Source: Cellulophaga sp. L1A9
Lineage (GTDB): Bacteria > Bacteroidota > Bacteroidia > Flavobacteriales > Flavobacteriaceae
Assembly (NCBI RefSeq): GCF_009797025.1
Contig: NZ_CP047027.1
Coordinates: 3,100,001-3,164,000 of the forward strand
Direction of reading: 5' to 3'
DNA length: 64,000 bases
Shown here: positions 1 to 64,000 of the stretch, in pieces
Numbering within the stretch: position 1 is the stretch's first letter
Layout of the letters: every line of letters begins with the position of its first letter
The notes under the pieces: model-generated
The model's database searches: none
What the model was told of the DNA's origin: nothing
Seen by the model: the letters and a program-made list of their open reading frames with translations, nothing else
Translations under genes and position numbers: made by a program

Positions 1-101
1 TGCGATAAAGACCTAGTTTTTTAAAATAATAGTTGCCAAACGCGCAATTATGTATATTAAATAATCTTATCGTGTTGTCTTAAGGAATTTGTAGGAAGTA
101 A

Positions 102-131
102 AAAAGCTGCTAAATTTAATTAGCAGCTTTT
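102..131 (-). terminator. Rho-independent terminator of the fasciclin gene
   Basis: A perfect 12-bp inverted repeat (AAAAGCTGCTAA paired with TTAGCAGCTTTT) encloses a 6-nt loop. It lies 35 bp beyond the stop codon of the minus-strand fasciclin gene, and on that strand the stem runs directly into a T tract. Confidence 0.8.
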
Positions 132-165
132 ATGGTTTAGGTAATGTTTGAGACCAATTTAGGCA

Positions 166-1710
166 TTAAAGCCCTAATGCTGTCAATGCAGCTTGTGGCA
201 ATAATACTTTGTCAATAGTATGGGCAACACCATTTGTTGCAAAAATATCCGTACTTGTAATACTCGTATTAGTATCTGTATCGTCGCCAATAACGAAGGT
301 GTCTCCTGAGACTATTATTTCTACAGAATTATCAGCATATGCTGTTTCAATATTTCCCGCAGCTAAAGCACTTGCCATTACCTTTGAAGGAATTACATGG
401 TATAATAAAATATTTCTTAGTACATCTATTTCACCTGTTGTATCAAAATCATCTAAGCTGTTATAATCATCTCCGAGTGTATCTAAAAGAGCAACAAAGG
501 CATCATTTGTAGGAGCAAATACGGTGAATGGTCCAGCGCTATTAAGTGTAGCTACTAAATCCGTTTTTAGTACTGCAGCTTCTAAAATAGACAAGGGTTC
601 GGTAGCTACTACAATGTCTACTAATGTTCCATTCGTTAATCCCTCAACAAAATCAATGGCTGCCTGTGGTAATAATACTTTATCAATGGTATGTGCTACA
701 CCATTTGATGCCATAATATCTGTACCTGTAATAGTAGCATTTACTGAAGACGCGTCACCAATAACAAAAGATCCGTCTGAGGCGATAATTTCAATAGAGT
801 TATCAGCATAAGCTGTACCCACAGACCCTGCAGCTAAATCTGCTGCTAGCACTTTAGCGGGTAATACATGGTATAATAGTATGTTTTTCAATAATGCGAT
901 TTCAGCTTCGGTATCAAAATCATCTAAACTGGTATAATCATCTCCGAGTGCATTTAGCAATGCGACGAATGCATCGTTGGTAGGTGCAAAAACGGTAAAT
1001 GGACCAGCACTGTTTAGTGTATCTACCAATTCAGTTTTTACAACCGCATCTTTTAAAATAGATAGCGCATCTGTAGCTACAACAATCTCCACTAGGGTCG
1101 TTTGCTCTTCTGCCATTTCCGTTAATAAATCTAATACTTCTTGTGGGACCAAAACTTTATTGATAACATGTACAATGCCATTGCTGGCTTCTACATCGGC
1201 ACTAATAACTTCAGCATCTACATCAGTAGCGTCTTGTATGAAGACGCTCCCATTAGAAATTCGAATCGTTACCTCCTCTTGTTGTATCGTTTCTATGGTT
1301 TGGCCATCACTTAACGCCGTTGATCTAGCCGATCCGCTGACAACATGGTAGCTTAGGATTTTTGCTAATAATGCTTTTTCATCAGCAGTATCAAAATCAT
1401 CCAAGGAATCATAGCCATCTAAAGAAGCGAAGAAAGTAGTGAAAGCATCGTTTGTTGGTGCAAATACCGTAAAAGGACCATCTGAATTTAAGGTAGTAAC
1501 CAAATTTGCGTTTGTGTTTTCATCCGCTTGAATTAATGCAGCAACTAAACTACTCAACGCATCCGTAGTTTGTGCTGTTTCTACAATCGTTGTTTCGGTC
1601 TTTTGTTCATTGTTATTGTCATCATCATCATTATCACACGATAGTGCGAATGAGAGTAGCATAAAACTTAATAGAACACTTTTTAATCGCAATAAATTTT
1701 TCATAATCAT
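166..1710 (-). CDS. Lipoprotein with three fasciclin (FAS1) domains
   Basis: The 514-residue product is predicted to be an exported, surface or periplasmic lipoprotein. Its N-terminus is a signal sequence ending in a lipobox-like SFALSC, followed by an Asp/Asn-rich spacer (residues 26-33). Three FAS1 modules follow, at roughly 45-195, 205-350 and 365-512. Each has the GPFTVFAPTNDAF core and a later NG(I/V)(A/V)H-IDKVL-type motif. Domains 2 and 3 are nearly copies of each other, which points to internal duplication. FAS1 domains generally mediate adhesion or bind small ligands, but the ligand here cannot be told. The gene stands alone with its own terminator; mnmA diverges from it across about 245 bp. 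Confidence 0.9.
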   Translation of the reverse strand: MIMKNLLRLKSVLLSFMLLSFALSCDNDDDDNNNEQKTETTIVETAQTTDALSSLVAALIQADENTNANLVTTLNSDGPFTVFAPTNDAFTTFFASLDGYDSLDDFDTADEKALLAKILSYHVVSGSARSTALSDGQTIETIQQEEVTIRISNGSVFIQDATDVDAEVISADVEASNGIVHVINKVLVPQEVLDLLTEMAEEQTTLVEIVVATDALSILKDAVVKTELVDTLNSAGPFTVFAPTNDAFVALLNALGDDYTSLDDFDTEAEIALLKNILLYHVLPAKVLAADLAAGSVGTAYADNSIEIIASDGSFVIGDASSVNATITGTDIMASNGVAHTIDKVLLPQAAIDFVEGLTNGTLVDIVVATEPLSILEAAVLKTDLVATLNSAGPFTVFAPTNDAFVALLDTLGDDYNSLDDFDTTGEIDVLRNILLYHVIPSKVMASALAAGNIETAYADNSVEIIVSGDTFVIGDDTDTNTSITSTDIFATNGVAHTIDKVLLPQAALTALGL

Positions 1711-1919
1711 TGTTTTTAAGTTAATAATGTTTAATCTTTTGAGTTAATTGTTAAACAATATAAAGATATGATAATTATAAAAGGTTGCGTTTGTTTAATG
1801 TATTTTAATAAAAGTTTAACAAAACAAAAGAAGGATATAAGTTCAAAACCTCATTTTTAAAATAAAATAGCAGCTAATGAAATTATTATCTGAGGGTGCG
1901 ACTAAGTGTTTTGAATATC

Positions 1920-1935
1920 TATTTTTGTATTTTTG
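1920..1935 (+). promoter_or_regulatory. Overlapping Bacteroidota -7 boxes upstream of mnmA
   Basis: Two copies of the Bacteroidota -7 consensus TAnnTTTG occur in tandem, TATTTTTG at 1920-1927 and at 1928-1935, 22-37 bp before the mnmA start codon. No well-placed -33 TTG is evident, so either box could be used. Confidence 0.4.
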
Positions 1936-1956
1936 TACTCCTATTTTATTAAAAAA

Positions 1957-3147
1957 ATGAAAAAAGTTGTTGTAGGCCTTTCTGGTGGTGTTGATTCTAG
2001 TGTTGCTGCTTATTTATTAAAAGAGCAGGGTTATGAAGTGATTGGTCTTTTTATGAAAAACTGGCACGATGATACTGTTACGATATCCGATGAATGTCCA
2101 TGGTTAGAAGATAGTAATGATGCTATGATTGTAGCAGAAAAATTAGGGATTCCTTTTCAGACCGTAGATTTGAGTACAGAATATAAAGAGCGTATTGTTG
2201 ATTATATGTTTGATGAATATGCTAAAGGGCGTACGCCAAATCCAGATGTACTTTGTAATCGGGAAATAAAGTTTGATGTTTTTATGAAGATTGCACTGCA
2301 ATTGGGAGCAGATTATGTGGCTACAGGACATTATTGCAGAAAGGGAATCATCGAAAATAGTGACGGCACAGAAACGTATCAGCTTTTAGCGGGAGAAGAT
2401 CCTAATAAAGATCAATCGTATTTTTTATGTCAGTTATCACAAGAGCAATTGGCAAAGACCCTTTTTCCTATTGGGGAGTTGTTAAAACCTGAGGTGCGTA
2501 GAATAGCTGCAGAGAATGAATTGATTACTGCCGATAAAAAGGATTCGCAAGGGCTTTGTTTTATAGGTAAAGTACGTTTGCCAGATTTTTTACAACAAAA
2601 ATTAAAACAAAAAAAAGGGGTGATTGTAGAAGTTCCTTCAACCGTAATACAATTTGAAGAAGCGCCTACTGAGTTTTTAAATAAAAATGAGGAATTAGCC
2701 TATTTTGCTAAGAAACCAATCTATCATTTAACAGATGGTAAAGTTGTAGGAAATCATCAAGGGGCACATTATTTTACCAAAGGACAGCGTAAAGGTTTAG
2801 ATGTAGGGGGAACCAAAGAACCTTTATTTGTGATAGAAACCGATGTTGACGAGAATGTAATATATACGGGTCAAGGTAAAAATCATCCTGGCTTGTTTCG
2901 AAGAACTTTATTTGTTTCTGATGAAGAGTTGCATTGGGTACGACCAGATTTGGCAATCCATATAGATGAATCTTTAGAAGTAATGGCACGGATTAGGTAC
3001 CGTCAAGAATTACAGAAAGCAACCTTATATAAAATGGAAGGTGGTATTTATGTAGATTTTCAAGACAAGCAATCAGCAATTACAGAAGGTCAATTTGTAG
3101 CTTGGTATTTAAAGGATGAACTTATAGGTTCAGGTGTTATTTCATAA
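1957..3147 (+). CDS. mnmA: tRNA-specific 2-thiouridylase MnmA
   Basis: MnmA activates and thiolates U34 in the wobble position of tRNA for Lys, Glu and Gln, acting in the cytoplasm. The 396-residue product opens with the PP-loop motif SGGVDSS (residues 9-15). It has the two catalytic cysteines of the family, Cys100 in NPDVLCN and Cys201 in SQGLCFIG, and the ATGHYC segment. The ATG at 1957 is chosen because family members begin just before the PP-loop; an in-frame TTG at 1933 would add eight atypical residues. The stop is 3 bp before the next gene, so the two are probably co-transcribed. Confidence 0.95.
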
Positions 3148-3150
3148 ACA

Positions 3151-4092
3151 ATGCAAAATAGAATTACAGGATTATTTAATATAACATATCCCATTATTCA
3201 AGGGGGTATGATTTGGGCCAGTGGATGGCGATTAGCTTCTGCTGTTTCTAACGCTGGAGGGTTGGGTATTATTGGTGCCGGATCTATGTATCCTGAAGTG
3301 TTGCGGGAACATATTCTTAAATGTCAGAAAGCAACAGACAAACCTTTTGCCGTTAATATTCCTATGCTATATCCAGATTTGGATAAGCTCATGAATATTA
3401 TTATTGAGTTGGGAGTAAAAATTGTATTTACTTCTGCTGGGAACCCTAAAACTTGGACGCCTTTTTTAAAAGAGAAGGGTATTGTTGTAGTCCATGTGGT
3501 GAGTAGCGTAAAATTTGCACTGAAAGCTCAGGAAGCTGGAGTAGATGCTATTGTAGCCGAAGGCTTTGAAGCGGGTGGTCATAATGGAAGAGATGAAACA
3601 ACTACCTTAACTCTTATTCCTTCTGTAAAAGAAAAAATTTCAATCCCAATAATTGCCGCAGGTGGTATAGCTACCGGTAGTGCTATGCTTGCCGTTATGA
3701 TTTTGGGAGCAGATGGAGTGCAAGTGGGAAGTCGTTTTGTAGCAAGTACGGAAGCGTCATCACATCAAGCTTTTAAAGAGAAAGTGGTAGCGATAGGGGA
3801 AGGAGAAACACATTTGACTTTAAAGGAACTAGCGCCAGTACGTTTGATAAAAAATGCGTTTTACGAAGAGGTGCAACGTAAATATGCAGAGGGCGCTACC
3901 AAAGTTGATTTAGTTGCTCTTTTAGGAAGAGCGCGTGCCAAACGCGGGATGTTTGAAGGAGACATGGAAGCGGGTGAATTAGAAATTGGTCAAGTATCGT
4001 CGCTGATTCATGATATAAAACCAGCGAAAAATATTGTAGAAGATATGGTTCGAGAATTTGAAGCAGCAAAAGAAAGAGTAAGGACCATTTAA
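3151..4092 (+). CDS. Nitronate monooxygenase / FabK-like FMN flavoprotein
   Basis: This 313-residue protein belongs to the 2-nitropropane dioxygenase/FabK TIM-barrel flavoprotein family. The sequence shows the N-terminal YPIIQGGM element, the AGGHNGRD segment with the conserved catalytic-type histidine, and the FMN-phosphate loop AAGGIATG followed by LGADGVQVGSRF. Members oxidise nitronates or act as enoyl-ACP reductases, and the sequence alone does not decide which. The gene starts 3 bp after mnmA and ends 13 bp before mazG, which fits one operon. Confidence 0.85.
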   Translation: MQNRITGLFNITYPIIQGGMIWASGWRLASAVSNAGGLGIIGAGSMYPEVLREHILKCQKATDKPFAVNIPMLYPDLDKLMNIIIELGVKIVFTSAGNPKTWTPFLKEKGIVVVHVVSSVKFALKAQEAGVDAIVAEGFEAGGHNGRDETTTLTLIPSVKEKISIPIIAAGGIATGSAMLAVMILGADGVQVGSRFVASTEASSHQAFKEKVVAIGEGETHLTLKELAPVRLIKNAFYEEVQRKYAEGATKVDLVALLGRARAKRGMFEGDMEAGELEIGQVSSLIHDIKPAKNIVEDMVREFEAAKERVRTI

Positions 4093-4105
4093 AGAATACA
4101 CGGAC

Positions 4106-4879
4106 ATGAATTCTCGAAAAAAACAATTAGAGGCTTTTGATAGACTACTAACAATAATGGATGAATTAAGGGCGCAATGTCCATGGGATAAAAAACAAAC
4201 CATGGAAACCTTAAGGCATTTAACGATAGAAGAAACCTATGAATTAGGTGACGCTATCCTTGATAATGATTTACAAGAAGTAAAAAAGGAATTAGGAGAT
4301 GTTTTGTTGCACATTGTATTTTACGCCAAAATAGGAAGTGAAACCAATGACTTTGATATTGCCGATGTAGCCAATGAAATTTGTGATAAACTCATTCATA
4401 GGCATCCACATATCTATGGAGATGTTAAGGTTGAAAATGAAGAAGAGGTAAAGCAAAACTGGGAGAAGTTAAAGCTTAAGGAAGGTAGAAAAAGTGTTTT
4501 AGAAGGCGTTCCAAAAGGTTTGCCTGCTTTGGTGAAAGCGAGTAGAATACAAGATAAAGTTGCTGCAGTTGGTTTTGACTGGGAAAAACCAGAACAAGTT
4601 TGGGAGAAAGTGCAAGAAGAATTGCAAGAGTTACACGAAGAAGTTGAAAAGAAAGACGAGGATGCTATGGAAGCGGAGTTTGGGGATGTTTTTTTCTCGA
4701 TGGTAAATTATGCCCGTTTTTTAAAAATAAATCCTGAAAATGCTTTAGAACGTACCAATAAGAAATTTATAGGTAGGTTTCAATACCTTGAAAGTAAAGC
4801 TAAAACATTAGGAAAAGAATTAAAAGATATGACCTTGGCAGAAATGGATATTTTCTGGGAAGAGGCTAAAAAACATTAA
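4106..4879 (+). CDS. mazG: Nucleoside triphosphate pyrophosphohydrolase MazG
   Basis: MazG hydrolyses (d)NTPs to NMP and pyrophosphate, and in other bacteria it cleans nucleotide pools and affects ppGpp. The 257-residue length fits the two-domain form. An N-terminal MazG domain (about 10-120) has CPWDKKQT, the metal-binding pair EETYELGDAI and ELGDVLLH. The C-terminal domain (about 140-250) has VGFDW, EELQELHEEV and EFGDVFFSMVN. It is the last gene of the mnmA-NMO-mazG series; about 80 bp separate it from the exporter gene downstream. Confidence 0.93.
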   Translation: MNSRKKQLEAFDRLLTIMDELRAQCPWDKKQTMETLRHLTIEETYELGDAILDNDLQEVKKELGDVLLHIVFYAKIGSETNDFDIADVANEICDKLIHRHPHIYGDVKVENEEEVKQNWEKLKLKEGRKSVLEGVPKGLPALVKASRIQDKVAAVGFDWEKPEQVWEKVQEELQELHEEVEKKDEDAMEAEFGDVFFSMVNYARFLKINPENALERTNKKFIGRFQYLESKAKTLGKELKDMTLAEMDIFWEEAKKH

Positions 4880-4958
4880 AAATTAAATAAAGAATTTTAA
4901 TTGAAAGATTAAGAAAGTGGAAGCGCGTATCTTTACCGCCCAATAAATAAATAACCTT

Positions 4959-6329
4959 TTGTTACAACAATATACCAAAGAATTTAAATACAATTTGACC
5001 CTTGCGGTTCCTGTTATTATGGGGATGCTTGGGCATACATTTGTACAACTTGCAGATAACATCATGGTAGGGCAATTGGGTACTGCAGAATTAGCAGCGG
5101 TATCATTAGGAAACAGTTTTGTTTTTGTGGCGATGTCTTTGGGGATTGGCTTTTCTACCGCAATAACTCCCTTAGTAGCGGAAGCAGATTCCGCAGGGAA
5201 AAAGCAAGAGGGGAAAAGCGCCTTAAAACACGGTTTGTTACTCTGCACTGTTTTAGGTTTGTTTTTATTTGGAGTCATTATGTTGGCCAAACCGGTCATG
5301 CATTTAATGAAACAACCACCAGAAGTGGTAGCATTAGCAATGCCCTATTTAGATTTAGTGGCTTTTTCTTTAGTTCCGCTTATTATTTTTCAAGCCTTCA
5401 AACAATTTTCAGAAGGTTTGTCACAAACAAAATATCCAATGTATGCCACAATTTTAGCCAATGTGGTGAACATTACTTTAAACTACCTTTTGATCTTTGG
5501 TAATTTTGGATTTCCTAAAATGGGAATCGTAGGGGCGGCAATAGGTACTTTAGCTTCTCGGGTAATTATGGTATTATTTATTTGGTTACTTCTAAGGAGT
5601 AAAAAGAAATTCCATGATTATGTTACTGGATTTAATTTTGCTAAACTTGAAAGTAGAGTCATTGAAAAAATTTTTAGTCTCGGTTTTCCATCAGCACTAC
5701 AAATGTTTTTTGAAGTAGGTATATTTACCTCTGCGGTATGGTTAAGCGGAGTGCTTGGAAAAAATCATCAGGCAGCAAACCAGATCGCTTTAAACTTGTC
5801 TAGTATGACCTTTATGGTAGGTATGGGTTTAGGCGTTGCGGCTATGATTCGTGTGGCTAATCAAAAAGGGTTGTCAGACTTTAAATCCTTAAGACGTATT
5901 GCAATTTCAATATTTTTCCTCACCCTGTTGTTAGAAATTGTCTTTGCACTTATTTTCTTTGTCTATAACCAATGGTTGCCAACCATCTATTTAAATGTAG
6001 ATGATGTTGCCAATAAAGCGGATAATATGGAGGTGATTGCTATAGCAGCCCAATTATTAATTGTTGCTGCTATATTTCAGATTTCTGATGGTTTACAAGT
6101 CGTGATATTGGGTGCGTTAAGAGGGTTACAAGACGTGGTAGTGCCAACTTTTATTACATTTATTGCGTATTGGTTGATTGGTTTTCCAACAAGTTACTAT
6201 TTAAGCTTGCACACAGAATTAAAAAGTACAGGTATTTGGATAGGATTGTTAGTAGGTTTAACAGCTTCGGCAATATTATTATATATTCGATTCAATGGGC
6301 AAACAAAAAAGAAAATAGCAGCAGTATAA
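4959..6329 (+). CDS. MATE-family multidrug/Na+ antiporter (NorM-like)
   Basis: This 456-residue integral inner-membrane protein has about 12 predicted transmembrane segments and typical MATE features: the N-terminal VPVIMGMLGHTFVQLADNIM helix, LGTAELAAVSLGNS, and the internal second-half repeat that begins at FSLGFPSALQMFFEVG. The family exports cationic drugs in exchange for Na+ or H+; the substrate is unknown. The start is a TTG at 4959. No closer ATG precedes the first helix, and the next Met lies inside it, so TTG is the better choice. The gene appears to be monocistronic. Confidence 0.9.
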   Translation: MLQQYTKEFKYNLTLAVPVIMGMLGHTFVQLADNIMVGQLGTAELAAVSLGNSFVFVAMSLGIGFSTAITPLVAEADSAGKKQEGKSALKHGLLLCTVLGLFLFGVIMLAKPVMHLMKQPPEVVALAMPYLDLVAFSLVPLIIFQAFKQFSEGLSQTKYPMYATILANVVNITLNYLLIFGNFGFPKMGIVGAAIGTLASRVIMVLFIWLLLRSKKKFHDYVTGFNFAKLESRVIEKIFSLGFPSALQMFFEVGIFTSAVWLSGVLGKNHQAANQIALNLSSMTFMVGMGLGVAAMIRVANQKGLSDFKSLRRIAISIFFLTLLLEIVFALIFFVYNQWLPTIYLNVDDVANKADNMEVIAIAAQLLIVAAIFQISDGLQVVILGALRGLQDVVVPTFITFIAYWLIGFPTSYYLSLHTELKSTGIWIGLLVGLTASAILLYIRFNGQTKKKIAAV

Positions 6330-6404
6330 TTTTCTTTTTAGAAGCTATATATTGATCAATTTCAATCAAATAATTGTATTTTTAGCCCTCTTAAAAAATT
6401 AACT

Positions 6405-6632
6405 ATGGAGTTTCCTAAATTCTTATTAGGCGATAATACAGATTACCCAACCGCAATATTCGTAATACATACGGAGTATCCAAGATTTATCATCAACCTT
6501 GAGAACGATGAGGTAGAATGGTTAGAAGATTTTACTGCGGATGATGAAAATGAATTAGAATCAGAAGCCGAAAATCTTATAGAGCAAGCAACTGCTTTTT
6601 ACGATAGAGAGGTAGCTCGCTACGAAGAATAA
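6405..6632 (+). CDS. Conserved acidic small protein, unknown function
   Basis: This 75-residue, strongly acidic soluble protein (pattern WLEDFTADDENELESEAENLIEQA) ends in a helix rich in Glu and Tyr. It has no signal peptide or membrane segment. The ATG follows a plausible promoter, with TTG at 6351-6353 and TATTTTTA at 6377-6384 spaced 23 bp apart. The stop is 5 bp before the PAP2 gene, so it probably leads that operon. I recognise it as a type of short ORF often seen in flavobacteria but cannot name a function. Confidence 0.75.
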   Translation: MEFPKFLLGDNTDYPTAIFVIHTEYPRFIINLENDEVEWLEDFTADDENELESEAENLIEQATAFYDREVARYEE

Positions 6633-6637
6633 CGCTC

Positions 6638-7207
6638 ATGTTAGAAGAGCTTTTACAACACGATAAAAACCTTTTTCTTTTTTTAAATCATTTAGGGTCT
6701 TCTACCTGGGATGGTTTTTGGTTGTTTATAACCAATAAGTTTAGTGCTATTCCGCTTTACATTGTATTGGCTTTTTTATTTTATAGAAGTTTTGGTTTAA
6801 AAAGAACCTTACTGTTATTTGTTGTGATTGCACTAATGATTACCGCTACCGATCAAGTTGCTAATTTATTTAAGTATGGGTTTAAACGCTTAAGACCTTG
6901 TCATGATGAAGAAATAGGAGCATTGGTTCGTTTGGTAAAAAACTCTTGTGGTGGTCAGTATGGATATTTTTCGGCACACGCTTCTAATTCCTTTGCAGTT
7001 GCCCTATTTTTGGGGCAGTTATTGAAAGAAAAATATAAAAATATAGTTTATTTACTACTTTTTTGGGCACTTTTGGTTGCCTATAGTCGTATCTACATTG
7101 GAGTGCATTATCCCTTAGATGTGATAACAGGTGCCCTAATTGGTCTCATTTTTAGTTGGTTATTTATAAAGTTGTATATATTTGCAACTCAGAAGTTTAG
7201 TTTATGA
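6638..7207 (+). CDS. PAP2-superfamily membrane phosphatase
   Basis: This 189-residue membrane protein is of the type-2 phosphatidic acid phosphatase family, which dephosphorylates lipid phosphates such as undecaprenyl pyrophosphate or PGP at the periplasmic face. The three signature motifs are visible: KYGFKRLRPC (C1), YGYFSAHASNS (C2, with the catalytic-type His) and SRIYIGVHYPLDVI (C3). About five hydrophobic helices are present. Its stop overlaps the GT39 start by 4 nt (ATGA), which implies translational coupling and a shared role in handling lipid-linked carriers. Confidence 0.88.
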   Translation: MLEELLQHDKNLFLFLNHLGSSTWDGFWLFITNKFSAIPLYIVLAFLFYRSFGLKRTLLLFVVIALMITATDQVANLFKYGFKRLRPCHDEEIGALVRLVKNSCGGQYGYFSAHASNSFAVALFLGQLLKEKYKNIVYLLLFWALLVAYSRIYIGVHYPLDVITGALIGLIFSWLFIKLYIFATQKFSL

Positions 7208-8865
7208 TATCTAATACAAGGTATTGGCTTTTATTATTTCTTATATGTGTCGTATATATAGCTGGACTATTTTCTACGTTGTTTGAAAATGATTCCGCCC
7301 AATTTGCAGTGATGGCTATGAGAATGGCCCAAGAAAACGATTTTATAAACTTAATAAAGGGAACTGGCGAATATCTAGATAAGCCGCATATGCATTATTG
7401 GCTTGCTGCGTTATCTTTCAAAATTTTTGGGCTACATGATTGGGCTTATCGTATTCCAGGAATGTTAGCGATATTTTTAGGGGCTTATAGTTGTTATGGT
7501 TTAGGACGTTTATTATACAACGAATATGTTGGGAAAACAGCCGCTTTAATTTTTCTTAGCTCACAAACTATAGTTTTGTCTGTAATAGACGTTAGAACTG
7601 ATGCTGTTTTAACAGGCTTTACAATTTTTGCGCTTTGGCAATTGACGAGCTATATCAATAAAAATTCTCTTTTAAATATTGTTCTAGGCGCTTTCGGGGC
7701 GGGTATTGCTTTTTCTACAAAAGGTCAAATTGCATTGGTTGTTTTAGGATTGCCTCTTTTATGTCATTTGGCATATACGCGTAAATGGATGCAATTTATT
7801 AATTGGCGTGTTCTTGTTGCTATCTTAGTTTTTACAATTACAATTACGCCTATTCTTTATGCATACTACCTACAGTTTGATTTGCATCCAGAAAAAATAA
7901 TTCGCGGACGTAGCCATAGAAGTGGTATCTTTTTTATTCTTTGGGAGCAGAGTTTTGAACGTATGAGTGGGGAAGGGATCGGGAAAAATAGTAGTGACTA
8001 TTTCTTCTTTTTTCATACTTTTTTATGGGTTTTCTTACCTTGGACGGTAATAGGGATAGTCGCGTATTATTGTAAAGTAAAAACTTTTATACAGCTTAAA
8101 TTTAAATACAATCCTAAATACGAATTTTTAACGCTTGGGGGTATCACCTTAATTTTTATAATCATCAGTTTTGCACAGTTTAAATTACCGCACTACTTAA
8201 ATATTGTAATTCCATTATTTGCGATACTTACTGCAGCTTATTTATACAGCTTAAAGGTATACTCAAAAGACAGAGCCATTAAAATTCTCCTAGGAATTCA
8301 ATACTTTATATTTGGATTGATTTTCGTCGTGATTTCATTATTCTGTTTTTATGTGTTTGAATTTGAATCCATGATTTCTTATATCTTATTTGCTGTGGCT
8401 GGTGCTATTTGTATTTATTTTACGTTAAAACGCGAAGCTTATGCAATACGAGTTTTAACAATCGCATCCTTGTCTTCTATCCTATTAAACGCGGTATTGA
8501 ATTTTCATTTTTACCCTAATTTATTAGAGTACCAAGCAGGTTCTGCTATGGCGAATGTAGTAGCTAAGAATAATATTCCGGTTGATAAAATTTATAAACT
8601 AAGTGAAGAGCATACTTGGTCTTTAGATTTTTATAATCAGAAACCTGTGCAAATTACTAAAATAGATGCCTTAGAAGATATTAAAGATTCATGGGTGTAT
8701 ATTTCTGAAGATGAGTTATTGCAGTTAAGAGATGTTGGTTTGGATTGGGACCAACAATTTGAGGTGGATGATTTTAGAATAACGAGACTCCAAGCTAGAT
8801 TTTTAAATCCTGCTACGCGCAAAAAAGTGATTAAGCATAAATACTTAATTCATCTGATAAATTAA
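7204..8865 (+). CDS. ArnT-like glycosyltransferase family 39 membrane protein
   Basis: This 553-residue polytopic protein resembles the ArnT/PMT (GT39/GT83) family, which transfers a sugar from a polyprenyl-phosphate donor to lipid A or protein at the periplasmic side. The first luminal loop has the acidic donor-site pattern FENDSAQFAVMAMRMA, followed by GTGEYLDKPHMHYW, matching the ArnT-type loop. About 11-12 hydrophobic helices precede a soluble C-terminal domain (from about 430). It is coupled to the PAP2 gene by an ATGA overlap, and its last 4 nt overlap the convergent YbhN-like gene. The sugar and acceptor are unknown. Confidence 0.82.
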   Translation: MISNTRYWLLLFLICVVYIAGLFSTLFENDSAQFAVMAMRMAQENDFINLIKGTGEYLDKPHMHYWLAALSFKIFGLHDWAYRIPGMLAIFLGAYSCYGLGRLLYNEYVGKTAALIFLSSQTIVLSVIDVRTDAVLTGFTIFALWQLTSYINKNSLLNIVLGAFGAGIAFSTKGQIALVVLGLPLLCHLAYTRKWMQFINWRVLVAILVFTITITPILYAYYLQFDLHPEKIIRGRSHRSGIFFILWEQSFERMSGEGIGKNSSDYFFFFHTFLWVFLPWTVIGIVAYYCKVKTFIQLKFKYNPKYEFLTLGGITLIFIIISFAQFKLPHYLNIVIPLFAILTAAYLYSLKVYSKDRAIKILLGIQYFIFGLIFVVISLFCFYVFEFESMISYILFAVAGAICIYFTLKREAYAIRVLTIASLSSILLNAVLNFHFYPNLLEYQAGSAMANVVAKNNIPVDKIYKLSEEHTWSLDFYNQKPVQITKIDALEDIKDSWVYISEDELLQLRDVGLDWDQQFEVDDFRITRLQARFLNPATRKKVIKHKYLIHLIN

Positions 8866-9731
8866 GGTCGCGTCTGTAACTTCGGTTTTTTAAAGTGATA
8901 GTAGATTCCAATAAAGGAAACCATTGCGGTGATTAAGAAGAACATCATACTAATGCTTATGGATGTATTCTCGTCTAAATTTAATACTTCGGCACCATAA
9001 AAGAAGGTTAATTCTCTACTTCCTATTCCGCCTATAGTTAAAGGAATGACAGAGACAATAGAAGATATCAAGAATATAAAAAGATACGCTACCGTATTAC
9101 TATCAAAGTCTAATGCTTTCAAAATAAATAACACGCTAACTAGTTGTGATAATTGAACTAAAGCGGAGTATCCAAAAGTTTTCCAAAAAATAGAAAGTAC
9201 ATAATTAAAGAATTTTTTAGTTAAAAACCAGAAAACTACGGTACTTAAGCCTATTGCCGCAATAGCATAAAATTCAATATTTTTTATGAAAGTTACATCA
9301 ATAAAAATAATAAGAAGACAGGCATAAATAAAAAGTAGTAATAGTCCGCTTAAGCGATCTAAAACCAAAACGGATACAATTTTTTTCGTATCTACAGGGA
9401 ACTCTTTTTTAATAATATATCCTTTATAGGCATCGCCTCCAATACCTCCTGGTAAAAACAAATTGTAAAACATACCTAAGGCGTAGAGCTTCAAATTACT
9501 CTTATGGGTTAGAAATACATTTAATTGATGGAAATATAAATTAACTCTGAAAGCAGAGATAACCTTAGATAAAATAAAGAATAGTGTTGCTAAGCTTAAG
9601 TATAACGGATCTGTTTTTTTTAAAATATCAAAAACATCATTATAATTAATTTTAGTAAAAACAAAGTAAAGTAAAACAGCACTAACTATAATTTTAAGTG
9701 CTGTTACTAGCTTTTTATTGGGCTTTATCAC
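8862..9731 (-). CDS. YbhN/UPF0104-type membrane protein (LPG synthase TM-region family)
   Basis: This 289-residue protein has about seven or eight hydrophobic helices and the family features FFILSKVISAFRVNLYFHQL, FLPGGIGGDAYKGY and PLTIGGIGSRELTFFYG. Relatives are the flippase-type transmembrane half of MprF and YbhN, and the family is proposed to move lipids across the inner membrane. It has no soluble aminoacyl-transferase domain. The start is GTG and overlaps the upstream GT2 gene by 17 nt, so the two are translationally coupled. Partnership with the opposite-strand GT39 in a lipid-linked sugar pathway is an inference. Confidence 0.82.
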   Translation of the reverse strand: MIKPNKKLVTALKIIVSAVLLYFVFTKINYNDVFDILKKTDPLYLSLATLFFILSKVISAFRVNLYFHQLNVFLTHKSNLKLYALGMFYNLFLPGGIGGDAYKGYIIKKEFPVDTKKIVSVLVLDRLSGLLLLFIYACLLIIFIDVTFIKNIEFYAIAAIGLSTVVFWFLTKKFFNYVLSIFWKTFGYSALVQLSQLVSVLFILKALDFDSNTVAYLFIFLISSIVSVIPLTIGGIGSRELTFFYGAEVLNLDENTSISISMMFFLITAMVSFIGIYYHFKKPKLQTRP

Positions 9732-10671
9732 CTATAAGAATTTTTTTAATTCGGTATGGTCGTTTTTGCTGTGATTCATAGTAGGTTCTAATTAATAATT
9801 CCATCACAATTCCTATAGTAAAGAGCTGAATACCTGCTAAAATAAACATCAATCCAAAAATTAACAATGGGCGGTTGCCAATATCTTCACCCATTAATTT
9901 TACAACTAATAGGTATATGTTAATTATTCCACCTAAAAGAATGAGTAAAACTCCGAAAATTCCAAATAAGTGAATTGGTCGCTGAAAATATTTTCGAATG
10001 AATAAAAGGAGCATCATATCTGCAATCACTTTAAACACTCTTTCTAAACCATATTTAGAGACACCAGCATGTCTAGCATGGTGCTTTACGGGTACTTGCT
10101 TAATCTGTGCACCTTCTAAATAGGCTAGCAACGTTATAAAGCGATGCATTTCGCCATATAGGTTTAAATCCTTAGCAATATCTTTTGTAAAAACCTTTAG
10201 AGCACACCCATTATCTTTTATATCTAACTTGGTCACACGGCGCACTAAAAAATTTGCGATTTTAGAAGGAATTTTTTTAACTAAAGAATCTTTTCTCTTT
10301 TGACGAATACCCGTAATTAAATCATATTCACCACTAATAGCGTAAGAAAGCATTTGAGGAATATCACTTGGGTCATTCTGTAAATCCCCATCCATGGTAA
10401 TAATGTATTCTCCCTCTGCATAATCTATTCCTGCTGCTAGGGCTAAACTCTGACCGTAATTTTTCTTTAATTCAATCAAATGAACCTTACTATCGTTCAT
10501 TTTTTTAACTACCATGCGTGTTGCATCTGTAGAGAAATCATCTATATATATTATCTGATAGGTATAGCCTACAAGACTTTCATGGATTTTCTCCGTAAGT
10601 AAAACAACATTGTCTTCTTCATTATATAAAGGAACAACAATAGAAAGAAGCGCGTCAGTTAAAACAGTCAT
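9715..10671 (-). CDS. Polyprenyl-phosphate glycosyltransferase, family 2 (DPM1/ArnC/GtrB-like)
   Basis: This family makes polyprenyl-phosphate sugars at the cytoplasmic face. The 318-residue product has an N-terminal GT-A domain with LSIVVPLYNEEDNV, the YIDDFSTD motif and the metal-binding ITMDGDLQNDP. A GMHRF-type segment (YGEMHRFI) and HARHAGVSKYG follow, with two C-terminal transmembrane helices. This is the GtrB/ArnC architecture. The ATG at 10671 is preferred to an in-frame TTG at 10686, because it lies next to the conserved catalytic fold. The product would supply donor for an ArnT-like enzyme such as the one at 7204-8865. Confidence 0.9.
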   Translation of the reverse strand: MTVLTDALLSIVVPLYNEEDNVVLLTEKIHESLVGYTYQIIYIDDFSTDATRMVVKKMNDSKVHLIELKKNYGQSLALAAGIDYAEGEYIITMDGDLQNDPSDIPQMLSYAISGEYDLITGIRQKRKDSLVKKIPSKIANFLVRRVTKLDIKDNGCALKVFTKDIAKDLNLYGEMHRFITLLAYLEGAQIKQVPVKHHARHAGVSKYGLERVFKVIADMMLLLFIRKYFQRPIHLFGIFGVLLILLGGIINIYLLVVKLMGEDIGNRPLLIFGLMFILAGIQLFTIGIVMELLIRTYYESQQKRPYRIKKILIGDKAQ

Positions 10672-10704
10672 AGCAATTAAATTCAAGCTGCAAATTTATG
10701 CTTT

Positions 10705-11790
10705 TTATTTAAGTTCTTTTTGATGTAGGGCTAACAATTGCTCCGCAGCAACAAACGGGGATACTTTTGCATTCATTACTAGAGAAGTAAGTTCTTTTAG
10801 TTTTTCTTGAATGGTATCATCTTGGTAAAAACGTATTTTTAAATTGTCTTCTATTGTTTGTAGTAGCCAAAATTTATTTTGGTGTTTTCGGTTTTCATAC
10901 ATAGAAGCTGCTGTAGCTTCTTTAAAGTTTAAGATAGTTTGCCAGACTTCAGAAATACCTTCGTTTTCTAAGGCAGAACATTCTAGTACATTGGGAATCC
11001 ATCCATTTTCTTTAGGTGGATAAAAGTGCAAGGCTCTAGTAAATTCTATACGTGCTAATTTTGCTGCTTGTTTGTTTTTACCATCGGCTTTATTAATGAC
11101 GATAGTATCTGTCATTTCCATAATACCTCTTTTAATACCTTGTAACTCGTCTCCGGCTCCGGCAAGTTTTAGTAATAAGAAAAAATCGACCATGCTATGC
11201 ACTGCGGTTTCACTTTGACCAACGCCTACGGTTTCAATTAAGATAACATCAAAATTAGCAGCTTCGCATAGAATTATAGATTCTCTAGTTTTTCTAGCCA
11301 CGCCTCCTAAGGAATCTCCAGAAGGAGATGGCCTAATAAAAGCATTCTCATCTTTAACCAAAGCTTCCATTCTTGTTTTATCGCCTAAAATACTTCCTCT
11401 ACTCAAAGAGCTCGTTGGATCTACCGCTAAAACAGCTACTTTTTTACCAATATTGGTCAAGTGTTTTCCTAAAGCTTCAATAAAAGTACTTTTGCCTACA
11501 CCCGGTACTCCTGTGATGCCTATTCGTAAGGTATTTTTTTTATCTGAAATACAAGCTTCAATAATTTGATTAGCTTGTATTGCGTGTGGTTTGCTTTTAC
11601 TCTCAACCAGAGTGATTCCTCTACTCAATGCTATTTTATCTCCGTTGTGAATACCCTGAATTAAACTGGATACAGAAGGCTGATTTTTTCTAAAACTTTT
11701 AATTTTAGCAATAGAAGCTTTATTAGAAATAGCATCAAGATGTATTCCTTCTTTTTCTTCTAAGGCTGATTTTTTATTATTTTTTTTCAA
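10705..11790 (-). CDS. meaB: MeaB/ArgK-type G-protein chaperone of methylmalonyl-CoA mutase
   Basis: This 361-residue GTPase loads and protects the adenosylcobalamin enzyme methylmalonyl-CoA mutase. The sequence shows the P-loop GITGVPGVGKST, the DPTSSLSRGSILGDKTRM segment typical of the family, the Walker B region VILIETVGVGQSE and the base-recognition motif NKADG. The start appears to be a TTG at 11790, with a lysine/asparagine-rich leader. The mutase itself is not in the window, but a cobalamin adenosyltransferase is at 26092-26664, consistent with a B12-dependent propionate pathway. Confidence 0.92.
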   Translation of the reverse strand: MKKNNKKSALEEKEGIHLDAISNKASIAKIKSFRKNQPSVSSLIQGIHNGDKIALSRGITLVESKSKPHAIQANQIIEACISDKKNTLRIGITGVPGVGKSTFIEALGKHLTNIGKKVAVLAVDPTSSLSRGSILGDKTRMEALVKDENAFIRPSPSGDSLGGVARKTRESIILCEAANFDVILIETVGVGQSETAVHSMVDFFLLLKLAGAGDELQGIKRGIMEMTDTIVINKADGKNKQAAKLARIEFTRALHFYPPKENGWIPNVLECSALENEGISEVWQTILNFKEATAASMYENRKHQNKFWLLQTIEDNLKIRFYQDDTIQEKLKELTSLVMNAKVSPFVAAEQLLALHQKELK

Positions 11791-11918
11791 AGAGATACTA
11801 GATGATTTATAGAAAAATAAGGTTTTTTATGAAACATTCACACAAATTTAATAATTCATTTTTCGTCAGCGATTCTTCTATTAGTATATTATGGTCTTAA
11901 ACATTAAAATAAATTGAA

Positions 11919-12344
11919 ATGAAAACAATATTCGAGTCAAGTGCAACAAATACAGGTGGTAGGTCTGGTCATGTAACTACGGAAGGCGGACTAATTGATT
12001 TAGATGTGAAAATGCCGAATGGGAAAGACCCTATCGAAGAAAAATATACAAATCCAGAACAATTATTTGCTGCAGCATATTCTACTTGTTTTGCGGGTGC
12101 ATTGCAAGCTGTAGCAAAAGAAAATGGAGTAGATGACTTAGGCGATTTTAGTGTAACCGCTGTTATAGGTTTTGGAAAAGATGATGATGGTTTTAATATA
12201 GAAGCAACTTTAGATGCTTATTTGCCTACGGTAGATAAAGAAAAAGGAGAGGAGCTAATTAATGCTGCTCACGAAATTTGTCCTTACAGCAAAGCAACAA
12301 GAGATAATATCACCGTAAATCTTAATTTACTTCTAGACGAGTAA
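11919..12344 (+). CDS. Organic hydroperoxide resistance protein (Ohr/OsmC family)
   Basis: This 141-residue cytoplasmic thiol peroxidase reduces organic hydroperoxides. The two redox cysteines of Ohr/OsmC are present, one in AAAYSTCFAGAL (near residue 62) and one in HEICPYSKATR (near residue 128). The GGRSGHV N-terminal segment is typical of the Ohr subgroup, as is the 140-residue length. The ATG at 11919 follows an intergenic region of about 130 bp upstream of divergent meaB. The gene shares a bidirectional terminator with the convergent galM. Confidence 0.92.
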   Translation: MKTIFESSATNTGGRSGHVTTEGGLIDLDVKMPNGKDPIEEKYTNPEQLFAAAYSTCFAGALQAVAKENGVDDLGDFSVTAVIGFGKDDDGFNIEATLDAYLPTVDKEKGEELINAAHEICPYSKATRDNITVNLNLLLDE

Positions 12345-12371
12345 ATTCTTAAAAGTCACGATACTAAAAAT

Positions 12372-12393
12372 AAAGCCCGAATTTTCGGGCTTT
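12372..12393. terminator. Bidirectional terminator between ohr and galM
   Basis: The palindrome AAAGCCCGAA/TTCGGGCTTT, with flanking A and T runs on both sides, lies between the stops of two convergent genes and can end transcription in both directions. Confidence 0.85.
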
Positions 12394-12395
12394 TA

Positions 12396-13298
12396 TTATG
12401 CTTTAAATCGAAAGGTAGATTGATTGAAATATTTTTCTCCATTACTTAATACACTCGATGGGAAATTAGGATGATTTGGGGCGTCAGGATAATTTTGTGT
12501 TTCAAAGCAGATAGACCCTGTAGTTTCAGGAGTGTAAATGACTACCGCAGGTTGGTTCGTTGTTACTTCTAAAGTAATTCCAGAAATTCCGGAGTGCACG
12601 GATGCGCAGATATCTTTACTTTTAGAAATAACAAAGGGAGTATCCAATCGTGTAGTGTTTATTTTTTTCTTTTCTAAAAAATCATAATTAGTATACGCAA
12701 CTTCAGTTAATTTTCCTGAAGGAAGAAGGTTTTTATCCGTATCTAGGATTTTAGAACAGTCTAATTGTAAATCGTAATGGTTTATTTCTGCTGCGTTGTC
12801 TAATTTAAAATACGAGTGATTTGTTAAATTAACTACAGTTTTTTTATCGGTTGTTGCTTTATGTGTAATGATTAAAGCATCATCATCTAAAGTATAGGTA
12901 ACGGTTACTTTTAAATTTCCGGGATAGCCTTCTTCTAAATGTTCACTTAAATAAGAAAGTTGTATGAAAGGTTTAGCGCCGTGATTAATTTCATCAACCT
13001 TAAAATATTTTTTATCAAAACCTCTGGTGCCGCCATGTAAATGAACGCCCTCTTCTTTATGAATAGCAAATGTTTTACCGTCTAATGAAAAACTTCCTTG
13101 AGAGATTCTCCCTGCGTAGCGCCCTATGCAAGCACCTAAAAACATTGGGTTGATTAGATAATCTTCTGGCCCATCAAAACCCACTACCATATTTGTAGGG
13201 AGACCATTTTTATCTTTTACGATTATTTTTTGAATGATAGCACCAAAATCAAGAACCGTCAGCTCAATTTTGTCATTTTTAATTGTATTTTGAATCAA
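12396..13298 (-). CDS. Aldose 1-epimerase (GalM-like mutarotase)
   Basis: This enzyme interconverts alpha and beta anomers of aldoses. The 300-residue product shows the substrate and catalytic segments GACIGRYAGRI, VHLHGG, NLTNHSYFKL (catalytic-type His) and the C-terminal FETQNYPDAPNHPNFPS with the catalytic-type Glu. It is shorter than classical GalM proteins (about 340-380) and the usual GYDHNF segment is not obvious, so it belongs to a compact subgroup whose sugar range is uncertain. No signal peptide is seen, so it is cytoplasmic. The gene is single and convergent with ohr. Confidence 0.87.
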   Translation of the reverse strand: MIQNTIKNDKIELTVLDFGAIIQKIIVKDKNGLPTNMVVGFDGPEDYLINPMFLGACIGRYAGRISQGSFSLDGKTFAIHKEEGVHLHGGTRGFDKKYFKVDEINHGAKPFIQLSYLSEHLEEGYPGNLKVTVTYTLDDDALIITHKATTDKKTVVNLTNHSYFKLDNAAEINHYDLQLDCSKILDTDKNLLPSGKLTEVAYTNYDFLEKKKINTTRLDTPFVISKSKDICASVHSGISGITLEVTTNQPAVVIYTPETTGSICFETQNYPDAPNHPNFPSSVLSNGEKYFNQSTFRFKA

Positions 13299-13387
13299 AA
13301 CAGAAAATTTTAAGAAACAAATCTAAACTTTTTTGCAACACTGCAATAAAGTCATCGTCTTTAAGATAACAACAACTATAAACCAAC

Positions 13388-13945
13388 TTGGAAAAATTGT
13401 TAAAATTCCAAACAGACTTAATTGAGCAATGTAAGGCTAACGATCGTAGAGCGCAAATGAAACTCTATGATAAGTATTGTGATGGTATGTTTTGCGTAGT
13501 AATGCGGTATTTGCAAAATAGTGATGATGCAGAAGACGTTTTGCAGGAATCATTTATTAAAGCATTTGTAAAAATAGACCAGTTTAAGGGGGAAGTTACA
13601 TTTGGAGCATGGTTAAAAAAAATTGTTATTCATAAATGTATAGATTATCTGAAGGCCAAGCGCAAGCAACACGTTCCTTTAGAAGAGAATGAACAGCATC
13701 TCGTTGAAGATGAGGATTGGAATGTAGAAGTATCAATTACCATCGAAGAAGTTAGAGTCGCTATTGATACTCTTTCCGAAAAATACAGGTATGTTTTACT
13801 ACTCTATTTAATAGAAGGGTATGATCATTCTGAAATTTCCCAGATATTGAATATTCAAGAAACCACCTGTAGGACGCAACTTATGAGAGGTAAAGCTTAT
13901 TTAAAAGAAAAATTAACAAAAAAGAAGTATGAATCAAGATCTTAG
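13388..13945 (+). CDS. ECF-type RNA polymerase sigma-70 factor
   Basis: This 185-residue extracytoplasmic-function sigma factor has region 2 at about 25-95 (LYDKYCDGMF, DDAEDVLQESFIKAF, FGAWLKKIVIHKCIDYLKAKR) and region 4 at about 125-180 (LSEKYRYVLLLYLIEGYDHSEIS, then ETTCRTQLMRGKAYLKEKL). The start is a TTG at 13388; the next Met, at about residue 24, would lose part of region 2. The 3' end overlaps the next gene by 17 nt. It presumably directs transcription of its own operon in response to the membrane partner encoded downstream. Confidence 0.92.
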   Translation: MEKLLKFQTDLIEQCKANDRRAQMKLYDKYCDGMFCVVMRYLQNSDDAEDVLQESFIKAFVKIDQFKGEVTFGAWLKKIVIHKCIDYLKAKRKQHVPLEENEQHLVEDEDWNVEVSITIEEVRVAIDTLSEKYRYVLLLYLIEGYDHSEISQILNIQETTCRTQLMRGKAYLKEKLTKKKYESRS

Positions 13946-14513
13946 AAATCTCTTTAAAGAAACGCCTGAAAAGGAGAAGTATACCTTAAACCCCGGTCAT
14001 AAGGAGCGTTTTTCTAATCGCTTAGATCAAGAATTGCCTAAAAAGGCAGCTTCTTTCAGTTTCTTTTTTATGAAAATTGCGGCCACTGTGTTAATCATGA
14101 TCAGTGTAGGTATTTATTTCTATGTTAGTAATAGGGCAGGGGTTCCTGTAGAAAACCCAAGCATAGTGAATGTAGATCAAAAACCAGAAAGTCAAGAAAT
14201 CTCATTAGGTGATTTATCGCCAGATCTTAAAAAAGTAGAGAATTACTACTTGGCTACCATTAATTTAGAATTGGCAAAATTAGAAGTCTCTCAGGAGAAC
14301 AAGGATCTTGTAGATGGATTTATGGAACGATTGGCAGATTTGAATACAGAATATCAGCGGTTGAATAAAGAATTAAATACCATAGGGCCAAATGATCAAA
14401 CTATTTCTGCACTAATTCAAAATCTACAGTTGCGCTTACAGTTGTTGCAAAAACTAAAAGATACATTAATCGAATTAAAATCATCAAAAAATGAAACAGC
14501 AATCAGCATATAA
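13929..14513 (+). CDS. Probable anti-sigma factor-like single-pass membrane protein
   Basis: This 194-residue protein has a short cytoplasmic N-terminus (residues 1-45), one transmembrane helix (about 46-68, FFFMKIAATVLIMISVGIYF) and a periplasmic helical region rich in Glu, Leu and Asn that is likely coiled coil. This layout and the 17-nt overlap with the ECF sigma gene argue for an anti-sigma or sigma-modulating role. No zinc-binding HxxxCxxC motif of the ZAS class is visible. The start ATG lies inside the sigma gene, and the end overlaps the next gene by 23 nt. Confidence 0.7.
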   Translation: MNQDLRNLFKETPEKEKYTLNPGHKERFSNRLDQELPKKAASFSFFFMKIAATVLIMISVGIYFYVSNRAGVPVENPSIVNVDQKPESQEISLGDLSPDLKKVENYYLATINLELAKLEVSQENKDLVDGFMERLADLNTEYQRLNKELNTIGPNDQTISALIQNLQLRLQLLQKLKDTLIELKSSKNETAISI

Positions 14514-15972
14514 ATTACTAGTAGTGTTTCTTTTTGCAATTGCTTCTGCAACGGCACAAAAGCAAACTAAAACCTATATTGAAAACTATAATGTAAATAA
14601 GGATGCCGTAGTAAATCTAAACACATCGCATACGGATATTGAATTTGAAACGTGGAATAAAGACCAAGTAGAAATAGAGGTAGTTATAGCGATAGAAGGG
14701 GCTTCTCCAAAAGATATGGAAAAGTATTTCAAGCAAAATGAATTAAATATTACGGGGAATAGTAGTCAAATATCTATTACTTCGGGAGCACAGAATTCAT
14801 GGTCGTCTAATCATGCAATAAGCGGATTTAAAAGTTCTTGGGACTCTAATGAATTTGAATTACCAGAAATTGGGGAAATGCCAGAGTTTGAACAATTAAC
14901 GTTCATGCTAGACTCTCTTGATTTTCCTGAAATTCCTAGGATTACGGTACCTGAGTTTGATTTTGAAGCATTTAAAAAAGGTGGAGATGCCTATATGAAA
15001 AAGTGGCAAAAAGAATTAGATGCAGGTTTCTCTGAAAAAGACAGGAAAGCTTTTAAAGAATTAGAAGAAAAAGTAGAGGAGCAACACCAAAAAGCTGAAG
15101 AATTACGACATGAGGCTATGAATGCTAAAGCAATTGCTTTTGAGCAACGTAGTACCGCTTTGAGAGCGGCTCAAGAAGGACGTAAAAGCCAACTAGAAGA
15201 AAGACGTAAGGAATTATCTGTACGTTTAAAAAATAATTCTCAAGAACGTGTAGCTCATTTATTGTCTAAGCGAATAGATACCATGATCAATGATTCATTA
15301 ATCATGTGGTATAACAGTTCTCCTAATGTATATTACCAGTCCTCTAGTGCAAAAGGTAATTCTAAAATAAAAGTAAAGAAGTACATAAAGATAAAAATGC
15401 CCAAGTCTGTAACCCTCAAATTGAATGTACGTCATGGGGAAGTTAAGCTTGCTGAAAACACTAAAAATATTCAAGGAACTTTTGCCTATGCAGGATTGTA
15501 CGCAAATAGTATTGATGGTGATCAAACACAGATTAATGCTTCTTATTCTCCAGTTACAATTCAAAATTGGAACTATGGAAAGTTAAAAGTCAGCTATTCT
15601 GATAAGGTTTCTATAGCTACCGCTAAGAATTTAACCTTAAATGCATCATCTTCAGAAGTTTCTATAGGGCATTTGTTACAGAATATTTTTGCTGAAAATA
15701 ATTTTGGATCTTTAGCTATTCATGAAGTAAATGAAGATTTTACGGCTATAGACGTTTCTGTGCAAAACGGAACACTTCGCTGTGAGATCCCAAAATCCCC
15801 ATTTACAATTACTGTAAATGGGGAGAATTCTAAGTTAATAGCGCCCACCGCATTACATTTAGTGAAAACCAAAAATGATAAGACAACCTTAAGTAAAGGC
15901 TATCATATTTCTAAAAATACTGGTAAGACCTTAACTATTCATGCGAAATACAGTGAAGTAGTGTTAGAGTAG
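14491..15972 (+). CDS. Exported DUF4097-like protein with central coiled coil
   Basis: This 493-residue protein has a signal peptide (residues 1-22, ending ASATAQ). The region about 25-110 and the C-terminal half (about 290-490) are beta-rich with short repeated strands (VTLKLNVRHGEVKL, LTLNASSSEVSIGHL, KTLTIHAKYSEVVLE), as in DUF4097/putative auto-transporter adhesin head domains. A highly charged helical stretch at about 165-260 (KELEEKVEEQHQKAEELRHEA) should form a coiled coil. It is the third gene of a tightly overlapping sigma/anti-sigma operon, which suggests an envelope product controlled by that sigma factor. The molecular role is unknown. Confidence 0.72.
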   Translation: MKQQSAYKLLVVFLFAIASATAQKQTKTYIENYNVNKDAVVNLNTSHTDIEFETWNKDQVEIEVVIAIEGASPKDMEKYFKQNELNITGNSSQISITSGAQNSWSSNHAISGFKSSWDSNEFELPEIGEMPEFEQLTFMLDSLDFPEIPRITVPEFDFEAFKKGGDAYMKKWQKELDAGFSEKDRKAFKELEEKVEEQHQKAEELRHEAMNAKAIAFEQRSTALRAAQEGRKSQLEERRKELSVRLKNNSQERVAHLLSKRIDTMINDSLIMWYNSSPNVYYQSSSAKGNSKIKVKKYIKIKMPKSVTLKLNVRHGEVKLAENTKNIQGTFAYAGLYANSIDGDQTQINASYSPVTIQNWNYGKLKVSYSDKVSIATAKNLTLNASSSEVSIGHLLQNIFAENNFGSLAIHEVNEDFTAIDVSVQNGTLRCEIPKSPFTITVNGENSKLIAPTALHLVKTKNDKTTLSKGYHISKNTGKTLTIHAKYSEVVLE

Positions 15973-15973
15973 T

Positions 15974-16639
15974 TTAATGAGCGTCTTTCTTTATTAGTTC
16001 AGGAAATTTACTTTGAAATTTTTTCAATCGTGGAACAGATACACCTTTTATATAAGAATTATTAGGATGTTTTTTTTCATAATCTTGATGGTAATCTTCT
16101 GCATCATAAAAGATTTCAAATTTAGTGACCTCTGTAGCTAATGGCTTATTGTAGACCTTATCATTTTTTAATTTAGTCATGTAAGCCTCAATAATCTTTT
16201 TCTCATTATCATTTTTATAAAAGGCAATAGATCTATATTGTTTTCCCATATCTGGACGTTGACCATCTACAGTTGTTGGATCATGAGAGCCAAAATAGAC
16301 CTTTACCAAGGTTTCAAAACTTATTTCTTTAGGATTGTAATATATTTTAACTGCTTCTGCATGAGTGGTTCTACCATAACCAACAGCCTCATACGTAGGA
16401 TTTTTTTCTTTTCCTCCGGAATAACCAGAGACAACTTCTTTAACACCTTTTACACTTTCAAATACAGCTTCTACACACCAGAAACAGCCACTGGCAAAAT
16501 ATGCAGTTTCATAAGAAGACAAATCTTGAACGGGAACCTCAGTATGTATTGGAGTATTTTTAGTTTCTTTTGTTTTAGATTGGCAACTCGTGGTCGCTAG
16601 CGCTAAGAGTCCAATAAAAGTAATTTTCAAATAGTTCAT
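15974..16639 (-). CDS. msrA: Peptide methionine sulfoxide reductase MsrA, predicted lipoprotein
   Basis: MsrA reduces methionine-S-sulfoxide in proteins. The 221-residue product has the catalytic motif GCFWCVEA, followed by VVSGYSGG, and the conserved EAVKIYYNPK, FGSHDPTT and DYHQDY segments. Unlike cytoplasmic MsrA, it carries an N-terminal signal sequence with lipobox-like ALATTSCQS, so it probably repairs envelope proteins while anchored in a membrane. The gene lies convergent to the sigma operon with a 1-bp gap. Confidence 0.93.
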   Translation of the reverse strand: MNYLKITFIGLLALATTSCQSKTKETKNTPIHTEVPVQDLSSYETAYFASGCFWCVEAVFESVKGVKEVVSGYSGGKEKNPTYEAVGYGRTTHAEAVKIYYNPKEISFETLVKVYFGSHDPTTVDGQRPDMGKQYRSIAFYKNDNEKKIIEAYMTKLKNDKVYNKPLATEVTKFEIFYDAEDYHQDYEKKHPNNSYIKGVSVPRLKKFQSKFPELIKKDAH

Positions 16640-16762
16640 ATTGTTTTTTTATTATTAGTAGGATACCTTTAAATTTACTTACGTATTACCTCTTGTGCAA
16701 GTTGTTAATTAATTATTAAATTAATACTTCCAGGATTAAAATAGATTTTTGCATTTAACGAT

Positions 16763-17452
16763 ATGAGTGAATTAGAGAACGTATTGATGGCATATTCTAA
16801 AACTAGTATTTCTATTCTCGATAAAGAAATACCCTTTGGTAAGTATTGTACTTTAGATCTATCTAGTTCCAATGAGTCTTTAGCTAGCATAGCTATTACG
16901 GATCCAAATGAATGTCAACAGTATATTGATACGGTTCTTTCTTCAAATGATGGCATGGTTGCTTATGGCGGATATTTAGAAAAGAGAAACCTTTATGCAG
17001 ATAAGTCCAGCTTTTCTAAAGAACAACATATTGCAAGAAATATTCATTTAGGAATAGATTATTGGTCCGTTGCAGGTACTAAAGTGCTAGTTCCTCTAGA
17101 CGGTACAGTTCATAGTTTTAAGAATAATGATACTGTGGGCGATTATGGACCTACAATTATATTGAAGCATACCATTAATAAGGTAAGCTTTTATACCTTA
17201 TACGGTCACTTATCCTTAGACACTATAGCGCGTCTAGAAGTTGGTGCTGCTTTTAAAGCAGGAGATTGTATAGGTTATTTAGGAACACCAGATATTAATG
17301 TGAATTATGCACCACACCTACATTTTCAAATTATAAATTCTATAGGAGCTTATTTGGGGGATTATCCTGGAGTATGTAATGGCAAAGATTTAGAATTTTA
17401 TAGCAACAATTGTCCTAATCCTGATCTACTCTTAAAAATAGCGTCGCATTAA
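16763..17452 (+). CDS. M23-family (LytM) metallopeptidase domain protein
   Basis: This 229-residue protein has a C-terminal M23 domain (about 95-205) with the zinc-binding pattern HLGIDYW (His and Asp) and APHLHFQ (HxH), plus TLYGHLS. Active M23 enzymes cut peptidoglycan peptide bridges. No signal peptide or transmembrane helix is apparent, which is unusual for a wall hydrolase, so export could be non-classical or the substrate cytoplasmic. The 666-bp tandem array begins 3 bp after its stop codon, so any terminator of this gene would have to lie within array DNA. Confidence 0.85.
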   Translation: MSELENVLMAYSKTSISILDKEIPFGKYCTLDLSSSNESLASIAITDPNECQQYIDTVLSSNDGMVAYGGYLEKRNLYADKSSFSKEQHIARNIHLGIDYWSVAGTKVLVPLDGTVHSFKNNDTVGDYGPTIILKHTINKVSFYTLYGHLSLDTIARLEVGAAFKAGDCIGYLGTPDINVNYAPHLHFQIINSIGAYLGDYPGVCNGKDLEFYSNNCPNPDLLLKIASH

Positions 17453-17499
17453 CGCCGTTTAAATACCAATAATTACGGTAACGGAATTTGGACTTGAAA

Positions 17500-17627
17500 A
17501 CCGTCATCGGACAAAAATCTGCTTACATCTAGATAATATCCATTCACCGATAGATAAATGGTATTGGGCGAGAATCGACGAAATACACTTTAGCTTGGGA
17601 GTATCTTTACAGTGTAATACGCAAGTC
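17500..17627 (+). promoter_or_regulatory. Conserved upstream element, copy 1
   Basis: About 128 bp immediately before the start codon contain blocks shared by all five copies: ATCGGACAAAAA, TACATCTAGATAAT, CACCGATAGATAAATGGT, AATCGACGAAATACAC and TATCTTTACAGTGTAAT. The last contains a -7-like box TATCTTTA (17602-17609; consensus TAnnTTTG). No -33 TTG is suitably placed, so an activator bound to the upstream blocks is likely (inference). Confidence 0.7.
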
Positions 17628-17870
17628 ATGAAAACTATCTTAACTATTTTATTTGTTCTTTTTATCGGTCTATTTGCTCAAGCACAAGATGCTAAAGTAG
17701 AAGTGAAGGTTGCTGCACAAACAGAAAGTGTTGTTTTAGTTGCTTCAACAATAGAAGCTACTTTAAAGAGTACTGAAACTAAAGTTGCTCGTTTATATAT
17801 GGATAGAAATTACAAAGTAAAAAAAGCATTGTCTTTTTATACAAAAGCAAACAAGACTAAATTAGCGTAA
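17628..17870 (+). CDS. Small secreted protein, array copy 1
   Basis: The 80-residue precursor has a strong signal peptide (residues 1-19, hydrophobic LTILFVLFIGLFAQA), leaving a mature protein of about 61 residues. The mature part has an Ala/Val/Glu-rich N-terminal half and a basic C-terminal half with ARLYMDRNYKVKKALSFY and a lysine-rich KANKTKLA end. The ATG at 17628 is used because an upstream in-frame extension would cover the promoter. This copy differs from copies 2-4 by TLKSTE rather than TLNS. No known domain is recognised. It could be a peptide signal, an envelope-associated stress protein or a colicin-like peptide; none of these is proven. Confidence 0.88.
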   Translation: MKTILTILFVLFIGLFAQAQDAKVEVKVAAQTESVVLVASTIEATLKSTETKVARLYMDRNYKVKKALSFYTKANKTKLA

Positions 17871-18165
17871 TTCTAGTTTCGTTATTCTTACTGACTTTTT
17901 TTACAACCTGCATTAATTCATTTACCAGCTTCTTTTTTATTCCCTATAACTTCAAACTATTTCTGTGCTCTACTTTATTTTGAAGTGACGCTCCACTAGA
18001 ATTGACCCTTGTTCGATTATTCAGCCGTTACTAGAGCCATATCGTATTCAAATACATAGAAATCGCTTGTTAAACTAAGCTTATTCCCCAGTTTGGGTCG
18101 ATAATTAGGCTTTTAAACCATCGTTTAAATACCAATAATTACGGTAACGGAATTTGGACTTAAAA

Positions 18166-18293
18166 ACCGTCATCGGACAAAAATCTGCTTACATCTAGAT
18201 AATATCCATTCACCGATAGATAAATGGTATTGGGCGAGAATCGACGAAATACACTTTAGCTTGGGAGTATCTTTACAGTGTAATACGCAAGTC
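18166..18293 (+). promoter_or_regulatory. Conserved upstream element, copy 2
   Basis: This is the same element as the one at 17500-17627, offset by exactly 666 bp, and it is essentially identical over its whole length, including the TATCTTTA box at 18268-18275. Confidence 0.7.
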
Positions 18294-18536
18294 ATGAAAA
18301 CTATCTTAACTATTTTATTTGTTCTTTTTATCGGTCTATTTGCTCAAGCACAAGATGCTAAAGTAGAAGTGAAGGTTGCTGCGCAAACAGAAAGTGTTGT
18401 TTTAGTTGCTTCAACAATAGAAGCTACTTTAAATAGTACTGAAACTAAAGTTGCTCGTTTATACATGGATAGAAATTACAACGTAAAAAAAGCATTGTCT
18501 TTTTATACAAAAGCAAACAAGACTAAATTAGCGTAA
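18294..18536 (+). CDS. Small secreted protein, array copy 2
   Basis: The 80-residue precursor is almost identical to copy 1. It reads TLNSTE where copy 1 has TLKSTE, and NYNVKK where every other copy has NYKVKK. The signal peptide is unchanged. The reading frame is intact, so the copy is probably functional. Confidence 0.88.
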   Translation: MKTILTILFVLFIGLFAQAQDAKVEVKVAAQTESVVLVASTIEATLNSTETKVARLYMDRNYNVKKALSFYTKANKTKLA

Positions 18537-18831
18537 TTCTAGTTTCGTTATTCTTACTGACTTTTTTTACAACCTGCATTAATTCATTTACCAACTTCTT
18601 TTATACTCCCTTTAACTTCAAACTATTTCTGTGCTCTACTTTATTTTGAAGTGAAGCTCCACTAGAATTCACCCTTGTTCGATTATTCAGCCGTTACTAG
18701 AGCCATATCGTATTCAAATACATAGAAATCGCTTGTTAAACTAAGCTTATTCCCCAGTTTGGGTCGATAATTAGGCTTTTAAACCATCGTTTAAATACCA
18801 TTAATTACGGTAACGGAATTTGGACTTAAAA

Positions 18832-18959
18832 ACAGTTATCGGACAAAAATCTGCTTACATCTAGATAATATCCATTCACCGATAGATAAATGGTATTGGG
18901 CGAGAATCGACGAAATACACTTTAGCTTGGGAGTATCTTTACAGTGTAATACGCAAGTC
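18832..18959 (+). promoter_or_regulatory. Conserved upstream element, copy 3
   Basis: The third copy of the leader element has a small change at its 5' end: ACAGTTATCGGAC, against ACCGTCATCGGAC in copies 1 and 2. The 3' blocks and the TATCTTTA box at 18934-18941 are unchanged. Confidence 0.7.
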
Positions 18960-19202
18960 ATGAAAACTATCTTAACTATTTTATTTGTTCTTTTTATCGG
19001 TCTATTTGCTCAAGCACAAGATGCTAAAGTAGAAGTGAAGGTTGCTGCACAAACAGAAAGTGTTGTTTTAGTTGCTTCAACAATAGAAGCTACTTTAAAT
19101 AGTAATGAAACTAAAGTTGCTCGTTTATATATGGATAGAAATTACAAAGTAAAAAAAGCATTGTCTTTTTATACAAAAGCAAACAAAACTAAATTAGCGT
19201 AA
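18960..19202 (+). CDS. Small secreted protein, array copy 3
   Basis: This 80-residue copy has TLNSNETK, the same wording as the diverged fifth copy at 20444. That may be the ancestral state or a trace of gene conversion. The signal peptide and basic C-terminus match the other copies. Its following spacer differs at several positions (for example ACCTACCTTACC in place of ACCTGCATTAAT). Confidence 0.88.
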   Translation: MKTILTILFVLFIGLFAQAQDAKVEVKVAAQTESVVLVASTIEATLNSNETKVARLYMDRNYKVKKALSFYTKANKTKLA

Positions 19203-19497
19203 TTCTAGTTTTGTTATTCTTACTGACTTTTTTTACAACCTACCTTACCTCATTTACCAGCTTCTTTTATATTCCCTTTAACTTCAAATTATTTCTGTGC
19301 TCTACTTTATTTTGAAGTGACGCTCCACTAGAATTAACCCTTGTTCGATTATTAAGCGGTTACTAGAGCCATATTGTATTCAAATACATAGAAATTGCTC
19401 GTTAAACTAAGCTTATTTCCCAGTTTATGGCGATAATTAGGCTTTTAAGCTATCGTTTAAATACCAATAATTACGGTAACGGAATTTGGACTTAAAA

Positions 19498-19625
19498 ACC
19501 GTCATCGGACAAAAATCTGCTTACATCTAGATAATATCCATTCACCGATAGATAAACGGTATCGAGCGAGAATCGACGAAATACACTTTAGCTTGGGAGT
19601 ATCTTTACAGTGTAATACGCAAGTC
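19498..19625 (+). promoter_or_regulatory. Conserved upstream element, copy 4
   Basis: The fourth copy of the leader element has two or three substitutions (AAACGGTATCGAGCGAG in place of AAATGGTATTGGGCGAG). The TATCTTTA box is at 19600-19607. Confidence 0.7.
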
Positions 19626-19868
19626 ATGAAAACTATCTTAACTATTTTATTTGTTCTTTTTATCGGTCTATTTGCTCAAGCACAAGATGCTAAAGTAGAA
19701 GTGAAGGTTGCTGCACAAACAGAAAGTGTTGTTTTAGTTGCTTCAACAATAGAAGCTACTTTAAATAGTACTGAAACTAAAGTTGCTCGTTTATACATGG
19801 ATAGAAATTACAAAGTAAAAAAAGCATTGTCTTTTTACACAAAAGCAAACAAAACTAAATTAGCGTAA
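19626..19868 (+). CDS. Small secreted protein, array copy 4
   Basis: This 80-residue copy (TLNSTETK, NYKVKK) is the last member of the exact-period array. Directly after its stop the sequence leaves the array and continues, 2 nt later, into a 36-codon membrane-protein ORF. Copies 1-3 are followed by spacer instead. Confidence 0.88.
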   Translation: MKTILTILFVLFIGLFAQAQDAKVEVKVAAQTESVVLVASTIEATLNSTETKVARLYMDRNYKVKKALSFYTKANKTKLA

Positions 19869-19870
19869 TT

Positions 19871-19981
19871 ATGGAAGTATCCTTAATAGTCGTCATCGTA
19901 TTTACTCTTTTTAACATTATTAGAATGAATATACAGACTTCATCAAAAATGAAGCAAATGCTTCTTGGAAAGAAAAAATAG
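19871..19981 (+). CDS. 36-aa putative small membrane protein downstream of copy 4
   Basis: The ATG lies 2 nt after the copy 4 stop. The product has one hydrophobic segment (residues 3-17, SLIVVIVFTLFNII) and a basic tail rich in Met, Gln and Lys that ends GKKK. The ORF is too short to support by length alone. However, a similarly built ORF (hydrophobic helix plus Lys-rich tail) follows copy 5 at the same 2-nt spacing, which supports translation as the second gene of the cassette. A terminator follows 55 bp later. The function is unknown. Confidence 0.6.
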   Translation: MEVSLIVVIVFTLFNIIRMNIQTSSKMKQMLLGKKK

Positions 19982-20036
19982 CATCAGCCATTACGCATAA
20001 AATAGCTTCAAAATTTTATTTTAATTGATAGTATCC

Positions 20037-20061
20037 AGATTCCTTCAAAGGAATCTTTTTT
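20037..20061 (+). terminator. Terminator after the copy 4 cassette
   Basis: The inverted repeat AGATTCC/GGAATCT, with a 6-nt loop and a following T6 run, closes the transcription unit of copy 4 and its small membrane ORF. Confidence 0.75.
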
Positions 20062-20315
20062 GGTTTAAGGAATGTCGGTATTGGTTGCTCAAAAATTAAT
20101 CTAATTTGCATTATCAAGCACTTCTAGTTCATTATTAATCTAGCTATTGTACTATGCTTGATGTTATAAGGTAAAGACTCTTATTTGAGGTTCTCGCTAA
20201 AAGGCTTTACTGAAAAACTATTTCGGGTGTTTTTTAAATTTGATCAAGGTAATAGGGTAGGGTGGAAATACCGATAAAGTACCCATTAACACGATGACCT
20301 ATTTTTAAGTGAATT

Positions 20316-20443
20316 ACCGTTATCGGACAAAAAGTTCTTTACATCTAGATAATTTACATTCACCGATAGATAAATGGTGTTGGGCGAAAATCGACGAAAT
20401 ACACATTAGTTAGGAAGTATCTTTACAGTGTAATACCCAAGTC
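20316..20443 (+). promoter_or_regulatory. Conserved upstream element, copy 5 (diverged)
   Basis: The surrounding DNA here is unrelated to the array, yet the blocks ATCGGACAAAAA, TACATCTAGATAAT, CACCGATAGATAAATGGT, AATCGACGAAATACAC and TATCTTTACAGTGTAAT persist in the same order and spacing. The TATCTTTA box is at 20418-20425. Conservation above that of the flanks marks these as probable protein-binding or RNA-leader sites. Confidence 0.75.
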
Positions 20444-20674
20444 ATGAAAGCAATTTTAACTATTTTATTTGTTCTTTTTATCGGTTTATTCGCTCAAGCT
20501 CAAGAAGCGAAAGTAGCTACAGCAACAGAAAATGTTGTTTTGGTTGCTCCAACGGTTGAAACTACTTTAAATAGTAATGAAACAAAAATTGCTCGCTTAT
20601 ACATGGATAGAAACTATAAAGTGAAAAAGGAATTATCTTTTTATACAAAAGCAAACAAAACTAAATTAGCGTAA
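20444..20674 (+). CDS. Small secreted protein, diverged copy 5
   Basis: This 76-residue homologue of the array proteins starts MKAILTILF and has four residues fewer in the mature N-terminal half (the KVEVKV segment is missing). It keeps LNSNETKIARLYMDRNYKVKKELSFY and the KANKTKLA end. Strong retention of the C-terminal half suggests that this is the functional part. It is followed at 2 nt by a 39-codon membrane ORF. Confidence 0.88.
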   Translation: MKAILTILFVLFIGLFAQAQEAKVATATENVVLVAPTVETTLNSNETKIARLYMDRNYKVKKELSFYTKANKTKLA

Positions 20675-20676
20675 TT

Positions 20677-20796
20677 ATGAGTATATCTACAATAGTACTA
20701 GTATTTTCTTTATCTATCGTTGTTGCTTTAGTGGTAGCTACAAAAAATACGGGCAAAAAGTTGAAGCCGATAAAGGTAAGAGTGAATAAACGCTAA
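20677..20796 (+). CDS. 39-aa putative small membrane protein downstream of copy 5
   Basis: The ATG is 2 nt after the copy 5 stop. A hydrophobic helix (residues 4-21, STIVLVFSLSIVVALVVA) is followed by a basic tail (KNTGKKLKPIKVRVNKR). The general plan matches the ORF after copy 4, but the residues differ, so the selection may be on the physical character of the protein. The stop is 12 bp from the convergent kinase gene. Confidence 0.6.
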   Translation: MSISTIVLVFSLSIVVALVVATKNTGKKLKPIKVRVNKR

Positions 20797-20808
20797 GCGA
20801 GGAGTTGC

Positions 20809-22014
20809 TTATCCGATTGGTTGGAAGTTTTGACCAATTTCTTTAAATGTAATAATATAATTAGTTCCTTTTTTAGAACCATCTTTTAGTATAGAACCTT
20901 GCAGTTGTCTTGTAAGGTTGTAGATAAGTTTTAATCCTAGGGATGTTGTTGTTTGTGGTGTTATACTTTCTTCATATCCATCACCATTATCACCAATATT
21001 TAAAACATAATCCTGGTCTTTTTGGCCTTTTTTAAGCGCGATGCTTATTTCGCCTTCTCCATTGTCTTTGATACCGTATTTTAATGAATTTGTAATGGCT
21101 TCATTGATAAGTAGTCCTAATGGGATGGCAGTATCTATTCCAAGATTAATGTCAATAATATCAATAGCTACCTTTATTCTATTATCAGTTCCTTTTATAG
21201 AACGTACTAAGTAATCACTTAATTCTTCTACATATGACTTGTATTCAATTTTTGATAAGTCTTCACGCATGTATAGCATTTCATGAACCATAGCCATAGA
21301 GTTTACTCTGTTCTGACTACTCTTAATCATTTTTTTCATTTCCTCATCTTTCATGTTTCTCGCTTGTAAACTTAAAAGACTAGATACGGTTTGAAGATTA
21401 TTCTTTACGCGATGGTGTACTTCTTTAATGAGTGTTTCTTTTTCACGTACTTTTTGCTCGACCTCCATTTTAGATTTGTACAGGTTATAATGGGTTTTGA
21501 CCAATATTTTACCAAATACACCACCAAGTATATATAAGGAGAAAAGAACACTTATGAAATTAAAAAGGTCCTGGGAAGATTCCGGGACCACATTTCTAAC
21601 ATAGGGAAGATCTATAATGGACTGAAAATAAATTAAGGTAACAATAATGAATGCGCAATAGAGGTAAACTTCACCGTACCGTTTTGTAGTGACATAGCCG
21701 GCAAAAACAACTAATCCTAAAACGAAAATAAAGGCACTGTTAATACCTCCACTAAACAGTGTAATTACAATACAGCAAATTAAAGCTAAAAGTGATGTAA
21801 TATTATACATCAATGATAAATTTTTAAAAGACTTGTACGCAAAGGTGTTCGCTAAATTCAATATTGAAAATAAAAAAAACACGTACGGAATTACTTCTGT
21901 AATTTTTAGGAAGTAAATACACATGAAACCAAACACTAAGGATAGTGTGGAGGAGATGTAATTTACTCTTAGAATTAGGTTTGTTTTGGTTTTAAGGCGT
22001 TGCTGGTGAGCCAT
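20809..22014 (-). CDS. HisKA_2-type sensor histidine kinase with multi-helix membrane domain
   Basis: This 401-residue inner-membrane kinase has six or seven hydrophobic helices in residues 15-175, a linker coiled coil (180-197), and the HisKA_2 dimerisation motif EVHHRVKNNLQTVSSLL with His200-His201. A HATPase domain follows, with NEAITNSLKYG (N box) and IGDNGDGY (G box). The membrane part has no large periplasmic sensor domain, so the signal may be membrane-borne or hydrophobic. No response regulator is adjacent. In flavobacteria such kinases often pair with LytTR or CheY-like regulators (general knowledge); a link with the neighbouring array is speculative. Confidence 0.88.
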   Translation of the reverse strand: MAHQQRLKTKTNLILRVNYISSTLSLVFGFMCIYFLKITEVIPYVFFLFSILNLANTFAYKSFKNLSLMYNITSLLALICCIVITLFSGGINSAFIFVLGLVVFAGYVTTKRYGEVYLYCAFIIVTLIYFQSIIDLPYVRNVVPESSQDLFNFISVLFSLYILGGVFGKILVKTHYNLYKSKMEVEQKVREKETLIKEVHHRVKNNLQTVSSLLSLQARNMKDEEMKKMIKSSQNRVNSMAMVHEMLYMREDLSKIEYKSYVEELSDYLVRSIKGTDNRIKVAIDIIDINLGIDTAIPLGLLINEAITNSLKYGIKDNGEGEISIALKKGQKDQDYVLNIGDNGDGYEESITPQTTTSLGLKLIYNLTRQLQGSILKDGSKKGTNYIITFKEIGQNFQPIG

Positions 22015-22147
22015 TTATTTAGTTTTACTGCTAATAATTTTCCTTAACAGGTGGAATTTCCAAGCATTAAGATAAGTATTTTCTGTATAATACCATCAAA
22101 ATACAAAGAATCTTATGTAAATCTAAATATGTATTTTGGATAAAAGC

Positions 22148-22179
22148 AAAAACGACAGCCTGTATAGACTGTCGTTTTT
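22148..22179 (-). terminator. secA terminator
   Basis: An 11-bp stem (AAAAACGACAG with CTGTCGTTTTT) lies 21 bp beyond the secA stop on the minus strand. It may also limit read-through toward secA from the other strand. Confidence 0.8.
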
Positions 22180-22199
22180 TAAATAAATTTTGGAAAAAA

Positions 22200-25100
22200 C
22201 TAGTGTTCTGTAATCACCCATTCTCCTTTAGAGAGAAGAGGTTCGGCTTGTTTAAACTTCACCGTTTTACTTTCGCCAGACATCACATTTTTAATTGTTA
22301 CACGATCATTACGTCCAATTTTAGGAGCTTCTCGTGTTATTGTTTCTGTTATTGAAGGTCTGCTTCCTTGATTTTGACCTACAGCACGGTTTTGTGCAGC
22401 AAGTTCATCACTATTTAAGACTTCTTCTTTACTAATATTTAAATTTTCTTTGGGTTCGCTAATTGTTTTAGCTTCTTGAATGTTTGTATCATTACCGTTA
22501 GGGATTTCTCCTTTATACAAGAATGCTACAACTTCTTTGTTCACCTTTTCAATCATCCCTTTAAATAATTCAAAAGCTTCAAACTTATAAATTAACAATG
22601 GATCTTTTTGTTCATGAACCGCTAGTTGTACCGATTGCTTTAATTCATCCATTTTGCGTAAATGAACTTTCCATGCATCATCAACAATTGCTAAGGTGAT
22701 ATTTTTCTCAAAATCTGTAATCAATTGTTTTCCTTCACTTTCGTAAGCTTCTTTTAAATTGGTAACAATATTAAAAGTTTTTATTCCATCAGAGAAAGGA
22801 ACTACTATGCGTTCAAATTTGTTTGCATCATCTTCAAACACATTTTTAATTACCCGATTAGCAACGGTAGCACTGCGCTCCATTTTATCTTGATAATGTT
22901 CATATGCATTTTTATATAATAATGAAGCTATTTCTTGAACACTTTTCTTAGCAAACTCTTCTTCGGTTAAAGGAGAAGTAATAGAGAAATATTTAATTAA
23001 TTCGAATTCAAAATTCTTATAATCACTAGCGTTCTTATTTGTTTCAGAAATTACTTCACAAGTGTCGTAGATCATATTGGCAATATCAACCTTTAAACGC
23101 TCACCTTGTAATGCATGACGACGACGCTTGTAAACAACCTCCCGTTGTGCATTCATAACATCATCATATTCTAATAATCTTTTACGAACTCCAAAGTTAT
23201 TCTCTTCAACTTTTTTCTGAGCACGTTCAATAGATTTGGTCATCATAGAATGCTGAATAACTTCACCATCTTCTAAGCCCATTCTATCCATCATTTTTGC
23301 TACTCTATCAGAACCAAATAAACGCATAAGGTTATCTTCTAGAGATACATAGAATTGTGAGCTTCCTGGATCTCCTTGACGTCCTGAACGACCTCTTAAC
23401 TGACGGTCAACACGACGAGAATCATGGCGTTCGGTTCCTACAATTGCTAAACCACCTGCTTTTTTAACAGCATCTGATAATTTGATATCTGTACCACGAC
23501 CAGCCATGTTTGTAGCAATAGTAACAATCCCAGCTTTACCAGCTTCTTCCACAATATCAGCTTCTTTTTTATGCATTTTAGCATTCAAGACATTGTGTGG
23601 AACTTTACGTATACTAAGCATACGAGAGAGAAGCTCAGAAATTTCAACAGATGTTGTACCTATTAAGACAGGTCTTCCAGCGGCAGAAAGTTTAGTAACT
23701 TCATCAATTATCGCATTGTACTTTTCACGTTTCGTTTTATAAATTAAATCGTTTTTGTCATCTCTAGCAATGGGTCTATTTGTAGGGATTTCCATAACAT
23801 CTAGCTTATAGATTTCCCAGAATTCCCCTGCTTCAGTGATCGCTGTACCGGTCATACCGGCAAGCTTATTATACATTCTAAAGTAGTTCTGTAAGGTAAC
23901 TGTTGCAAAAGTTTGTGTTGCGGCTTCAATTTTTACATTTTCTTTAGCTTCAATTGCTTGGTGTAATCCGTCTGAATATCTACGTCCGTCCATAATACGA
24001 CCCGTTTGTTCATCGACAATCATTACCTTATTTTCCATAACAACATATTCCACATCTTTTTCAAAAAGGGTATATGCTTTTAATAATTGATTTAAGGTAT
24101 GTATACGTTCACTTTTTATACCAAATTCTTTAAAAAGGTCTTCTTTGAGTTCAGCTTCTTTTTCTACATCAAGATTCTGATTTTCAATTTTTACAATCTC
24201 ACCACCAATATCTGGCATTAAGAAGAATGTAGGGTCTTGTTCTCCAGAAATATGTTCTACACCTTTTTCAGTAAGCTCTATTTGATTGTTTTTTTCATCG
24301 ATAACAAACCAAAGTTCTTCATCTACTTTTGGCATTTCACGGTTATTATCTTGCATGTAATAATTCTCCGTTTTTTGAAGTAGTTGTTTTACACCTTCTT
24401 CACTCAAGAATTTAATTAATGCTTTATTTTTTGGCAATCCGCGATGTACTCTTAATAATTGAAAACCACCTTCTTTTGTATCGCCAGAAGTAATTAATTT
24501 TTTAGCTTCCGCTAAAACCCCTGTTAAGTAATGTTTTTGTAACGTTACAATATCATTTACTTTTGGTTTTAACTGATCAAATTCTTGAATATCTCCTTTT
24601 GGTACAGGACCCGAAATAATCAAAGGGGTACGTGCATCATCCACCAAAACAGAATCGACCTCATCAACAATAGCGAAATTATGAGGACGTTGTACCAAAT
24701 CACTTGGCGTGTGCGCCATATTATCTCTCAAATAATCAAAACCGAATTCATTATTTGTACCATAAGTAATATCTGCATTATAGGCTGCACGTCTACCATC
24801 AGAATTGGGTTGATGGTTATCAATACATTCTATAGTAATACCATGAAATTGAAATATTGGAGCCATCCACGCGCTATCACGTTTGGCTAAGTAATCATTT
24901 ACCGTTACTAAGTGAACTCCATTACCTGTTAGTGCATTTAAATATAGCGGTAAGGTTGCTACTAAAGTTTTACCTTCACCTGTGTGCATTTCGGCAATTT
25001 TACCTTCATGTAATGCTATACCACCAATAAGTTGTACATCATAATGAACCATGTCCCAGGTTACTTCTTTTCCTGCGGCATTCCAAGAATTAAGCCAAAT

Positions 25101-25562
25101 AGCTTTATCACCTTCTAAAGAAACATATTCTTTAGTTCCAGAAAGTTGTCTGTCGTATTCAGAGGCTGTTACTTCTATTGTTGTGTTATTTGCAAAACGT
25201 TTTGATGTTTCTTTTACAACAGCAAATGCTTCTGGTAATATAGATTTTAGTGTTTTTTCAGAAATTTCGTAAACCTCTTTTTTGAGTCCGTCTATCTCTG
25301 CGTAGATATCTTCATTTTTGTCAATATCTTTTGAGTTTTTTACTTCCGCTTCAAGTGCTTGTATCTTATCATTAATGACTTGTGTGTCATTTTTAATTTG
25401 AGCTTTGAACGCAAGTGTTTTATTTCGAATTTCATCATTGCTTAAAGTAGCAAGCTCTTCTTCGAAAGAATGAATCTTATCTATGATAGGTTGTAGCTCT
25501 TTGACATCTTTCTTAGCCTTATCGCCTACAAAAACTTTTAAAACAGAATTTAAAAAACTCAT
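22200..25562 (-). CDS. secA: Preprotein translocase ATPase SecA (long Bacteroidota form)
   Basis: SecA drives export of unfolded preproteins through SecYEG. The 1,120-residue product is about 220 residues longer than E. coli SecA, as is usual in this phylum. Visible motifs are the Walker A AEMHTGEGKT, the DEAD-type VDEVDSVLVDDARTP, the helicase motifs TNMAGRGTDIKL and RQLRGRSGRQGDPG, and the scaffold segment AWKVHLRKMDELKQSV. The C-terminus lacks the CxCxnCH zinc-binding SecB site and ends SKGEWVITEH. The gene is single, with its own terminator. Confidence 0.97.
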   Translation of the reverse strand: MSFLNSVLKVFVGDKAKKDVKELQPIIDKIHSFEEELATLSNDEIRNKTLAFKAQIKNDTQVINDKIQALEAEVKNSKDIDKNEDIYAEIDGLKKEVYEISEKTLKSILPEAFAVVKETSKRFANNTTIEVTASEYDRQLSGTKEYVSLEGDKAIWLNSWNAAGKEVTWDMVHYDVQLIGGIALHEGKIAEMHTGEGKTLVATLPLYLNALTGNGVHLVTVNDYLAKRDSAWMAPIFQFHGITIECIDNHQPNSDGRRAAYNADITYGTNNEFGFDYLRDNMAHTPSDLVQRPHNFAIVDEVDSVLVDDARTPLIISGPVPKGDIQEFDQLKPKVNDIVTLQKHYLTGVLAEAKKLITSGDTKEGGFQLLRVHRGLPKNKALIKFLSEEGVKQLLQKTENYYMQDNNREMPKVDEELWFVIDEKNNQIELTEKGVEHISGEQDPTFFLMPDIGGEIVKIENQNLDVEKEAELKEDLFKEFGIKSERIHTLNQLLKAYTLFEKDVEYVVMENKVMIVDEQTGRIMDGRRYSDGLHQAIEAKENVKIEAATQTFATVTLQNYFRMYNKLAGMTGTAITEAGEFWEIYKLDVMEIPTNRPIARDDKNDLIYKTKREKYNAIIDEVTKLSAAGRPVLIGTTSVEISELLSRMLSIRKVPHNVLNAKMHKKEADIVEEAGKAGIVTIATNMAGRGTDIKLSDAVKKAGGLAIVGTERHDSRRVDRQLRGRSGRQGDPGSSQFYVSLEDNLMRLFGSDRVAKMMDRMGLEDGEVIQHSMMTKSIERAQKKVEENNFGVRKRLLEYDDVMNAQREVVYKRRRHALQGERLKVDIANMIYDTCEVISETNKNASDYKNFEFELIKYFSITSPLTEEEFAKKSVQEIASLLYKNAYEHYQDKMERSATVANRVIKNVFEDDANKFERIVVPFSDGIKTFNIVTNLKEAYESEGKQLITDFEKNITLAIVDDAWKVHLRKMDELKQSVQLAVHEQKDPLLIYKFEAFELFKGMIEKVNKEVVAFLYKGEIPNGNDTNIQEAKTISEPKENLNISKEEVLNSDELAAQNRAVGQNQGSRPSITETITREAPKIGRNDRVTIKNVMSGESKTVKFKQAEPLLSKGEWVITEH

Positions 25563-25693
25563 ACGGTAAATTATTTTTTTTAATCTATGCTATAACCATA
25601 CCAAAGGTATTTTACCGGAATAACATGACAGAATGAACTAAAATAAACAGCAAAATCAGAAAAGCTGTCAATGAAGTTCAAAATTAAGTAAAA

Positions 25694-25718
25694 AAAAAGC
25701 CTCATATGAGACTTTTTT
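25694..25718 (-). terminator. Terminator of the DUF2795-type gene
   Basis: The stem AAAAAGCCTC/GAGACTTTTT around ATAT is flanked by A and T runs. The single non-complementary position becomes a G-U wobble only in the minus-strand transcript, which supports use by the minus-strand gene whose stop is at 25739. Confidence 0.65.
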
Positions 25719-25738
25719 AATGTTATTGCGTTAATATT

Positions 25739-25963
25739 TTAATATTCGTCCTCGTTCCAGAGGTAATCTTCTTCCGTTGGGTAGTCTGGCCAAATTTCTT
25801 CGATAGATTCGTAAATTTCACCGCCTTCTTCTTCCATAGACTGTAGATTTTCTACAACCTCAAGTGGAGCTCCGGTTCTAATTGCGTAATCGATCAATTC
25901 GTCTTTGGTAGCTGGCCAAGGTGCATCGCTTAAGTAAGATGCTAATTCTAAAGTCCAATACAT
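25739..25963 (-). CDS. DUF2795 family protein
   Basis: This 74-residue acidic protein matches the DUF2795 pattern: a short helical N-terminus with ELASYLSDAPWPATKDELIDYAIRTGAP and VVENLQSM, then an acidic tail ending in Tyr. In Bacteroidota it is a widespread small cytoplasmic protein of unknown function that is usually encoded alone. The flanking intergenic gaps here (about 175 and 130 bp) fit a single-gene unit. No regulatory role can be inferred. Confidence 0.88.
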   Translation of the reverse strand: MYWTLELASYLSDAPWPATKDELIDYAIRTGAPLEVVENLQSMEEEGGEIYESIEEIWPDYPTEEDYLWNEDEY

Positions 25964-26091
25964 GTTAGTGGTATTATTTTAATTTTTTTGCAAAACTAAA
26001 TTTTAAAATGATATATCCAAGTTTTTTCGTAGTTATTAATAAATTATTTTTTTCATAATAAGTTATTCTACTGATATACAGTAATTTGTGA

Positions 26092-26664
26092 TTATTTTTT
26101 TTCTGGAATCCATTTTATTTCTTCAACGTTTAAATGTGCAGATAAACCGCGACCTAACATAAAGAGATAATCTGACAATCTATTGAGGTAACGTAAAACA
26201 TTTGCTTCAATGGGTTCATTTTCATTTAAGTGGGATGAAATGCGCTCGGCTCTTCTACATACCGTTCTGGCAATATGACAGTATGACACCGTTGTATGGC
26301 CTCCAGGTAAAATAAAATGTGTCATAGGTGGTAAGTTAGCCTCTATTGCATCCATTTCTTGTTCTAGAAGTAAAATATCATTAGCGCTAATTTTATCAAT
26401 ATTTAAGCGTTCTTTTCCGTTTTTTAGCACAGCTTTTTCAGGGGCTGTGGCTAAAATTGCACCGGCAATAAATAATTTATGTTGAATTATAGTAAGGATA
26501 TCTTTAGAATGCGAATCTATTTCTTGATCTCTAATCAATCCAATCCAAGAATTTAATTCATCAACAGTTCCATAGCTTTCAATTCTAATATGATGTTTTG
26601 CTACGCGAGTGCCTCCGAAAAGTGCTGTTGTGCCTTTATCTCCTGTTTTTGTATAAATCTTCAT
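26092..26664 (-). CDS. Cob(I)alamin adenosyltransferase, PduO type
   Basis: This enzyme makes adenosylcobalamin from ATP and cob(I)alamin. The product of about 190 residues begins MKIYTKTGDKGTTALFGG, the PduO-type ATP-binding N-terminus. It has ESYGTVDELNSWIG and the C-terminal CRRAERIS and LNRLSDYLF signature segments. The ATG at 26664 is preferred to the in-frame site at 26715, which would add 17 residues overlapping another small gene and would start before the conserved MKIYTKTGDKG. With meaB at 10705, it suggests a working B12-dependent mutase pathway. Confidence 0.93.
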   Translation of the reverse strand: MKIYTKTGDKGTTALFGGTRVAKHHIRIESYGTVDELNSWIGLIRDQEIDSHSKDILTIIQHKLFIAGAILATAPEKAVLKNGKERLNIDKISANDILLLEQEMDAIEANLPPMTHFILPGGHTTVSYCHIARTVCRRAERISSHLNENEPIEANVLRYLNRLSDYLFMLGRGLSAHLNVEEIKWIPEKK

Positions 26665-26701
26665 TGCCTCTTTTTTTAGTATGCGTACTTCTTTTAAACC
26701 T

Positions 26702-26827
26702 TTAGCGTTTATCACGATCCATAAATCTACGGCCTTTTCGTTCTTTTGTTCTTTTTTTGTTTTTAAGAAGATTCATTACAAAAATTACAGCCAAGACGGC
26801 AAATGAGATGTAGATGATGTATTTCAT
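26702..26827 (-). CDS. 41-aa single-helix membrane protein
   Basis: This ORF of 41 codons runs between the adenosyltransferase and the upstream methyltransferase-like gene. Its N-terminal hydrophobic helix (residues 3-19, YIIYISFAVLAVIFVM) is followed by a very basic tail (NLLKNKKRTKERKGRRF). The stop lies 37 bp before the adenosyltransferase start, so the two could be co-transcribed. Similar short helix-plus-basic-tail ORFs are common in flavobacterial genomes; the function is unknown. Confidence 0.6.
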   Translation of the reverse strand: MKYIIYISFAVLAVIFVMNLLKNKKRTKERKGRRFMDRDKR

Positions 26828-26859
26828 TTTTTAATAGAATTTAAACTAAAATTAAAGGT

Positions 26860-27348
26860 TTATATCCGAATCTTAAAATGTTCCTTTGCTTGTTCTCTTC
26901 TGAAAAATAACATACCGCAGTAAAATGTGTCGATACTTACGGTTACTTTTTTTAAAGCGATAAGCTTGTTCCAGTGATTGTAATTCTTATGAATGGCGTT
27001 AACAAAAATGATTGTATCGTTTTTTAAACCATCCACTTTTTTTAAGAATTCTAAGTTTTTTTCAGAAAGATGATCTAAATAAATAAAATCACGGGAACTC
27101 TCATCACTACTTATTTCAGGAAATTTTTGTTGCATTAATTCCTCTAAAGCGTTGTTCCTATCCTTAAAGCAGACTGTAGTGCTATTGAAATAATCCAATA
27201 GTTTTAAAACTGTATTTAAGGATTTATCCCGAGTATATTTTTTCTTTTTATACAAACACTTCGTTACCAGAGCATAAACAAAAGGGGAGTGAACCCCATG
27301 CTGATTGGTGGAGGATAATATAAAAGATAGGTGCCTAAAAAAATGCAT
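26860..27348 (-). CDS. Short SAM-methyltransferase-like protein, possibly reduced
   Basis: This 162-residue protein carries the N-terminal signature NQHGVHSPFVYALVTKCLY, found in a group of Bacteroidota class I methyltransferase-like proteins that are usually about 230-260 residues long (family knowledge). The glycine-rich SAM-binding loop expected after this segment is not visible, and the protein ends in KVTVSIDTFYCGMLFFRREQAKEHF, similar to the tail of that group. It may be a reduced, non-catalytic version. The stop codon of the ABC-F gene is 6 bp from its start. Confidence 0.6.
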   Translation of the reverse strand: MHFFRHLSFILSSTNQHGVHSPFVYALVTKCLYKKKKYTRDKSLNTVLKLLDYFNSTTVCFKDRNNALEELMQQKFPEISSDESSRDFIYLDHLSEKNLEFLKKVDGLKNDTIIFVNAIHKNYNHWNKLIALKKVTVSIDTFYCGMLFFRREQAKEHFKIRI

Positions 27349-27354
27349 TATTGG

Positions 27355-29229
27355 TTATTCTATAAGCGCAGAAAGTTCAAACCAACGTTCTGTTTTGGCT
27401 TCAATTGCTTCTCCTATTTCCTTTAGTTCAATAGATAGTTTGTCTATCTGTTCTCCACTCAATGAAGCGTCTGTAAATTTATGTTGCGTTGCTTCTTTTT
27501 TACTTTCAAGTTTTTTAATCTCTTTTTCAAGATTAGTGTACTCTTTTTGTTCGTTGAAAGTTAATTTCTTTTTGTCCTCTTTTTTCTTAGAATTTGTATC
27601 TGCATTTGTGATCGTATTTTCTTTTTTAGCAGCTCTGCTTTCCAAAACGGCACTATCTTCATAAGATCTAAAATCTGAGTAGTTGCCTGGGAAATCTTCC
27701 ACAACAGCATCGCCTCTAAAAACAAAAAGGTGATCTACAATTTTATCCATAAAATAACGGTCGTGAGATACAACAAGTAAACAGCCAGGGAAATCCATTA
27801 AGAAACTCTCAAGAACATTCAGCGTTACAATATCTAAATCGTTGGTAGGTTCATCAAGAATTAAAAAGTTTGGATTTTGAATAAGGATAGTACATAAGTA
27901 CAAACGTTTCCGTTCACCACCACTTAATTTACTAACAAAATCATATTGTTTTTTACGATCGAATAAAAAGCGTTCCAGTAACTGTTGTGCAGATATTTGC
28001 CTGCCTTTCATTAATGGAATATAATCTCCAAATTCACGAATGACATCAATAACTTTTTGGCCTTCTTTTATGTTGATTCCTTTTTGTGTATAGTATCCAA
28101 ATTTTATAGTTTCTCCCACCACAACTTTTCCGCTGTCTGGTTCGTCCCTACCGCTAATAATGTTCAAGAAGGTAGATTTTCCAGTTCCATTTTTACCAAT
28201 GATACCAAGGCGTTCTCCTCGAAGAAAATTATATTCAAATTTATCGAGTATAGGTTTTCCGGGGTATGATTTTGAAATTTTATGGAGCTCGAGAATTTTA
28301 CTTCCCATACGTGCCATATTAATCTCCAATTCTACCTCATTCTCATTTCTACGTTTGCTAGCTTTATCTTTTATTTCGTAAAAATCATCTATTCTGGATT
28401 TAGATTTTGTGGTTCTAGCCTTTGGCTGTCTGCGCATCCAATCCAATTCTTTTTTGAATAACAGTTTAGATTTATGTTGCTCTGTAGCTTCTTGTTCTAT
28501 TCTGTTTTCTTTCTTTTCTAGGTAGTAGGAGTAGTTCCCTTTATACGGGTACATAATGCCTTCATCTAATTCTATGATTTCGTTACATACACGTTCTAGA
28601 AAGTAACGATCATGCGTTACCATAAAAAGTGTCATGTTTTCTTTAGCAAAATACTCCTCTAACCATTCAATCATTTCTAAATCTAAATGGTTGGTAGGTT
28701 CATCAAGCACCAATAAATCTGGCTTGTTAATCAGGGCATTCGCTAAAGCTAAACGCTTTTTTTGCCCCCCAGAAAGTATTTCTACTTTAAGGTGAATATC
28801 GTTTAAATTAAGTTTTGATAAAATTTGTTTGTATTGCGTTTCAAAATCCCAAGCTTGAAAACGTTCCATTCCCTCAAAAGCCGTTTGATACGCGTCTGCT
28901 TCTTCAGGATTTTCTAATGCATGTTCATAGGCTCTAATTACTTTCAATACTTCATTATCAGATGCGAAGATGGTTTCTTCGATGGTCAAATTTGGATCTA
29001 AATTAGGTTCTTGATCTAAAAAAGATACTCGAATTCCTTTTCGGTAATTAACCTGTCCAGAATCTGGAGTGTCTAATCCTGATAATATATTTAAGATGGA
29101 TGTTTTTCCACTCCCATTTTTAGCGATTAGTGCTATTTTTTGGTCTTTGTTTATTCCGAAAGATATATCAGAAAATAAAACGTGTTCGCCATAGGCTTTT
29201 GCAATATTTTCTACTGATAATAGATTCAT
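27355..29229 (-). CDS. ABC-F family ATPase (Uup-like)
   Basis: ABC-F proteins are soluble tandem ATPases that act on ribosomes (translation rescue or antibiotic protection) or, for Uup, on DNA/ribosome-related processes. The 624-residue product has two nucleotide-binding domains, each with Walker A (AKNGSGKTS and GKNGTGKST) and the signature LSGGQKKRLA or LSGGERKRLYLC, followed by LDEPTNHLD or LDEPTNDLD. There are no transmembrane segments. A charged linker around 235-290 and a C-terminal coiled coil (about 555-615) match the Uup type. The gene lies 6 bp upstream of the methyltransferase-like gene, suggesting co-transcription. Confidence 0.93.
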   Translation of the reverse strand: MNLLSVENIAKAYGEHVLFSDISFGINKDQKIALIAKNGSGKTSILNILSGLDTPDSGQVNYRKGIRVSFLDQEPNLDPNLTIEETIFASDNEVLKVIRAYEHALENPEEADAYQTAFEGMERFQAWDFETQYKQILSKLNLNDIHLKVEILSGGQKKRLALANALINKPDLLVLDEPTNHLDLEMIEWLEEYFAKENMTLFMVTHDRYFLERVCNEIIELDEGIMYPYKGNYSYYLEKKENRIEQEATEQHKSKLLFKKELDWMRRQPKARTTKSKSRIDDFYEIKDKASKRRNENEVELEINMARMGSKILELHKISKSYPGKPILDKFEYNFLRGERLGIIGKNGTGKSTFLNIISGRDEPDSGKVVVGETIKFGYYTQKGINIKEGQKVIDVIREFGDYIPLMKGRQISAQQLLERFLFDRKKQYDFVSKLSGGERKRLYLCTILIQNPNFLILDEPTNDLDIVTLNVLESFLMDFPGCLLVVSHDRYFMDKIVDHLFVFRGDAVVEDFPGNYSDFRSYEDSAVLESRAAKKENTITNADTNSKKKEDKKKLTFNEQKEYTNLEKEIKKLESKKEATQHKFTDASLSGEQIDKLSIELKEIGEAIEAKTERWFELSALIE

Positions 29230-29256
29230 GTAATTTTCGTATTAGAACTGGCAAAG

Positions 29257-30435
29257 TTAGTGAACTCTAGCAGACCTTAGCGAATAAATTAAAAAGGAAT
29301 ATCTAACAACCAATGCAATTATAATGGGAAGGATTAAAATGCTGAATATTTGCACCTTAAGAACCCAAAGGAGCATTGCGGCACAGATGCAAACTAGTAC
29401 TATAATTAAATAGGTATTCATCCATTTTGGAGCAATGCCCTTTTTTAATATGATAAAGGCTACAATACTATTTAATGGGAAGGTCCATAAAAAATTAAAG
29501 TTCTTTGCCGTAGCGTGATGGTCTGTTCCAAACCAAAGAAAAACGATTAAAAGTCCGGCTAATCCAGTGATCAGAAATAAAGTAAAGTCTAAATATCTAG
29601 ATCGTTTTTTAGATTTATAGTCTTTTAATGTGATGAAGCATACGAGTATGCATAATATAGAAAGCCAAAATAAAGGGGATAAAAAGAAGTTATTTTCTTT
29701 TTTTACAGGCGTTTCTTTTAGTAATGTTCGGTCTTTAGCGACTAATTTTTTCCCATCTAATGTTGTATACGCTAGCTGTTCGTATACATATATTGGGAGG
29801 AATAAATGTTCCCAAGGTGTTGCTTCTCTATCTATTACGGAGCCTAATGCTAAATCTATTCCAAAATTAGACCACGAATTTACTTCTAAGTTTTGATGTA
29901 TTAATTCTCTGAAGGTATACTGGTTTTCTAAATGCTTGTAATCAAATACTAATTTATCACCTAAGACTGTCTTCAATGCCTCTGGTAATCGTGTAGAGCA
30001 ATTATCAAATAAAAAATCATATTTATAATACCTATTTTCGGGGAGGTGATTGTTTTCTAGGAATTTCAGAAAATCATTTTTTTCTTCTAGAGTAAGTTGT
30101 AAGTCTTGTTCTTTTACCCATCTATTTTCTAATTCATAACCATATAGAAAGTCGGCAAAAGATTCTCGTGCTAAGCGGTATAATAACTTTCCTTGGGTGA
30201 ATTTTAGATAAAAATTAGGGGTGTTAAAATCAAAATGCCCATAATTATAAACAACATCTATTCCTAAAGCTGGGTCTTGCACCCGAATAGCACTATGGCC
30301 AAACTTAGCGTAAAGTTCATCTGCTGTGCCCACTGTTAAGATGCTTATTTCTGATTTTGGGGAGAGCACTGGTTGCGAAAAACCAAATAAAGAAAAAGCA
30401 AAAAGGAGACTTAGAATGTATTTTTTAAATGGCAT
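29257..30435 (-). CDS. DUF4105 (Lnb-type) membrane protein
   Basis: This 392-residue protein has a signal sequence (about 1-20) and an N-terminal DUF4105/Lnb domain (about 25-235) with TVGTADELYAKFGHSAIRV, VVYNYGHFDF and FDNCSTRLPEAL, in which the conserved His and Cys suggest a papain-like active site. Five hydrophobic helices fill the C-terminal half. Lnb proteins are lipoprotein N-acyltransferases in some Gram-positives, and the same N-terminal domain occurs in many Bacteroidota membrane proteins, so a role in lipoprotein modification is possible but unproven. Confidence 0.85.
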   Translation of the reverse strand: MPFKKYILSLLFAFSLFGFSQPVLSPKSEISILTVGTADELYAKFGHSAIRVQDPALGIDVVYNYGHFDFNTPNFYLKFTQGKLLYRLARESFADFLYGYELENRWVKEQDLQLTLEEKNDFLKFLENNHLPENRYYKYDFLFDNCSTRLPEALKTVLGDKLVFDYKHLENQYTFRELIHQNLEVNSWSNFGIDLALGSVIDREATPWEHLFLPIYVYEQLAYTTLDGKKLVAKDRTLLKETPVKKENNFFLSPLFWLSILCILVCFITLKDYKSKKRSRYLDFTLFLITGLAGLLIVFLWFGTDHHATAKNFNFLWTFPLNSIVAFIILKKGIAPKWMNTYLIIVLVCICAAMLLWVLKVQIFSILILPIIIALVVRYSFLIYSLRSARVH

Positions 30436-30534
30436 AATTTGGGGTAAATATTTTCTGTAAACAAATATGCGAAGAATTTATTTGAGATAATTAGTTCCGA
30501 TAAAAATATCCTATTTTTACCAAAAGCTTAACAA

Positions 30535-31299
30535 ATGAAAAAGTACATACCAAACCTTATTACTTTACTTAATTTATTCTGTGGATGTGTTGCCATCTTC
30601 TTTGCTGTACACGGAGTTTTTGAAATGGTAGCATTGTTTGTTTTTCTAGGGATAATTTTTGATTATTTCGACGGATTTGCGGCACGAATACTTAATGTGA
30701 GAAGCGAATTAGGTTTGCAATTAGATTCACTAGCGGATATGGTTACAAGTGGCGTTGTGCCTGGTATTGTAATGTTTAAGCTTTTAGAGATGTCATCAAC
30801 AGGCGGTTGGAGTAGTGGTATAGTGTATGAATCTTCTGCCTTGACTACGTGGCATTCTTTTAAATTCAGTCCTCAAGAATTAATTCCACTTTTAGGATTG
30901 ATTGTCACCTTGGCTTCTGCTTATCGATTAGCGAAGTTTAATATAGATGAAAATCAGACCAATTCTTTTATTGGTTTGCCAACACCAGCAAATACCTTGT
31001 TGATTATTTCGTTGCCTTTGATCATGTTGTATCAGAATAATGAAATATTGAATAACATCATTCTTAACCAATGGTTTTTAATAGGATTAACCTTCGTTAG
31101 TGCCTACTTGCTAAATTCTAATATAGCATTATTTGCTTTAAAATTTAAAAATTGGAGCTTTAAAGATAATGCGATTCGATACGTGTTTTTGTTTATAAGT
31201 TTAGTTTTATTGGTTACTTTAAAATTTATGGCAGTACCAGCAATCATTGTTTTTTATATTCTGATTTCGGTGATAAGTGCAATGGGTGAGAAGCGTTGA
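30535..31299 (+). CDS. pssA: CDP-diacylglycerol-serine O-phosphatidyltransferase
   Basis: PssA joins CDP-diacylglycerol and serine to make phosphatidylserine, the precursor of phosphatidylethanolamine. The 254-residue membrane protein has the CDP-alcohol phosphotransferase motif within DGFAARILN and GLQLDSLADM, preceded by PNLITLLNLFCGC, plus about seven helices. Its length is typical of type II PssA. The start ATG follows a short leader. The gene is divergent from the DUF4105 gene across about 100 bp. Confidence 0.93.
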   Translation: MKKYIPNLITLLNLFCGCVAIFFAVHGVFEMVALFVFLGIIFDYFDGFAARILNVRSELGLQLDSLADMVTSGVVPGIVMFKLLEMSSTGGWSSGIVYESSALTTWHSFKFSPQELIPLLGLIVTLASAYRLAKFNIDENQTNSFIGLPTPANTLLIISLPLIMLYQNNEILNNIILNQWFLIGLTFVSAYLLNSNIALFALKFKNWSFKDNAIRYVFLFISLVLLVTLKFMAVPAIIVFYILISVISAMGEKR

Positions 31300-31454
31300 T
31301 TGAATCGGTTTTTTGTAGCATGTTGTGTACACATTTTACTAGTTCACTATATTTTATTGTTGTTGGTAAGCTAAAACACCCATAGTAAAAGCTTTAAATG
31401 TTGAAAAATGATTCTTTTAATGGACCTTCATGGATGACAGATTAAATGAAAGAT
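31300..31454. other. Non-coding stretch after pssA
   Basis: No convincing ORF, hairpin terminator or RNA gene is seen. Together with the broken ORF that follows, it forms about 500 bp of low-information DNA between pssA and the cysteine-rich protein gene. Confidence 0.5.
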
Positions 31455-31778
31455 GAAATTTGTGGAAACGAGATAATATTGTAAGTGATGAAGATTTTGA
31501 AAGTCTATTTTCTCTTAAAGATAACTATGACTTTTCAATTGCTTTGTTTGAAATCATTAGTTGAAATAGGTGCTGTTAAACTGGCAAAAATTAAAAAGCA
31601 AGCAGTTGAATTACTTCCAAATGATGAAAGTTGGTTCTGTGAAAGTTCCTACAAGAATTCTGAAAGTTTAATGATCAAATTGGCTAGTGAATTTTCAAGT
31701 TATTCAGACAGCCTTGTGAGAGATATTAAAAATTTCCTAGCCACCTCATTACGCTTCGCTGAACCGCTTTGTGTTTAA
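31455..31778 (+). pseudogene. Possible frameshifted gene remnant
   Basis: One frame reads WKRDNIVSDEDFESLFSLK and on to ALFEIIS before a stop at about 31565. The neighbouring frame continues with LVEIGAVKLAKIKKQAVELL and ESLMIKLASEFSSYSD. Both halves have protein-like composition and abut with a +1 shift, which suggests one ancestral ORF of about 100 codons broken by an indel. A 97-codon ORF can be drawn from 31485, but its first 25 residues look out of frame. No family is recognised. Confidence 0.35.
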
Positions 31779-31795
31779 GCTCCAAGAAAAAAATT

Positions 31796-32395
31796 ATGAT
31801 TAAACTATTGATAAATGACAGTAAACAAAAAGGACTACTTAATGAAACTAGTTTTGGTGGTTTACCTGTAAAAGTAATAAATAGTATTATGGAATGGCCT
31901 AAATGTAAAAGCTGTACTTCTGAGATGAAATATCAAGGCAAAATAAAAACAAATATTGGACTTGAATTAATATTTATGTGTGAAAATGATCCGGGAATGT
32001 GCGATGAATGGAGTCCAGATGAAGGAGGAAATAAAGTGATTATAGTAAACAATGAAAGTTTGGAATATTTTAATCCAGAAAATAAGGAAATCGGACTTAG
32101 GGAAACTGAATATGGAGTTAAAATTATAGAAACTGCGGGTGAGAATTACGATGAAGCTAGAGAAAATTGGAAAGGAAACAAAAGAGAGATACTAGGGAGT
32201 TTGTTTGGAGAACCTGAGTGGATACAAAATGATGAAACACCAAATTGTGATTGTTGTAATAAAGGAATGAGATTTGTTTCCCAATTAGAAGAAGGTCCTG
32301 ACCACAAAACCGCAATGAATTTTGGGGGTGCTGGAGTTGGTTATCTATTTGATTGTGAAGAAGGAAAAACGGCTAAATTCTTATGGCAATGTTAA
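31796..32395 (+). CDS. Cysteine-rich protein with two zinc-ribbon-like motifs
   Basis: This protein of about 199 residues has paired cysteines near the start (PKCKSCTSEMKYQGKI) and near the end (NCDCCNKGMRFVSQLE, later DCEEGK and LWQC), consistent with two metal-binding knuckles. The region between them resembles DUF1963/YwqG-like proteins (EWPKCKSC...YQGKI; GGAGVGYLFDC). Members of that group sometimes act as immunity proteins in toxin systems (family knowledge, weak here). The ATG at 31796 gives a compact N-terminus; the upstream in-frame GTG adds a segment of unlikely composition. The gene is isolated beside a broken ORF. Confidence 0.6.
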   Translation: MIKLLINDSKQKGLLNETSFGGLPVKVINSIMEWPKCKSCTSEMKYQGKIKTNIGLELIFMCENDPGMCDEWSPDEGGNKVIIVNNESLEYFNPENKEIGLRETEYGVKIIETAGENYDEARENWKGNKREILGSLFGEPEWIQNDETPNCDCCNKGMRFVSQLEEGPDHKTAMNFGGAGVGYLFDCEEGKTAKFLWQC

Positions 32396-32528
32396 GTTAA
32401 AACCTACTCACAACAAAAGTAAACGTTGTATGAGCCTATATTTTGTAATAGAATGACTTTATTAATCGCCTTTTAAGAGGTTTTTATTTTAGCTCAGCTC
32501 GTAATTATGGGAAGAAGCATTAGAATTT

Positions 32529-33266
32529 CTAAAATATCTTCTTCTTACGTAGTTCAAAATTCTGACCTAAATAGACTTTACGTACCATTTCATCGGCAGC
32601 TAATTCTTCAGGTTCACCCGATTTTAAAATACCACCTTCAAACATTAAGTAAGAACGTTCTGTAATTGCCAATGTTTCTTGTACGTTATGATCTGTAATT
32701 AAAATACCGATATTTTTGTCTTTTAATTGCGCAACAATACGTTGAATATCTTCTACTGCCACAGGATCTACTCCAGCAAAAGGCTCATCTAGTAGAATAA
32801 ATTTAGGATCGGTGGCTAAAGCACGAGCAATTTCTGTTCTTCTACGCTCCCCACCAGAAAGTAAATCTCCGCGGTTTTTTCGGATATGGCCTAAGCTAAA
32901 TTCTTCAATAAGCGATTCCATTTTCATGACTTGCTCCTTCTTACTCAACTTAGTCAGTTGCAAAACACTTAAGATATTTTCTTCAATACTTAATTTTCTA
33001 AAAACAGAAGCTTCTTGTGCAAGATATCCTATTCCGTTTTGTGCTCTTTTGTACATCGGGAATTTGGTAATATCTTTATCATCTAAATAAATATTACCGC
33101 CATTAGGTTTTACCAAGCCAACAATCATATAGAACGAGGTAGTTTTTCCGGCACCATTGGGTCCAAGAAGACCTACAATTTCGCCTTGATTCACTTCTAA
33201 TGAAATTCCCCTTACTACTTGACGACCTCTATAGGACTTCATTATATTGTCTGCACGTAACTTCAT
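32529..33266 (-). CDS. lptB: LPS export ABC transporter ATPase LptB
   Basis: LptB powers extraction of lipopolysaccharide from the inner membrane together with LptFG. The 245-residue product has Walker [14 protein letters not shown], the signature [25 protein letters not shown] and the LptB-typical [10 protein letters not shown]. The N-terminal [15 protein letters not shown] also fits. It is about 90 bp downstream of the AhpD-like gene in the same-strand kdsD-tatC cluster, a common envelope-biogenesis grouping in flavobacteria. Confidence 0.94.
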
Positions 33267-33359
33267 AAATGCTAGTTCGTTGTTGGTTTTTATTTATTTT
33301 CCTGTTTCAAAACTAAAGGAAAATGTGCTACCTCTCAATTAATTAGTGAATATTTAACC

Positions 33360-33713
33360 CTATTCTTTGTCTTGCGTTTCCAATTCCTCCCAATATTCGT
33401 ACGCTCTTCGCAAGTGTGGAACAACGATAGTACCACCAACAAGTGTTGCAATACTTAAGGTTTCCATAACTTCTGCTTTCGTAGCACCTTCATTATGAGA
33501 GCTTTCTAAATGGTATTTTACGCAGTCATCACAACGTAGCACAGCAGAAGCAACAAGTCCCAGTAGTTCTTTAGTTTTAACATCAAGAGCACCAGGAGCA
33601 AAAGCATTCGTGTCTAGGTTAAATATCCTTTTAATAATTTTGTTATTGTCAGCTAGGAGCTTTTCGTTCATTTTAGAACGGTAAGCATTAAATTCTTCTA
33701 TTTGATTAGGCAT
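33360..33713 (-). CDS. Carboxymuconolactone decarboxylase / AhpD-like protein
   Basis: This 117-residue helical protein has a redox-type CxxC with a downstream His (RCDDCVKYHLESSHNEGAT), the AhpD/CMD-core pattern, followed by EVMETLSIATLVGG. AhpD-like proteins act as thiol reductants or peroxidases. The start overlaps the tatC stop by 8 nt, so it is translationally coupled to tatC and sits inside the kdsD-tatC-lptB group. Confidence 0.88.
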   Translation of the reverse strand: MPNQIEEFNAYRSKMNEKLLADNNKIIKRIFNLDTNAFAPGALDVKTKELLGLVASAVLRCDDCVKYHLESSHNEGATKAEVMETLSIATLVGGTIVVPHLRRAYEYWEELETQDKE

Positions 33714-34542
33714 TTTTCTTTCTTTTTGCTTCTTTTTTTAAATCTTTTCGTACCACATATCCGGAGATATAAATACTTACTTGGTATAGGATAATAATTG
33801 GAATAGAAACTACAATTTGACTCGCAACATCAGGAGGCGTAATTACTGCAGATAATATCAAAACAATGACTAAAGCTATTTTTCTATATTTTTTTAATAT
33901 TTCAGGAGTAACCAATCCAACTTTGGTTAAGAAGTAGATGATGATTGGTAATTCAAAAATAATTCCACAGGCAATAACAGACGATCTTAGTGTTGAAATG
34001 TATGAGCTAAGGTCAAATTCGTTTTTAACCACATCACTGACGGAATAGGTACCTAAAAAGTTAATAGATAGCGGAGCTACTACGTAATAGCCAAATAATA
34101 CGCCTAGGAAAAATAAGAAAGAGGCTATGAAAATAAAACCTCTAGAGTTCTTGCGTTCTTTTTCGTAAAGTCCGGGACTAATAAATTTCCACATTTCAAA
34201 TAAAATATAAGGAAATGCTATAATAATTCCGGCCCAAATAGCGGTCCAGATATCAGCAGAAAACTGCCCTGCCATTGTTCTACTTTGAATAGTGAAGGGT
34301 AATTCTTCTGCGCAGAAATCAGAAGTAAAATTAAAAAACTTTGCAATATCACAAAAGAACTCATAGGTTACAAAGTTCATTTTGCTAGGGGCGAAAATAA
34401 CCCAATCGAAAATATAACGGCTAAAAGCGAAAGCTACTGCAGCTACAATTAGTATTGCTAAAGTTGAACGGATTAAATGCCAGCGTAATTCTTCTAGATG
34501 GTCTAGAAATGACATATCTGCGGCGTCTTTATTCTTTGCCAT
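33706..34542 (-). CDS. tatC: Twin-arginine translocase subunit TatC
   Basis: TatC recognises RR-signal peptides and forms the core of the Tat export channel. The 278-residue product has six hydrophobic helices and the conserved FLDHLEELRWHLIRS N-terminus, FEMWKFISPGLYEKERK and the late SAVITPPDVASQ loop. A larger-than-usual first periplasmic loop carries two Cys (FFCDIAKFFNFTSDFCAEE), common in Bacteroidota. TatA/B is not in the window. A Tat-like leader is seen on the LD-carboxypeptidase at 43721-44776. Confidence 0.95.
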   Translation of the reverse strand: MAKNKDAADMSFLDHLEELRWHLIRSTLAILIVAAVAFAFSRYIFDWVIFAPSKMNFVTYEFFCDIAKFFNFTSDFCAEELPFTIQSRTMAGQFSADIWTAIWAGIIIAFPYILFEMWKFISPGLYEKERKNSRGFIFIASFLFFLGVLFGYYVVAPLSINFLGTYSVSDVVKNEFDLSSYISTLRSSVIACGIIFELPIIIYFLTKVGLVTPEILKKYRKIALVIVLILSAVITPPDVASQIVVSIPIIILYQVSIYISGYVVRKDLKKEAKRKKNA

Positions 34543-35507
34543 TATATAATTCCTTCGTTGATTAAATTATGAATATGAACAATACCCATATAGGTACCAT
34601 TTTCAATTGCTATAAGTTGTGATATATTTTTAGCTTGCATTAATTCTAACGCTTTAACGGCTAACGCATCATTTTCTATGGTTTTAGGATGTACGGTCAT
34701 AATATCCTGCGCCGTAAGCCCTTTAATATCGTCATGCTTGTTAAGCATTCTACGAATATCACCATCTGTAACTACACCTACAATTTTATTGTTATCCAAC
34801 ACAGCTGTAACTCCTAGCATTTTTGCCGAGATTTCTACAATTACTTGCTTCACGTCAGAATCAATAGTTACTTGTGGCTTCATGTTGTTTTCTACAATGT
34901 CGGATACGCGTAGGTAAAGCCTCTTGCCAAGAGTGCCTCCAGGATGGTATTTTGCAAAATCTTTACTGCTAAATCCTCGTAATTCTAAAAGACAAACAGC
35001 TAAAGCATCACCCATTACTAATTGTGCGGTTGTACTTGTAGTCGGTGCTAAATTATTTGGACACGCTTCTTTTTCTACAAAAGTATTTAAGATAAAATTG
35101 GACTGTTTTGCCAGTACGGAATCTAAATTACCCGTCATAGCAATAAGCGTATTTCCAGTTTTTTTGATTAATGGAACCAGCATTTTTATCTCAGGAGTGT
35201 TTCCACTTTTAGAAATACAAATTACAGTATCGTTTTCTTGAATGGTTCCTAAATCTCCATGGATGGCATCCGCAGCATGCATAAATATCGAAGGTGTTCC
35301 GGTAGAATTAAGTGTTGCGACTATTTTTGAAGCAATTAAAGCACTTTTTCCAATTCCGGAAATAATAATTCGTCCAGGAGAATTTAATATATGATTGACG
35401 GTATTCGAGAAATTAGCATCTAGTAATGAAGATAAATTTTGAATGGCATTCGCTTCATTTTCAATGGTTCTTCTAGCTATGTCAAGTATCGCAGTATTAT
35501 TTTTCAA
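34542..35507 (-). CDS. kdsD: Arabinose-5-phosphate isomerase (KdsD/KpsF)
   Basis: This enzyme turns ribulose-5-phosphate into arabinose-5-phosphate, the first step to KDO for lipopolysaccharide. The 321-residue product has an N-terminal SIS domain (about 35-170) with ISGIGKSALIASKI, TPSIFMHAADAIHGDLG and ISKSGNTPE, then two CBS domains (about 205-320). It shares its last base with the tatC start region. The start appears to be TTG at 35507, with ATG absent nearby. Confidence 0.94.
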   Translation of the reverse strand: MKNNTAILDIARRTIENEANAIQNLSSLLDANFSNTVNHILNSPGRIIISGIGKSALIASKIVATLNSTGTPSIFMHAADAIHGDLGTIQENDTVICISKSGNTPEIKMLVPLIKKTGNTLIAMTGNLDSVLAKQSNFILNTFVEKEACPNNLAPTTSTTAQLVMGDALAVCLLELRGFSSKDFAKYHPGGTLGKRLYLRVSDIVENNMKPQVTIDSDVKQVIVEISAKMLGVTAVLDNNKIVGVVTDGDIRRMLNKHDDIKGLTAQDIMTVHPKTIENDALAVKALELMQAKNISQLIAIENGTYMGIVHIHNLINEGII

Positions 35508-35711
35508 ATCAATTAATTCAATTATCTGATTGTATTCCTAAAAGAATGTCTTATATTTAGTTACAAAATTACATAAACTTAGTGTTAAAAGATATTTTAA
35601 ATTCTTTAAAGTAAACTTTTGTTTTTTGTGCTAATTTTAAACTTGCTAAGAAACTAACTAAATCGTATTGAATATGCGAACTTAGCATCAGTATTAATAG
35701 TAAAATAAATT

Positions 35712-37913
35712 ATGAGTTTGAGTGAAATTGATTTGCATTCCTCACTAAAAAAATATTTTGGATTTTCAGAGTTCAAAGGACTTCAGGAAAGTGTTATTAC
35801 AAGTATTCTTGAAGGTAAAAATTGTTTTGTAGTAATGCCCACTGGCGGTGGAAAATCGCTTTGTTACCAACTTCCTGCATTAATGCAAGAAGGTACTGCA
35901 ATTATAGTTTCCCCACTTATTGCGTTAATGAAAAATCAAGTAGATGCCATTCGTGGTATTTCTTCAGAGCACGGTATTGCTCATGTTTTGAATTCTTCAT
36001 TGACCAAAACAGAAATAAAACAGGTGAAAAGTGATATTACTAGTGGTATCACTAAATTACTTTACGTGGCGCCAGAATCATTAACTAAAGACGAGTATGT
36101 TGAGTTTTTACAATCTGTAAAATTATCATTCGTTGCCGTTGATGAAGCGCATTGTATTTCCGAATGGGGACATGATTTTAGACCTGAATATCGAAATTTA
36201 AGAAATATTATTAGTCGCTTAGACGATACGATTCCTATTATAGGGCTTACCGCTACAGCAACGCCAAAAGTACAAGAGGATATTATAAAAAACTTAGGAA
36301 TTACAGATGCTGATTTATTTAAAGCGTCATTTAATAGACCTAATTTATTTTATGAAGTACGTCCTAAAACTCAAAATATAGAAGCAGATATCATACGTTT
36401 TGTCAAACAAAATTCTGGTAAATCTGGTGTTATTTATTGTTTGAGTAGAAAAAAAGTAGAAGAACTCGCTCAAGTACTACAGGTAAATGGTGTCAGCGCT
36501 GTACCCTATCATGCCGGATTTGATACCAAAACACGATCAAAATATCAGGATATGTTCTTGATGGAAGGTGTAGATGTTGTGGTGGCAACGATCGCTTTTG
36601 GAATGGGGATTGATAAACCAGATGTAAGGTTTGTTATTCACCATGATATTCCTAAAAGTATAGAAAGTTATTATCAAGAAACGGGTAGAGCAGGTAGAGA
36701 TGGTGGCGAAGGTCATTGTTTGGCCTTTTACTCCTACAAAGATATTGAGAAGTTAGAAAAATTTATGTCTGGTAAGCCTGTTGCAGAACAGGAAATTGGT
36801 AATGCCTTGTTACAGGAAATGGTAGCTTATGCGGAAACTTCTATGTCTAGAAGAAAATTTATTCTACATTATTTCGGAGAATATTTTGATGATGTAAACG
36901 GAGACGGAGCGCTCATGGATGACAACACAAAAAACCCGAAAGACAAAGAAGAAGCTAAAGAAGATTTAGTTAAAGTGATTCAAGTGGTACAGGGTACCAT
37001 GGAAAAATTTAAATCTAAAGAAATCGTAAAAGTACTTACAGGAAAAGTAAATGCGATTATCGCTTCTCATAAAACAGATGAAAAACCATTTTTTGGAATA
37101 GGAGCTAACAGAGACAAAGAACATTGGATGGCATTAGTGCGCCAAGGTTTAGTAGCGGGGTATCTACGTAAAGAAATAGAACAGTACGGAATACTACATG
37201 TAACGGATAAAGGAGCGGAATTTGCTAAAAATCCTGTTTCCTTTATGATGACTAAAGATCATGTATACAATCAAGCGGCTGATGATGCTATTGTCAGTGC
37301 TGCAAAAAGTAGCGGTGGCGTAATAGATGAGGCGTTACTTAAAGTATTGAAGGACTTGAGAAAAAGACAAGGTCAGAAATTAGAAGTACCTCCTTTTGTA
37401 ATTTTTCAAGACCCATCACTACATGATATGGCTTTAAAGTATCCTATTAGCCTAGAAGAACTTGTAAATATTCATGGAGTAGGAGAAGGTAAAGCAAAAA
37501 AATACGGGAAGCCATTTGTAGATTTTATTAAAAAGTATGTGGAGGATAATGAGATTACCCGCCCAGATGATTTAATCGTAAAAAGTACAGGAGCCAATTC
37601 TGCATTAAAATTATATATCATTCAGAATGTTGATCGCAAATTACCATTAGATGATATTGCTTCTGCAAAAGGGATAGCCATTCCTGAATTGATAAAGGAA
37701 ATGGAACAGATCGTTTACAGTGGTACCAAATTAAATATTTCCTATTGGGTAGATGATGTTTTAGATGAAGATCAGCAAGAAGAGTTGCACGATTATTTTT
37801 TAGAAGCAGATTCTGATAATATAGATTTGGCCTTGAATGAATTTGAGGGCGATTATGAAGAAGAAGAGCTTCGATTGTATCGTATTAAATTTATTAGTGA
37901 AGTAGCCAATTAA
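35712..37913 (+). CDS. recQ: ATP-dependent DNA helicase RecQ
   Basis: RecQ unwinds DNA in recombination and repair. The 733-residue product shows the helicase motifs MPTGGGKSLCYQLPAL (I), VDEAHCISEWGHDFRPEYR (II), LTATATP (III), YCLSRKKVEEL (IV) and QETGRAGRDGGEG (VI), followed by RQC and an HRDC region (about 520-600, SLEELVNIHGVGEGKAKKYG). A bacteroidetal acidic tail follows. The zinc-binding cysteines of the RQC domain of E. coli RecQ are not obvious, which is usual for this Bacteroidota group. The gene is divergent from kdsD. Confidence 0.95.
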   Translation: MSLSEIDLHSSLKKYFGFSEFKGLQESVITSILEGKNCFVVMPTGGGKSLCYQLPALMQEGTAIIVSPLIALMKNQVDAIRGISSEHGIAHVLNSSLTKTEIKQVKSDITSGITKLLYVAPESLTKDEYVEFLQSVKLSFVAVDEAHCISEWGHDFRPEYRNLRNIISRLDDTIPIIGLTATATPKVQEDIIKNLGITDADLFKASFNRPNLFYEVRPKTQNIEADIIRFVKQNSGKSGVIYCLSRKKVEELAQVLQVNGVSAVPYHAGFDTKTRSKYQDMFLMEGVDVVVATIAFGMGIDKPDVRFVIHHDIPKSIESYYQETGRAGRDGGEGHCLAFYSYKDIEKLEKFMSGKPVAEQEIGNALLQEMVAYAETSMSRRKFILHYFGEYFDDVNGDGALMDDNTKNPKDKEEAKEDLVKVIQVVQGTMEKFKSKEIVKVLTGKVNAIIASHKTDEKPFFGIGANRDKEHWMALVRQGLVAGYLRKEIEQYGILHVTDKGAEFAKNPVSFMMTKDHVYNQAADDAIVSAAKSSGGVIDEALLKVLKDLRKRQGQKLEVPPFVIFQDPSLHDMALKYPISLEELVNIHGVGEGKAKKYGKPFVDFIKKYVEDNEITRPDDLIVKSTGANSALKLYIIQNVDRKLPLDDIASAKGIAIPELIKEMEQIVYSGTKLNISYWVDDVLDEDQQEELHDYFLEADSDNIDLALNEFEGDYEEEELRLYRIKFISEVAN

Positions 37914-37938
37914 GCATTCATTTATAATTAAAATTTTA

Positions 37939-37970
37939 AATAACACTCCTAGTTTTAGGAGTGTTATTTT
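37939..37970 (+). terminator. recQ terminator
   Basis: The inverted repeat AATAACACTCCT/AGGAGTGTTATT, with a 6-nt loop followed by a T run, lies about 25 bp after the recQ stop. Confidence 0.88.
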
Positions 37971-38063
37971 TTTATAGCCCTATTACTAAATTGTTAATTC
38001 TTATTTATTATAGATCAAATCTTCTTTAGTTCCATTGTTTTTTTATAGTTTTACGGAGTAAAC

Positions 38064-38141
38064 TTTAGGGGTGTTCCTATTTTGGAACTGAGACATACCC
38101 TTTGAACCTGATGCGGTTAGTACCGCCGAAGGGAAAAGTTG
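38064..38141 (+). promoter_or_regulatory. TPP riboswitch (THI box) controlling the thi operon
   Basis: The sequence contains the TPP aptamer landmarks: GGGGTGTTCC, GGAACTGAGA, ATACCCTTTGAACCTGATGC, GGTTAGTACCGCC and GAAGGGAAAAG. P1/P2-forming strands flank it. It lies about 125 bp before thiS. A possible expression platform follows: a GCACC/GGGTGT hairpin at about 38145-38165, a GAAAAG/CTTTTC pairing, and a weak GTGTTT/AAACAC stem at 38185-38203 followed by a pyrimidine-rich CTCCTTTTTC. Termination upon TPP binding is the likely mode. Confidence 0.93.
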
Positions 38142-38266
38142 AAAAGCACCTTGAAATGGGTGTTTGCAACCTTTTCATATGTGTGTGTTTTGTTCTTAAA
38201 CACCTCCTTTTTCAAAGAATATTCTCATCTTTTAATTTTTACAGCATATTTAAAAATATCCTGTAC

Positions 38267-38470
38267 ATGATTTCTATTGTTGTAAACGAAAAAAGAGTGG
38301 ACATCGAAGAAAATTCGAATCTTATTCACCTCCTTAATCACCTCAAGGCCACTCAAGATGGTATTGCTGTCGCTATTAATAATACGGTTATTTCTAAAGA
38401 TTTCTGGAAGTACGAAATTCTTTTTGAGAATGATGTAGTTCTGCTTATCAAAGCAACACAAGGCGGATAA
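38267..38470 (+). CDS. thiS: Sulfur carrier protein ThiS
   Basis: ThiS carries sulfur as a C-terminal thiocarboxylate to the thiazole synthase ThiG. The 67-residue product has the ubiquitin-like beta-grasp pattern (MISIVVNEKR...AVAINNTVISKDFW...LIKATQGG) and the essential C-terminal GG. The ATG at 38267 is selected; a long in-frame extension back to 38102 would start inside the TPP aptamer and is spurious. First gene of the thi operon. Confidence 0.93.
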   Translation: MISIVVNEKRVDIEENSNLIHLLNHLKATQDGIAVAINNTVISKDFWKYEILFENDVVLLIKATQGG

Positions 38471-40390
<1,920 letters not shown>

Positions 40391-40406
40391 CATAATTAGG
40401 AGGTTC

Positions 40407-40534
40407 CTACGCCTTGAAAAAAGGCGTAGTCGGGCTTTCCGTTATATCTTTTGCTTATTTATGTGAATTTGCTGTTTTACGCCATAAATTTGCACCAACA
40501 GCTAGCAAAAGGATGCCACTGCAATCCCTAACCC
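40407..40534 (+). repeat. Intergenic inverted-repeat element between thiC and the first thiE-like gene
   Basis: A perfect 9-bp hairpin (CTACGCCTT/AAGGCGTAG at 40407-40429) is followed by GGGCTTTCCGTTATATC. About 65 bp later the imperfect inverse AAAAGGATGCCACTGCAATC with CCC (40504-40528) occurs. The arms can pair at GGG...CTTTTGCT with AGCAAAAG...CCC. A reading frame spans it only by chance (extension of the downstream gene). I recall similar GGGCTTTCCG...GGATGCCACT arms in other flavobacterial intergenic regions, which suggests a widespread mobile or structural repeat. That recollection is unverified. Confidence 0.6.
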
Positions 40535-40542
40535 AAAACACT

Positions 40543-41148
40543 ATGATAGTTCTTATAGCACCAGAAGAAGATATTGCTAATGAAATTGAAATTTTACATC
40601 AGCTCTTTGAGGAGGGTTTAGCCTATTTTCATTTTCGTAAGCCTAACAAAAGCTATCAAGAGCATTGTGATTATTTAGATTTGGTAGAGAAGAAGTATCA
40701 CAATCGTATCGTCGTGCATTATTTTCATGAATTAGTAAATGCCTATAATTTAAAAGGTATTCACTTTCAGGAGCAAAAAAGAATAGATCATATTGATAAC
40801 CCCGGACAGTATTTTAAACCGCTTGATATGTATGGGAAAACGATTAGTTCTTCTTTTCATGATCCTGAAGTGTTAGCCGCTTGTGGGTTTGAGTTTGATT
40901 ATCATTTGCTGAGTCCCGTTTTTTCTTCCATCTCTAAAAAAGGATATGAAGGCAAAGGTTTTGATGTGAATTCTATTGAAAAAAGAATCATAGGTATGGG
41001 CGGTGTTACTAAAGACAATATTGCGGAAATACATCAGTTGGGTTTTAAAGGTGTGGGCGTTTTAGGAGGAATTTGGAATAGCGTATCACCCGTAACAGCG
41101 TTTAAAGCAATGCAAGCATATTATAGCAAAAATAAAAATAATATATAA
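40543..41148 (+). CDS. ThiE/TenI-family thiamin phosphate synthase-like protein
   Basis: This 201-residue TIM-barrel protein is of the ThiE/TenI superfamily, shown by LAYFHFRKPNKSYQEH, GIHFQEQ, SSSFHDPEVLA, YHLLSPVFSSISKKGYEG and GMGGVTKDNIAEI. Its active-site wording deviates from that of the canonical ThiE downstream. It may be a TenI-like thiazole tautomerase or a second synthase. The ATG at 40543 is chosen because 43 further codons upstream lie in the intergenic repeat. The next gene is 18 bp downstream. Confidence 0.82.
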   Translation: MIVLIAPEEDIANEIEILHQLFEEGLAYFHFRKPNKSYQEHCDYLDLVEKKYHNRIVVHYFHELVNAYNLKGIHFQEQKRIDHIDNPGQYFKPLDMYGKTISSSFHDPEVLAACGFEFDYHLLSPVFSSISKKGYEGKGFDVNSIEKRIIGMGGVTKDNIAEIHQLGFKGVGVLGGIWNSVSPVTAFKAMQAYYSKNKNNI

Positions 41149-41166
41149 ATACAAAATAGATCACCG

Positions 41167-41820
41167 ATGCAATTACCCAGTTTACACTACATATCTCAAG
41201 GAGAAACACCACAAGAGCATTTGAAAAATATAAAAAGTGCTTGTACAGCAGGAGCAGCTTTGGTACAATTAAGGTTAAAAAATTTAAGTCCTAAGAAGGT
41301 TTTAAAATTTGCAAGCGAAGCCAAAGAGATCACAGATCATTACCAAACGCGATTAATCATTAATGATCATTATAGAATAGCAAAAGAAATAAAAGCAGAT
41401 GGTGTTCATTTAGGAAAAACAGATACGTGCCCTTCTATAGCGCGGAAGTATTTAGAAAGTTGGCAAATTATAGGTGGCACAGCAAATACGATTAGTGATT
41501 GTAATACGCTAATTGCAAAAGGGGTAGATTATATCGGTGTAGGACCTTATCATTTTACAAAAACAAAGGAAATTTTGAGTCCTATTCTTGGGCTTGAAGG
41601 TTACGTAGCGCTGCTTAAGAATCTAAAAACAAGTATTCCAATTATTGCTGTTGGAGGTATAACGCTTAATGATGTTCCTGAAATTTTAAAGACAGGAGTT
41701 TATGGTGTTGCTGTAGCAACAGCAATTACCAACGACTTCAATACCATTACACTTTTTAAAAAAATATTAGAAAATTCTGATATTGAAGAACAGGTGTGGA
41801 AACCAAAGCAAAACTTATAA
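41167..41820 (+). CDS. thiE: Thiamin-phosphate synthase ThiE
   Basis: ThiE couples hydroxymethylpyrimidine diphosphate with thiazole phosphate to give thiamin phosphate. The 217-residue product has all family landmarks: [50 protein letters not shown] and IIAVGGIT. It lies between the ThiE/TenI-like gene and thiG; the stop is 2 bp before the thiG start, indicating tight coupling. Confidence 0.94.
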
Positions 41821-41822
41821 GT

Positions 41823-42599
41823 ATGATTGATTTACTTCAAATAGCAGATAAAACATTTACTTCAAGACTATTCACTGGTACAGGGAAGTTTTCAAGTGCT
41901 ACGAAAATGAAAGAGGCGATTATAGCTTCTGAGAGTGAGCTGGTAACGGTAGCTTTAAAACGTGTGGATTTTGAAAGTGAATCTGATAATATTTTGAGTT
42001 ATTTAACCAATGATAGCATTAATTTATTACCGAATACTTCTGGAGTCCGTACGGCCAAAGAAGCTATTTTTGCTGCCCAATTGTCTAGAGAAGCTTTGCA
42101 GACAAACTGGATAAAACTAGAAATTCACCCAGATCCCCGTTATTTATTGCCTGACCCGATAGAAACCTTAAAAGCAGCCGAAGAATTAGTGAAATTGGGT
42201 TTTGTAGTCATGCCTTATATTCATGCCGATCCTGTTTTATGCAAACGATTAGAAGATGTGGGAGTACAATGTGTAATGCCGCTTGGGGCGCCTATTGGTA
42301 GTAATAAGGGAATAAAAACGGAAGATTTTTTAAAAATAATTATCGCGCAAAGTAATGTACCTGTGATTGTAGATGCAGGAATAGGTGCACCATCACATGC
42401 GGCGTATGCTATGGAACTGGGGGCCGATGCTGTTTTAGTAAATACAGCAATTGCAGTTTCGCAGAATCCTGTAGCAATGGGGATTGCTTTTAAAATGGCA
42501 GTCGAGGCGGGGAGAATGGCCTATTTAGCAAAACTTGCACCTATCAAAGAACAAGCAGAAGCAAGTAGCCCATTAACATCCTTCTTGAACGAACTTTAA
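41823..42599 (+). CDS. thiG: Thiazole synthase ThiG
   Basis: ThiG forms the thiazole ring from DXP, dehydroglycine and ThiS thiocarboxylate. The 258-residue product shows [15 protein letters not shown], the Schiff-base lysine region [49 protein letters not shown] and VLVNTAIA. The ATG at 41823 gives the family length; the GTG at 41796 would overlap thiE by 25 nt without homologous residues. Confidence 0.96.
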
Positions 42600-42609
42600 A
42601 ACTAATTCT

Positions 42610-43719
42610 ATGTCTTTCAAAACCATATTTGAGCAATACGATTGGAGTACCTTAGAAAAGGAAATCTACCAGGTTACCACAGCTGAGGTTGCGCTAGTAC
42701 TTCAGAAGGAAAAGATAGCATTAGAAGATTTTAAGGCTTTGATATCTCCTGCGGCAAAGCCTTTTCTGGAGCAAATGGCACAGCGAAGCAATCAGCTTAC
42801 TAAAAAACGCTTTGGAAATACCATGCAAATGTACATTCCAATGTATTTATCAAACGAATGTCAGAATATTTGTACGTATTGTGGCTTCAGTATGACGAAT
42901 AAAATTCCGCGAAAAACCTTAACGGACCCTGAAATTTTAAAAGAAGTAGCAAAGATTAAAAGCTTGGGGTATGATCATATTTTATTGGTTACAGGAGAAG
43001 CAAATAAAACGGTAGGTGTAGCATATATCAAACACGCTATTGAATTAATAAAAAACAATTTCTCGAACATTAGTATGGAGGTACAGCCTCTAGATCAAGA
43101 GGAATATGAAACTTTGATTGATGCAGGTTTGTATGCTGTTTTGGTGTATCAAGAAACGTATCATGAAGCCACCTATAAAGTGCATCACCCTAAAGGAAAA
43201 AAATCAAACTTTCATTATCGTTTAGATACTCCTGATCGATTAGGAAAAGCGGGTATTCATAAAATAGGAATCGGTGCTTTATTTGGATTAGAAGATTGGC
43301 GTGTAGATAGTTTTTATACGGCTTTGCATTTACGGTATTTGCAAAAGACGTATTGGAAAACGAAGTATTCTATTTCTTTTCCAAGATTGCGTCCTTTTGA
43401 AGGTGATGTAGCTCCGAAAGTAGAAATGACAGATGCTGATTTGGTACAATTAATCTGTGCGTATCGTTTGCTTGATGAAGATGTAGAGTTATCTATGTCT
43501 ACACGAGAAAGTGAAAAGTTTAGGGATAATATTATCAATTTAGGCATCACTTCTATTAGTGCAGAATCTAAAACCAACCCAGGAGGGTATAGTGTGGAGC
43601 CGGCATCGTTAGAGCAGTTTGAAATTTCAGATGAACGCTCTACAGCAGAAATAAAATCTATGATTCAATCTCAAGGATATGAAGTTGTTTTTAAAGATTG
43701 GGATAAAGCCTATTCTTAA
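42610..43719 (+). CDS. thiH: 2-iminoacetate synthase ThiH (radical SAM tyrosine lyase)
   Basis: ThiH splits tyrosine to dehydroglycine and p-cresol for thiazole formation. The 369-residue product has the radical-SAM cluster motif CQNICTYCGF (CxxxCxxC), the GEANKTVG segment, MEVQPL and YQETYHEATY, all typical of ThiH. Use of ThiH rather than ThiO points to an oxygen-tolerant, tyrosine-based route. It is the last thi gene; the convergent LD-carboxypeptidase gene follows after 1 bp. thiF (adenylylation of ThiS) and thiD are not seen here. Confidence 0.95.
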   Translation: MSFKTIFEQYDWSTLEKEIYQVTTAEVALVLQKEKIALEDFKALISPAAKPFLEQMAQRSNQLTKKRFGNTMQMYIPMYLSNECQNICTYCGFSMTNKIPRKTLTDPEILKEVAKIKSLGYDHILLVTGEANKTVGVAYIKHAIELIKNNFSNISMEVQPLDQEEYETLIDAGLYAVLVYQETYHEATYKVHHPKGKKSNFHYRLDTPDRLGKAGIHKIGIGALFGLEDWRVDSFYTALHLRYLQKTYWKTKYSISFPRLRPFEGDVAPKVEMTDADLVQLICAYRLLDEDVELSMSTRESEKFRDNIINLGITSISAESKTNPGGYSVEPASLEQFEISDERSTAEIKSMIQSQGYEVVFKDWDKAYS

Positions 43720-43720
43720 C

Positions 43721-44776
43721 TTAAAGAACTGCTTTTTCAAGTAACTTTACCGTCATTTTATCAGCATCAAAAGTGGCATTGATCCCAATAGGCAGTGTGA
43801 AATTATTTTTCACATGGCCAAAACTCATACCATATGCAGCAGGGATATTTAAAGGTTTAAGGCGGTCTAAAATAACTTCTTTCAGTGTAAAACTTCCTGA
43901 TGCAGCAGGTTTATCGCAACCATTGCAAACCCCAATCATAATAGCGGCTGCATTTTTAAATGTAGCACCTTCAATTAATTGCGTGAGCATACGATCTATT
44001 CGGTAAGGAGCTTCTTCCACATCTTCTATGAAGACAATGGCATTGGTGAAATCTATTTCCTGGGGAGTACCAATTAAAGCTATTATGAGCGTTAAACTTC
44101 CGCCAACCAATTTACCTGTAGCCTTTCCTGAAGTAATGTTGTACCGATCAAACTCCGGATTGTTTAGAAGTTCGTCATCTTTAAGGACAGCATTTTTAAT
44201 TAAAAGCTGATTTTCAGGATGGATGATAACATTTTCTAGTTGTTGGATAGAATAGTCATCGTCTAAAGTACTCCCAACCGGGCCATGAAAAGTAATAAGT
44301 CCTGTTTCGGAATATATTCCATTTGCTAAAGCAGTAATATCACTAAATCCAATAAGCACTTTCGGGTTGTTTTTAATCAACTCGTAATCCAGAAGGTGCA
44401 TAATTCTGGTGCAGCCATACCCGCCACGTGCACATAAAATTCCAGCTACATTTGGGTTGGCAAACATGTCATTGACATCAGCAGCGCGTTCTTCATCGGT
44501 ATTGCTAAAATAACCGTGATTCCATAAAATACGTGCTGTATGAAACGGAATAAAGCCCATTTTAATCAGCGTTTCTTTTGCTTTTTCCAGTACTTCTGGT
44601 TTCACCGCATAACCAGGAGCTATTAAACCTATGGTGTCTCCCTTCTTAAGGCGTTTGGGTTTTATAGCGGTCAGATTTATCTTGGGTTGCCGTGCATTCG
44701 CGAAAACGGAAAAGGGCAGGAGCGAGGCTGTTGAAATACCTAAGAGATTAGTGAAGAAGTTTCTGCGAGATTTCAT
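43721..44776 (-). CDS. LD-carboxypeptidase (peptidase S66), Tat-type leader
   Basis: This enzyme removes D-Ala from muropeptide tetrapeptides (recycling) or cleaves related peptides. The 351-residue product begins with MKSRRNFFTNLLGIS, a Tat-like RR leader with hydrophobic stretch, so it is exported. The nucleophile motif IGFSDITAL, RGGYGCTRIMHLLDY, and the late EDVEEAPYRIDR and FGHVKNNFTLPIG (His) segments match the S66 family. Tat export agrees with tatC at 33706-34542. No operon partner. Confidence 0.9.
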   Translation of the reverse strand: MKSRRNFFTNLLGISTASLLPFSVFANARQPKINLTAIKPKRLKKGDTIGLIAPGYAVKPEVLEKAKETLIKMGFIPFHTARILWNHGYFSNTDEERAADVNDMFANPNVAGILCARGGYGCTRIMHLLDYELIKNNPKVLIGFSDITALANGIYSETGLITFHGPVGSTLDDDYSIQQLENVIIHPENQLLIKNAVLKDDELLNNPEFDRYNITSGKATGKLVGGSLTLIIALIGTPQEIDFTNAIVFIEDVEEAPYRIDRMLTQLIEGATFKNAAAIMIGVCNGCDKPAASGSFTLKEVILDRLKPLNIPAAYGMSFGHVKNNFTLPIGINATFDADKMTVKLLEKAVL

Positions 44777-44821
44777 TTAATTAATTAAAGATGATTTGTA
44801 TGGTATTCGGAAAACAATGAT

Positions 44822-45667
44822 TTATTCTTCTCTTTCGGGCCATAAGTTAGGATGTTCACCGCTATACCCTAATTTCGGAATTTCATTGATCTGTTGAATT
44901 TCTTCAAGGGTTAAGTCAAAATCAAAAATATCAATATTTTCTATGATACGTTCTTTTGTAGTGGATTTAGGGATGACAACAACGTTATGTTGTGTTACCC
45001 AGCGTAAACAAACTTTTGCCACAGTGGTATTATGGTTTTGAGCAATAGATTTCAGCGTGTTATTATTTAAAATTTCACCTCTGCCAAGAGGCGACCATGA
45101 TTGTACCGTGATATTTTTTACTTTACAAAACCAAGTTACTTCTGGTTGCCAATATCCAGGGTGAAATTCTATCTGATTAATGGCAGGTAAAACCCGTGCT
45201 GTTTTAAAAAGTGCTTCTAAATGTTCTGGCCAAAAATTACTGACCCCAATAGACTTTATCTTTCCTTCAGTTTGTAAATCTTCCATAGCGCGCCATGCTT
45301 CGGCATTTGCATGCTGCCAATTATCATAATTTTTAGCATTTGCAGGCCAATGAATCAAGTAAAGGTCTATGTATTCTAATTGTAGTTTTTTTAGAGAGAT
45401 CTCAAATTCAGACATTGTCTCTTCATAGGAGAGATTTTCTCTCCATAATTTGGTGGTCACTTTTATGTCCTCTCTAGGAACACCACTTAGTTTTATACCC
45501 TTACCAACGGCTTCTTCATTGTTATATTTTGCGGCAGTATCTAGTAAGCGATAGCCATTTTCTAATGCAAATTTTACAGCTTCAATGCCTTCTTGTTCCG
45601 TTGCTTTGTAGGTGCCAAAACCTACAATTGGTATTTTATTTCCGTCATTTAATAGTATCTCTTTCAT
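44822..45667 (-). CDS. Aldo/keto reductase
   Basis: This 281-residue NADPH-dependent oxidoreductase has the (alpha/beta)8 AKR signatures: GFGTYKATEQEG, the catalytic tetrad segments LDTAAKYNNEEAVG (Asp, Tyr), TTKLWRE (Lys) and YLIHWP (His), then GVSNFWPEHLEAL and VIPKSTTKERIIENI. Substrate unknown; it is of the small 2,5-diketogluconate reductase-like group. Single gene, 46 bp upstream of the LD-carboxypeptidase gene. Confidence 0.93.
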   Translation of the reverse strand: MKEILLNDGNKIPIVGFGTYKATEQEGIEAVKFALENGYRLLDTAAKYNNEEAVGKGIKLSGVPREDIKVTTKLWRENLSYEETMSEFEISLKKLQLEYIDLYLIHWPANAKNYDNWQHANAEAWRAMEDLQTEGKIKSIGVSNFWPEHLEALFKTARVLPAINQIEFHPGYWQPEVTWFCKVKNITVQSWSPLGRGEILNNNTLKSIAQNHNTTVAKVCLRWVTQHNVVVIPKSTTKERIIENIDIFDFDLTLEEIQQINEIPKLGYSGEHPNLWPEREE

Positions 45668-45865
45668 GTAATTCCTCTATTTAAAGGTGAATGTAGCGCA
45701 CGAAAACTATATTTTCCTTAGACGCTATATCCTACCAATTTTTGATACATTAAATATATTGATAAACTAGATACTGAAATAATAAGTACAGGCATTTAAC
45801 TTTTTGTTGATAGCGATATTCTGAGAGCTACTGTAGCAATGCTGGTCTCGAATTTCAATAGTTAT

Positions 45866-46474
45866 TTATTCGGTATCTGGATTTCCGTCTGTATAGTCTA
45901 TCTGCTTAAGTAATGTACCATTTTCTAGATACGTACACCATTCTCCTTCTTTTTTACCGTTTTTGTAGCGCCCCTCTTCTTTCAATTTACCAGATTTGTA
46001 ATAGTAGTCTTTATATACGCCATTTCCAGATTTACCAAATGATGTGCTGTATAGTATTTTATTTTTGGTATTGTATACCTGATAATCACCTGTTATAAGG
46101 CCATGGTTCCAATTTTCTTTTTTAACTATTTTTTCATTAAAAGTTGTTTTCCATATGCCATTTTTCCGATTATTGAGAAAGTAACCAGTTGATATATAAT
46201 CAGTCATTTTGCCAAAGGTAAAGTCTGATTCCTCCTCAAGAATATCTGTAACTTCTTCATTTTCTTTATCATCAATGATAAGATATATGGAGTATTCATT
46301 ATTCTCTATTTTTTTATTTTTGTAATTATAGTTGTAAATAATTATGCCATTAGTTATTTTAACTTCTACAAATAAAGAATTCAAAAATAAAGGAGGAAGA
46401 ATGGGACTGCTTCCCTGGCCGTATGCGAATAAACTAGTGCCAAACATTAGAATACTAAAACAAATATTTTTCAT
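45866..46474 (-). CDS. Exported YwqK/MORN-like protein, candidate immunity protein
   Basis: This 202-residue protein has a signal peptide (residues 1-20, ending FAYGQ) and a C-terminal set of MORN-like repeats (NGVYKDYYYKSGKLKEEGRY, then NGKKEGEWCTYLENGTLL). Its start overlaps the stop of the Hcp-metalloprotease gene by 4 nt (ATGA, 46471-46474). Such tight coupling to a predicted effector, and export to the same compartment, is the usual arrangement of an immunity gene. MORN-type proteins also have other roles, so immunity is an inference. MORN count is by eye. Confidence 0.7.
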   Translation of the reverse strand: MKNICFSILMFGTSLFAYGQGSSPILPPLFLNSLFVEVKITNGIIIYNYNYKNKKIENNEYSIYLIIDDKENEEVTDILEEESDFTFGKMTDYISTGYFLNNRKNGIWKTTFNEKIVKKENWNHGLITGDYQVYNTKNKILYSTSFGKSGNGVYKDYYYKSGKLKEEGRYKNGKKEGEWCTYLENGTLLKQIDYTDGNPDTE

Positions 46475-48207
46475 TTTATATAAAATTTGATTATATCATC
46501 CTGCAATGCTTTCCATTGAAATTTCCAAAAAGATTTTCTATTATTGGCATAATCCATAAAATTTTCTGTTTCTGTTTTTTTAAATTTATATTGATTTCGG
46601 TTTAAAGTATATAACATGGAATTTATCCTTCTCATTTCAACACTGTATGGTTTCCAAAGTGCTGCAATTTCTTGTTTAGTGTGCTTTCCTGATTTAATAA
46701 TTGTATCAAAATTTGTGTCAATTGCATTTTTTCTTTTATTATATTTAATTATTTCAAGAGGTGTTAGATCTCTTCTTTCCTTAAATGAATGCTCTAATCC
46801 TGCAACGTGCGAAATTTCATGAGCAAATGATTCCTTATTTCCTAAATTAGGCTCAAACATAACTAAGTTTTTTGAGTCAATATCTCTTAGATTCGCATAA
46901 GCGGGTGCACCCTTTTCTATTGATTCATCATCATCAACATTTATTAAGGGGCAAAGAAAAATAAAAATTCCTTTATTTTTAAAAGCTATAGGCTGTTGTT
47001 CTTTTAATTCTATTTCAAAATAGGTTAGTAAATTATCTCCTTTGAAAGCAGTTCCATTTGTTATTATTAAATCATTTGCAATCCAATTTTCTTCATCTAT
47101 AATTATATCAACTACTTCCCCAATTTTACATTGTAGCAATGCTTGATTTAATGATTTGGTATTAAGATAATTTTCAAGATTTTCTAAATCATCTTCTAGA
47201 TTTTTATTTACATCGCCAAAACCTAAGTCTATTTTATCTTCTATAATATTTTTATCAATTTCTATAGAAGTACTTCTTAAAATACGAATTGGAGTAATAT
47301 TAAAATGTAGTTGTTCGTGGTTCGCATTTCTAAATAGGTTAATTTTTCCCACCTCGTTATCATTTTTGTCTAAAAATGAAATTGTTGTGTTTTGAGTCAA
47401 GGGAGAATTGCAACTTATCGTTATTTCAGCGCCATGTGCTTCCGAAATTTTTAATTCATTGGGTTCAAATTTTATTCCTTTTTTTTCTTGAAATTTTATG
47501 ATGTCCGTATCTTTGACCGTACTAAATAATTCTATGATATTCAGTTTTAGCTTTACATTCTCTTGTTTAGGGAACATACTTAGCCATGGAGTAAAATATT
47601 CTAAACCATTTATTTCTAGTGGATTGTATTCTTTCTTAAGTTTGTCGTAGTTTTCAGAAATAGCTTCTGTTTCATAAGATTTTCGCATCCAATCAAATCC
47701 AAATTCTCCTTGATAATTGCTCAATCTTTCAAGTTTAGCTATAAACACTAAATCTAATTCATCCTCTTCTTCTGTTATTTCTTCTTGTACTTTTGGCGTT
47801 TCAGGTGGAGGGAATGTTACTCTCCAATGTGCCGAATATTCAGTAGTGGAACCTGATTCTTTCACACCTCCAGCACTTATGTGAATAGTTTCTGTTTTAG
47901 GATCTATACCTGAAGAAGAAAAATTATTTGACCAGTTGGTGAGGTAGCAGTCAAATAAGTAAAGTTTACGAATTTTTGTTCTTTCGTCTACTGGAGGAAT
48001 GTGTAACTCTAATTGTTTTGTTAAATCCGGATCAGCAGACCAACTACCTAGATTTAGATTAGTCTGACTCTCTACGGTCAATGTAATTCCTAAGAAAACT
48101 GGTTCTTGATGGGGTTGCCCATAAGGATCTAATTGTTGATTGAAGCGATAAGTAAATTTTAATACATTTATGTCAAGACCGTCAATCAATAACTTAGCTT
48201 TTACCAT
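46471..48207 (-). CDS. Hcp/TssD-like N-terminus fused to a metzincin-type metalloprotease (candidate T6SS effector)
   Basis: This 578-residue protein has an N-terminal region of about 135 residues that reads like the Bacteroidota type VI secretion tube protein TssD: KLLIDGLDINVLKFTYRFNQ, GITLTVESQTN, LYLFDCYLTNWSNNF, IHISAGGVK. A Pro/Glu-rich linker (about 135-150) leads to a long middle region. The C-terminus has the extended zinc motif HEISHVAGLEH (residues 463-473, HExxHxxGxxH) and a Met-turn-like NFMDY (Met551), typical of metzincins. No signal peptide is present, as expected for T6SS cargo. Type VI structural genes are absent from the window. Confidence 0.75.
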   Translation of the reverse strand: MVKAKLLIDGLDINVLKFTYRFNQQLDPYGQPHQEPVFLGITLTVESQTNLNLGSWSADPDLTKQLELHIPPVDERTKIRKLYLFDCYLTNWSNNFSSSGIDPKTETIHISAGGVKESGSTTEYSAHWRVTFPPPETPKVQEEITEEEDELDLVFIAKLERLSNYQGEFGFDWMRKSYETEAISENYDKLKKEYNPLEINGLEYFTPWLSMFPKQENVKLKLNIIELFSTVKDTDIIKFQEKKGIKFEPNELKISEAHGAEITISCNSPLTQNTTISFLDKNDNEVGKINLFRNANHEQLHFNITPIRILRSTSIEIDKNIIEDKIDLGFGDVNKNLEDDLENLENYLNTKSLNQALLQCKIGEVVDIIIDEENWIANDLIITNGTAFKGDNLLTYFEIELKEQQPIAFKNKGIFIFLCPLINVDDDESIEKGAPAYANLRDIDSKNLVMFEPNLGNKESFAHEISHVAGLEHSFKERRDLTPLEIIKYNKRKNAIDTNFDTIIKSGKHTKQEIAALWKPYSVEMRRINSMLYTLNRNQYKFKKTETENFMDYANNRKSFWKFQWKALQDDIIKFYIK

Positions 48208-48374
48208 ACTTTAAGATATATCCTTTAAATATAGAAAAATCATCCATGATATTTCTTGAAACAAGATGTGTTTCATCGAATTTATACTCATTTTAGAATG
48301 TATAATGTAATTATTTTTTTGAGATGAGATAAAATATAACAATATGAAATGCTATTGTATTTAAATATAAAGTA

Positions 48375-48941
48375 TTAAAAACGGAATATTTTTTTAAGTT
48401 CTTCATCTTTATTCTTTTTGTAAAGAATTAAATTGTCAATTGTGGATGGATCAGAATTCATGTAATTATTAATAAAATGATCAAAACTAAAATCCTGACT
48501 TGTATCACAAATATCATATTCCCGTGTTGAATGTGGTGATTTTAACGTATATCTTGTATAGTAATTATTGCCATCTTCACCATTTTTAATATTCACATCT
48601 TCATACCTTATTTCAATGGTAGAAAAATTAAATATTTCTTTATACCGTGGAAAATTGCTTTTAAATTCTATAGTGCCTTTTACTCTATTGAATTTTACAG
48701 TTTTATGCCAAATTTTTCTTTTGTAAACATTAAGAATAATTACAGTTAATAATAAGATTAATGTGAAAATCATCTGTATAATTCCTTGATGATTGTAGGT
48801 GCTTACTAGTAGGAGCAAAACAAAAGTTAGTGGCAACAAGACATAAGTGTCAAACGTGAACATTCTATTTTTTGTAGGATTCAATAGAATATAGTTTAGG
48901 TTAACTTCTTCTGCATTTATGGAGTGATATACGTCAAGCAT
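48375..48941 (-). CDS. Two-helix membrane protein, unknown
   Basis: This 188-residue protein has two adjacent hydrophobic helices (about 28-70, YVLLPLTFVLLLLVSTYN and MIFTLILLLTVIILNVY) and a soluble C-terminal domain with KGTIEFKSNF and YTLKSPHSTREYDICDTS. The two-helix plus cytosolic beta-domain layout resembles PH-like membrane proteins, but no family is certain. It is encoded 3 bp after the next upstream gene and lies about 170 bp before the Hcp-fusion gene, so it may belong to the same accessory group. Confidence 0.6.
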   Translation of the reverse strand: MLDVYHSINAEEVNLNYILLNPTKNRMFTFDTYVLLPLTFVLLLLVSTYNHQGIIQMIFTLILLLTVIILNVYKRKIWHKTVKFNRVKGTIEFKSNFPRYKEIFNFSTIEIRYEDVNIKNGEDGNNYYTRYTLKSPHSTREYDICDTSQDFSFDHFINNYMNSDPSTIDNLILYKKNKDEELKKIFRF

Positions 48942-48944
48942 CTT

Positions 48945-49487
48945 CTATTTTTTATACCTATCTAAACTCATTTCATTTAGTAATAAAGTTGTCTGATGTT
49001 TAAATAGACTAGCGTAGGAATATTTATTTTTTTCAAATGGATTAATAATTATTAAAATATATAAGATTGTAATTCCTGAAATAATAATTAATGCAGGGTG
49101 TATTTTTTTATGTAGTTCTCTTATTTTTAAGTTTTTTGGGTTGATAAAAATTACTGAGAAAAAAAGTACAGGGAGTAAATAAAAATTCAAACTGAAATCA
49201 GATTCTTTTTCAAATTGATTATTTTTTATATAAAAGTACATGGTATCAAATTCGCTTTCGAAAAACTTATCTTGAGAAGGTGATTTTGTTCTTATTTTTA
49301 CTTCAATATTCTGAAAAGTTAATGTTGCTTTCGGGTGTTTTTTTTTAATGTTGACAAGTATTTTTTCCATGTCATACTTCTTTTGTTCCCGTATTTTAAA
49401 AAATATATCTATAGCTGCATAGGCTATAAATATGAAAAAGAATAGGACTAAAAACTGATAAAGCGTGCTGTTCTTTATGAAATACAT
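48945..49487 (-). CDS. Membrane protein, unknown
   Basis: This 180-residue protein has one N-terminal helix (about 10-30) and two more around 100-145 (NFYLLPVLFFSVIFIN, IIISGITILYILIII). Between them is a short region with KKKHPKATLTFQN. No family is recognised. Its start overlaps the upstream lipoprotein gene stop by 1 nt (ATTAG junction), and 3 bp separate it from the following gene, so the three form one operon. Confidence 0.55.
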   Translation of the reverse strand: MYFIKNSTLYQFLVLFFFIFIAYAAIDIFFKIREQKKYDMEKILVNIKKKHPKATLTFQNIEVKIRTKSPSQDKFFESEFDTMYFYIKNNQFEKESDFSLNFYLLPVLFFSVIFINPKNLKIRELHKKIHPALIIISGITILYILIIINPFEKNKYSYASLFKHQTTLLLNEMSLDRYKK

Positions 49488-50071
49488 TAGTCCTTTTTAT
49501 TGAATTTGGATGCTCTTAATAATGTCAGCATAGTCTCTTTATCCTTAGAACTATTGTGACTCATATTGATGATAAAATCATACCCATTTAAGTAGGTTCT
49601 GTACATGTTCTGCTCCATTAATGTTCTGCCATTTTGGGACAGTTTAAGATTAAAAACTTCAAATTCAATAGTAGCTATGGTTTCTTTACTTGAAGTAGAA
49701 TCTACTTGTACGCCTTGAGCAGCAAATACAGAATAAATAACATTTTTTAGGTGTGGGTATTTATCATCCCATTCATTTTCGTAGGTTTCTTTAAATGGAA
49801 TAATGGTTGCCTGAAACTTTGTTAATTCATTTTTACGAATCACAAAAAGCCCAATTTCTTGTCCACTTATGTTAAGGTGTTCTCCCGATCTTTCAATAAT
49901 CTCTAAGCCTTCTTCAAGATCTTTATCTATTTTTCTTGTACTTTCTATGTTCCAATCATTGATAAGATCAATGGTCCAACCAATTTCTGGTGCATGGAAT
50001 GGTTTATTCTTTTTTGAACAAGCACTACCTAGTATGGCAATGAAGCATAATATAAGGAGTTTCAATTTCAT
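49487..50071 (-). CDS. Lipoprotein, unknown function
   Basis: This 194-residue protein has a signal peptide with lipobox LGSACSK (Cys18) and a predicted soluble beta-rich domain (IGWTIDLINDWNI to SHNSSKDKETMLTLLRASKF), similar in overall pattern to small flavobacterial lipoproteins of the PsbP/DUF-type (weak resemblance). It is first in the three-gene unknown operon ending at 48375. No motifs suggest catalysis. Confidence 0.6.
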   Translation of the reverse strand: MKLKLLILCFIAILGSACSKKNKPFHAPEIGWTIDLINDWNIESTRKIDKDLEEGLEIIERSGEHLNISGQEIGLFVIRKNELTKFQATIIPFKETYENEWDDKYPHLKNVIYSVFAAQGVQVDSTSSKETIATIEFEVFNLKLSQNGRTLMEQNMYRTYLNGYDFIINMSHNSSKDKETMLTLLRASKFNKKD

Positions 50072-50148
50072 GTTGAAGGTTATTACTACTGTAAACTAGA
50101 AAAATATGAAGCTTTTGCAGGATATTATTTTAGTAGACTTACTTTTTA

Positions 50149-51285
50149 TTACCGTTCGCTAGGGTTTTCTATCTCGTTATTCTCTGCAGGGTTTTTTGTA
50201 AAGGGGAACGCAAATTGCCGCGCAAACCCTTTTGGGAATTTCACATCGCCTAATCCAGTACTTTCGGGCCAAGTTGTTCCTATTGGATAATACGTGCCAA
50301 ATAGCATATCTATAAACGGAAAATGAATGGCGAAGTTTTTATCATATGCTTTAGGGTCGTCTGAGTGATGCCAATGATGGTATTGTGGCGTAACAAAAAC
50401 GTAGCGCAACACACCAAAATTTATACGCGTGTTAGAATGTGCTAAAACAGCTTGAAAAGAAACAATTACAATATAGGTAGTAAACACTGCAGGGCTAAAA
50501 CCAAATACATATAAAGGTAAAAAAGAAACCGCACGCACTACGATTAAATCTACAAAATGGGTTCTAGAACCCGCTAACCAATCTATATCTTTGGTAGAAT
50601 GGTGTATGGAATGAAAACGCCATAAATACGGAATTTTATGAAAAAAGTAATGTCCGGTATATTGAAATAAATCGGATACCAATAAGGCTAAGAAAAGTTG
50701 AGGTATAAACCATATACCTTGTATAATTTCTTGGAAACCAGTTAAACCAATGTTTGAAAAAGCCAATACAGCGGGTAACTGTACCAATACTCCCGTTACC
50801 TGAATGAGTAAATGACTTATAATAAAGTAGACTAAATCTGTTCTCCACTCGTCATGAAATTTTGTTTGTGTTAATCGTTTTGGCAAAAACAATTCCATTG
50901 GAATGAATATTACTGCGGAAATTAAAATATCGAGTAAGAGCCAATCCATACCAATCGTAAAACGTTTTGCATCTATTTCTTGATATTCTGGTAATCCATT
51001 GGCTAGAAATATAGAGGCAGCGATGAGCATTATCGCATAGAAACCAAGTTTTGTTTTTTTGCTGAGAATAAAACTGGTCAATGCAAAAGCAAAAGATAAC
51101 GTAAGGACTATTAAAAAAGCCCACTTTACATAACCTGGTTCGTAAAGCGCGCGAAAATCGGCCGTAGTTAAATATTCAGGATAGTAAGCGCAAATAGTGG
51201 TTCCGAAGCAGATTATAGCTAAAAATATAGAAATGTACCCACTAATTTTGCCTTCGCCTATTTTTAGTCTTTTGTTTTGAGTCAT
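50149..51285 (-). CDS. Sterol desaturase / fatty acid hydroxylase superfamily protein
   Basis: This 378-residue membrane-bound di-iron enzyme has about eight helices and the histidine clusters of the family: YTGHYFFHKIPYLWRFHSIHHS (HxxxH and HxxHH), then HSNTRINFG and YHHWHHSDD. Such enzymes hydroxylate or desaturate lipids with O2. N-terminal extra helices (about residues 15-130) precede the catalytic part. The substrate may be a flavolipid or ornithine lipid, which cannot be decided. Single gene. Confidence 0.87.
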   Translation of the reverse strand: MTQNKRLKIGEGKISGYISIFLAIICFGTTICAYYPEYLTTADFRALYEPGYVKWAFLIVLTLSFAFALTSFILSKKTKLGFYAIMLIAASIFLANGLPEYQEIDAKRFTIGMDWLLLDILISAVIFIPMELFLPKRLTQTKFHDEWRTDLVYFIISHLLIQVTGVLVQLPAVLAFSNIGLTGFQEIIQGIWFIPQLFLALLVSDLFQYTGHYFFHKIPYLWRFHSIHHSTKDIDWLAGSRTHFVDLIVVRAVSFLPLYVFGFSPAVFTTYIVIVSFQAVLAHSNTRINFGVLRYVFVTPQYHHWHHSDDPKAYDKNFAIHFPFIDMLFGTYYPIGTTWPESTGLGDVKFPKGFARQFAFPFTKNPAENNEIENPSER

Positions 51286-51470
51286 TATAAGTGGTGTGTT
51301 GGTTGGTATTTTGTTTGGTTGAACTTATAACGTAAAAGGCCTGAGTTTTGGTATTTATGATAATTTATAATTTTTTATTTCGGCTACCAGAAGAGCAGTT
51401 ATGTCTTATTTTTTACTTCACAAATAAGACATAGAAGTTGCGGTAAAAATAGAATTTAATAGCTTTTTTC

Positions 51471-53213
51471 TTATTTAGGGATAAGGTCTCCTTTGTAATT
51501 ATACGTTTTACTTCCATAATCAAACGTATAGATTCTTCTGCCTTGCTCATCTTCAGTTAGAAAATTCATATAGGATTCTTCGGTGTCTACTAAAACCTTT
51601 CCGTTTGTATCTATAAGCTTATATGTTCCATTTAGGCGAACAGCGGTTACACCATCTTCAAAAGGTTCTCCAATATCATATTTTGCAGGAATAACGGTTT
51701 TTCCTTTAGAATTAATAAATCCAATAAGATCGTCATTACTTATTAAAATTCTATCATCCGATAATCCGTCATAAATTTTGGTAACATTAGGTACCGGAAT
51801 TTCGTTGCCAATTGTATCGATAATGAAGTATGAATTATTTCTATTTCCAAAAAGTATTTCTCCTCTTTCAATTAGATGATCATATTTTTTTTGACTAATA
51901 AGTTTATAGCTAGATGAAAACAGTTGAATGGCGTCATTTTCATCCTCTGGTTGAATACCTGTTAATCCATTCTTGTAAGCTTCAAGACTATAAACGAATA
52001 GGGTGTCTAAGCTTTTGTTCGCTCTGTTTAAATGGTAGTAATAGTCATTATTTTCATAATAATCACCATTAATTTTCACAAGACTTATGTTGTCATTTTT
52101 TATAGTTATTTTATGCTCTCCTTTCGCATTTAGAAATATAAGAGCATCATCTGTACTCATATCAAATAATTCATCTGTAGCGTTAAAAGAATGCGTGTTA
52201 CGCGCTGTAAATTTTACATTCTCGACTTCGGTATCTTTTTTAAATAATAATTTTATAGCAGCTACATTTCCATAGAAATAGTATTCTCGGTGGAATAGTC
52301 CATCTTTATCATTAAAATAATCAATGTTGTTTAAGTTTTTACGCAAATACTCTTGAAACGCTGCGGTATCTTTAAAATCTCCGTCATTCAGCTTTTCTTG
52401 TACTACTTTTAAGTACTTCAACATTTCACTAAATATATCTTCGGAATCTCCAGGAGCCATTGCATTGCTAGAGGAGCCACTTCTCTCTATAAGTTTACCT
52501 TCTTCATTATAGCCTTGAACTACAAATGGGGATTCTATAGTGTCTGTGAGGGTAATATAAGCATAGTTCTCATTCGTATTTACTAATTCAATCTTACCTC
52601 CTTTATATTTCGCTTTAGGATTTTTATTAGATAGCGCTACACTATCATAATTTTTTATATATTCTAATTCGTAAGAAATAGCAATACTATCTATAGGCTT
52701 GGCTGCACCCCAACCATCTCTGTCAAAACTGAAATCTACCATATAGTTTTCAACGCTGTCTATTTTAACGTCACCAGCGTGATAGTAGATTTTAGTAGGG
52801 CTAAAATTTTGTGTAATACCTTGACCTAATTCTAAAGGTCTTCTTTGGTCAGGATTAGTAAATGAAAATTTAAGATTACTCTCATAAGATTCAAAATACT
52901 GATCAAAAACGACACCATTAAACTGATTTAAAGCATTATGAATACCTGTGGTATCTACCTTAAATTCTTCGCCATATTTTTCGTCCTCTTTTTTTATACT
53001 TTTAATTTTATTTGAAAAAGAACCATCGAAGAAATTTAAAAATGCCTCAAACTGTTTAATATTAGTATTCATTTCTTCCTTTATGTCATCCAACGATTTG
53101 TCATCCAAAGCTGAAATAAATTCGTCTAATTCTTCATTACTTTTTGTTTGCGTTTGTACATTTTTACATCCGGCTATAATCAATAATAGAGTTATAAATA
53201 GTACTTTATTCAT
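51471..53213 (-). CDS. Lipoprotein with C-terminal WG (KWG)-type repeats
   Basis: This 580-residue protein has a lipobox-type leader (ITLLLIIAGCKN) followed by an Asp/Glu-rich helical region. The last 130 residues show WG-repeat wording: ILISNDDLIGFINSKGKTVI, PAKYDIGEPFEDGVTAVRLN and GTYKLIDTNGKVLVDTEES. WG repeats are found in surface-associated proteins, often of unknown role. It overlaps the gene upstream by 4 nt (51471-53213 and 53210-54475), so the two are translationally coupled. Confidence 0.75.
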   Translation of the reverse strand: MNKVLFITLLLIIAGCKNVQTQTKSNEELDEFISALDDKSLDDIKEEMNTNIKQFEAFLNFFDGSFSNKIKSIKKEDEKYGEEFKVDTTGIHNALNQFNGVVFDQYFESYESNLKFSFTNPDQRRPLELGQGITQNFSPTKIYYHAGDVKIDSVENYMVDFSFDRDGWGAAKPIDSIAISYELEYIKNYDSVALSNKNPKAKYKGGKIELVNTNENYAYITLTDTIESPFVVQGYNEEGKLIERSGSSSNAMAPGDSEDIFSEMLKYLKVVQEKLNDGDFKDTAAFQEYLRKNLNNIDYFNDKDGLFHREYYFYGNVAAIKLLFKKDTEVENVKFTARNTHSFNATDELFDMSTDDALIFLNAKGEHKITIKNDNISLVKINGDYYENNDYYYHLNRANKSLDTLFVYSLEAYKNGLTGIQPEDENDAIQLFSSSYKLISQKKYDHLIERGEILFGNRNNSYFIIDTIGNEIPVPNVTKIYDGLSDDRILISNDDLIGFINSKGKTVIPAKYDIGEPFEDGVTAVRLNGTYKLIDTNGKVLVDTEESYMNFLTEDEQGRRIYTFDYGSKTYNYKGDLIPK

Positions 53214-54475
53214 TGTCTTATTATTTTAAGTTCGTTGGTTCCTTTGGGTTGGTATAAGAAATAGTTTAATTTTTTGCTATATTTTTTTCCTGTCAATATC
53301 AGCATGGCATCTTTATCTTTAGGGTATACATATAGTAGCTTACCACCAGCATAAAATTGAATATCAATGTCCTTAGCTATGGTATATTTATAACTGTTGA
53401 ATGCCCATGATAGATATTCTTCCCAATTTTCTCTTGCAGTTTCAAAATCAGTATCAAAAGCTACTTGTTGCGATTCTAGGTCAGACACATAAAAGAGGTC
53501 ATTAATAGCTTGTTCATCACTAGCTAATACTGCTTCTCCTATTTTAGTATAAATGGCATTAATTTTAGATACTAAATTTTTATCATTCCGTAAATCAACA
53601 CCATCAGTCCAAGCCTTTGGGTAAAAGGGGAGTACTAAATCATATTCTTTACTGAAATGAACTGGTGTTGTTCCAGACAGTTCTAAGTCGTTTATTTGTG
53701 TATAGATTTCTTCGGTATCAAAATCATATAGTACTGCTGAGAATTGAGAATCCTCACTAAAACTTCCCCTAGAATTATTTTCGTTTTTTGTATTTGGCTT
53801 TACGATCAGTTCTATACTAGATCTTGTACTGGTAATATATTCGTTTAAAAATATTTCGCTATAAAGCGCTGCATTAGGTATTTTTATACCATTAACTACA
53901 ATGTCATAATCACAATCCTGCTCCTTAATTTTTAATATATATTTTGGCTCATTGGCAAACGTCTTTATTTCTTTATGGAGGTTTGCTATTGGTAGATCAT
54001 AAGGGATTTTAAACGTAATAGTTAATTCGGCATTATCCTTGTCTCCCATAGCAGCCAAGTGTTTTCCATTGTTAATTTTTACAGCTAAACTAATGTCTTT
54101 GGTTTCTTTCTTCCAATCAAATTTTATGTCGTTAGAATAACCATCAGAAATAGTTGTTAAGCCATATTCGGCTTCTACGATTTCTAATAATTTTTCCCCC
54201 GAATAGTTTAGGGTATCAGTGGTCAGAATCATATAGTTATTGGTCACTAAAGCTTCCTTAATGGGGATTCCGGCGTAGTGCATTCCTGCGATAGTAAGTT
54301 CATTGAAATTATAAACGGTGTCAATTTTCACCTCTTCATTCTCTTTTTGTATTTTATTAAGGAATGTATTTATATCTGATTTCTGGGTTATTTCTGCAAA
54401 GTCATATTTTTCTTGGCCACAGGAGGTAACGGAAATTCCCGTGAGTAAAATAAGTGAAATAATAAATTTTTTCAT
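53210..54475 (-). CDS. Lipoprotein, unknown function
   Basis: This 421-residue protein has a lipobox LTGISVTSCGQ (Cys19) and is otherwise predicted to be a soluble, mixed alpha/beta envelope protein without recognisable domains. Its start follows the 174-aa product gene at 20 bp, and its end is coupled to the WG-repeat lipoprotein. The pair may form one surface or periplasmic complex (inference). Confidence 0.65.
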   Translation of the reverse strand: MKKFIISLILLTGISVTSCGQEKYDFAEITQKSDINTFLNKIQKENEEVKIDTVYNFNELTIAGMHYAGIPIKEALVTNNYMILTTDTLNYSGEKLLEIVEAEYGLTTISDGYSNDIKFDWKKETKDISLAVKINNGKHLAAMGDKDNAELTITFKIPYDLPIANLHKEIKTFANEPKYILKIKEQDCDYDIVVNGIKIPNAALYSEIFLNEYITSTRSSIELIVKPNTKNENNSRGSFSEDSQFSAVLYDFDTEEIYTQINDLELSGTTPVHFSKEYDLVLPFYPKAWTDGVDLRNDKNLVSKINAIYTKIGEAVLASDEQAINDLFYVSDLESQQVAFDTDFETARENWEEYLSWAFNSYKYTIAKDIDIQFYAGGKLLYVYPKDKDAMLILTGKKYSKKLNYFLYQPKGTNELKIIRQ

Positions 54476-54495
54476 GGGTTGAAATTTGAATGGTT

Positions 54496-54954
54496 TTATT
54501 TGAACTGTATCTCTAAATTTTCAAAAGCTTTGAATTCACCTTCTTCTTTGCGGATACCTAATTGTACTTGTAATGATGCTGTCTCCCATTCATAGTAAAT
54601 ACTAGTGTCATTATCATCAATTTCTGGCTCGCCATAGCTATTAATTAGATTAGATTTAATAGTCTCAAAATCTTCTTTCTCATCAAATGGCTCCAATTTC
54701 ATTGTAAACCTGCTCCATCCATGAGAGAAAATAACTTTATCTATTGGGACATTATAAAACATTAAAAAACGTTCATCTTCAAACATAAGATCTCCAGAAT
54801 ATGTTTCATCATTAGGAATACCTTTAAAAAACGTATTTAAATCTGTTTCTGCAGTAACGTTCTCTAAATTCTTGATTAACGCTTTATAATCAATCTGGGA
54901 AAAACTGTAAAGGCTTGTAAACAAAAAGAGTGTACATGCTAATTTAATTTTCAT
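54496..54954 (-). CDS. Small exported protein, unknown function
   Basis: From the ATG at 54954 this gives 152 residues with a signal peptide (MKIKLACTLFLFTSLYSFSQ). An in-frame extension to 55020 overlaps the upstream gene's 3' end and would bury the signal peptide, so it is rejected. The mature part (IDYKALIKNLENVTAETDLN) repeats the DLNTFF pattern also seen near the start of the 421-aa lipoprotein (DINTFLNKI), which hints at a family relation within the cluster. Confidence 0.65.
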   Translation of the reverse strand: MKIKLACTLFLFTSLYSFSQIDYKALIKNLENVTAETDLNTFFKGIPNDETYSGDLMFEDERFLMFYNVPIDKVIFSHGWSRFTMKLEPFDEKEDFETIKSNLINSYGEPEIDDNDTSIYYEWETASLQVQLGIRKEEGEFKAFENLEIQFK

Positions 54955-54980
54955 AAAAAATGAGTTTTTGACGTTATTAT

Positions 54981-55808
54981 TTATTTTTTTGAGATTCCAA
55001 TGGCATTTGGAATAGACCAAAATACCTTATTATCATCATTTTCATTAAAATCTGTTTCATAACTTCCCATCTTTTCTACTTTGGTTTCATTATGGTTCAT
55101 ATAGAATGAAGCCTCGGGTCCGCCTTCTAAATACATTAAATTGTATACTTCCAAAGAAGAATTTAAGAGTATATTAATAAAATCATGAACCGAATAAGGA
55201 GAACGAGTAAAAATAAAAAGGGCATTACCTTCCTTATCTTTTCCAATAACGACCATGCTCCATTTTTTAGATTGCTGCCCCCATTTATTTTTCTGATTGC
55301 AATCTACCATACGTATAGATTGTGTATAAGAATTGTATTGTTCTTTTAATTGATCCCAATTTTGACAGGTTCTATCAATAATTTGAAACTCTGGAACACT
55401 ATCATTTTTTCGGTTAAAAGCGGCAATAGTATTATCTTTGTTTAAGCGGCCATTATTTGTAAAATCAAAATTTTTCATAAAGCCCACATTCGTAGCGAAA
55501 TCTTGCATATACATGCCGGCATTAATAACTGCAATTTGATTTTTGTCTTCTGCCCATTTTTTTGCAGTTTTAATGCGCTCCCCATTTTGTTTAGCGCTCA
55601 ATAAATTTAGGTTGTATAATTTTGGAGAAATCTTTAAAATATTGATTTTACTGTCTCCAAGACTAGATTTTTTTGGAGCATCATATTCTGCATAGTACAA
55701 ACCTTCATCAATTTTATTCCAATTGATCTCTTCAGCATCAGAAAAATTATTAAAAGAAAATAGGAGTATTGCAATTGAAGCTAAAATAAGGGGCAATAAG
55801 TATTTCAT
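54981..55808 (-). CDS. Phosphodiester glycosidase (NAGPA/DUF2233) family protein
   Basis: This 275-residue exported protein (signal helix at residues 3-19, LLPLILASIAILLFSFN) has NAGPA-family wording: the INAGMYMQDFATNVGFMKNF core, followed by QSIRMVDC, MVVIGKDKEGNALFIFTRSPYSVHDFI and MYLEGGPEASFYMN. The family cleaves phosphodiester-linked sugars or is involved in exopolysaccharide. The substrate is unknown. It leads a possible operon with the three lipoprotein/secreted genes downstream. Confidence 0.8.
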   Translation of the reverse strand: MKYLLPLILASIAILLFSFNNFSDAEEINWNKIDEGLYYAEYDAPKKSSLGDSKINILKISPKLYNLNLLSAKQNGERIKTAKKWAEDKNQIAVINAGMYMQDFATNVGFMKNFDFTNNGRLNKDNTIAAFNRKNDSVPEFQIIDRTCQNWDQLKEQYNSYTQSIRMVDCNQKNKWGQQSKKWSMVVIGKDKEGNALFIFTRSPYSVHDFINILLNSSLEVYNLMYLEGGPEASFYMNHNETKVEKMGSYETDFNENDDNKVFWSIPNAIGISKK

Positions 55809-55954
55809 TTGGTCTGTTGGTTAAATTAAAAATTTAGCGCTACTTTATAATATACATAATTTTTCAAACAGAGTAAATATACGCTTACTTTGGAGTATAC
55901 GCTAAATTAAAGGTCGCTTACCTTTATATATTTTACTAAGTATACCTGTTATCA

Positions 55955-57043
55955 TCATGAAGCATACTGCTTTCTAATTTTTACTTCTGGTTTGTTACAG
56001 AAGAGATATAGCGCAATTAAGAAAAACCATTCTAAGGGTTTCATAATAATGTAGGTTATACTAGACAATTTTGGGGTATTTATTTTTTTAGAGAGGTTGT
56101 ATCCATATCGATCGTAATTTTTACGAATCATGCGGTGTAGTTTTGGTGAGAAATCTTGAATCATTTCCTCAAAAGCATTGGCAATAAGTAATTGTCTATT
56201 TACAATGATAGGCCTGCCATTACGCTGCCCTAATCGTATTGGTTTTACAATATTAGGATGACCAGAAGCAGCTACGGTACACAAGTAATGTCCTTTATGA
56301 TCGAGTATGGGCGGGTGCATTTGTTGCGATAGTTTCCAGGTGGTAGTTTCTGTAAATACTTTAATAATAGCATCTGGCGCTTGACCAAATAATATGAGGA
56401 CTAGCGTACAAATGAAAAATACAGGAAATAGGAATACAAGTATCCAAAGTGGATTTCTGCACTTATGTAAGAGAAAAACTTGAATCTTATTTAAATAGGG
56501 ATTAGCATAAGTTCTATTTGCGGTTTCTGTTAGCTGTTCCGTAACTACTTTATACACTAGAAAAATACCCACACACAATGCTGCAACTGGGGCAAATAGT
56601 AGTAAGATGTGTTCCGTATCACTTATGTACATATCTAAGCTAGTGGTATCGTGCGTTGAGGTTTGGTATATAATGGCGATATTCAATACAATTCCTATCA
56701 GGATGAATACCATAGAAAGTACTAAGCTTAAAGGAGGGAGTTTTTTACTTCTTGTCCATACCAAAAAAAGTGAACTATTATAGGCTATAAAATAAAATAT
56801 TAGGGTGAGTATGTGTTGTTCAGAGAAAGGGTTGTAGCATTCTCCATCAACAGGATCTACAGCTTTGTAATATGGATTACTATGAAATAATAAGCCTACA
56901 AGAAATAAGAAGAGTGTAAATATATATACAGAACCAATAATAAGCTCACTAGGTTTTGCTGTTATTTTAGAACGTTTTAACACAAGCCACACTAGAAATA
57001 ATATGAGTACTAAAAATAAAACTAGAATAAATAATGCTGCCAT
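55955..57043 (-). CDS. DUF6688-type multi-helix membrane protein
   Basis: This 362-residue protein has about eight helices and a cytosolic C-terminal segment with the recognisable KLSQQMHPPILDHKGHYLCTVAASGHP, NGRPIIVNRQLLIANAFEEMIQD and RKNYDRYGYNLSK stretches, which I associate with DUF6688. Function unknown. Lies in the accessory block between the NAGPA gene and the EndoU-like ORF. The DUF name is from memory and should be treated as tentative. Confidence 0.6.
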   Translation of the reverse strand: MAALFILVLFLVLILFLVWLVLKRSKITAKPSELIIGSVYIFTLFLFLVGLLFHSNPYYKAVDPVDGECYNPFSEQHILTLIFYFIAYNSSLFLVWTRSKKLPPLSLVLSMVFILIGIVLNIAIIYQTSTHDTTSLDMYISDTEHILLLFAPVAALCVGIFLVYKVVTEQLTETANRTYANPYLNKIQVFLLHKCRNPLWILVFLFPVFFICTLVLILFGQAPDAIIKVFTETTTWKLSQQMHPPILDHKGHYLCTVAASGHPNIVKPIRLGQRNGRPIIVNRQLLIANAFEEMIQDFSPKLHRMIRKNYDRYGYNLSKKINTPKLSSITYIIMKPLEWFFLIALYLFCNKPEVKIRKQYAS

Positions 57044-57134
57044 AGAAAGACTTAAAAGAAAGGGTCTACATGCGCCTTTCTGTATTTATGAGAAATTGTG
57101 CTCTTGATTTAATCGATAAAACTACAGCTATGAG

Positions 57135-57240
57135 TAGTGCGGGGGCAAGGAAACTGTTTCGTTTCCGCTTTAGCACTTATCAAAAGCTTTTTTGTTTTGA
57201 TTTATTTTTAGTTTCCAGAGCAAAATCGGGAAGATTTTGC
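57135..57240. other. Structured intergenic DNA with several hairpins
   Basis: Between the DUF6688 gene and the EndoU-like ORF (57044-57321, no supported gene) there are nested inverted repeats: an outer AGTGC/GCACT pair around GGAAAC/GTTTCC (57149-57166), and further downstream GCAAAATC/GATTTTGC (57220-57240) with a 5-nt loop. A T-rich stretch lies between them. They may be terminators or remnants of a repeat element. A 63-codon ORF across this stretch has no protein-like character and is not called. Confidence 0.5.
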
Positions 57241-57321
57241 AGACGTAGTAAATGTACGTAAAACATTAAATTAAACACCATAATCTGTATTGCTTCATAG
57301 ATATTGTAAGGCACAAGCTTT

Positions 57322-57981
57322 TTATATCAAGGGATAAATTGATTTAAGCAGTCCGTTTTTAATTATAATTTCTACTTTTATTCCAGATTCCATTTTAGAC
57401 CTGTAAACGTTTAAAGTCCCAAACTTTTTATTTTTATTTTTTACTGCAAATAAACATTCATGGAATAACTGATTGTAGGTCCATGTTGAAGGGAAGAAGG
57501 TGCTAGGTTTTTCCTTTCTTGTCCATCTATTCATTTCAGAGTCATAATACTCTATCTTTGCTTCAAACACTCCGAACTTATTTTTTTTCAGAATTTTTTT
57601 AATTTTCACTACTTCTTTATCGTAAAAATGAATTCCAGTTATTAATCCATTTTTAATTTTTCCTTTACTACAATGCTCTAACAATTCTATAAAATCAGGT
57701 GAAACACTTTTGTTTTCATCTGTAATACCGAAATTTTTTACTTCGTGGATATTCTTTTCTAAACAAATCTGTTGAGCTCTTTTTGGATTTGTTATTAGAA
57801 GTTGTTGAAAGATTTTGGATTCTTTTCGAAGACTTGGAATATCTTTAAAAGGTCCGTCATCTTTATCTTCTGAGTATTTGATTTGGTAAATGGTAGGAAC
57901 CTTTGATATTGTAGTACCAACTTTCAAACCTTGTTTGTTCGTGCTAAATGTATCTTCGTGAATATAATATTGAAATTCCAA
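57322..57981 (-). CDS. EndoU-nuclease-like protein (candidate toxin domain)
   Basis: This 219-residue protein has in its C-terminal half the pattern of bacterial EndoU nucleases: an EHCSKGKIKNGLITGIHF segment with two histidines (H103, H118), GVFEAKIEYYD (K142), and the conserved KPSTFFPSTWTYNQLFHECLFA (residues about 159-180). Bacterial EndoU domains are RNA-cleaving toxin modules of polymorphic systems (family knowledge). The N-terminal 100 residues are unassigned and no signal or trafficking domain is seen, so this may be an orphan toxin, a fragment or a non-toxic homologue. The start is a TTG; no immunity gene is adjacent. Confidence 0.6.
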   Translation of the reverse strand: MEFQYYIHEDTFSTNKQGLKVGTTISKVPTIYQIKYSEDKDDGPFKDIPSLRKESKIFQQLLITNPKRAQQICLEKNIHEVKNFGITDENKSVSPDFIELLEHCSKGKIKNGLITGIHFYDKEVVKIKKILKKNKFGVFEAKIEYYDSEMNRWTRKEKPSTFFPSTWTYNQLFHECLFAVKNKNKKFGTLNVYRSKMESGIKVEIIIKNGLLKSIYPLI

Positions 57982-58164
57982 CCTTGATTTTTGAGCTTGT
58001 GTCTAATACAAAGATATAAATATACTATTTCTAGTATGAGGAAAGGTTCATAAGTCTAGACTTGCAATTAATTAAGGCGAATATCGTTAGTTAACTAAAG
58101 GAAGTAGACAAAAAAAAGAGGAAGTCTTAACGTAACTTTTTACCGATACCGAGAATTACAAACT

Positions 58165-58172
58165 TACTTTTG
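58165..58172 (+). promoter_or_regulatory. Bacteroidota -7 box upstream of the second ECF sigma gene
   Basis: TACTTTTG matches TAnnTTTG exactly, 30 bp before the TTG start codon. The -33 region lacks a clear TTG, so strength and sigma use are uncertain. Confidence 0.45.
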
Positions 58173-58202
58173 TGCTCTTTAATACTAATGCAGCTTTTAT
58201 AA

Positions 58203-58781
58203 TTGGAAGATTCAAATTTTATTGATGAATTAAGAAGCGGGCATCAAGCGGCCTATAGTAAGCTAATTGATGTATATAAAGATAAAATATTTTATACTTG
58301 TTTATCTTTTGTTCCAAATAAAGAAGATGCTGAAGATATAGCGCAAGAGGTCTTTATAGAAATATTTAAATCCATCAAAAAATTTAAGGAAAATTCAGCT
58401 TTATCTACGTGGATTTATAGAATAGCCACGAATAAATGTCTAGAATTTATTAGAAAAAAGAATACGAAAAAGCGTTTTGCTTTCCTGCAAGTTATAAATG
58501 GAAACGATATTTCTTTAACTAATTCTAATTATTTTACGGAGGTGAATCATCCAGGTATTATCCTAGAAAATAAAGAAAAAACCAAATTGCTTTTTTATGC
58601 TATAAACCAATTGCCAGAAAGCCAAAGACTAGTTTTTACCTTGCATAAATTAGAAGGGAAAAGTTATCAGGAAATTAATGATTTAACGAGAAAAAGTATT
58701 TCTTCAATAGAATCCCTAATGTTTAGAGCAAAGAAGAAATTACAGGAATTATTAGTTAATTATTATAAAAATGAAATTTAG
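58203..58781 (+). CDS. ECF-type RNA polymerase sigma-70 factor
   Basis: This 192-residue ECF sigma factor has region 2 with KEDAEDIAQEVFIEIFKSI and LSTWIYRIATNKCLEFIRKK, and region 4 with LPESQRLVFTLHKLEGKSYQE followed by SISSIESLMFRAKKKLQELL. Translation starts at a TTG at 58203, as in the other ECF gene (13388). It precedes a probable anti-sigma gene and a Spy-like gene, the layout of metal- or envelope-stress sigma modules. Confidence 0.92.
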   Translation: MEDSNFIDELRSGHQAAYSKLIDVYKDKIFYTCLSFVPNKEDAEDIAQEVFIEIFKSIKKFKENSALSTWIYRIATNKCLEFIRKKNTKKRFAFLQVINGNDISLTNSNYFTEVNHPGIILENKEKTKLLFYAINQLPESQRLVFTLHKLEGKSYQEINDLTRKSISSIESLMFRAKKKLQELLVNYYKNEI

Positions 58782-58819
58782 CGAGAGATTTTATTTTTTT
58801 TCACATCTAAATAAATAGT

Positions 58820-59134
58820 ATGAAGCGAAAAGACAGTAACATAGAGAATAGCGTACAGGAGGTTTTTGAGAGTACAACAGCGATTAAACCTGTAACCGTG
58901 TCCCCTTTTTTTAAAGAAAAAGTAATACGTACCTTGTTTCATAAAGCTGAAAATGAAAAAGTATTTTTTTCATGGTTAACAGTAAGAGTTCAATTTGCAC
59001 TACTAATTTTAATACTTGTTTTAAATACTTTAGCCTTTTCTAAAATGAAAAAAATTAGCTACAATGATAACCTTGAACAGTTTGTGGAAGCCTATGATTT
59101 ATCAGGTAATAAGGAAACAGCGTTGTTTAATTAA
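58820..59134 (+). CDS. Small single-helix membrane protein, possible anti-sigma factor
   Basis: This 104-residue protein has a cytosolic N-terminus (about 1-55), one transmembrane helix (about 57-73, VQFALLILILVLNTLAF) and a short periplasmic tail. It has the size and topology of anti-sigma factors of the CnrY/ZraP-context type and lies 38 bp after the ECF sigma gene. No zinc-binding or ASD motif is visible, so the role is inferred from context. Confidence 0.65.
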   Translation: MKRKDSNIENSVQEVFESTTAIKPVTVSPFFKEKVIRTLFHKAENEKVFFSWLTVRVQFALLILILVLNTLAFSKMKKISYNDNLEQFVEAYDLSGNKETALFN

Positions 59135-59218
59135 CTAAAATAAATACGACCAATACAATTTTATAATTTGTCTATTCTTGGCTATTTTAAATTTTATTGG
59201 ACGGATGATATAGATAAA

Positions 59219-59701
59219 ATGAAGAAAAATTTAATAACATATATATTGCTATTTTTTTTGATCGCAGTGAATGGTTTCTTTTTAGTTACCTATATGACGG
59301 ATGGCAATAAAAAACAACCAACAGCATCAGAACAACCCAGTAATTTTATTGCTAAAGAATTACGATTTGACAAAGGGCAATTACAGCAATTTAGAAAAAT
59401 TACGAGAAAGCATAGACGGTCCATCCGAGAATTATCTATGGAAAACAGAGGTCTAAAAAAGCAATTATGGAATAGTTTGGCAGATTCAACAAAAAAAGAA
59501 AACCAAATAGATGCTATAACCTCATTAATGGGGCAAATTCAAAAACAGAAAGAGCAAAAGACTTTTTATTATTTCAAGGATGTTGAACGTATTTGTACTA
59601 AAAAGCAACGATTGAAATTACAGGAAATAATTAAAGAGGCATTAAATAAGAGTGAAGCAACACACGAAAGGCCAAAGTTCTTTGAGCATAAAGACGAATA
59701 G
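59219..59701 (+). CDS. Spy/CpxP-like periplasmic sensor or chaperone, membrane-anchored
   Basis: From the ATG at 59219 the product has 160 residues with an N-terminal helix (LITYILLFFLIAVNGFFLVTYM) and a helical periplasmic domain rich in Gln, Lys and Arg (LRFDKGQLQQFRKITRKHRR, then QIDAITSLMGQIQKQKEQKTFYYF) resembling the Spy/CpxP/CnrX heavy-metal resistance family. In CnrYXH-type systems the X protein senses metal and controls the anti-sigma. The sigma, anti-sigma-like and Spy-like order here matches that plan. An in-frame extension to 59168 lies upstream of the signal helix and is rejected. Confidence 0.75.
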   Translation: MKKNLITYILLFFLIAVNGFFLVTYMTDGNKKQPTASEQPSNFIAKELRFDKGQLQQFRKITRKHRRSIRELSMENRGLKKQLWNSLADSTKKENQIDAITSLMGQIQKQKEQKTFYYFKDVERICTKKQRLKLQEIIKEALNKSEATHERPKFFEHKDE

Positions 59702-59799
59702 TAGCGTAGTATTCCTGCAATTTCATTTTATTTTAAAATAAACGCAAGGTATTTTTTTAATTGGCATCTAAATAAATAGAAAACCCAAAACCTATTACA

Positions 59800-60579
59800 A
59801 TGAAGAAGAAATTAAAATCAATAGCTACAATAAGTATACTAGCGCTATTTGTTGCCTGTTCTAGTACTAATGATGCTGTTGATGATACTATAGCTGATGA
59901 AGTAACACCTGAAACTCCAGATACAATAAACGATATATCTATGTTACTTTCAAAATTTGATGCCACAGGTTTATCCTATGCCGTTAATGATGGTACAGTA
60001 ACATTTACAACAGAAGATTTACCAAATCATACAAGCCCATATTGGCCAACATCAAATGACTTGTATGAGGAATATAATGGAACAAATACGGCCTTTCATC
60101 AAAACCCTAATGAAATTGCGACTCAGAATATTACTTTAACGATTACATTAAATCCCGAAGAAGCGGCTATTCATGAGGCTACTTCTTTAGGTACTATAGG
60201 CATTGCAAGAAACGGGATTGTTCTCTATAATCAATATGCAGGACCAGATCAACCATTAACTAATGAAATTGATAGCTTCGATCAATGGTTGGGGCACCCA
60301 CAAGGCCAAAGTACCTATCACTATCATATTGAACCTACTTTTCTTACTCAAGAGTTTGGAGAAGATGCCTTTATAGGCTTGTTAGCAGATGGATTTCCAG
60401 TTTACGGGCCTCTAGAGGATGGTGAGATAATTATATCTGCCGATTTAGATGAGTTTCATGGGCACACAGGGGTAACGGCAGATTTCCCGGATGGAATTTA
60501 CCATTATCACGTGACAGCTGATGATCCATATATTAATGGAAATGGCTTTTTTGGAACGCCAGGAAATATCACTAATTAA
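59800..60579 (+). CDS. YHYH-domain lipoprotein
   Basis: This 259-residue protein has a lipobox (ALFVACSST, Cys20) and a YHYH domain in the C-terminal half: the characteristic GQSTYHYHIEPTFL, FIGLLADGFPVYGPLEDG and ITADDPYING-like endings (YHYHVTADDPYINGNG). YHYH proteins are secreted or surface proteins of unknown function with a His/Tyr-rich putative metal site. The gene is about 100 bp after the Spy-like gene and on the same strand, consistent with a metal or copper theme shared with the SCO gene downstream. Confidence 0.82.
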   Translation: MKKKLKSIATISILALFVACSSTNDAVDDTIADEVTPETPDTINDISMLLSKFDATGLSYAVNDGTVTFTTEDLPNHTSPYWPTSNDLYEEYNGTNTAFHQNPNEIATQNITLTITLNPEEAAIHEATSLGTIGIARNGIVLYNQYAGPDQPLTNEIDSFDQWLGHPQGQSTYHYHIEPTFLTQEFGEDAFIGLLADGFPVYGPLEDGEIIISADLDEFHGHTGVTADFPDGIYHYHVTADDPYINGNGFFGTPGNITN

Positions 60580-60638
60580 TTTAAACAGCAAAAGGCTATT
60601 TACAAAAGATTGCATGAGTTAATTCATTATGCTGTACA

Positions 60639-61208
60639 ATGAAATTATTTACAAAACTTATTGGTTGCATTTTATGTCTGATACTTAGTTGTGGATGTTC
60701 AGAAGATCAATTAAATCTTAATGAATCTGATGCCAACCTCAATTTGGAAAATGGAGTGTTACTATATAAAAATATTCCGTACACAGGTGTATTAGTAGCG
60801 TATCATCAGGATGGTCAATTAAAATCTAAAATCAATTACGACAAGGGCAAGAAAGAAGGTTTGGAATCTTTTTGGCATCAAAATGGGGTAAAAGCCTCAG
60901 AGCGTTCCTATGCTAATAATTTAAAAATAGGGACTCACAAAGGATGGTGGGACACGGGTACTCCAAAATTTGCGTATCATTTTAATGCTAAGGGAGCCTA
61001 TGATGGAAATCTCAAAGAATGGTATAAAACAGGAACGCTATTTAAAGACTTTAATTATTCAAAAGGAAAAGAAGCGGGGAGTCAAAAAATGTGGTATGCT
61101 TCAGGTAAAATAAGGGCGAATTTTGAAACTATCAATGGGGAACGTTTTGGTTTAATTGGTCTTAAGAAATGCTACAAAGTTACGGTTGATAGTAAAAATA
61201 TAAAATAA
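60639..61208 (+). CDS. MORN/YwqK-repeat lipoprotein
   Basis: This 189-residue protein has a signal and lipobox-like ILSCGCSE and several YwqK/MORN repeats (GVLVAYHQDGQLKSKINY, KGKKEGLESFWHQNGVKA, KIGTHKGWWDTGTPKFAYHF, NLKEWYKTGTLFKDFNYSKG). Repeats of this type are widespread in exported flavobacterial proteins. It lies 4 bp before the SCO gene, so the two are probably co-transcribed. Function unknown. Confidence 0.8.
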   Translation: MKLFTKLIGCILCLILSCGCSEDQLNLNESDANLNLENGVLLYKNIPYTGVLVAYHQDGQLKSKINYDKGKKEGLESFWHQNGVKASERSYANNLKIGTHKGWWDTGTPKFAYHFNAKGAYDGNLKEWYKTGTLFKDFNYSKGKEAGSQKMWYASGKIRANFETINGERFGLIGLKKCYKVTVDSKNIK

Positions 61209-61212
61209 ATAA

Positions 61213-61869
61213 ATGCAGCAGATAGTACTAATATTAAGTTTATTCCTAGTATTAAGTTCATGTAAAAATGAAAAGAAAATAAACACAGACTCACTAAAAA
61301 ATGGGAAACAGATCAGTGCTTTGCCATATTTTAATACAGCAGATTTTACACCTCAATGGAATACACCAATACATAAAATTCCGTCTTTTTCATTTCTAGA
61401 CCAAAACGGAGATACGATTACCAATGCAACCTATAAAGGGCATATTTACGTGGCTAATTTTTTCTTCACTATATGCCCTGGGATTTGTCCAAAACTCACG
61501 GAAAACATGAGTAGTCTTCAAGAAGTTTACCAGAAAGATGATGCTATTATGCTATTGTCACATACGGTTATGCCGTGGGTTGATACAGTTGAGGAGCTAA
61601 AAAAATATAGCAGGATAAAAAATGTAGATGCAAAAAAATGGCATTTGGTAACAGGGGATAAAACGGAACTCTATACCATTGCAAGAGATGGCTATTTTGC
61701 AGATGATGACTTTACGAAAACTACCGATGTAGATGACTTTATACATACAGAAAATTTTATTTTGGTAGATAAGAGCGGCTATATACGTGGTGTTTATAAT
61801 GGTACTATTGCATTAGATATTAAACGTCTTATACGGCATATTGATATTTTAAAAAACGAAGATTTTTAA
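61213..61869 (+). CDS. SCO1/SenC-family copper chaperone, lipoprotein
   Basis: SCO proteins deliver copper or reduce cysteines for cytochrome oxidase assembly in the envelope. The 218-residue product has a lipobox-type leader (LVLSSCKN) and the thioredoxin-fold copper site FFFTICPGICPKL (CxxxC) with a C-terminal His in DDFIHTENFILVD. Length and motif fit the family. It is preceded by the MORN gene and followed by a sulfatase. Copper-handling fits the neighbouring sensing module. Confidence 0.9.
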   Translation: MQQIVLILSLFLVLSSCKNEKKINTDSLKNGKQISALPYFNTADFTPQWNTPIHKIPSFSFLDQNGDTITNATYKGHIYVANFFFTICPGICPKLTENMSSLQEVYQKDDAIMLLSHTVMPWVDTVEELKKYSRIKNVDAKKWHLVTGDKTELYTIARDGYFADDDFTKTTDVDDFIHTENFILVDKSGYIRGVYNGTIALDIKRLIRHIDILKNEDF

Positions 61870-61911
61870 TACTTCATGCTTAAAACAAAAAGTAATAAAA
61901 ATTAATTCCTT

Positions 61912-63225
61912 ATGAAATCACTACTATCTATTTTTACATATTCAGTCATGACACTTTTTATTTTTTCGTGTAGCAGTAAAACCACAGCGGAAGAAATTAC
62001 AGAAGAAATTGCAGATAATGGCACTGAAGATGATAACCCTCCTAATATTCTTTTAATTATAGCTGATGATATGGGTTTAGACGCGACGCCTAATTATCCT
62101 ATTGGGAGTATAAAACCAAATATGCCAAACCTAGAGGGGTTAATGGCAAATGGGATTAAGTTTAATAATGTTTGGGCAAATCCTTTATGTAGTCCCACCA
62201 GAGCAACAATGCTAACAGGTAAATACGGTACTCAGACAGGTATCACAAGAGTGGCGCAGACCCTTGTAAGTTCAGAGCATATTCTTCAAAATGATATGTC
62301 TAATTATAACACCGCACTAATTGGTAAATGGCATCTTTCAACCGATGCTAGCCAGCCTACAACAATGGGAATAGATTATTTTGCAGGAATACTAAATGGT
62401 ACCGTTCAAGATTATTACAATTGGAGCCTTGTAGAAAACTCAAATTCAGCTACAAGTACCGAGTATGTGACCTCAAAATTAACAGATTTATCTATAGATT
62501 GGGTGAATGCTCAAGATGATCCTTGGTTTTTATGGTTAGCTTATAATGCACCTCATACTCCGTTTCATGTACCACCATCAAATTTACATAGCCAAGGAGA
62601 TTTGCCTATAGACCAGGCAAGTATTGATGCCAATCCATTGCCTTATTTTTTAGCGGCGTTAGAGGCTATGGATTCTGAAATAGGAAGGCTTTTAGGAGCA
62701 ATGAGTGCTGAGGTAAGAGACAATACCGTTATTATTTTTATAGGCGATAATGGGTCGCCAAACCAAGTTGCGCAAGAATATGATAGGTCTAGGGCAAAAG
62801 GATCTATTTATCAAGGTGGTATAAATGTTCCGATGGTATTATCCGGTCAAGGTATCACTAGAACAAACATAGAAGAGAATAGTATCATAAATGCTACAGA
62901 TTTATATAACACCATTTTAGAATTATCAGGAAATTCAACGAATTCAAATACAGATAGTAAGAGTTTTAAAAATGTTCTAACAGATTCAGGTGTAGGAAGT
63001 AGAGAATATGCGTTTTCAGAGGTTAGTTATAATGACGATACGCTTGATTATACGGTTAGATCTGCAACGTACAAGTATATGTTATTTAGAAATGGTACTG
63101 AAGCTCTTTATAATCTAGACTTAGATCCTCTTGAAATTACGAACTTACTTGATAATGCATTAAGTGAAGCGGAGATGGAGATTTATAACGAATTGACATC
63201 GGAGCTTCAGGAAATTGTTAATTAG
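61912..63225 (+). CDS. Type I sulfatase (S1 family), lipoprotein
   Basis: This 437-residue exported sulfatase has a lipobox LFIFSC (Cys20), the metal site ADDMGLDATP, the Cys-type formylglycine motif CSPTRATMLTG (Cys93), IGKWHLS, HTPFHVP and the late FIGDNGSPNQ. Sulfatases remove sulfate esters from polysaccharides or other compounds; in marine flavobacteria they often act on algal glycans. The substrate here is unknown. Maturation requires an anaerobic-type sulfatase-maturating enzyme or FGE, not seen in the window. Confidence 0.92.
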   Translation: MKSLLSIFTYSVMTLFIFSCSSKTTAEEITEEIADNGTEDDNPPNILLIIADDMGLDATPNYPIGSIKPNMPNLEGLMANGIKFNNVWANPLCSPTRATMLTGKYGTQTGITRVAQTLVSSEHILQNDMSNYNTALIGKWHLSTDASQPTTMGIDYFAGILNGTVQDYYNWSLVENSNSATSTEYVTSKLTDLSIDWVNAQDDPWFLWLAYNAPHTPFHVPPSNLHSQGDLPIDQASIDANPLPYFLAALEAMDSEIGRLLGAMSAEVRDNTVIIFIGDNGSPNQVAQEYDRSRAKGSIYQGGINVPMVLSGQGITRTNIEENSIINATDLYNTILELSGNSTNSNTDSKSFKNVLTDSGVGSREYAFSEVSYNDDTLDYTVRSATYKYMLFRNGTEALYNLDLDPLEITNLLDNALSEAEMEIYNELTSELQEIVN

Positions 63226-63343
63226 CATTAGACTTGAGTGTGAATGGATATTGCCTATACTACAGTTTAGTAGAGTTTAGCTAAGTCATTTAAAAATTGT
63301 TCTGAAGGAATGTTAGCCAGAGAAATTACAAAAGATTTAATGG

Positions 63344-64000
63344 TTAAGAGCTAAGGGTTGTAGATGCTCTTTGTATCAGGTCTGTTTGTAAAATAATCTC
63401 TTTTAGAGCAATGGGTTTATTCTTTTTTTTGCTTTTAATTTCTTTGTATAATTGCTTAAAGGCTGTTTTACCCATTAAAAATCCAGGTTGGTTTATTGTG
63501 GTTAAACTAGGAGATATGACCGAAGACATAAACCAATTGCTAAATCCTACTACAGCTATATCATTAGGGACCTGTATTCCTTTTTCTTGAAACGCTGTTA
63601 AAGCACCAATGGCAACTAGATCTGTGTTTATAAAGATGCCATCAACATTTTTGTGGTCTTCTAATAGTTGTAGCGCATTGGTTTTGCCTTCCTCAAAGCT
63701 CTTATCTCCACATTCACAGATGTAAACTAGAGAAGGATCATAATCCATGTGATTATCTAACAAGGCCTTCTTGTAGCCTAAAAAACGATCGATGGAATTC
63801 TGGGGTAATAAAGCACCTCTAAAATGCGCTATTTTCTTGCAGCCTATATCAATTAGATGTTGCGTAGCTTCATATGCAGCTTTACGATCATCAATAATAA
63901 CTTTAGAACAGCGTACTAATTTTGCAATTTTATCAAACATGACTAGTGGCTTGTCCTGAGCAACAATTTCGTTGAGGTGCATAAAATCTGCCGTACCATT
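63344..64000 (-). CDS. LacI-family transcriptional regulator, truncated by the window edge
   Basis: The visible part (about 218 residues) is the ligand-binding domain of a LacI-type repressor: YEATQHLIDIGCKKIAHFRG, LPQNSIDRFLGYKKALLDN, DGIFINTDLVAIGALTAF and DIAVVGFSNWFMSSVISPSLTTI near the C-terminus. The frame stays open to the last base of the window, and the N-terminal DNA-binding helix-turn-helix must lie beyond the edge. Reading from the Met at 63982 would give a spurious short protein. It lies on the strand opposite to the sulfatase and might control a carbohydrate locus to the right. Confidence 0.88.
   Translation of the reverse strand, partial: NGTADFMHLNEIVAQDKPLVMFDKIAKLVRCSKVIIDDRKAAYEATQHLIDIGCKKIAHFRGALLPQNSIDRFLGYKKALLDNHMDYDPSLVYICECGDKSFEEGKTNALQLLEDHKNVDGIFINTDLVAIGALTAFQEKGIQVPNDIAVVGFSNWFMSSVISPSLTTINQPGFLMGKTAFKQLYKEIKSKKKNKPIALKEIILQTDLIQRASTTLSS

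What the first reader, a model, noticed from the sequence alone, without database searches (positions are those of the whole stretch)
17456..20674. Exact-period tandem array of secreted small-protein genes with a diverged fifth copy
Four copies of one small secreted-protein gene repeat every 666 bp with almost no sequence change. A fifth, diverged copy retains the C-terminal ARLYMDRNYKVKK segment and the KANKTKLA end. The combination of high identity, intact frames, an exported product and one older relative suggests recent dosage amplification of a peptide whose C-terminal half matters. Proteins with this plan are not recognised from a known family.
Basis: partly seen in the sequence, partly recalled or inferred. 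Interest (0 to 1): 0.85.

Follow-up and report, generated by a model that had tools for sequence, protein, structure and literature searches.

The report
Multicopy secreted-protein genes with shared operator
A marine Cellulophaga carries five copies of a gene for a small exported protein of unknown function, and each copy sits behind the same long, conserved control region, which points to a dedicated and probably two-component-driven programme in a group of marine flavobacteria.

Summary
The array is real: four ORFs exactly 666 bp apart and a diverged fifth 818 bp on. It is not a recent oddity: four Cellulophaga genomes share the layout (homogenised copies plus a diverged terminal copy), and tree shape indicates concerted evolution. 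The protein belongs to a large unnamed family, seen in the genomes sampled only in Flavobacteriaceae (71 of 397 clearly positive), with a signal peptide, an acidic variable stretch and a cationic C-terminal predicted beta-hairpin. The main finding lies upstream. About 170 bp before almost every copy are conserved across genera and hold six related half-sites that I read as three pairs with 20-21 bp periods, like LytTR response-regulator sites, followed by a -7-like box. In 18 Cellulophaga genomes, 74 of 75 strong matches to this leader lie at the start of a family gene. A 35-47 aa transmembrane microprotein follows some terminal copies. A histidine kinase adjoins the array, and one orphan LytTR regulator has an orthologue in all 71 positive genomes; that link is correlative and may be common descent. 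Best reading: a regulated, dosage-boosted cationic envelope protein. Function and regulator are untested.

The parts
17628..17870 (+). family gene copy 1, 80 aa, signal-like N-terminus
18294..18536 (+). family gene copy 2, 80 aa
18960..19202 (+). family gene copy 3, 80 aa
19626..19868 (+). family gene copy 4, 80 aa
   Evidence: AlphaFold2 C-terminal hairpin
20444..20674 (+). terminal, diverged copy 5, 76 aa
   Evidence: tree
17454..17633 (+). leader of copy 1 (model R1 match)
   Evidence: E 3.1e-26
18119..18299 (+). leader of copy 2
   Evidence: E 1.0e-26
18785..18965 (+). leader of copy 3; CG of half-sites at about 18788, 18808, 18840, 18880 and 18901 (site 4 between the third and fourth), -7-like box TATCTTT 18934-18940
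   Evidence: E 2.4e-26; positions counted by hand
19450..19631 (+). leader of copy 4
   Evidence: E 2.4e-26
20267..20449 (+). leader of copy 5
   Evidence: E 3.1e-26
19871..19981 (+). 36-aa microprotein ORF with one hydrophobic stretch, starts 2 nt after the copy 4 stop
20677..20796 (+). 39-aa microprotein ORF with one hydrophobic stretch, starts 2 nt after the copy 5 stop
16763..17452 (+). M23-type peptidase gene flanking the array
   Evidence: PF01551 E 2.6e-14; recurring neighbour by sequence look
20809..22014 (-). HisKA_2 histidine kinase with hydrophobic N-terminal region, flanking the array
   Evidence: PF07568 E 1.4e-28; recurring neighbour by sequence look; hydropathy

Best explanation
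Each copy is a self-contained expression cassette. A two-component system (candidate: the adjacent HisKA_2 kinase and an orphan LytTR response regulator at G000:C1:3984637-3985398) loads a LytTR-type activator on six half-sites, read as three pairs with 20-21 bp periods, and turns on a sigma-A promoter with a weak core. The product is exported by Sec. Its cationic C-terminal beta-hairpin acts in the periplasm or at the cell surface, most likely by binding an anionic envelope component, and the array raises dosage. The last cassette also makes a single-TM microprotein. Shown: the family, the leader and its spacing, its linkage to the family, co-distribution. Inferred: export, LytTR identity, the kinase-regulator pair, envelope binding.
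For: Leader conserved over 63 diverse copies, mean column identity 60%. A weight matrix built on site 1 alone has sites 2, 3, 4 and 6 as its commonest further matches; my pre-set target columns summed to 127 against a mean of 8.2 and a maximum of 104 in 100 permuted matrices. Same-strand half-site pairs 20-22 bp apart occur in 58 of 63 leaders against 8.1 in dinucleotide shuffles; CGTTNRTCG in 15 of 63 against 0.48. LytTR-system repeats are reported as separated mostly by 12 bp, some by 11 or 13 (PMC6193735 passages; 9-bp repeat length recalled), and AlgR sites as CCGTTCGTC or CCGTTCATC (PMC4064291 passages). In 18 Cellulophaga genomes, 74 of 75 R1 hits at E<=1.2e-8 lie at a family start, and 76 of 79 secreted family ORFs have the leader. 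All 71 family-positive genomes of 397 have the LytTR orthologue (70 at >=78% identity, one partial match at 87%), and no family-negative genome reaches 78%. C-terminal 31 aa mean charge +7.7, N part -1.8, over 66 members. Predicted hairpin strands 50-58 and 64-73, pLDDT of residue blocks 51-60 and 61-70 is 87 and 90.
Against: The co-distribution may only reflect common descent: any gene conserved in the same group of genomes could look the same, no species tree was made and no control regulator was profiled. Eleven family-negative genomes have relatives of the regulator (56-77%), seven of them also the kinase, yet no convincing leader (3 of 11 with a match, best E 0.002). The upstream regions of the kinase (7 genomes) and regulator (this genome) that I printed show no obvious leader by eye. 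The LytTR-like core is exact in a minority of leaders. Other fixed distances (40, 33, 47, 26 bp) are also enriched, as any set of fixed sites would give. TANNTTTG is exact in 4 of 63 leaders, TANNTTT in 28 of 63 (12.2 in shuffles). Mean model pLDDT is 70.5, pTM 0.30. A cytosolic paralogue shares the C-terminal motif, so an envelope target is not certain.
Confidence: 0.4

Rival explanations
1. Bacteriocin-like or fratricide system: the secreted cationic protein kills neighbours and the downstream TM microprotein gives immunity, under LytTR control as in streptococcal bacteriocin loci.
For: Cationic product with signal-like N-terminus and acidic N part; TM microprotein behind 24 of 104 copies; LytTR regulators control bacteriocin genes in S. 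mutans (PMC6193735 passages).
Against: The C-terminal part is nearly invariant in 66 members from many genera, and copies within a Cellulophaga genome are homogenised, not diversified. An ABC transporter pair lies between copies in several genomes; the one scanned is MacB/FtsX-like with no C39-type peptidase domain at E<=1e-5. Most copies lack a microprotein (80 of 104).
Confidence: 0.15
2. Peptide-pheromone circuit: the exported product, or a fragment, is sensed by the adjacent polytopic kinase and induces its own genes through the LytTR regulator.
For: Adjacent kinase with hydrophobic N-terminal region, LytTR-like repeats upstream of the peptide genes, kinase sensor region in 59 of 71 family-positive genomes.
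Against: Of the 12 family-positive genomes without a kinase match, stretches of four were printed: G103 and G169 have a HisKA_2 kinase beside SecA with a much shorter membrane part; in the stretches of G120 and G350 no kinase is seen. The C-terminus does not vary between species as a private signal would. Processing is unknown.
Confidence: 0.1
3. Non-adaptive repeat: a segment that expands locally by unequal exchange, or a repeat element carrying a small ORF (for example like long-direct-repeat type I toxin loci), with little benefit from the protein.
For: Proteins with a changed C-terminus that look like frameshifted copies exist in relatives, e.g. P0041, P0033; other genes lie between copies in many genomes.
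Against: 76 of 79 secreted ORFs in Cellulophaga keep the leader in register; protein C-terminus and leader are conserved over genera; the M23-array-kinase-SecA neighbourhood recurs. Antisense transcripts and transposon-like ends were not tested.
Confidence: 0.1
4. The leader is bound by a regulator of another family that also uses about two-turn repeats; the LytTR co-distribution is clade history.
For: Sequence match to LytTR/AlgR sites is partial; 16 LytTR matches exist in this genome and only one gene was profiled.
Against: Spacing and the CGTTNRTCG core fit the LytTR/AlgR reports.
Confidence: 0.3

Closest known systems
LytTR-controlled promoters (AgrA/AlgR/HdrR type)
   Same: Direct repeats with 20-21 bp period upstream of a promoter; some half-sites like AlgR CCGTTYRTC
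   Different: Six half-sites in two orientations over about 120 bp, nearly dedicated to one small-protein family in Flavobacteriaceae; binding not shown
Bacteroidetocins (PMC6671954, passages read)
   Same: Small cationic exported peptides of Bacteroidota; a TM protein gene nearby
   Different: Signal-like N-terminus instead of a double-glycine leader; no cysteines in the five copies; peptidase-transporter and thiol oxidoreductase not noticed beside the array, but not searched for systematically
E. coli long direct repeats (LDR, recalled)
   Same: Near-identical tandem units of about 500-700 bp, each with a small ORF
   Different: Longer product with signal-like N-terminus, leader conserved over genera; antisense RNA not tested

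Membership tests
LytTR-regulated promoter | Direct repeats separated by 11-13 bp (20-22 bp period with 9-bp repeats) | tested here: met
   58 of 63 leaders against 8.1 in shuffles; S1-S2 20 bp in 47 and 21 bp in 3 of the 50 leaders with both C's; S5-S6 21 bp in 52 and 20 bp in 11 of 63
LytTR-regulated promoter | Repeat sequence fits the LytTR/AlgR sites | tested here: inconclusive
   CGTTNRTCG in 15 of 63 leaders, 0.48 expected
LytTR-regulated promoter | LytTR protein binds it | not testable with these tools
   Needs EMSA or ChIP; 16 LytTR matches in the genome
Bacteroidetocin / class IIa-like bacteriocin | Double-glycine leader of about 15 aa | tested here: not met
   About 20-aa hydrophobic N-terminus ending AQAQ, no GG in the five window copies
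Bacteroidetocin / class IIa-like bacteriocin | Four cysteines in the mature peptide | tested here: not met
   No Cys in the five window copies
Any named Pfam / NCBIfam / PADLOC family | Match above curated cut-off | tested here: not met
   Window copies: no Pfam match above cut-off; two NCBIfam matches far below cut-off (E 0.018 and 0.056); 23 members scanned one by one give no E below 0.00099 (NCBIfam) or 0.0037 (Pfam); PADLOC none at E<=0.01
Rfam leader RNA | Match to a family, or a conserved fold | tested here: not met
   0 matches at E<=1 in 6 kb of the window and in six loci; RNAalifold 0 pairs on A2
Peptide-pheromone two-component circuit | Product induces its own promoter through the kinase | not testable with these tools
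   Needs a reporter assay
Type I toxin-antitoxin (LDR-like) | Antisense RNA from the repeat | not tested
   No expression data searched

The most novel reading that the evidence does not exclude
A Gram-negative peptide circuit of the agr/com logic: multicopy Sec-exported cationic hairpin proteins, an adjacent membrane kinase, an orphan LytTR regulator and a six-half-site operator form an autoinducing module shared by a large group of Flavobacteriaceae genera, possibly with interspecies signalling because the C-terminus is nearly invariant.
Probability: 0.08. Interest if true: 0.85.

Novelty: new variant of a known kind. Interest (0 to 1): 0.55.

Why it matters
A family with 682 database matches and no curated name, multicopy in many of the 71 positive genomes and kept alike within Cellulophaga genomes, stands behind a long operator conserved across genera. 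That combination suggests real use. The leader makes it testable: it predicts one kind of regulator and seven target promoters in this genome, so an EMSA, a reporter and a clean array deletion could give a function to a family that annotation now calls hypothetical.

Tried and rejected
Structured-RNA leader: rejected. Rfam gave 0 hits and RNAalifold 0 pairs. A palindrome next to the ATG is real (arms >=6 bp in 31 of 63 leaders; mean 6.3 against 4.4 in base shuffles), but it overlaps the presumed -7 box, so I leave it undecided between DNA and RNA.

Wider regulon from a simple pattern: CGRTNAA-N13-CGRTNA gave 13 hits in this genome against 8 for the reversed control, so it is uninformative. The weaker R1 hits inspected in this genome (E 0.02-0.9) gave no coherent targets. 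Seven of 83 R1 rows in Cellulophaga are not at a family start; one runs off a contig end, and the other six are weak (E 1e-4 to 6e-3), fetched only in part and not analysed.

Autoregulation of kinase or regulator: no obvious leader by eye. An R1 scan of seven loci gave one weak match, on the minus strand about 70 bp before the kinase in L224 (12.7 bits, E 0.0042); I do not lean on it.

Papers: seven searches showed nothing on this family or leader in the held library; the sequence-word hits are chance. PMC7440613 was looked at in passages only, nothing relevant. PDB sequence search: best E 0.5, ribosomal L24, not used. Structure search of the model was not run because the model is small and of low pTM.

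Rows dropped before counts: one search uses the 79 full-length secreted family rows; the cytosolic group, partial fragments and two weak rows were left out. 'Family-positive' means best E <= 5.6e-10 (71 of 113 genomes at E<=0.001). The other 42 have best E from 7e-6 to 1e-3 and were not examined; weak matches listed mostly cover only the N-terminal part. Fisher values ignore phylogeny and are not quoted. In the tree, G002 repeats C. baltica and G017 repeats C. tyrosinoxydans (23 rows, 18 different).
Full report
WHAT IS THERE. The window is part of a 5.07-Mb single-contig genome. I call it Cellulophaga because the 17 other genomes of its genus include ones that match C. baltica, C. tyrosinoxydans and C. 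algicola records. ORFs at 17628, 18294, 18960 and 19626 repeat every 666 bp; a diverged copy starts at 20444. Two further secreted-type paralogues lie at 1880639(-) and 1142291(+), and a paralogue without signal peptide, sharing only the C-terminal motif, at 2288888.

THE FAMILY. A profile of 23 members matches 18 of 18 Cellulophaga genomes and 113 of 397 sampled Flavobacteriaceae genomes at E<=0.001, of which 71 at E<=5.6e-10. Among 296 genomes drawn from the phylum, 22 match; those outside Flavobacteriaceae are weak (E>=1.9e-5). A database search with 66 members finds 682 proteins; among the 120 listed, names are 'hypothetical' or incidental labels, from Maribacter, Costertonia, Poritiphilus, Muriicola, Saonia, Spongiimicrobium, Cellulophaga and unnamed Flavobacteriaceae. 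No curated family covers it. The plan is: signal-like N-terminus (read by eye; no predictor was run), variable stretch (mean charge -1.8), C-terminal 31 residues (mean charge +7.7). AlphaFold2 gives a C-terminal two-stranded hairpin, strands 50-58 and 64-73, with pLDDT 87 and 90 for residues 51-60 and 61-70, and a low-confidence middle; overall pLDDT 70.5, pTM 0.30.

AGE OF THE ARRAY. In a tree of leader+CDS units (23 rows, 18 different), this genome's copies 1-4 group together (89/89), the three upstream copies of G001 group together (100/99), and the terminal copies form supported subgroups (G000+G001 98/98; C. baltica+G010 99/96). The layout is therefore likely older than these species, and the copies are homogenised. 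Copies in other genera are also tandem or close together (725-bp period in G073), often with other genes between them. The neighbourhood MsrA, M23 peptidase, copies, HisKA_2 kinase, SecA recurs in many loci printed, not in every one (in the window the domains are confirmed, elsewhere names are by sequence look).

THE LEADER. The 180 bp upstream of 63 diverse copies align with 60% mean column identity. CG positions recur at fixed distances: site 1 to 2 is 20 bp in 47 and 21 bp in 3 of 50 leaders with both; site 5 to 6 is 21 bp in 52 and 20 bp in 11 of 63; site 3 to 4 is about 21 bp by column arithmetic. A matrix from site 1 alone finds, as its commonest further matches, site 6 (48 of 63), 3 (46) and 4 (39) on the other strand and site 2 (36) on the same strand; site 5 is weakest (12, other strand). 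My pre-set target columns, which had sites 5 and 6 on the wrong strand, still summed to 127 against a mean of 8.2 and a maximum of 104 in 100 permuted matrices. I read this as three pairs with 20-21 bp periods. Half-site pairs 20-22 bp apart occur in 58 of 63 leaders (8.1 in shuffles), two or more in 36; distances 20 and 21 top the spectrum, with 40, 33, 47 and 26 also enriched; CGTTNRTCG is in 15 of 63 (0.48). These leaders are related, so the shuffles overstate significance, but conserved phasing is plain. TANNTTT, where present (28 of 63; 12.2 in shuffles), starts mostly 26-30 nt before the ATG; the flavobacterial sigma-A -7 box is TAnnTTTG (PMC9723704 passages).

SPECIFICITY. In this genome R1 has seven strong hits, all at the start of a secreted-type family gene and none near the cytosolic paralogue; the next is E 0.0068, on the reverse strand inside the array. 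In 18 Cellulophaga genomes 74 of 75 hits at E<=1.2e-8 are at family starts, the exception running off a contig end, and 76 of 79 secreted ORFs have the leader. R1 was trained on such leaders, so sensitivity is partly circular; specificity is not. In three other genera a weaker leader match (E 6.3e-8, 1.2e-6, 1.6e-4) precedes a different microprotein of about 30 aa, so the leader is nearly, not wholly, dedicated to the family.

PARTNERS. A 35-47 aa ORF with one hydrophobic stretch and a basic C-terminus follows 24 of 104 distinct copies with enough downstream sequence. In 18 multi-copy loci that have it, it follows a copy at an end of the stretch held (the last two copies in three Cellulophaga loci); 12 multi-copy loci show none. 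The search profile was built from 18 of these ORFs, so the count is not independent. The kinase sensor region matches 66 of 397 genomes, 59 of them family-positive. Of 16 LytTR matches I chose a gene with no kinase beside it whose receiver looked like a HisKA_2 partner (recalled lead); Pfam confirms receiver and LytTR domains. Its orthologue is in all 71 family-positive genomes, at >=78% identity in 70 and as a partial 87% match in one; 11 family-negative genomes have 56-77% relatives, seven of them with the kinase. The leader was not convincingly found in those 11. This fits a cognate pair, but also simple common descent; no second regulator was profiled and no species tree made.

HOW IT MOST LIKELY WORKS. 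Kinase to LytTR regulator to six half-sites to activator-dependent promoter to exported cationic hairpin protein, in several copies for dosage. The first arrows, export and the envelope target are inference. MsrA and the M23 gene next door suggest an envelope or oxidative setting, no more.

VERDICT. The interesting part is a nearly dedicated, strongly conserved operator for an unnamed multicopy secreted family, with a testable regulator.

Noticed in passing
L154:3946-4107 and L176-L187: A 50-73 aa protein without signal peptide but with the same C-terminal motif lies between metG and a DUF1501 gene in this genome (Pfam) and between look-alike genes in 12 of 12 other Cellulophaga genomes fetched for it.
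   Followed up: partly
L149:4691-4870, L150:4702-4871, L151:4624-4802 (minus strand): A similar leader precedes a different TM microprotein of about 30 aa (MKEKTTLNDYLVYIFCAFC...), next to a membrane gene with a weak GldL_N match below cut-off, in three other genera.
   Followed up: partly
L153:2906-3097: Cluster of CGATNAAA repeats with about 20-bp period in an intergenic region of genome G034, which had no family match.
   Followed up: no
P0041, P0033, P0035: Proteins from C. algicola, C. baltica 4 and Cellulophaga sp. Asnod2-G02 whose C-terminal segment is changed as by a frameshift: single copies seem to decay.
   Followed up: no
G000:C1:19050, 1071375, 2392990, 3059115: An identical 26-bp string CGATAAAGCTTCGGCTGCGTCGATAA occurs four times in the genome, perhaps inside a repeated gene.
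   Followed up: no
window 45410-45447: Short tandem repeat, 20-bp unit, 1.9 copies.
   Followed up: no
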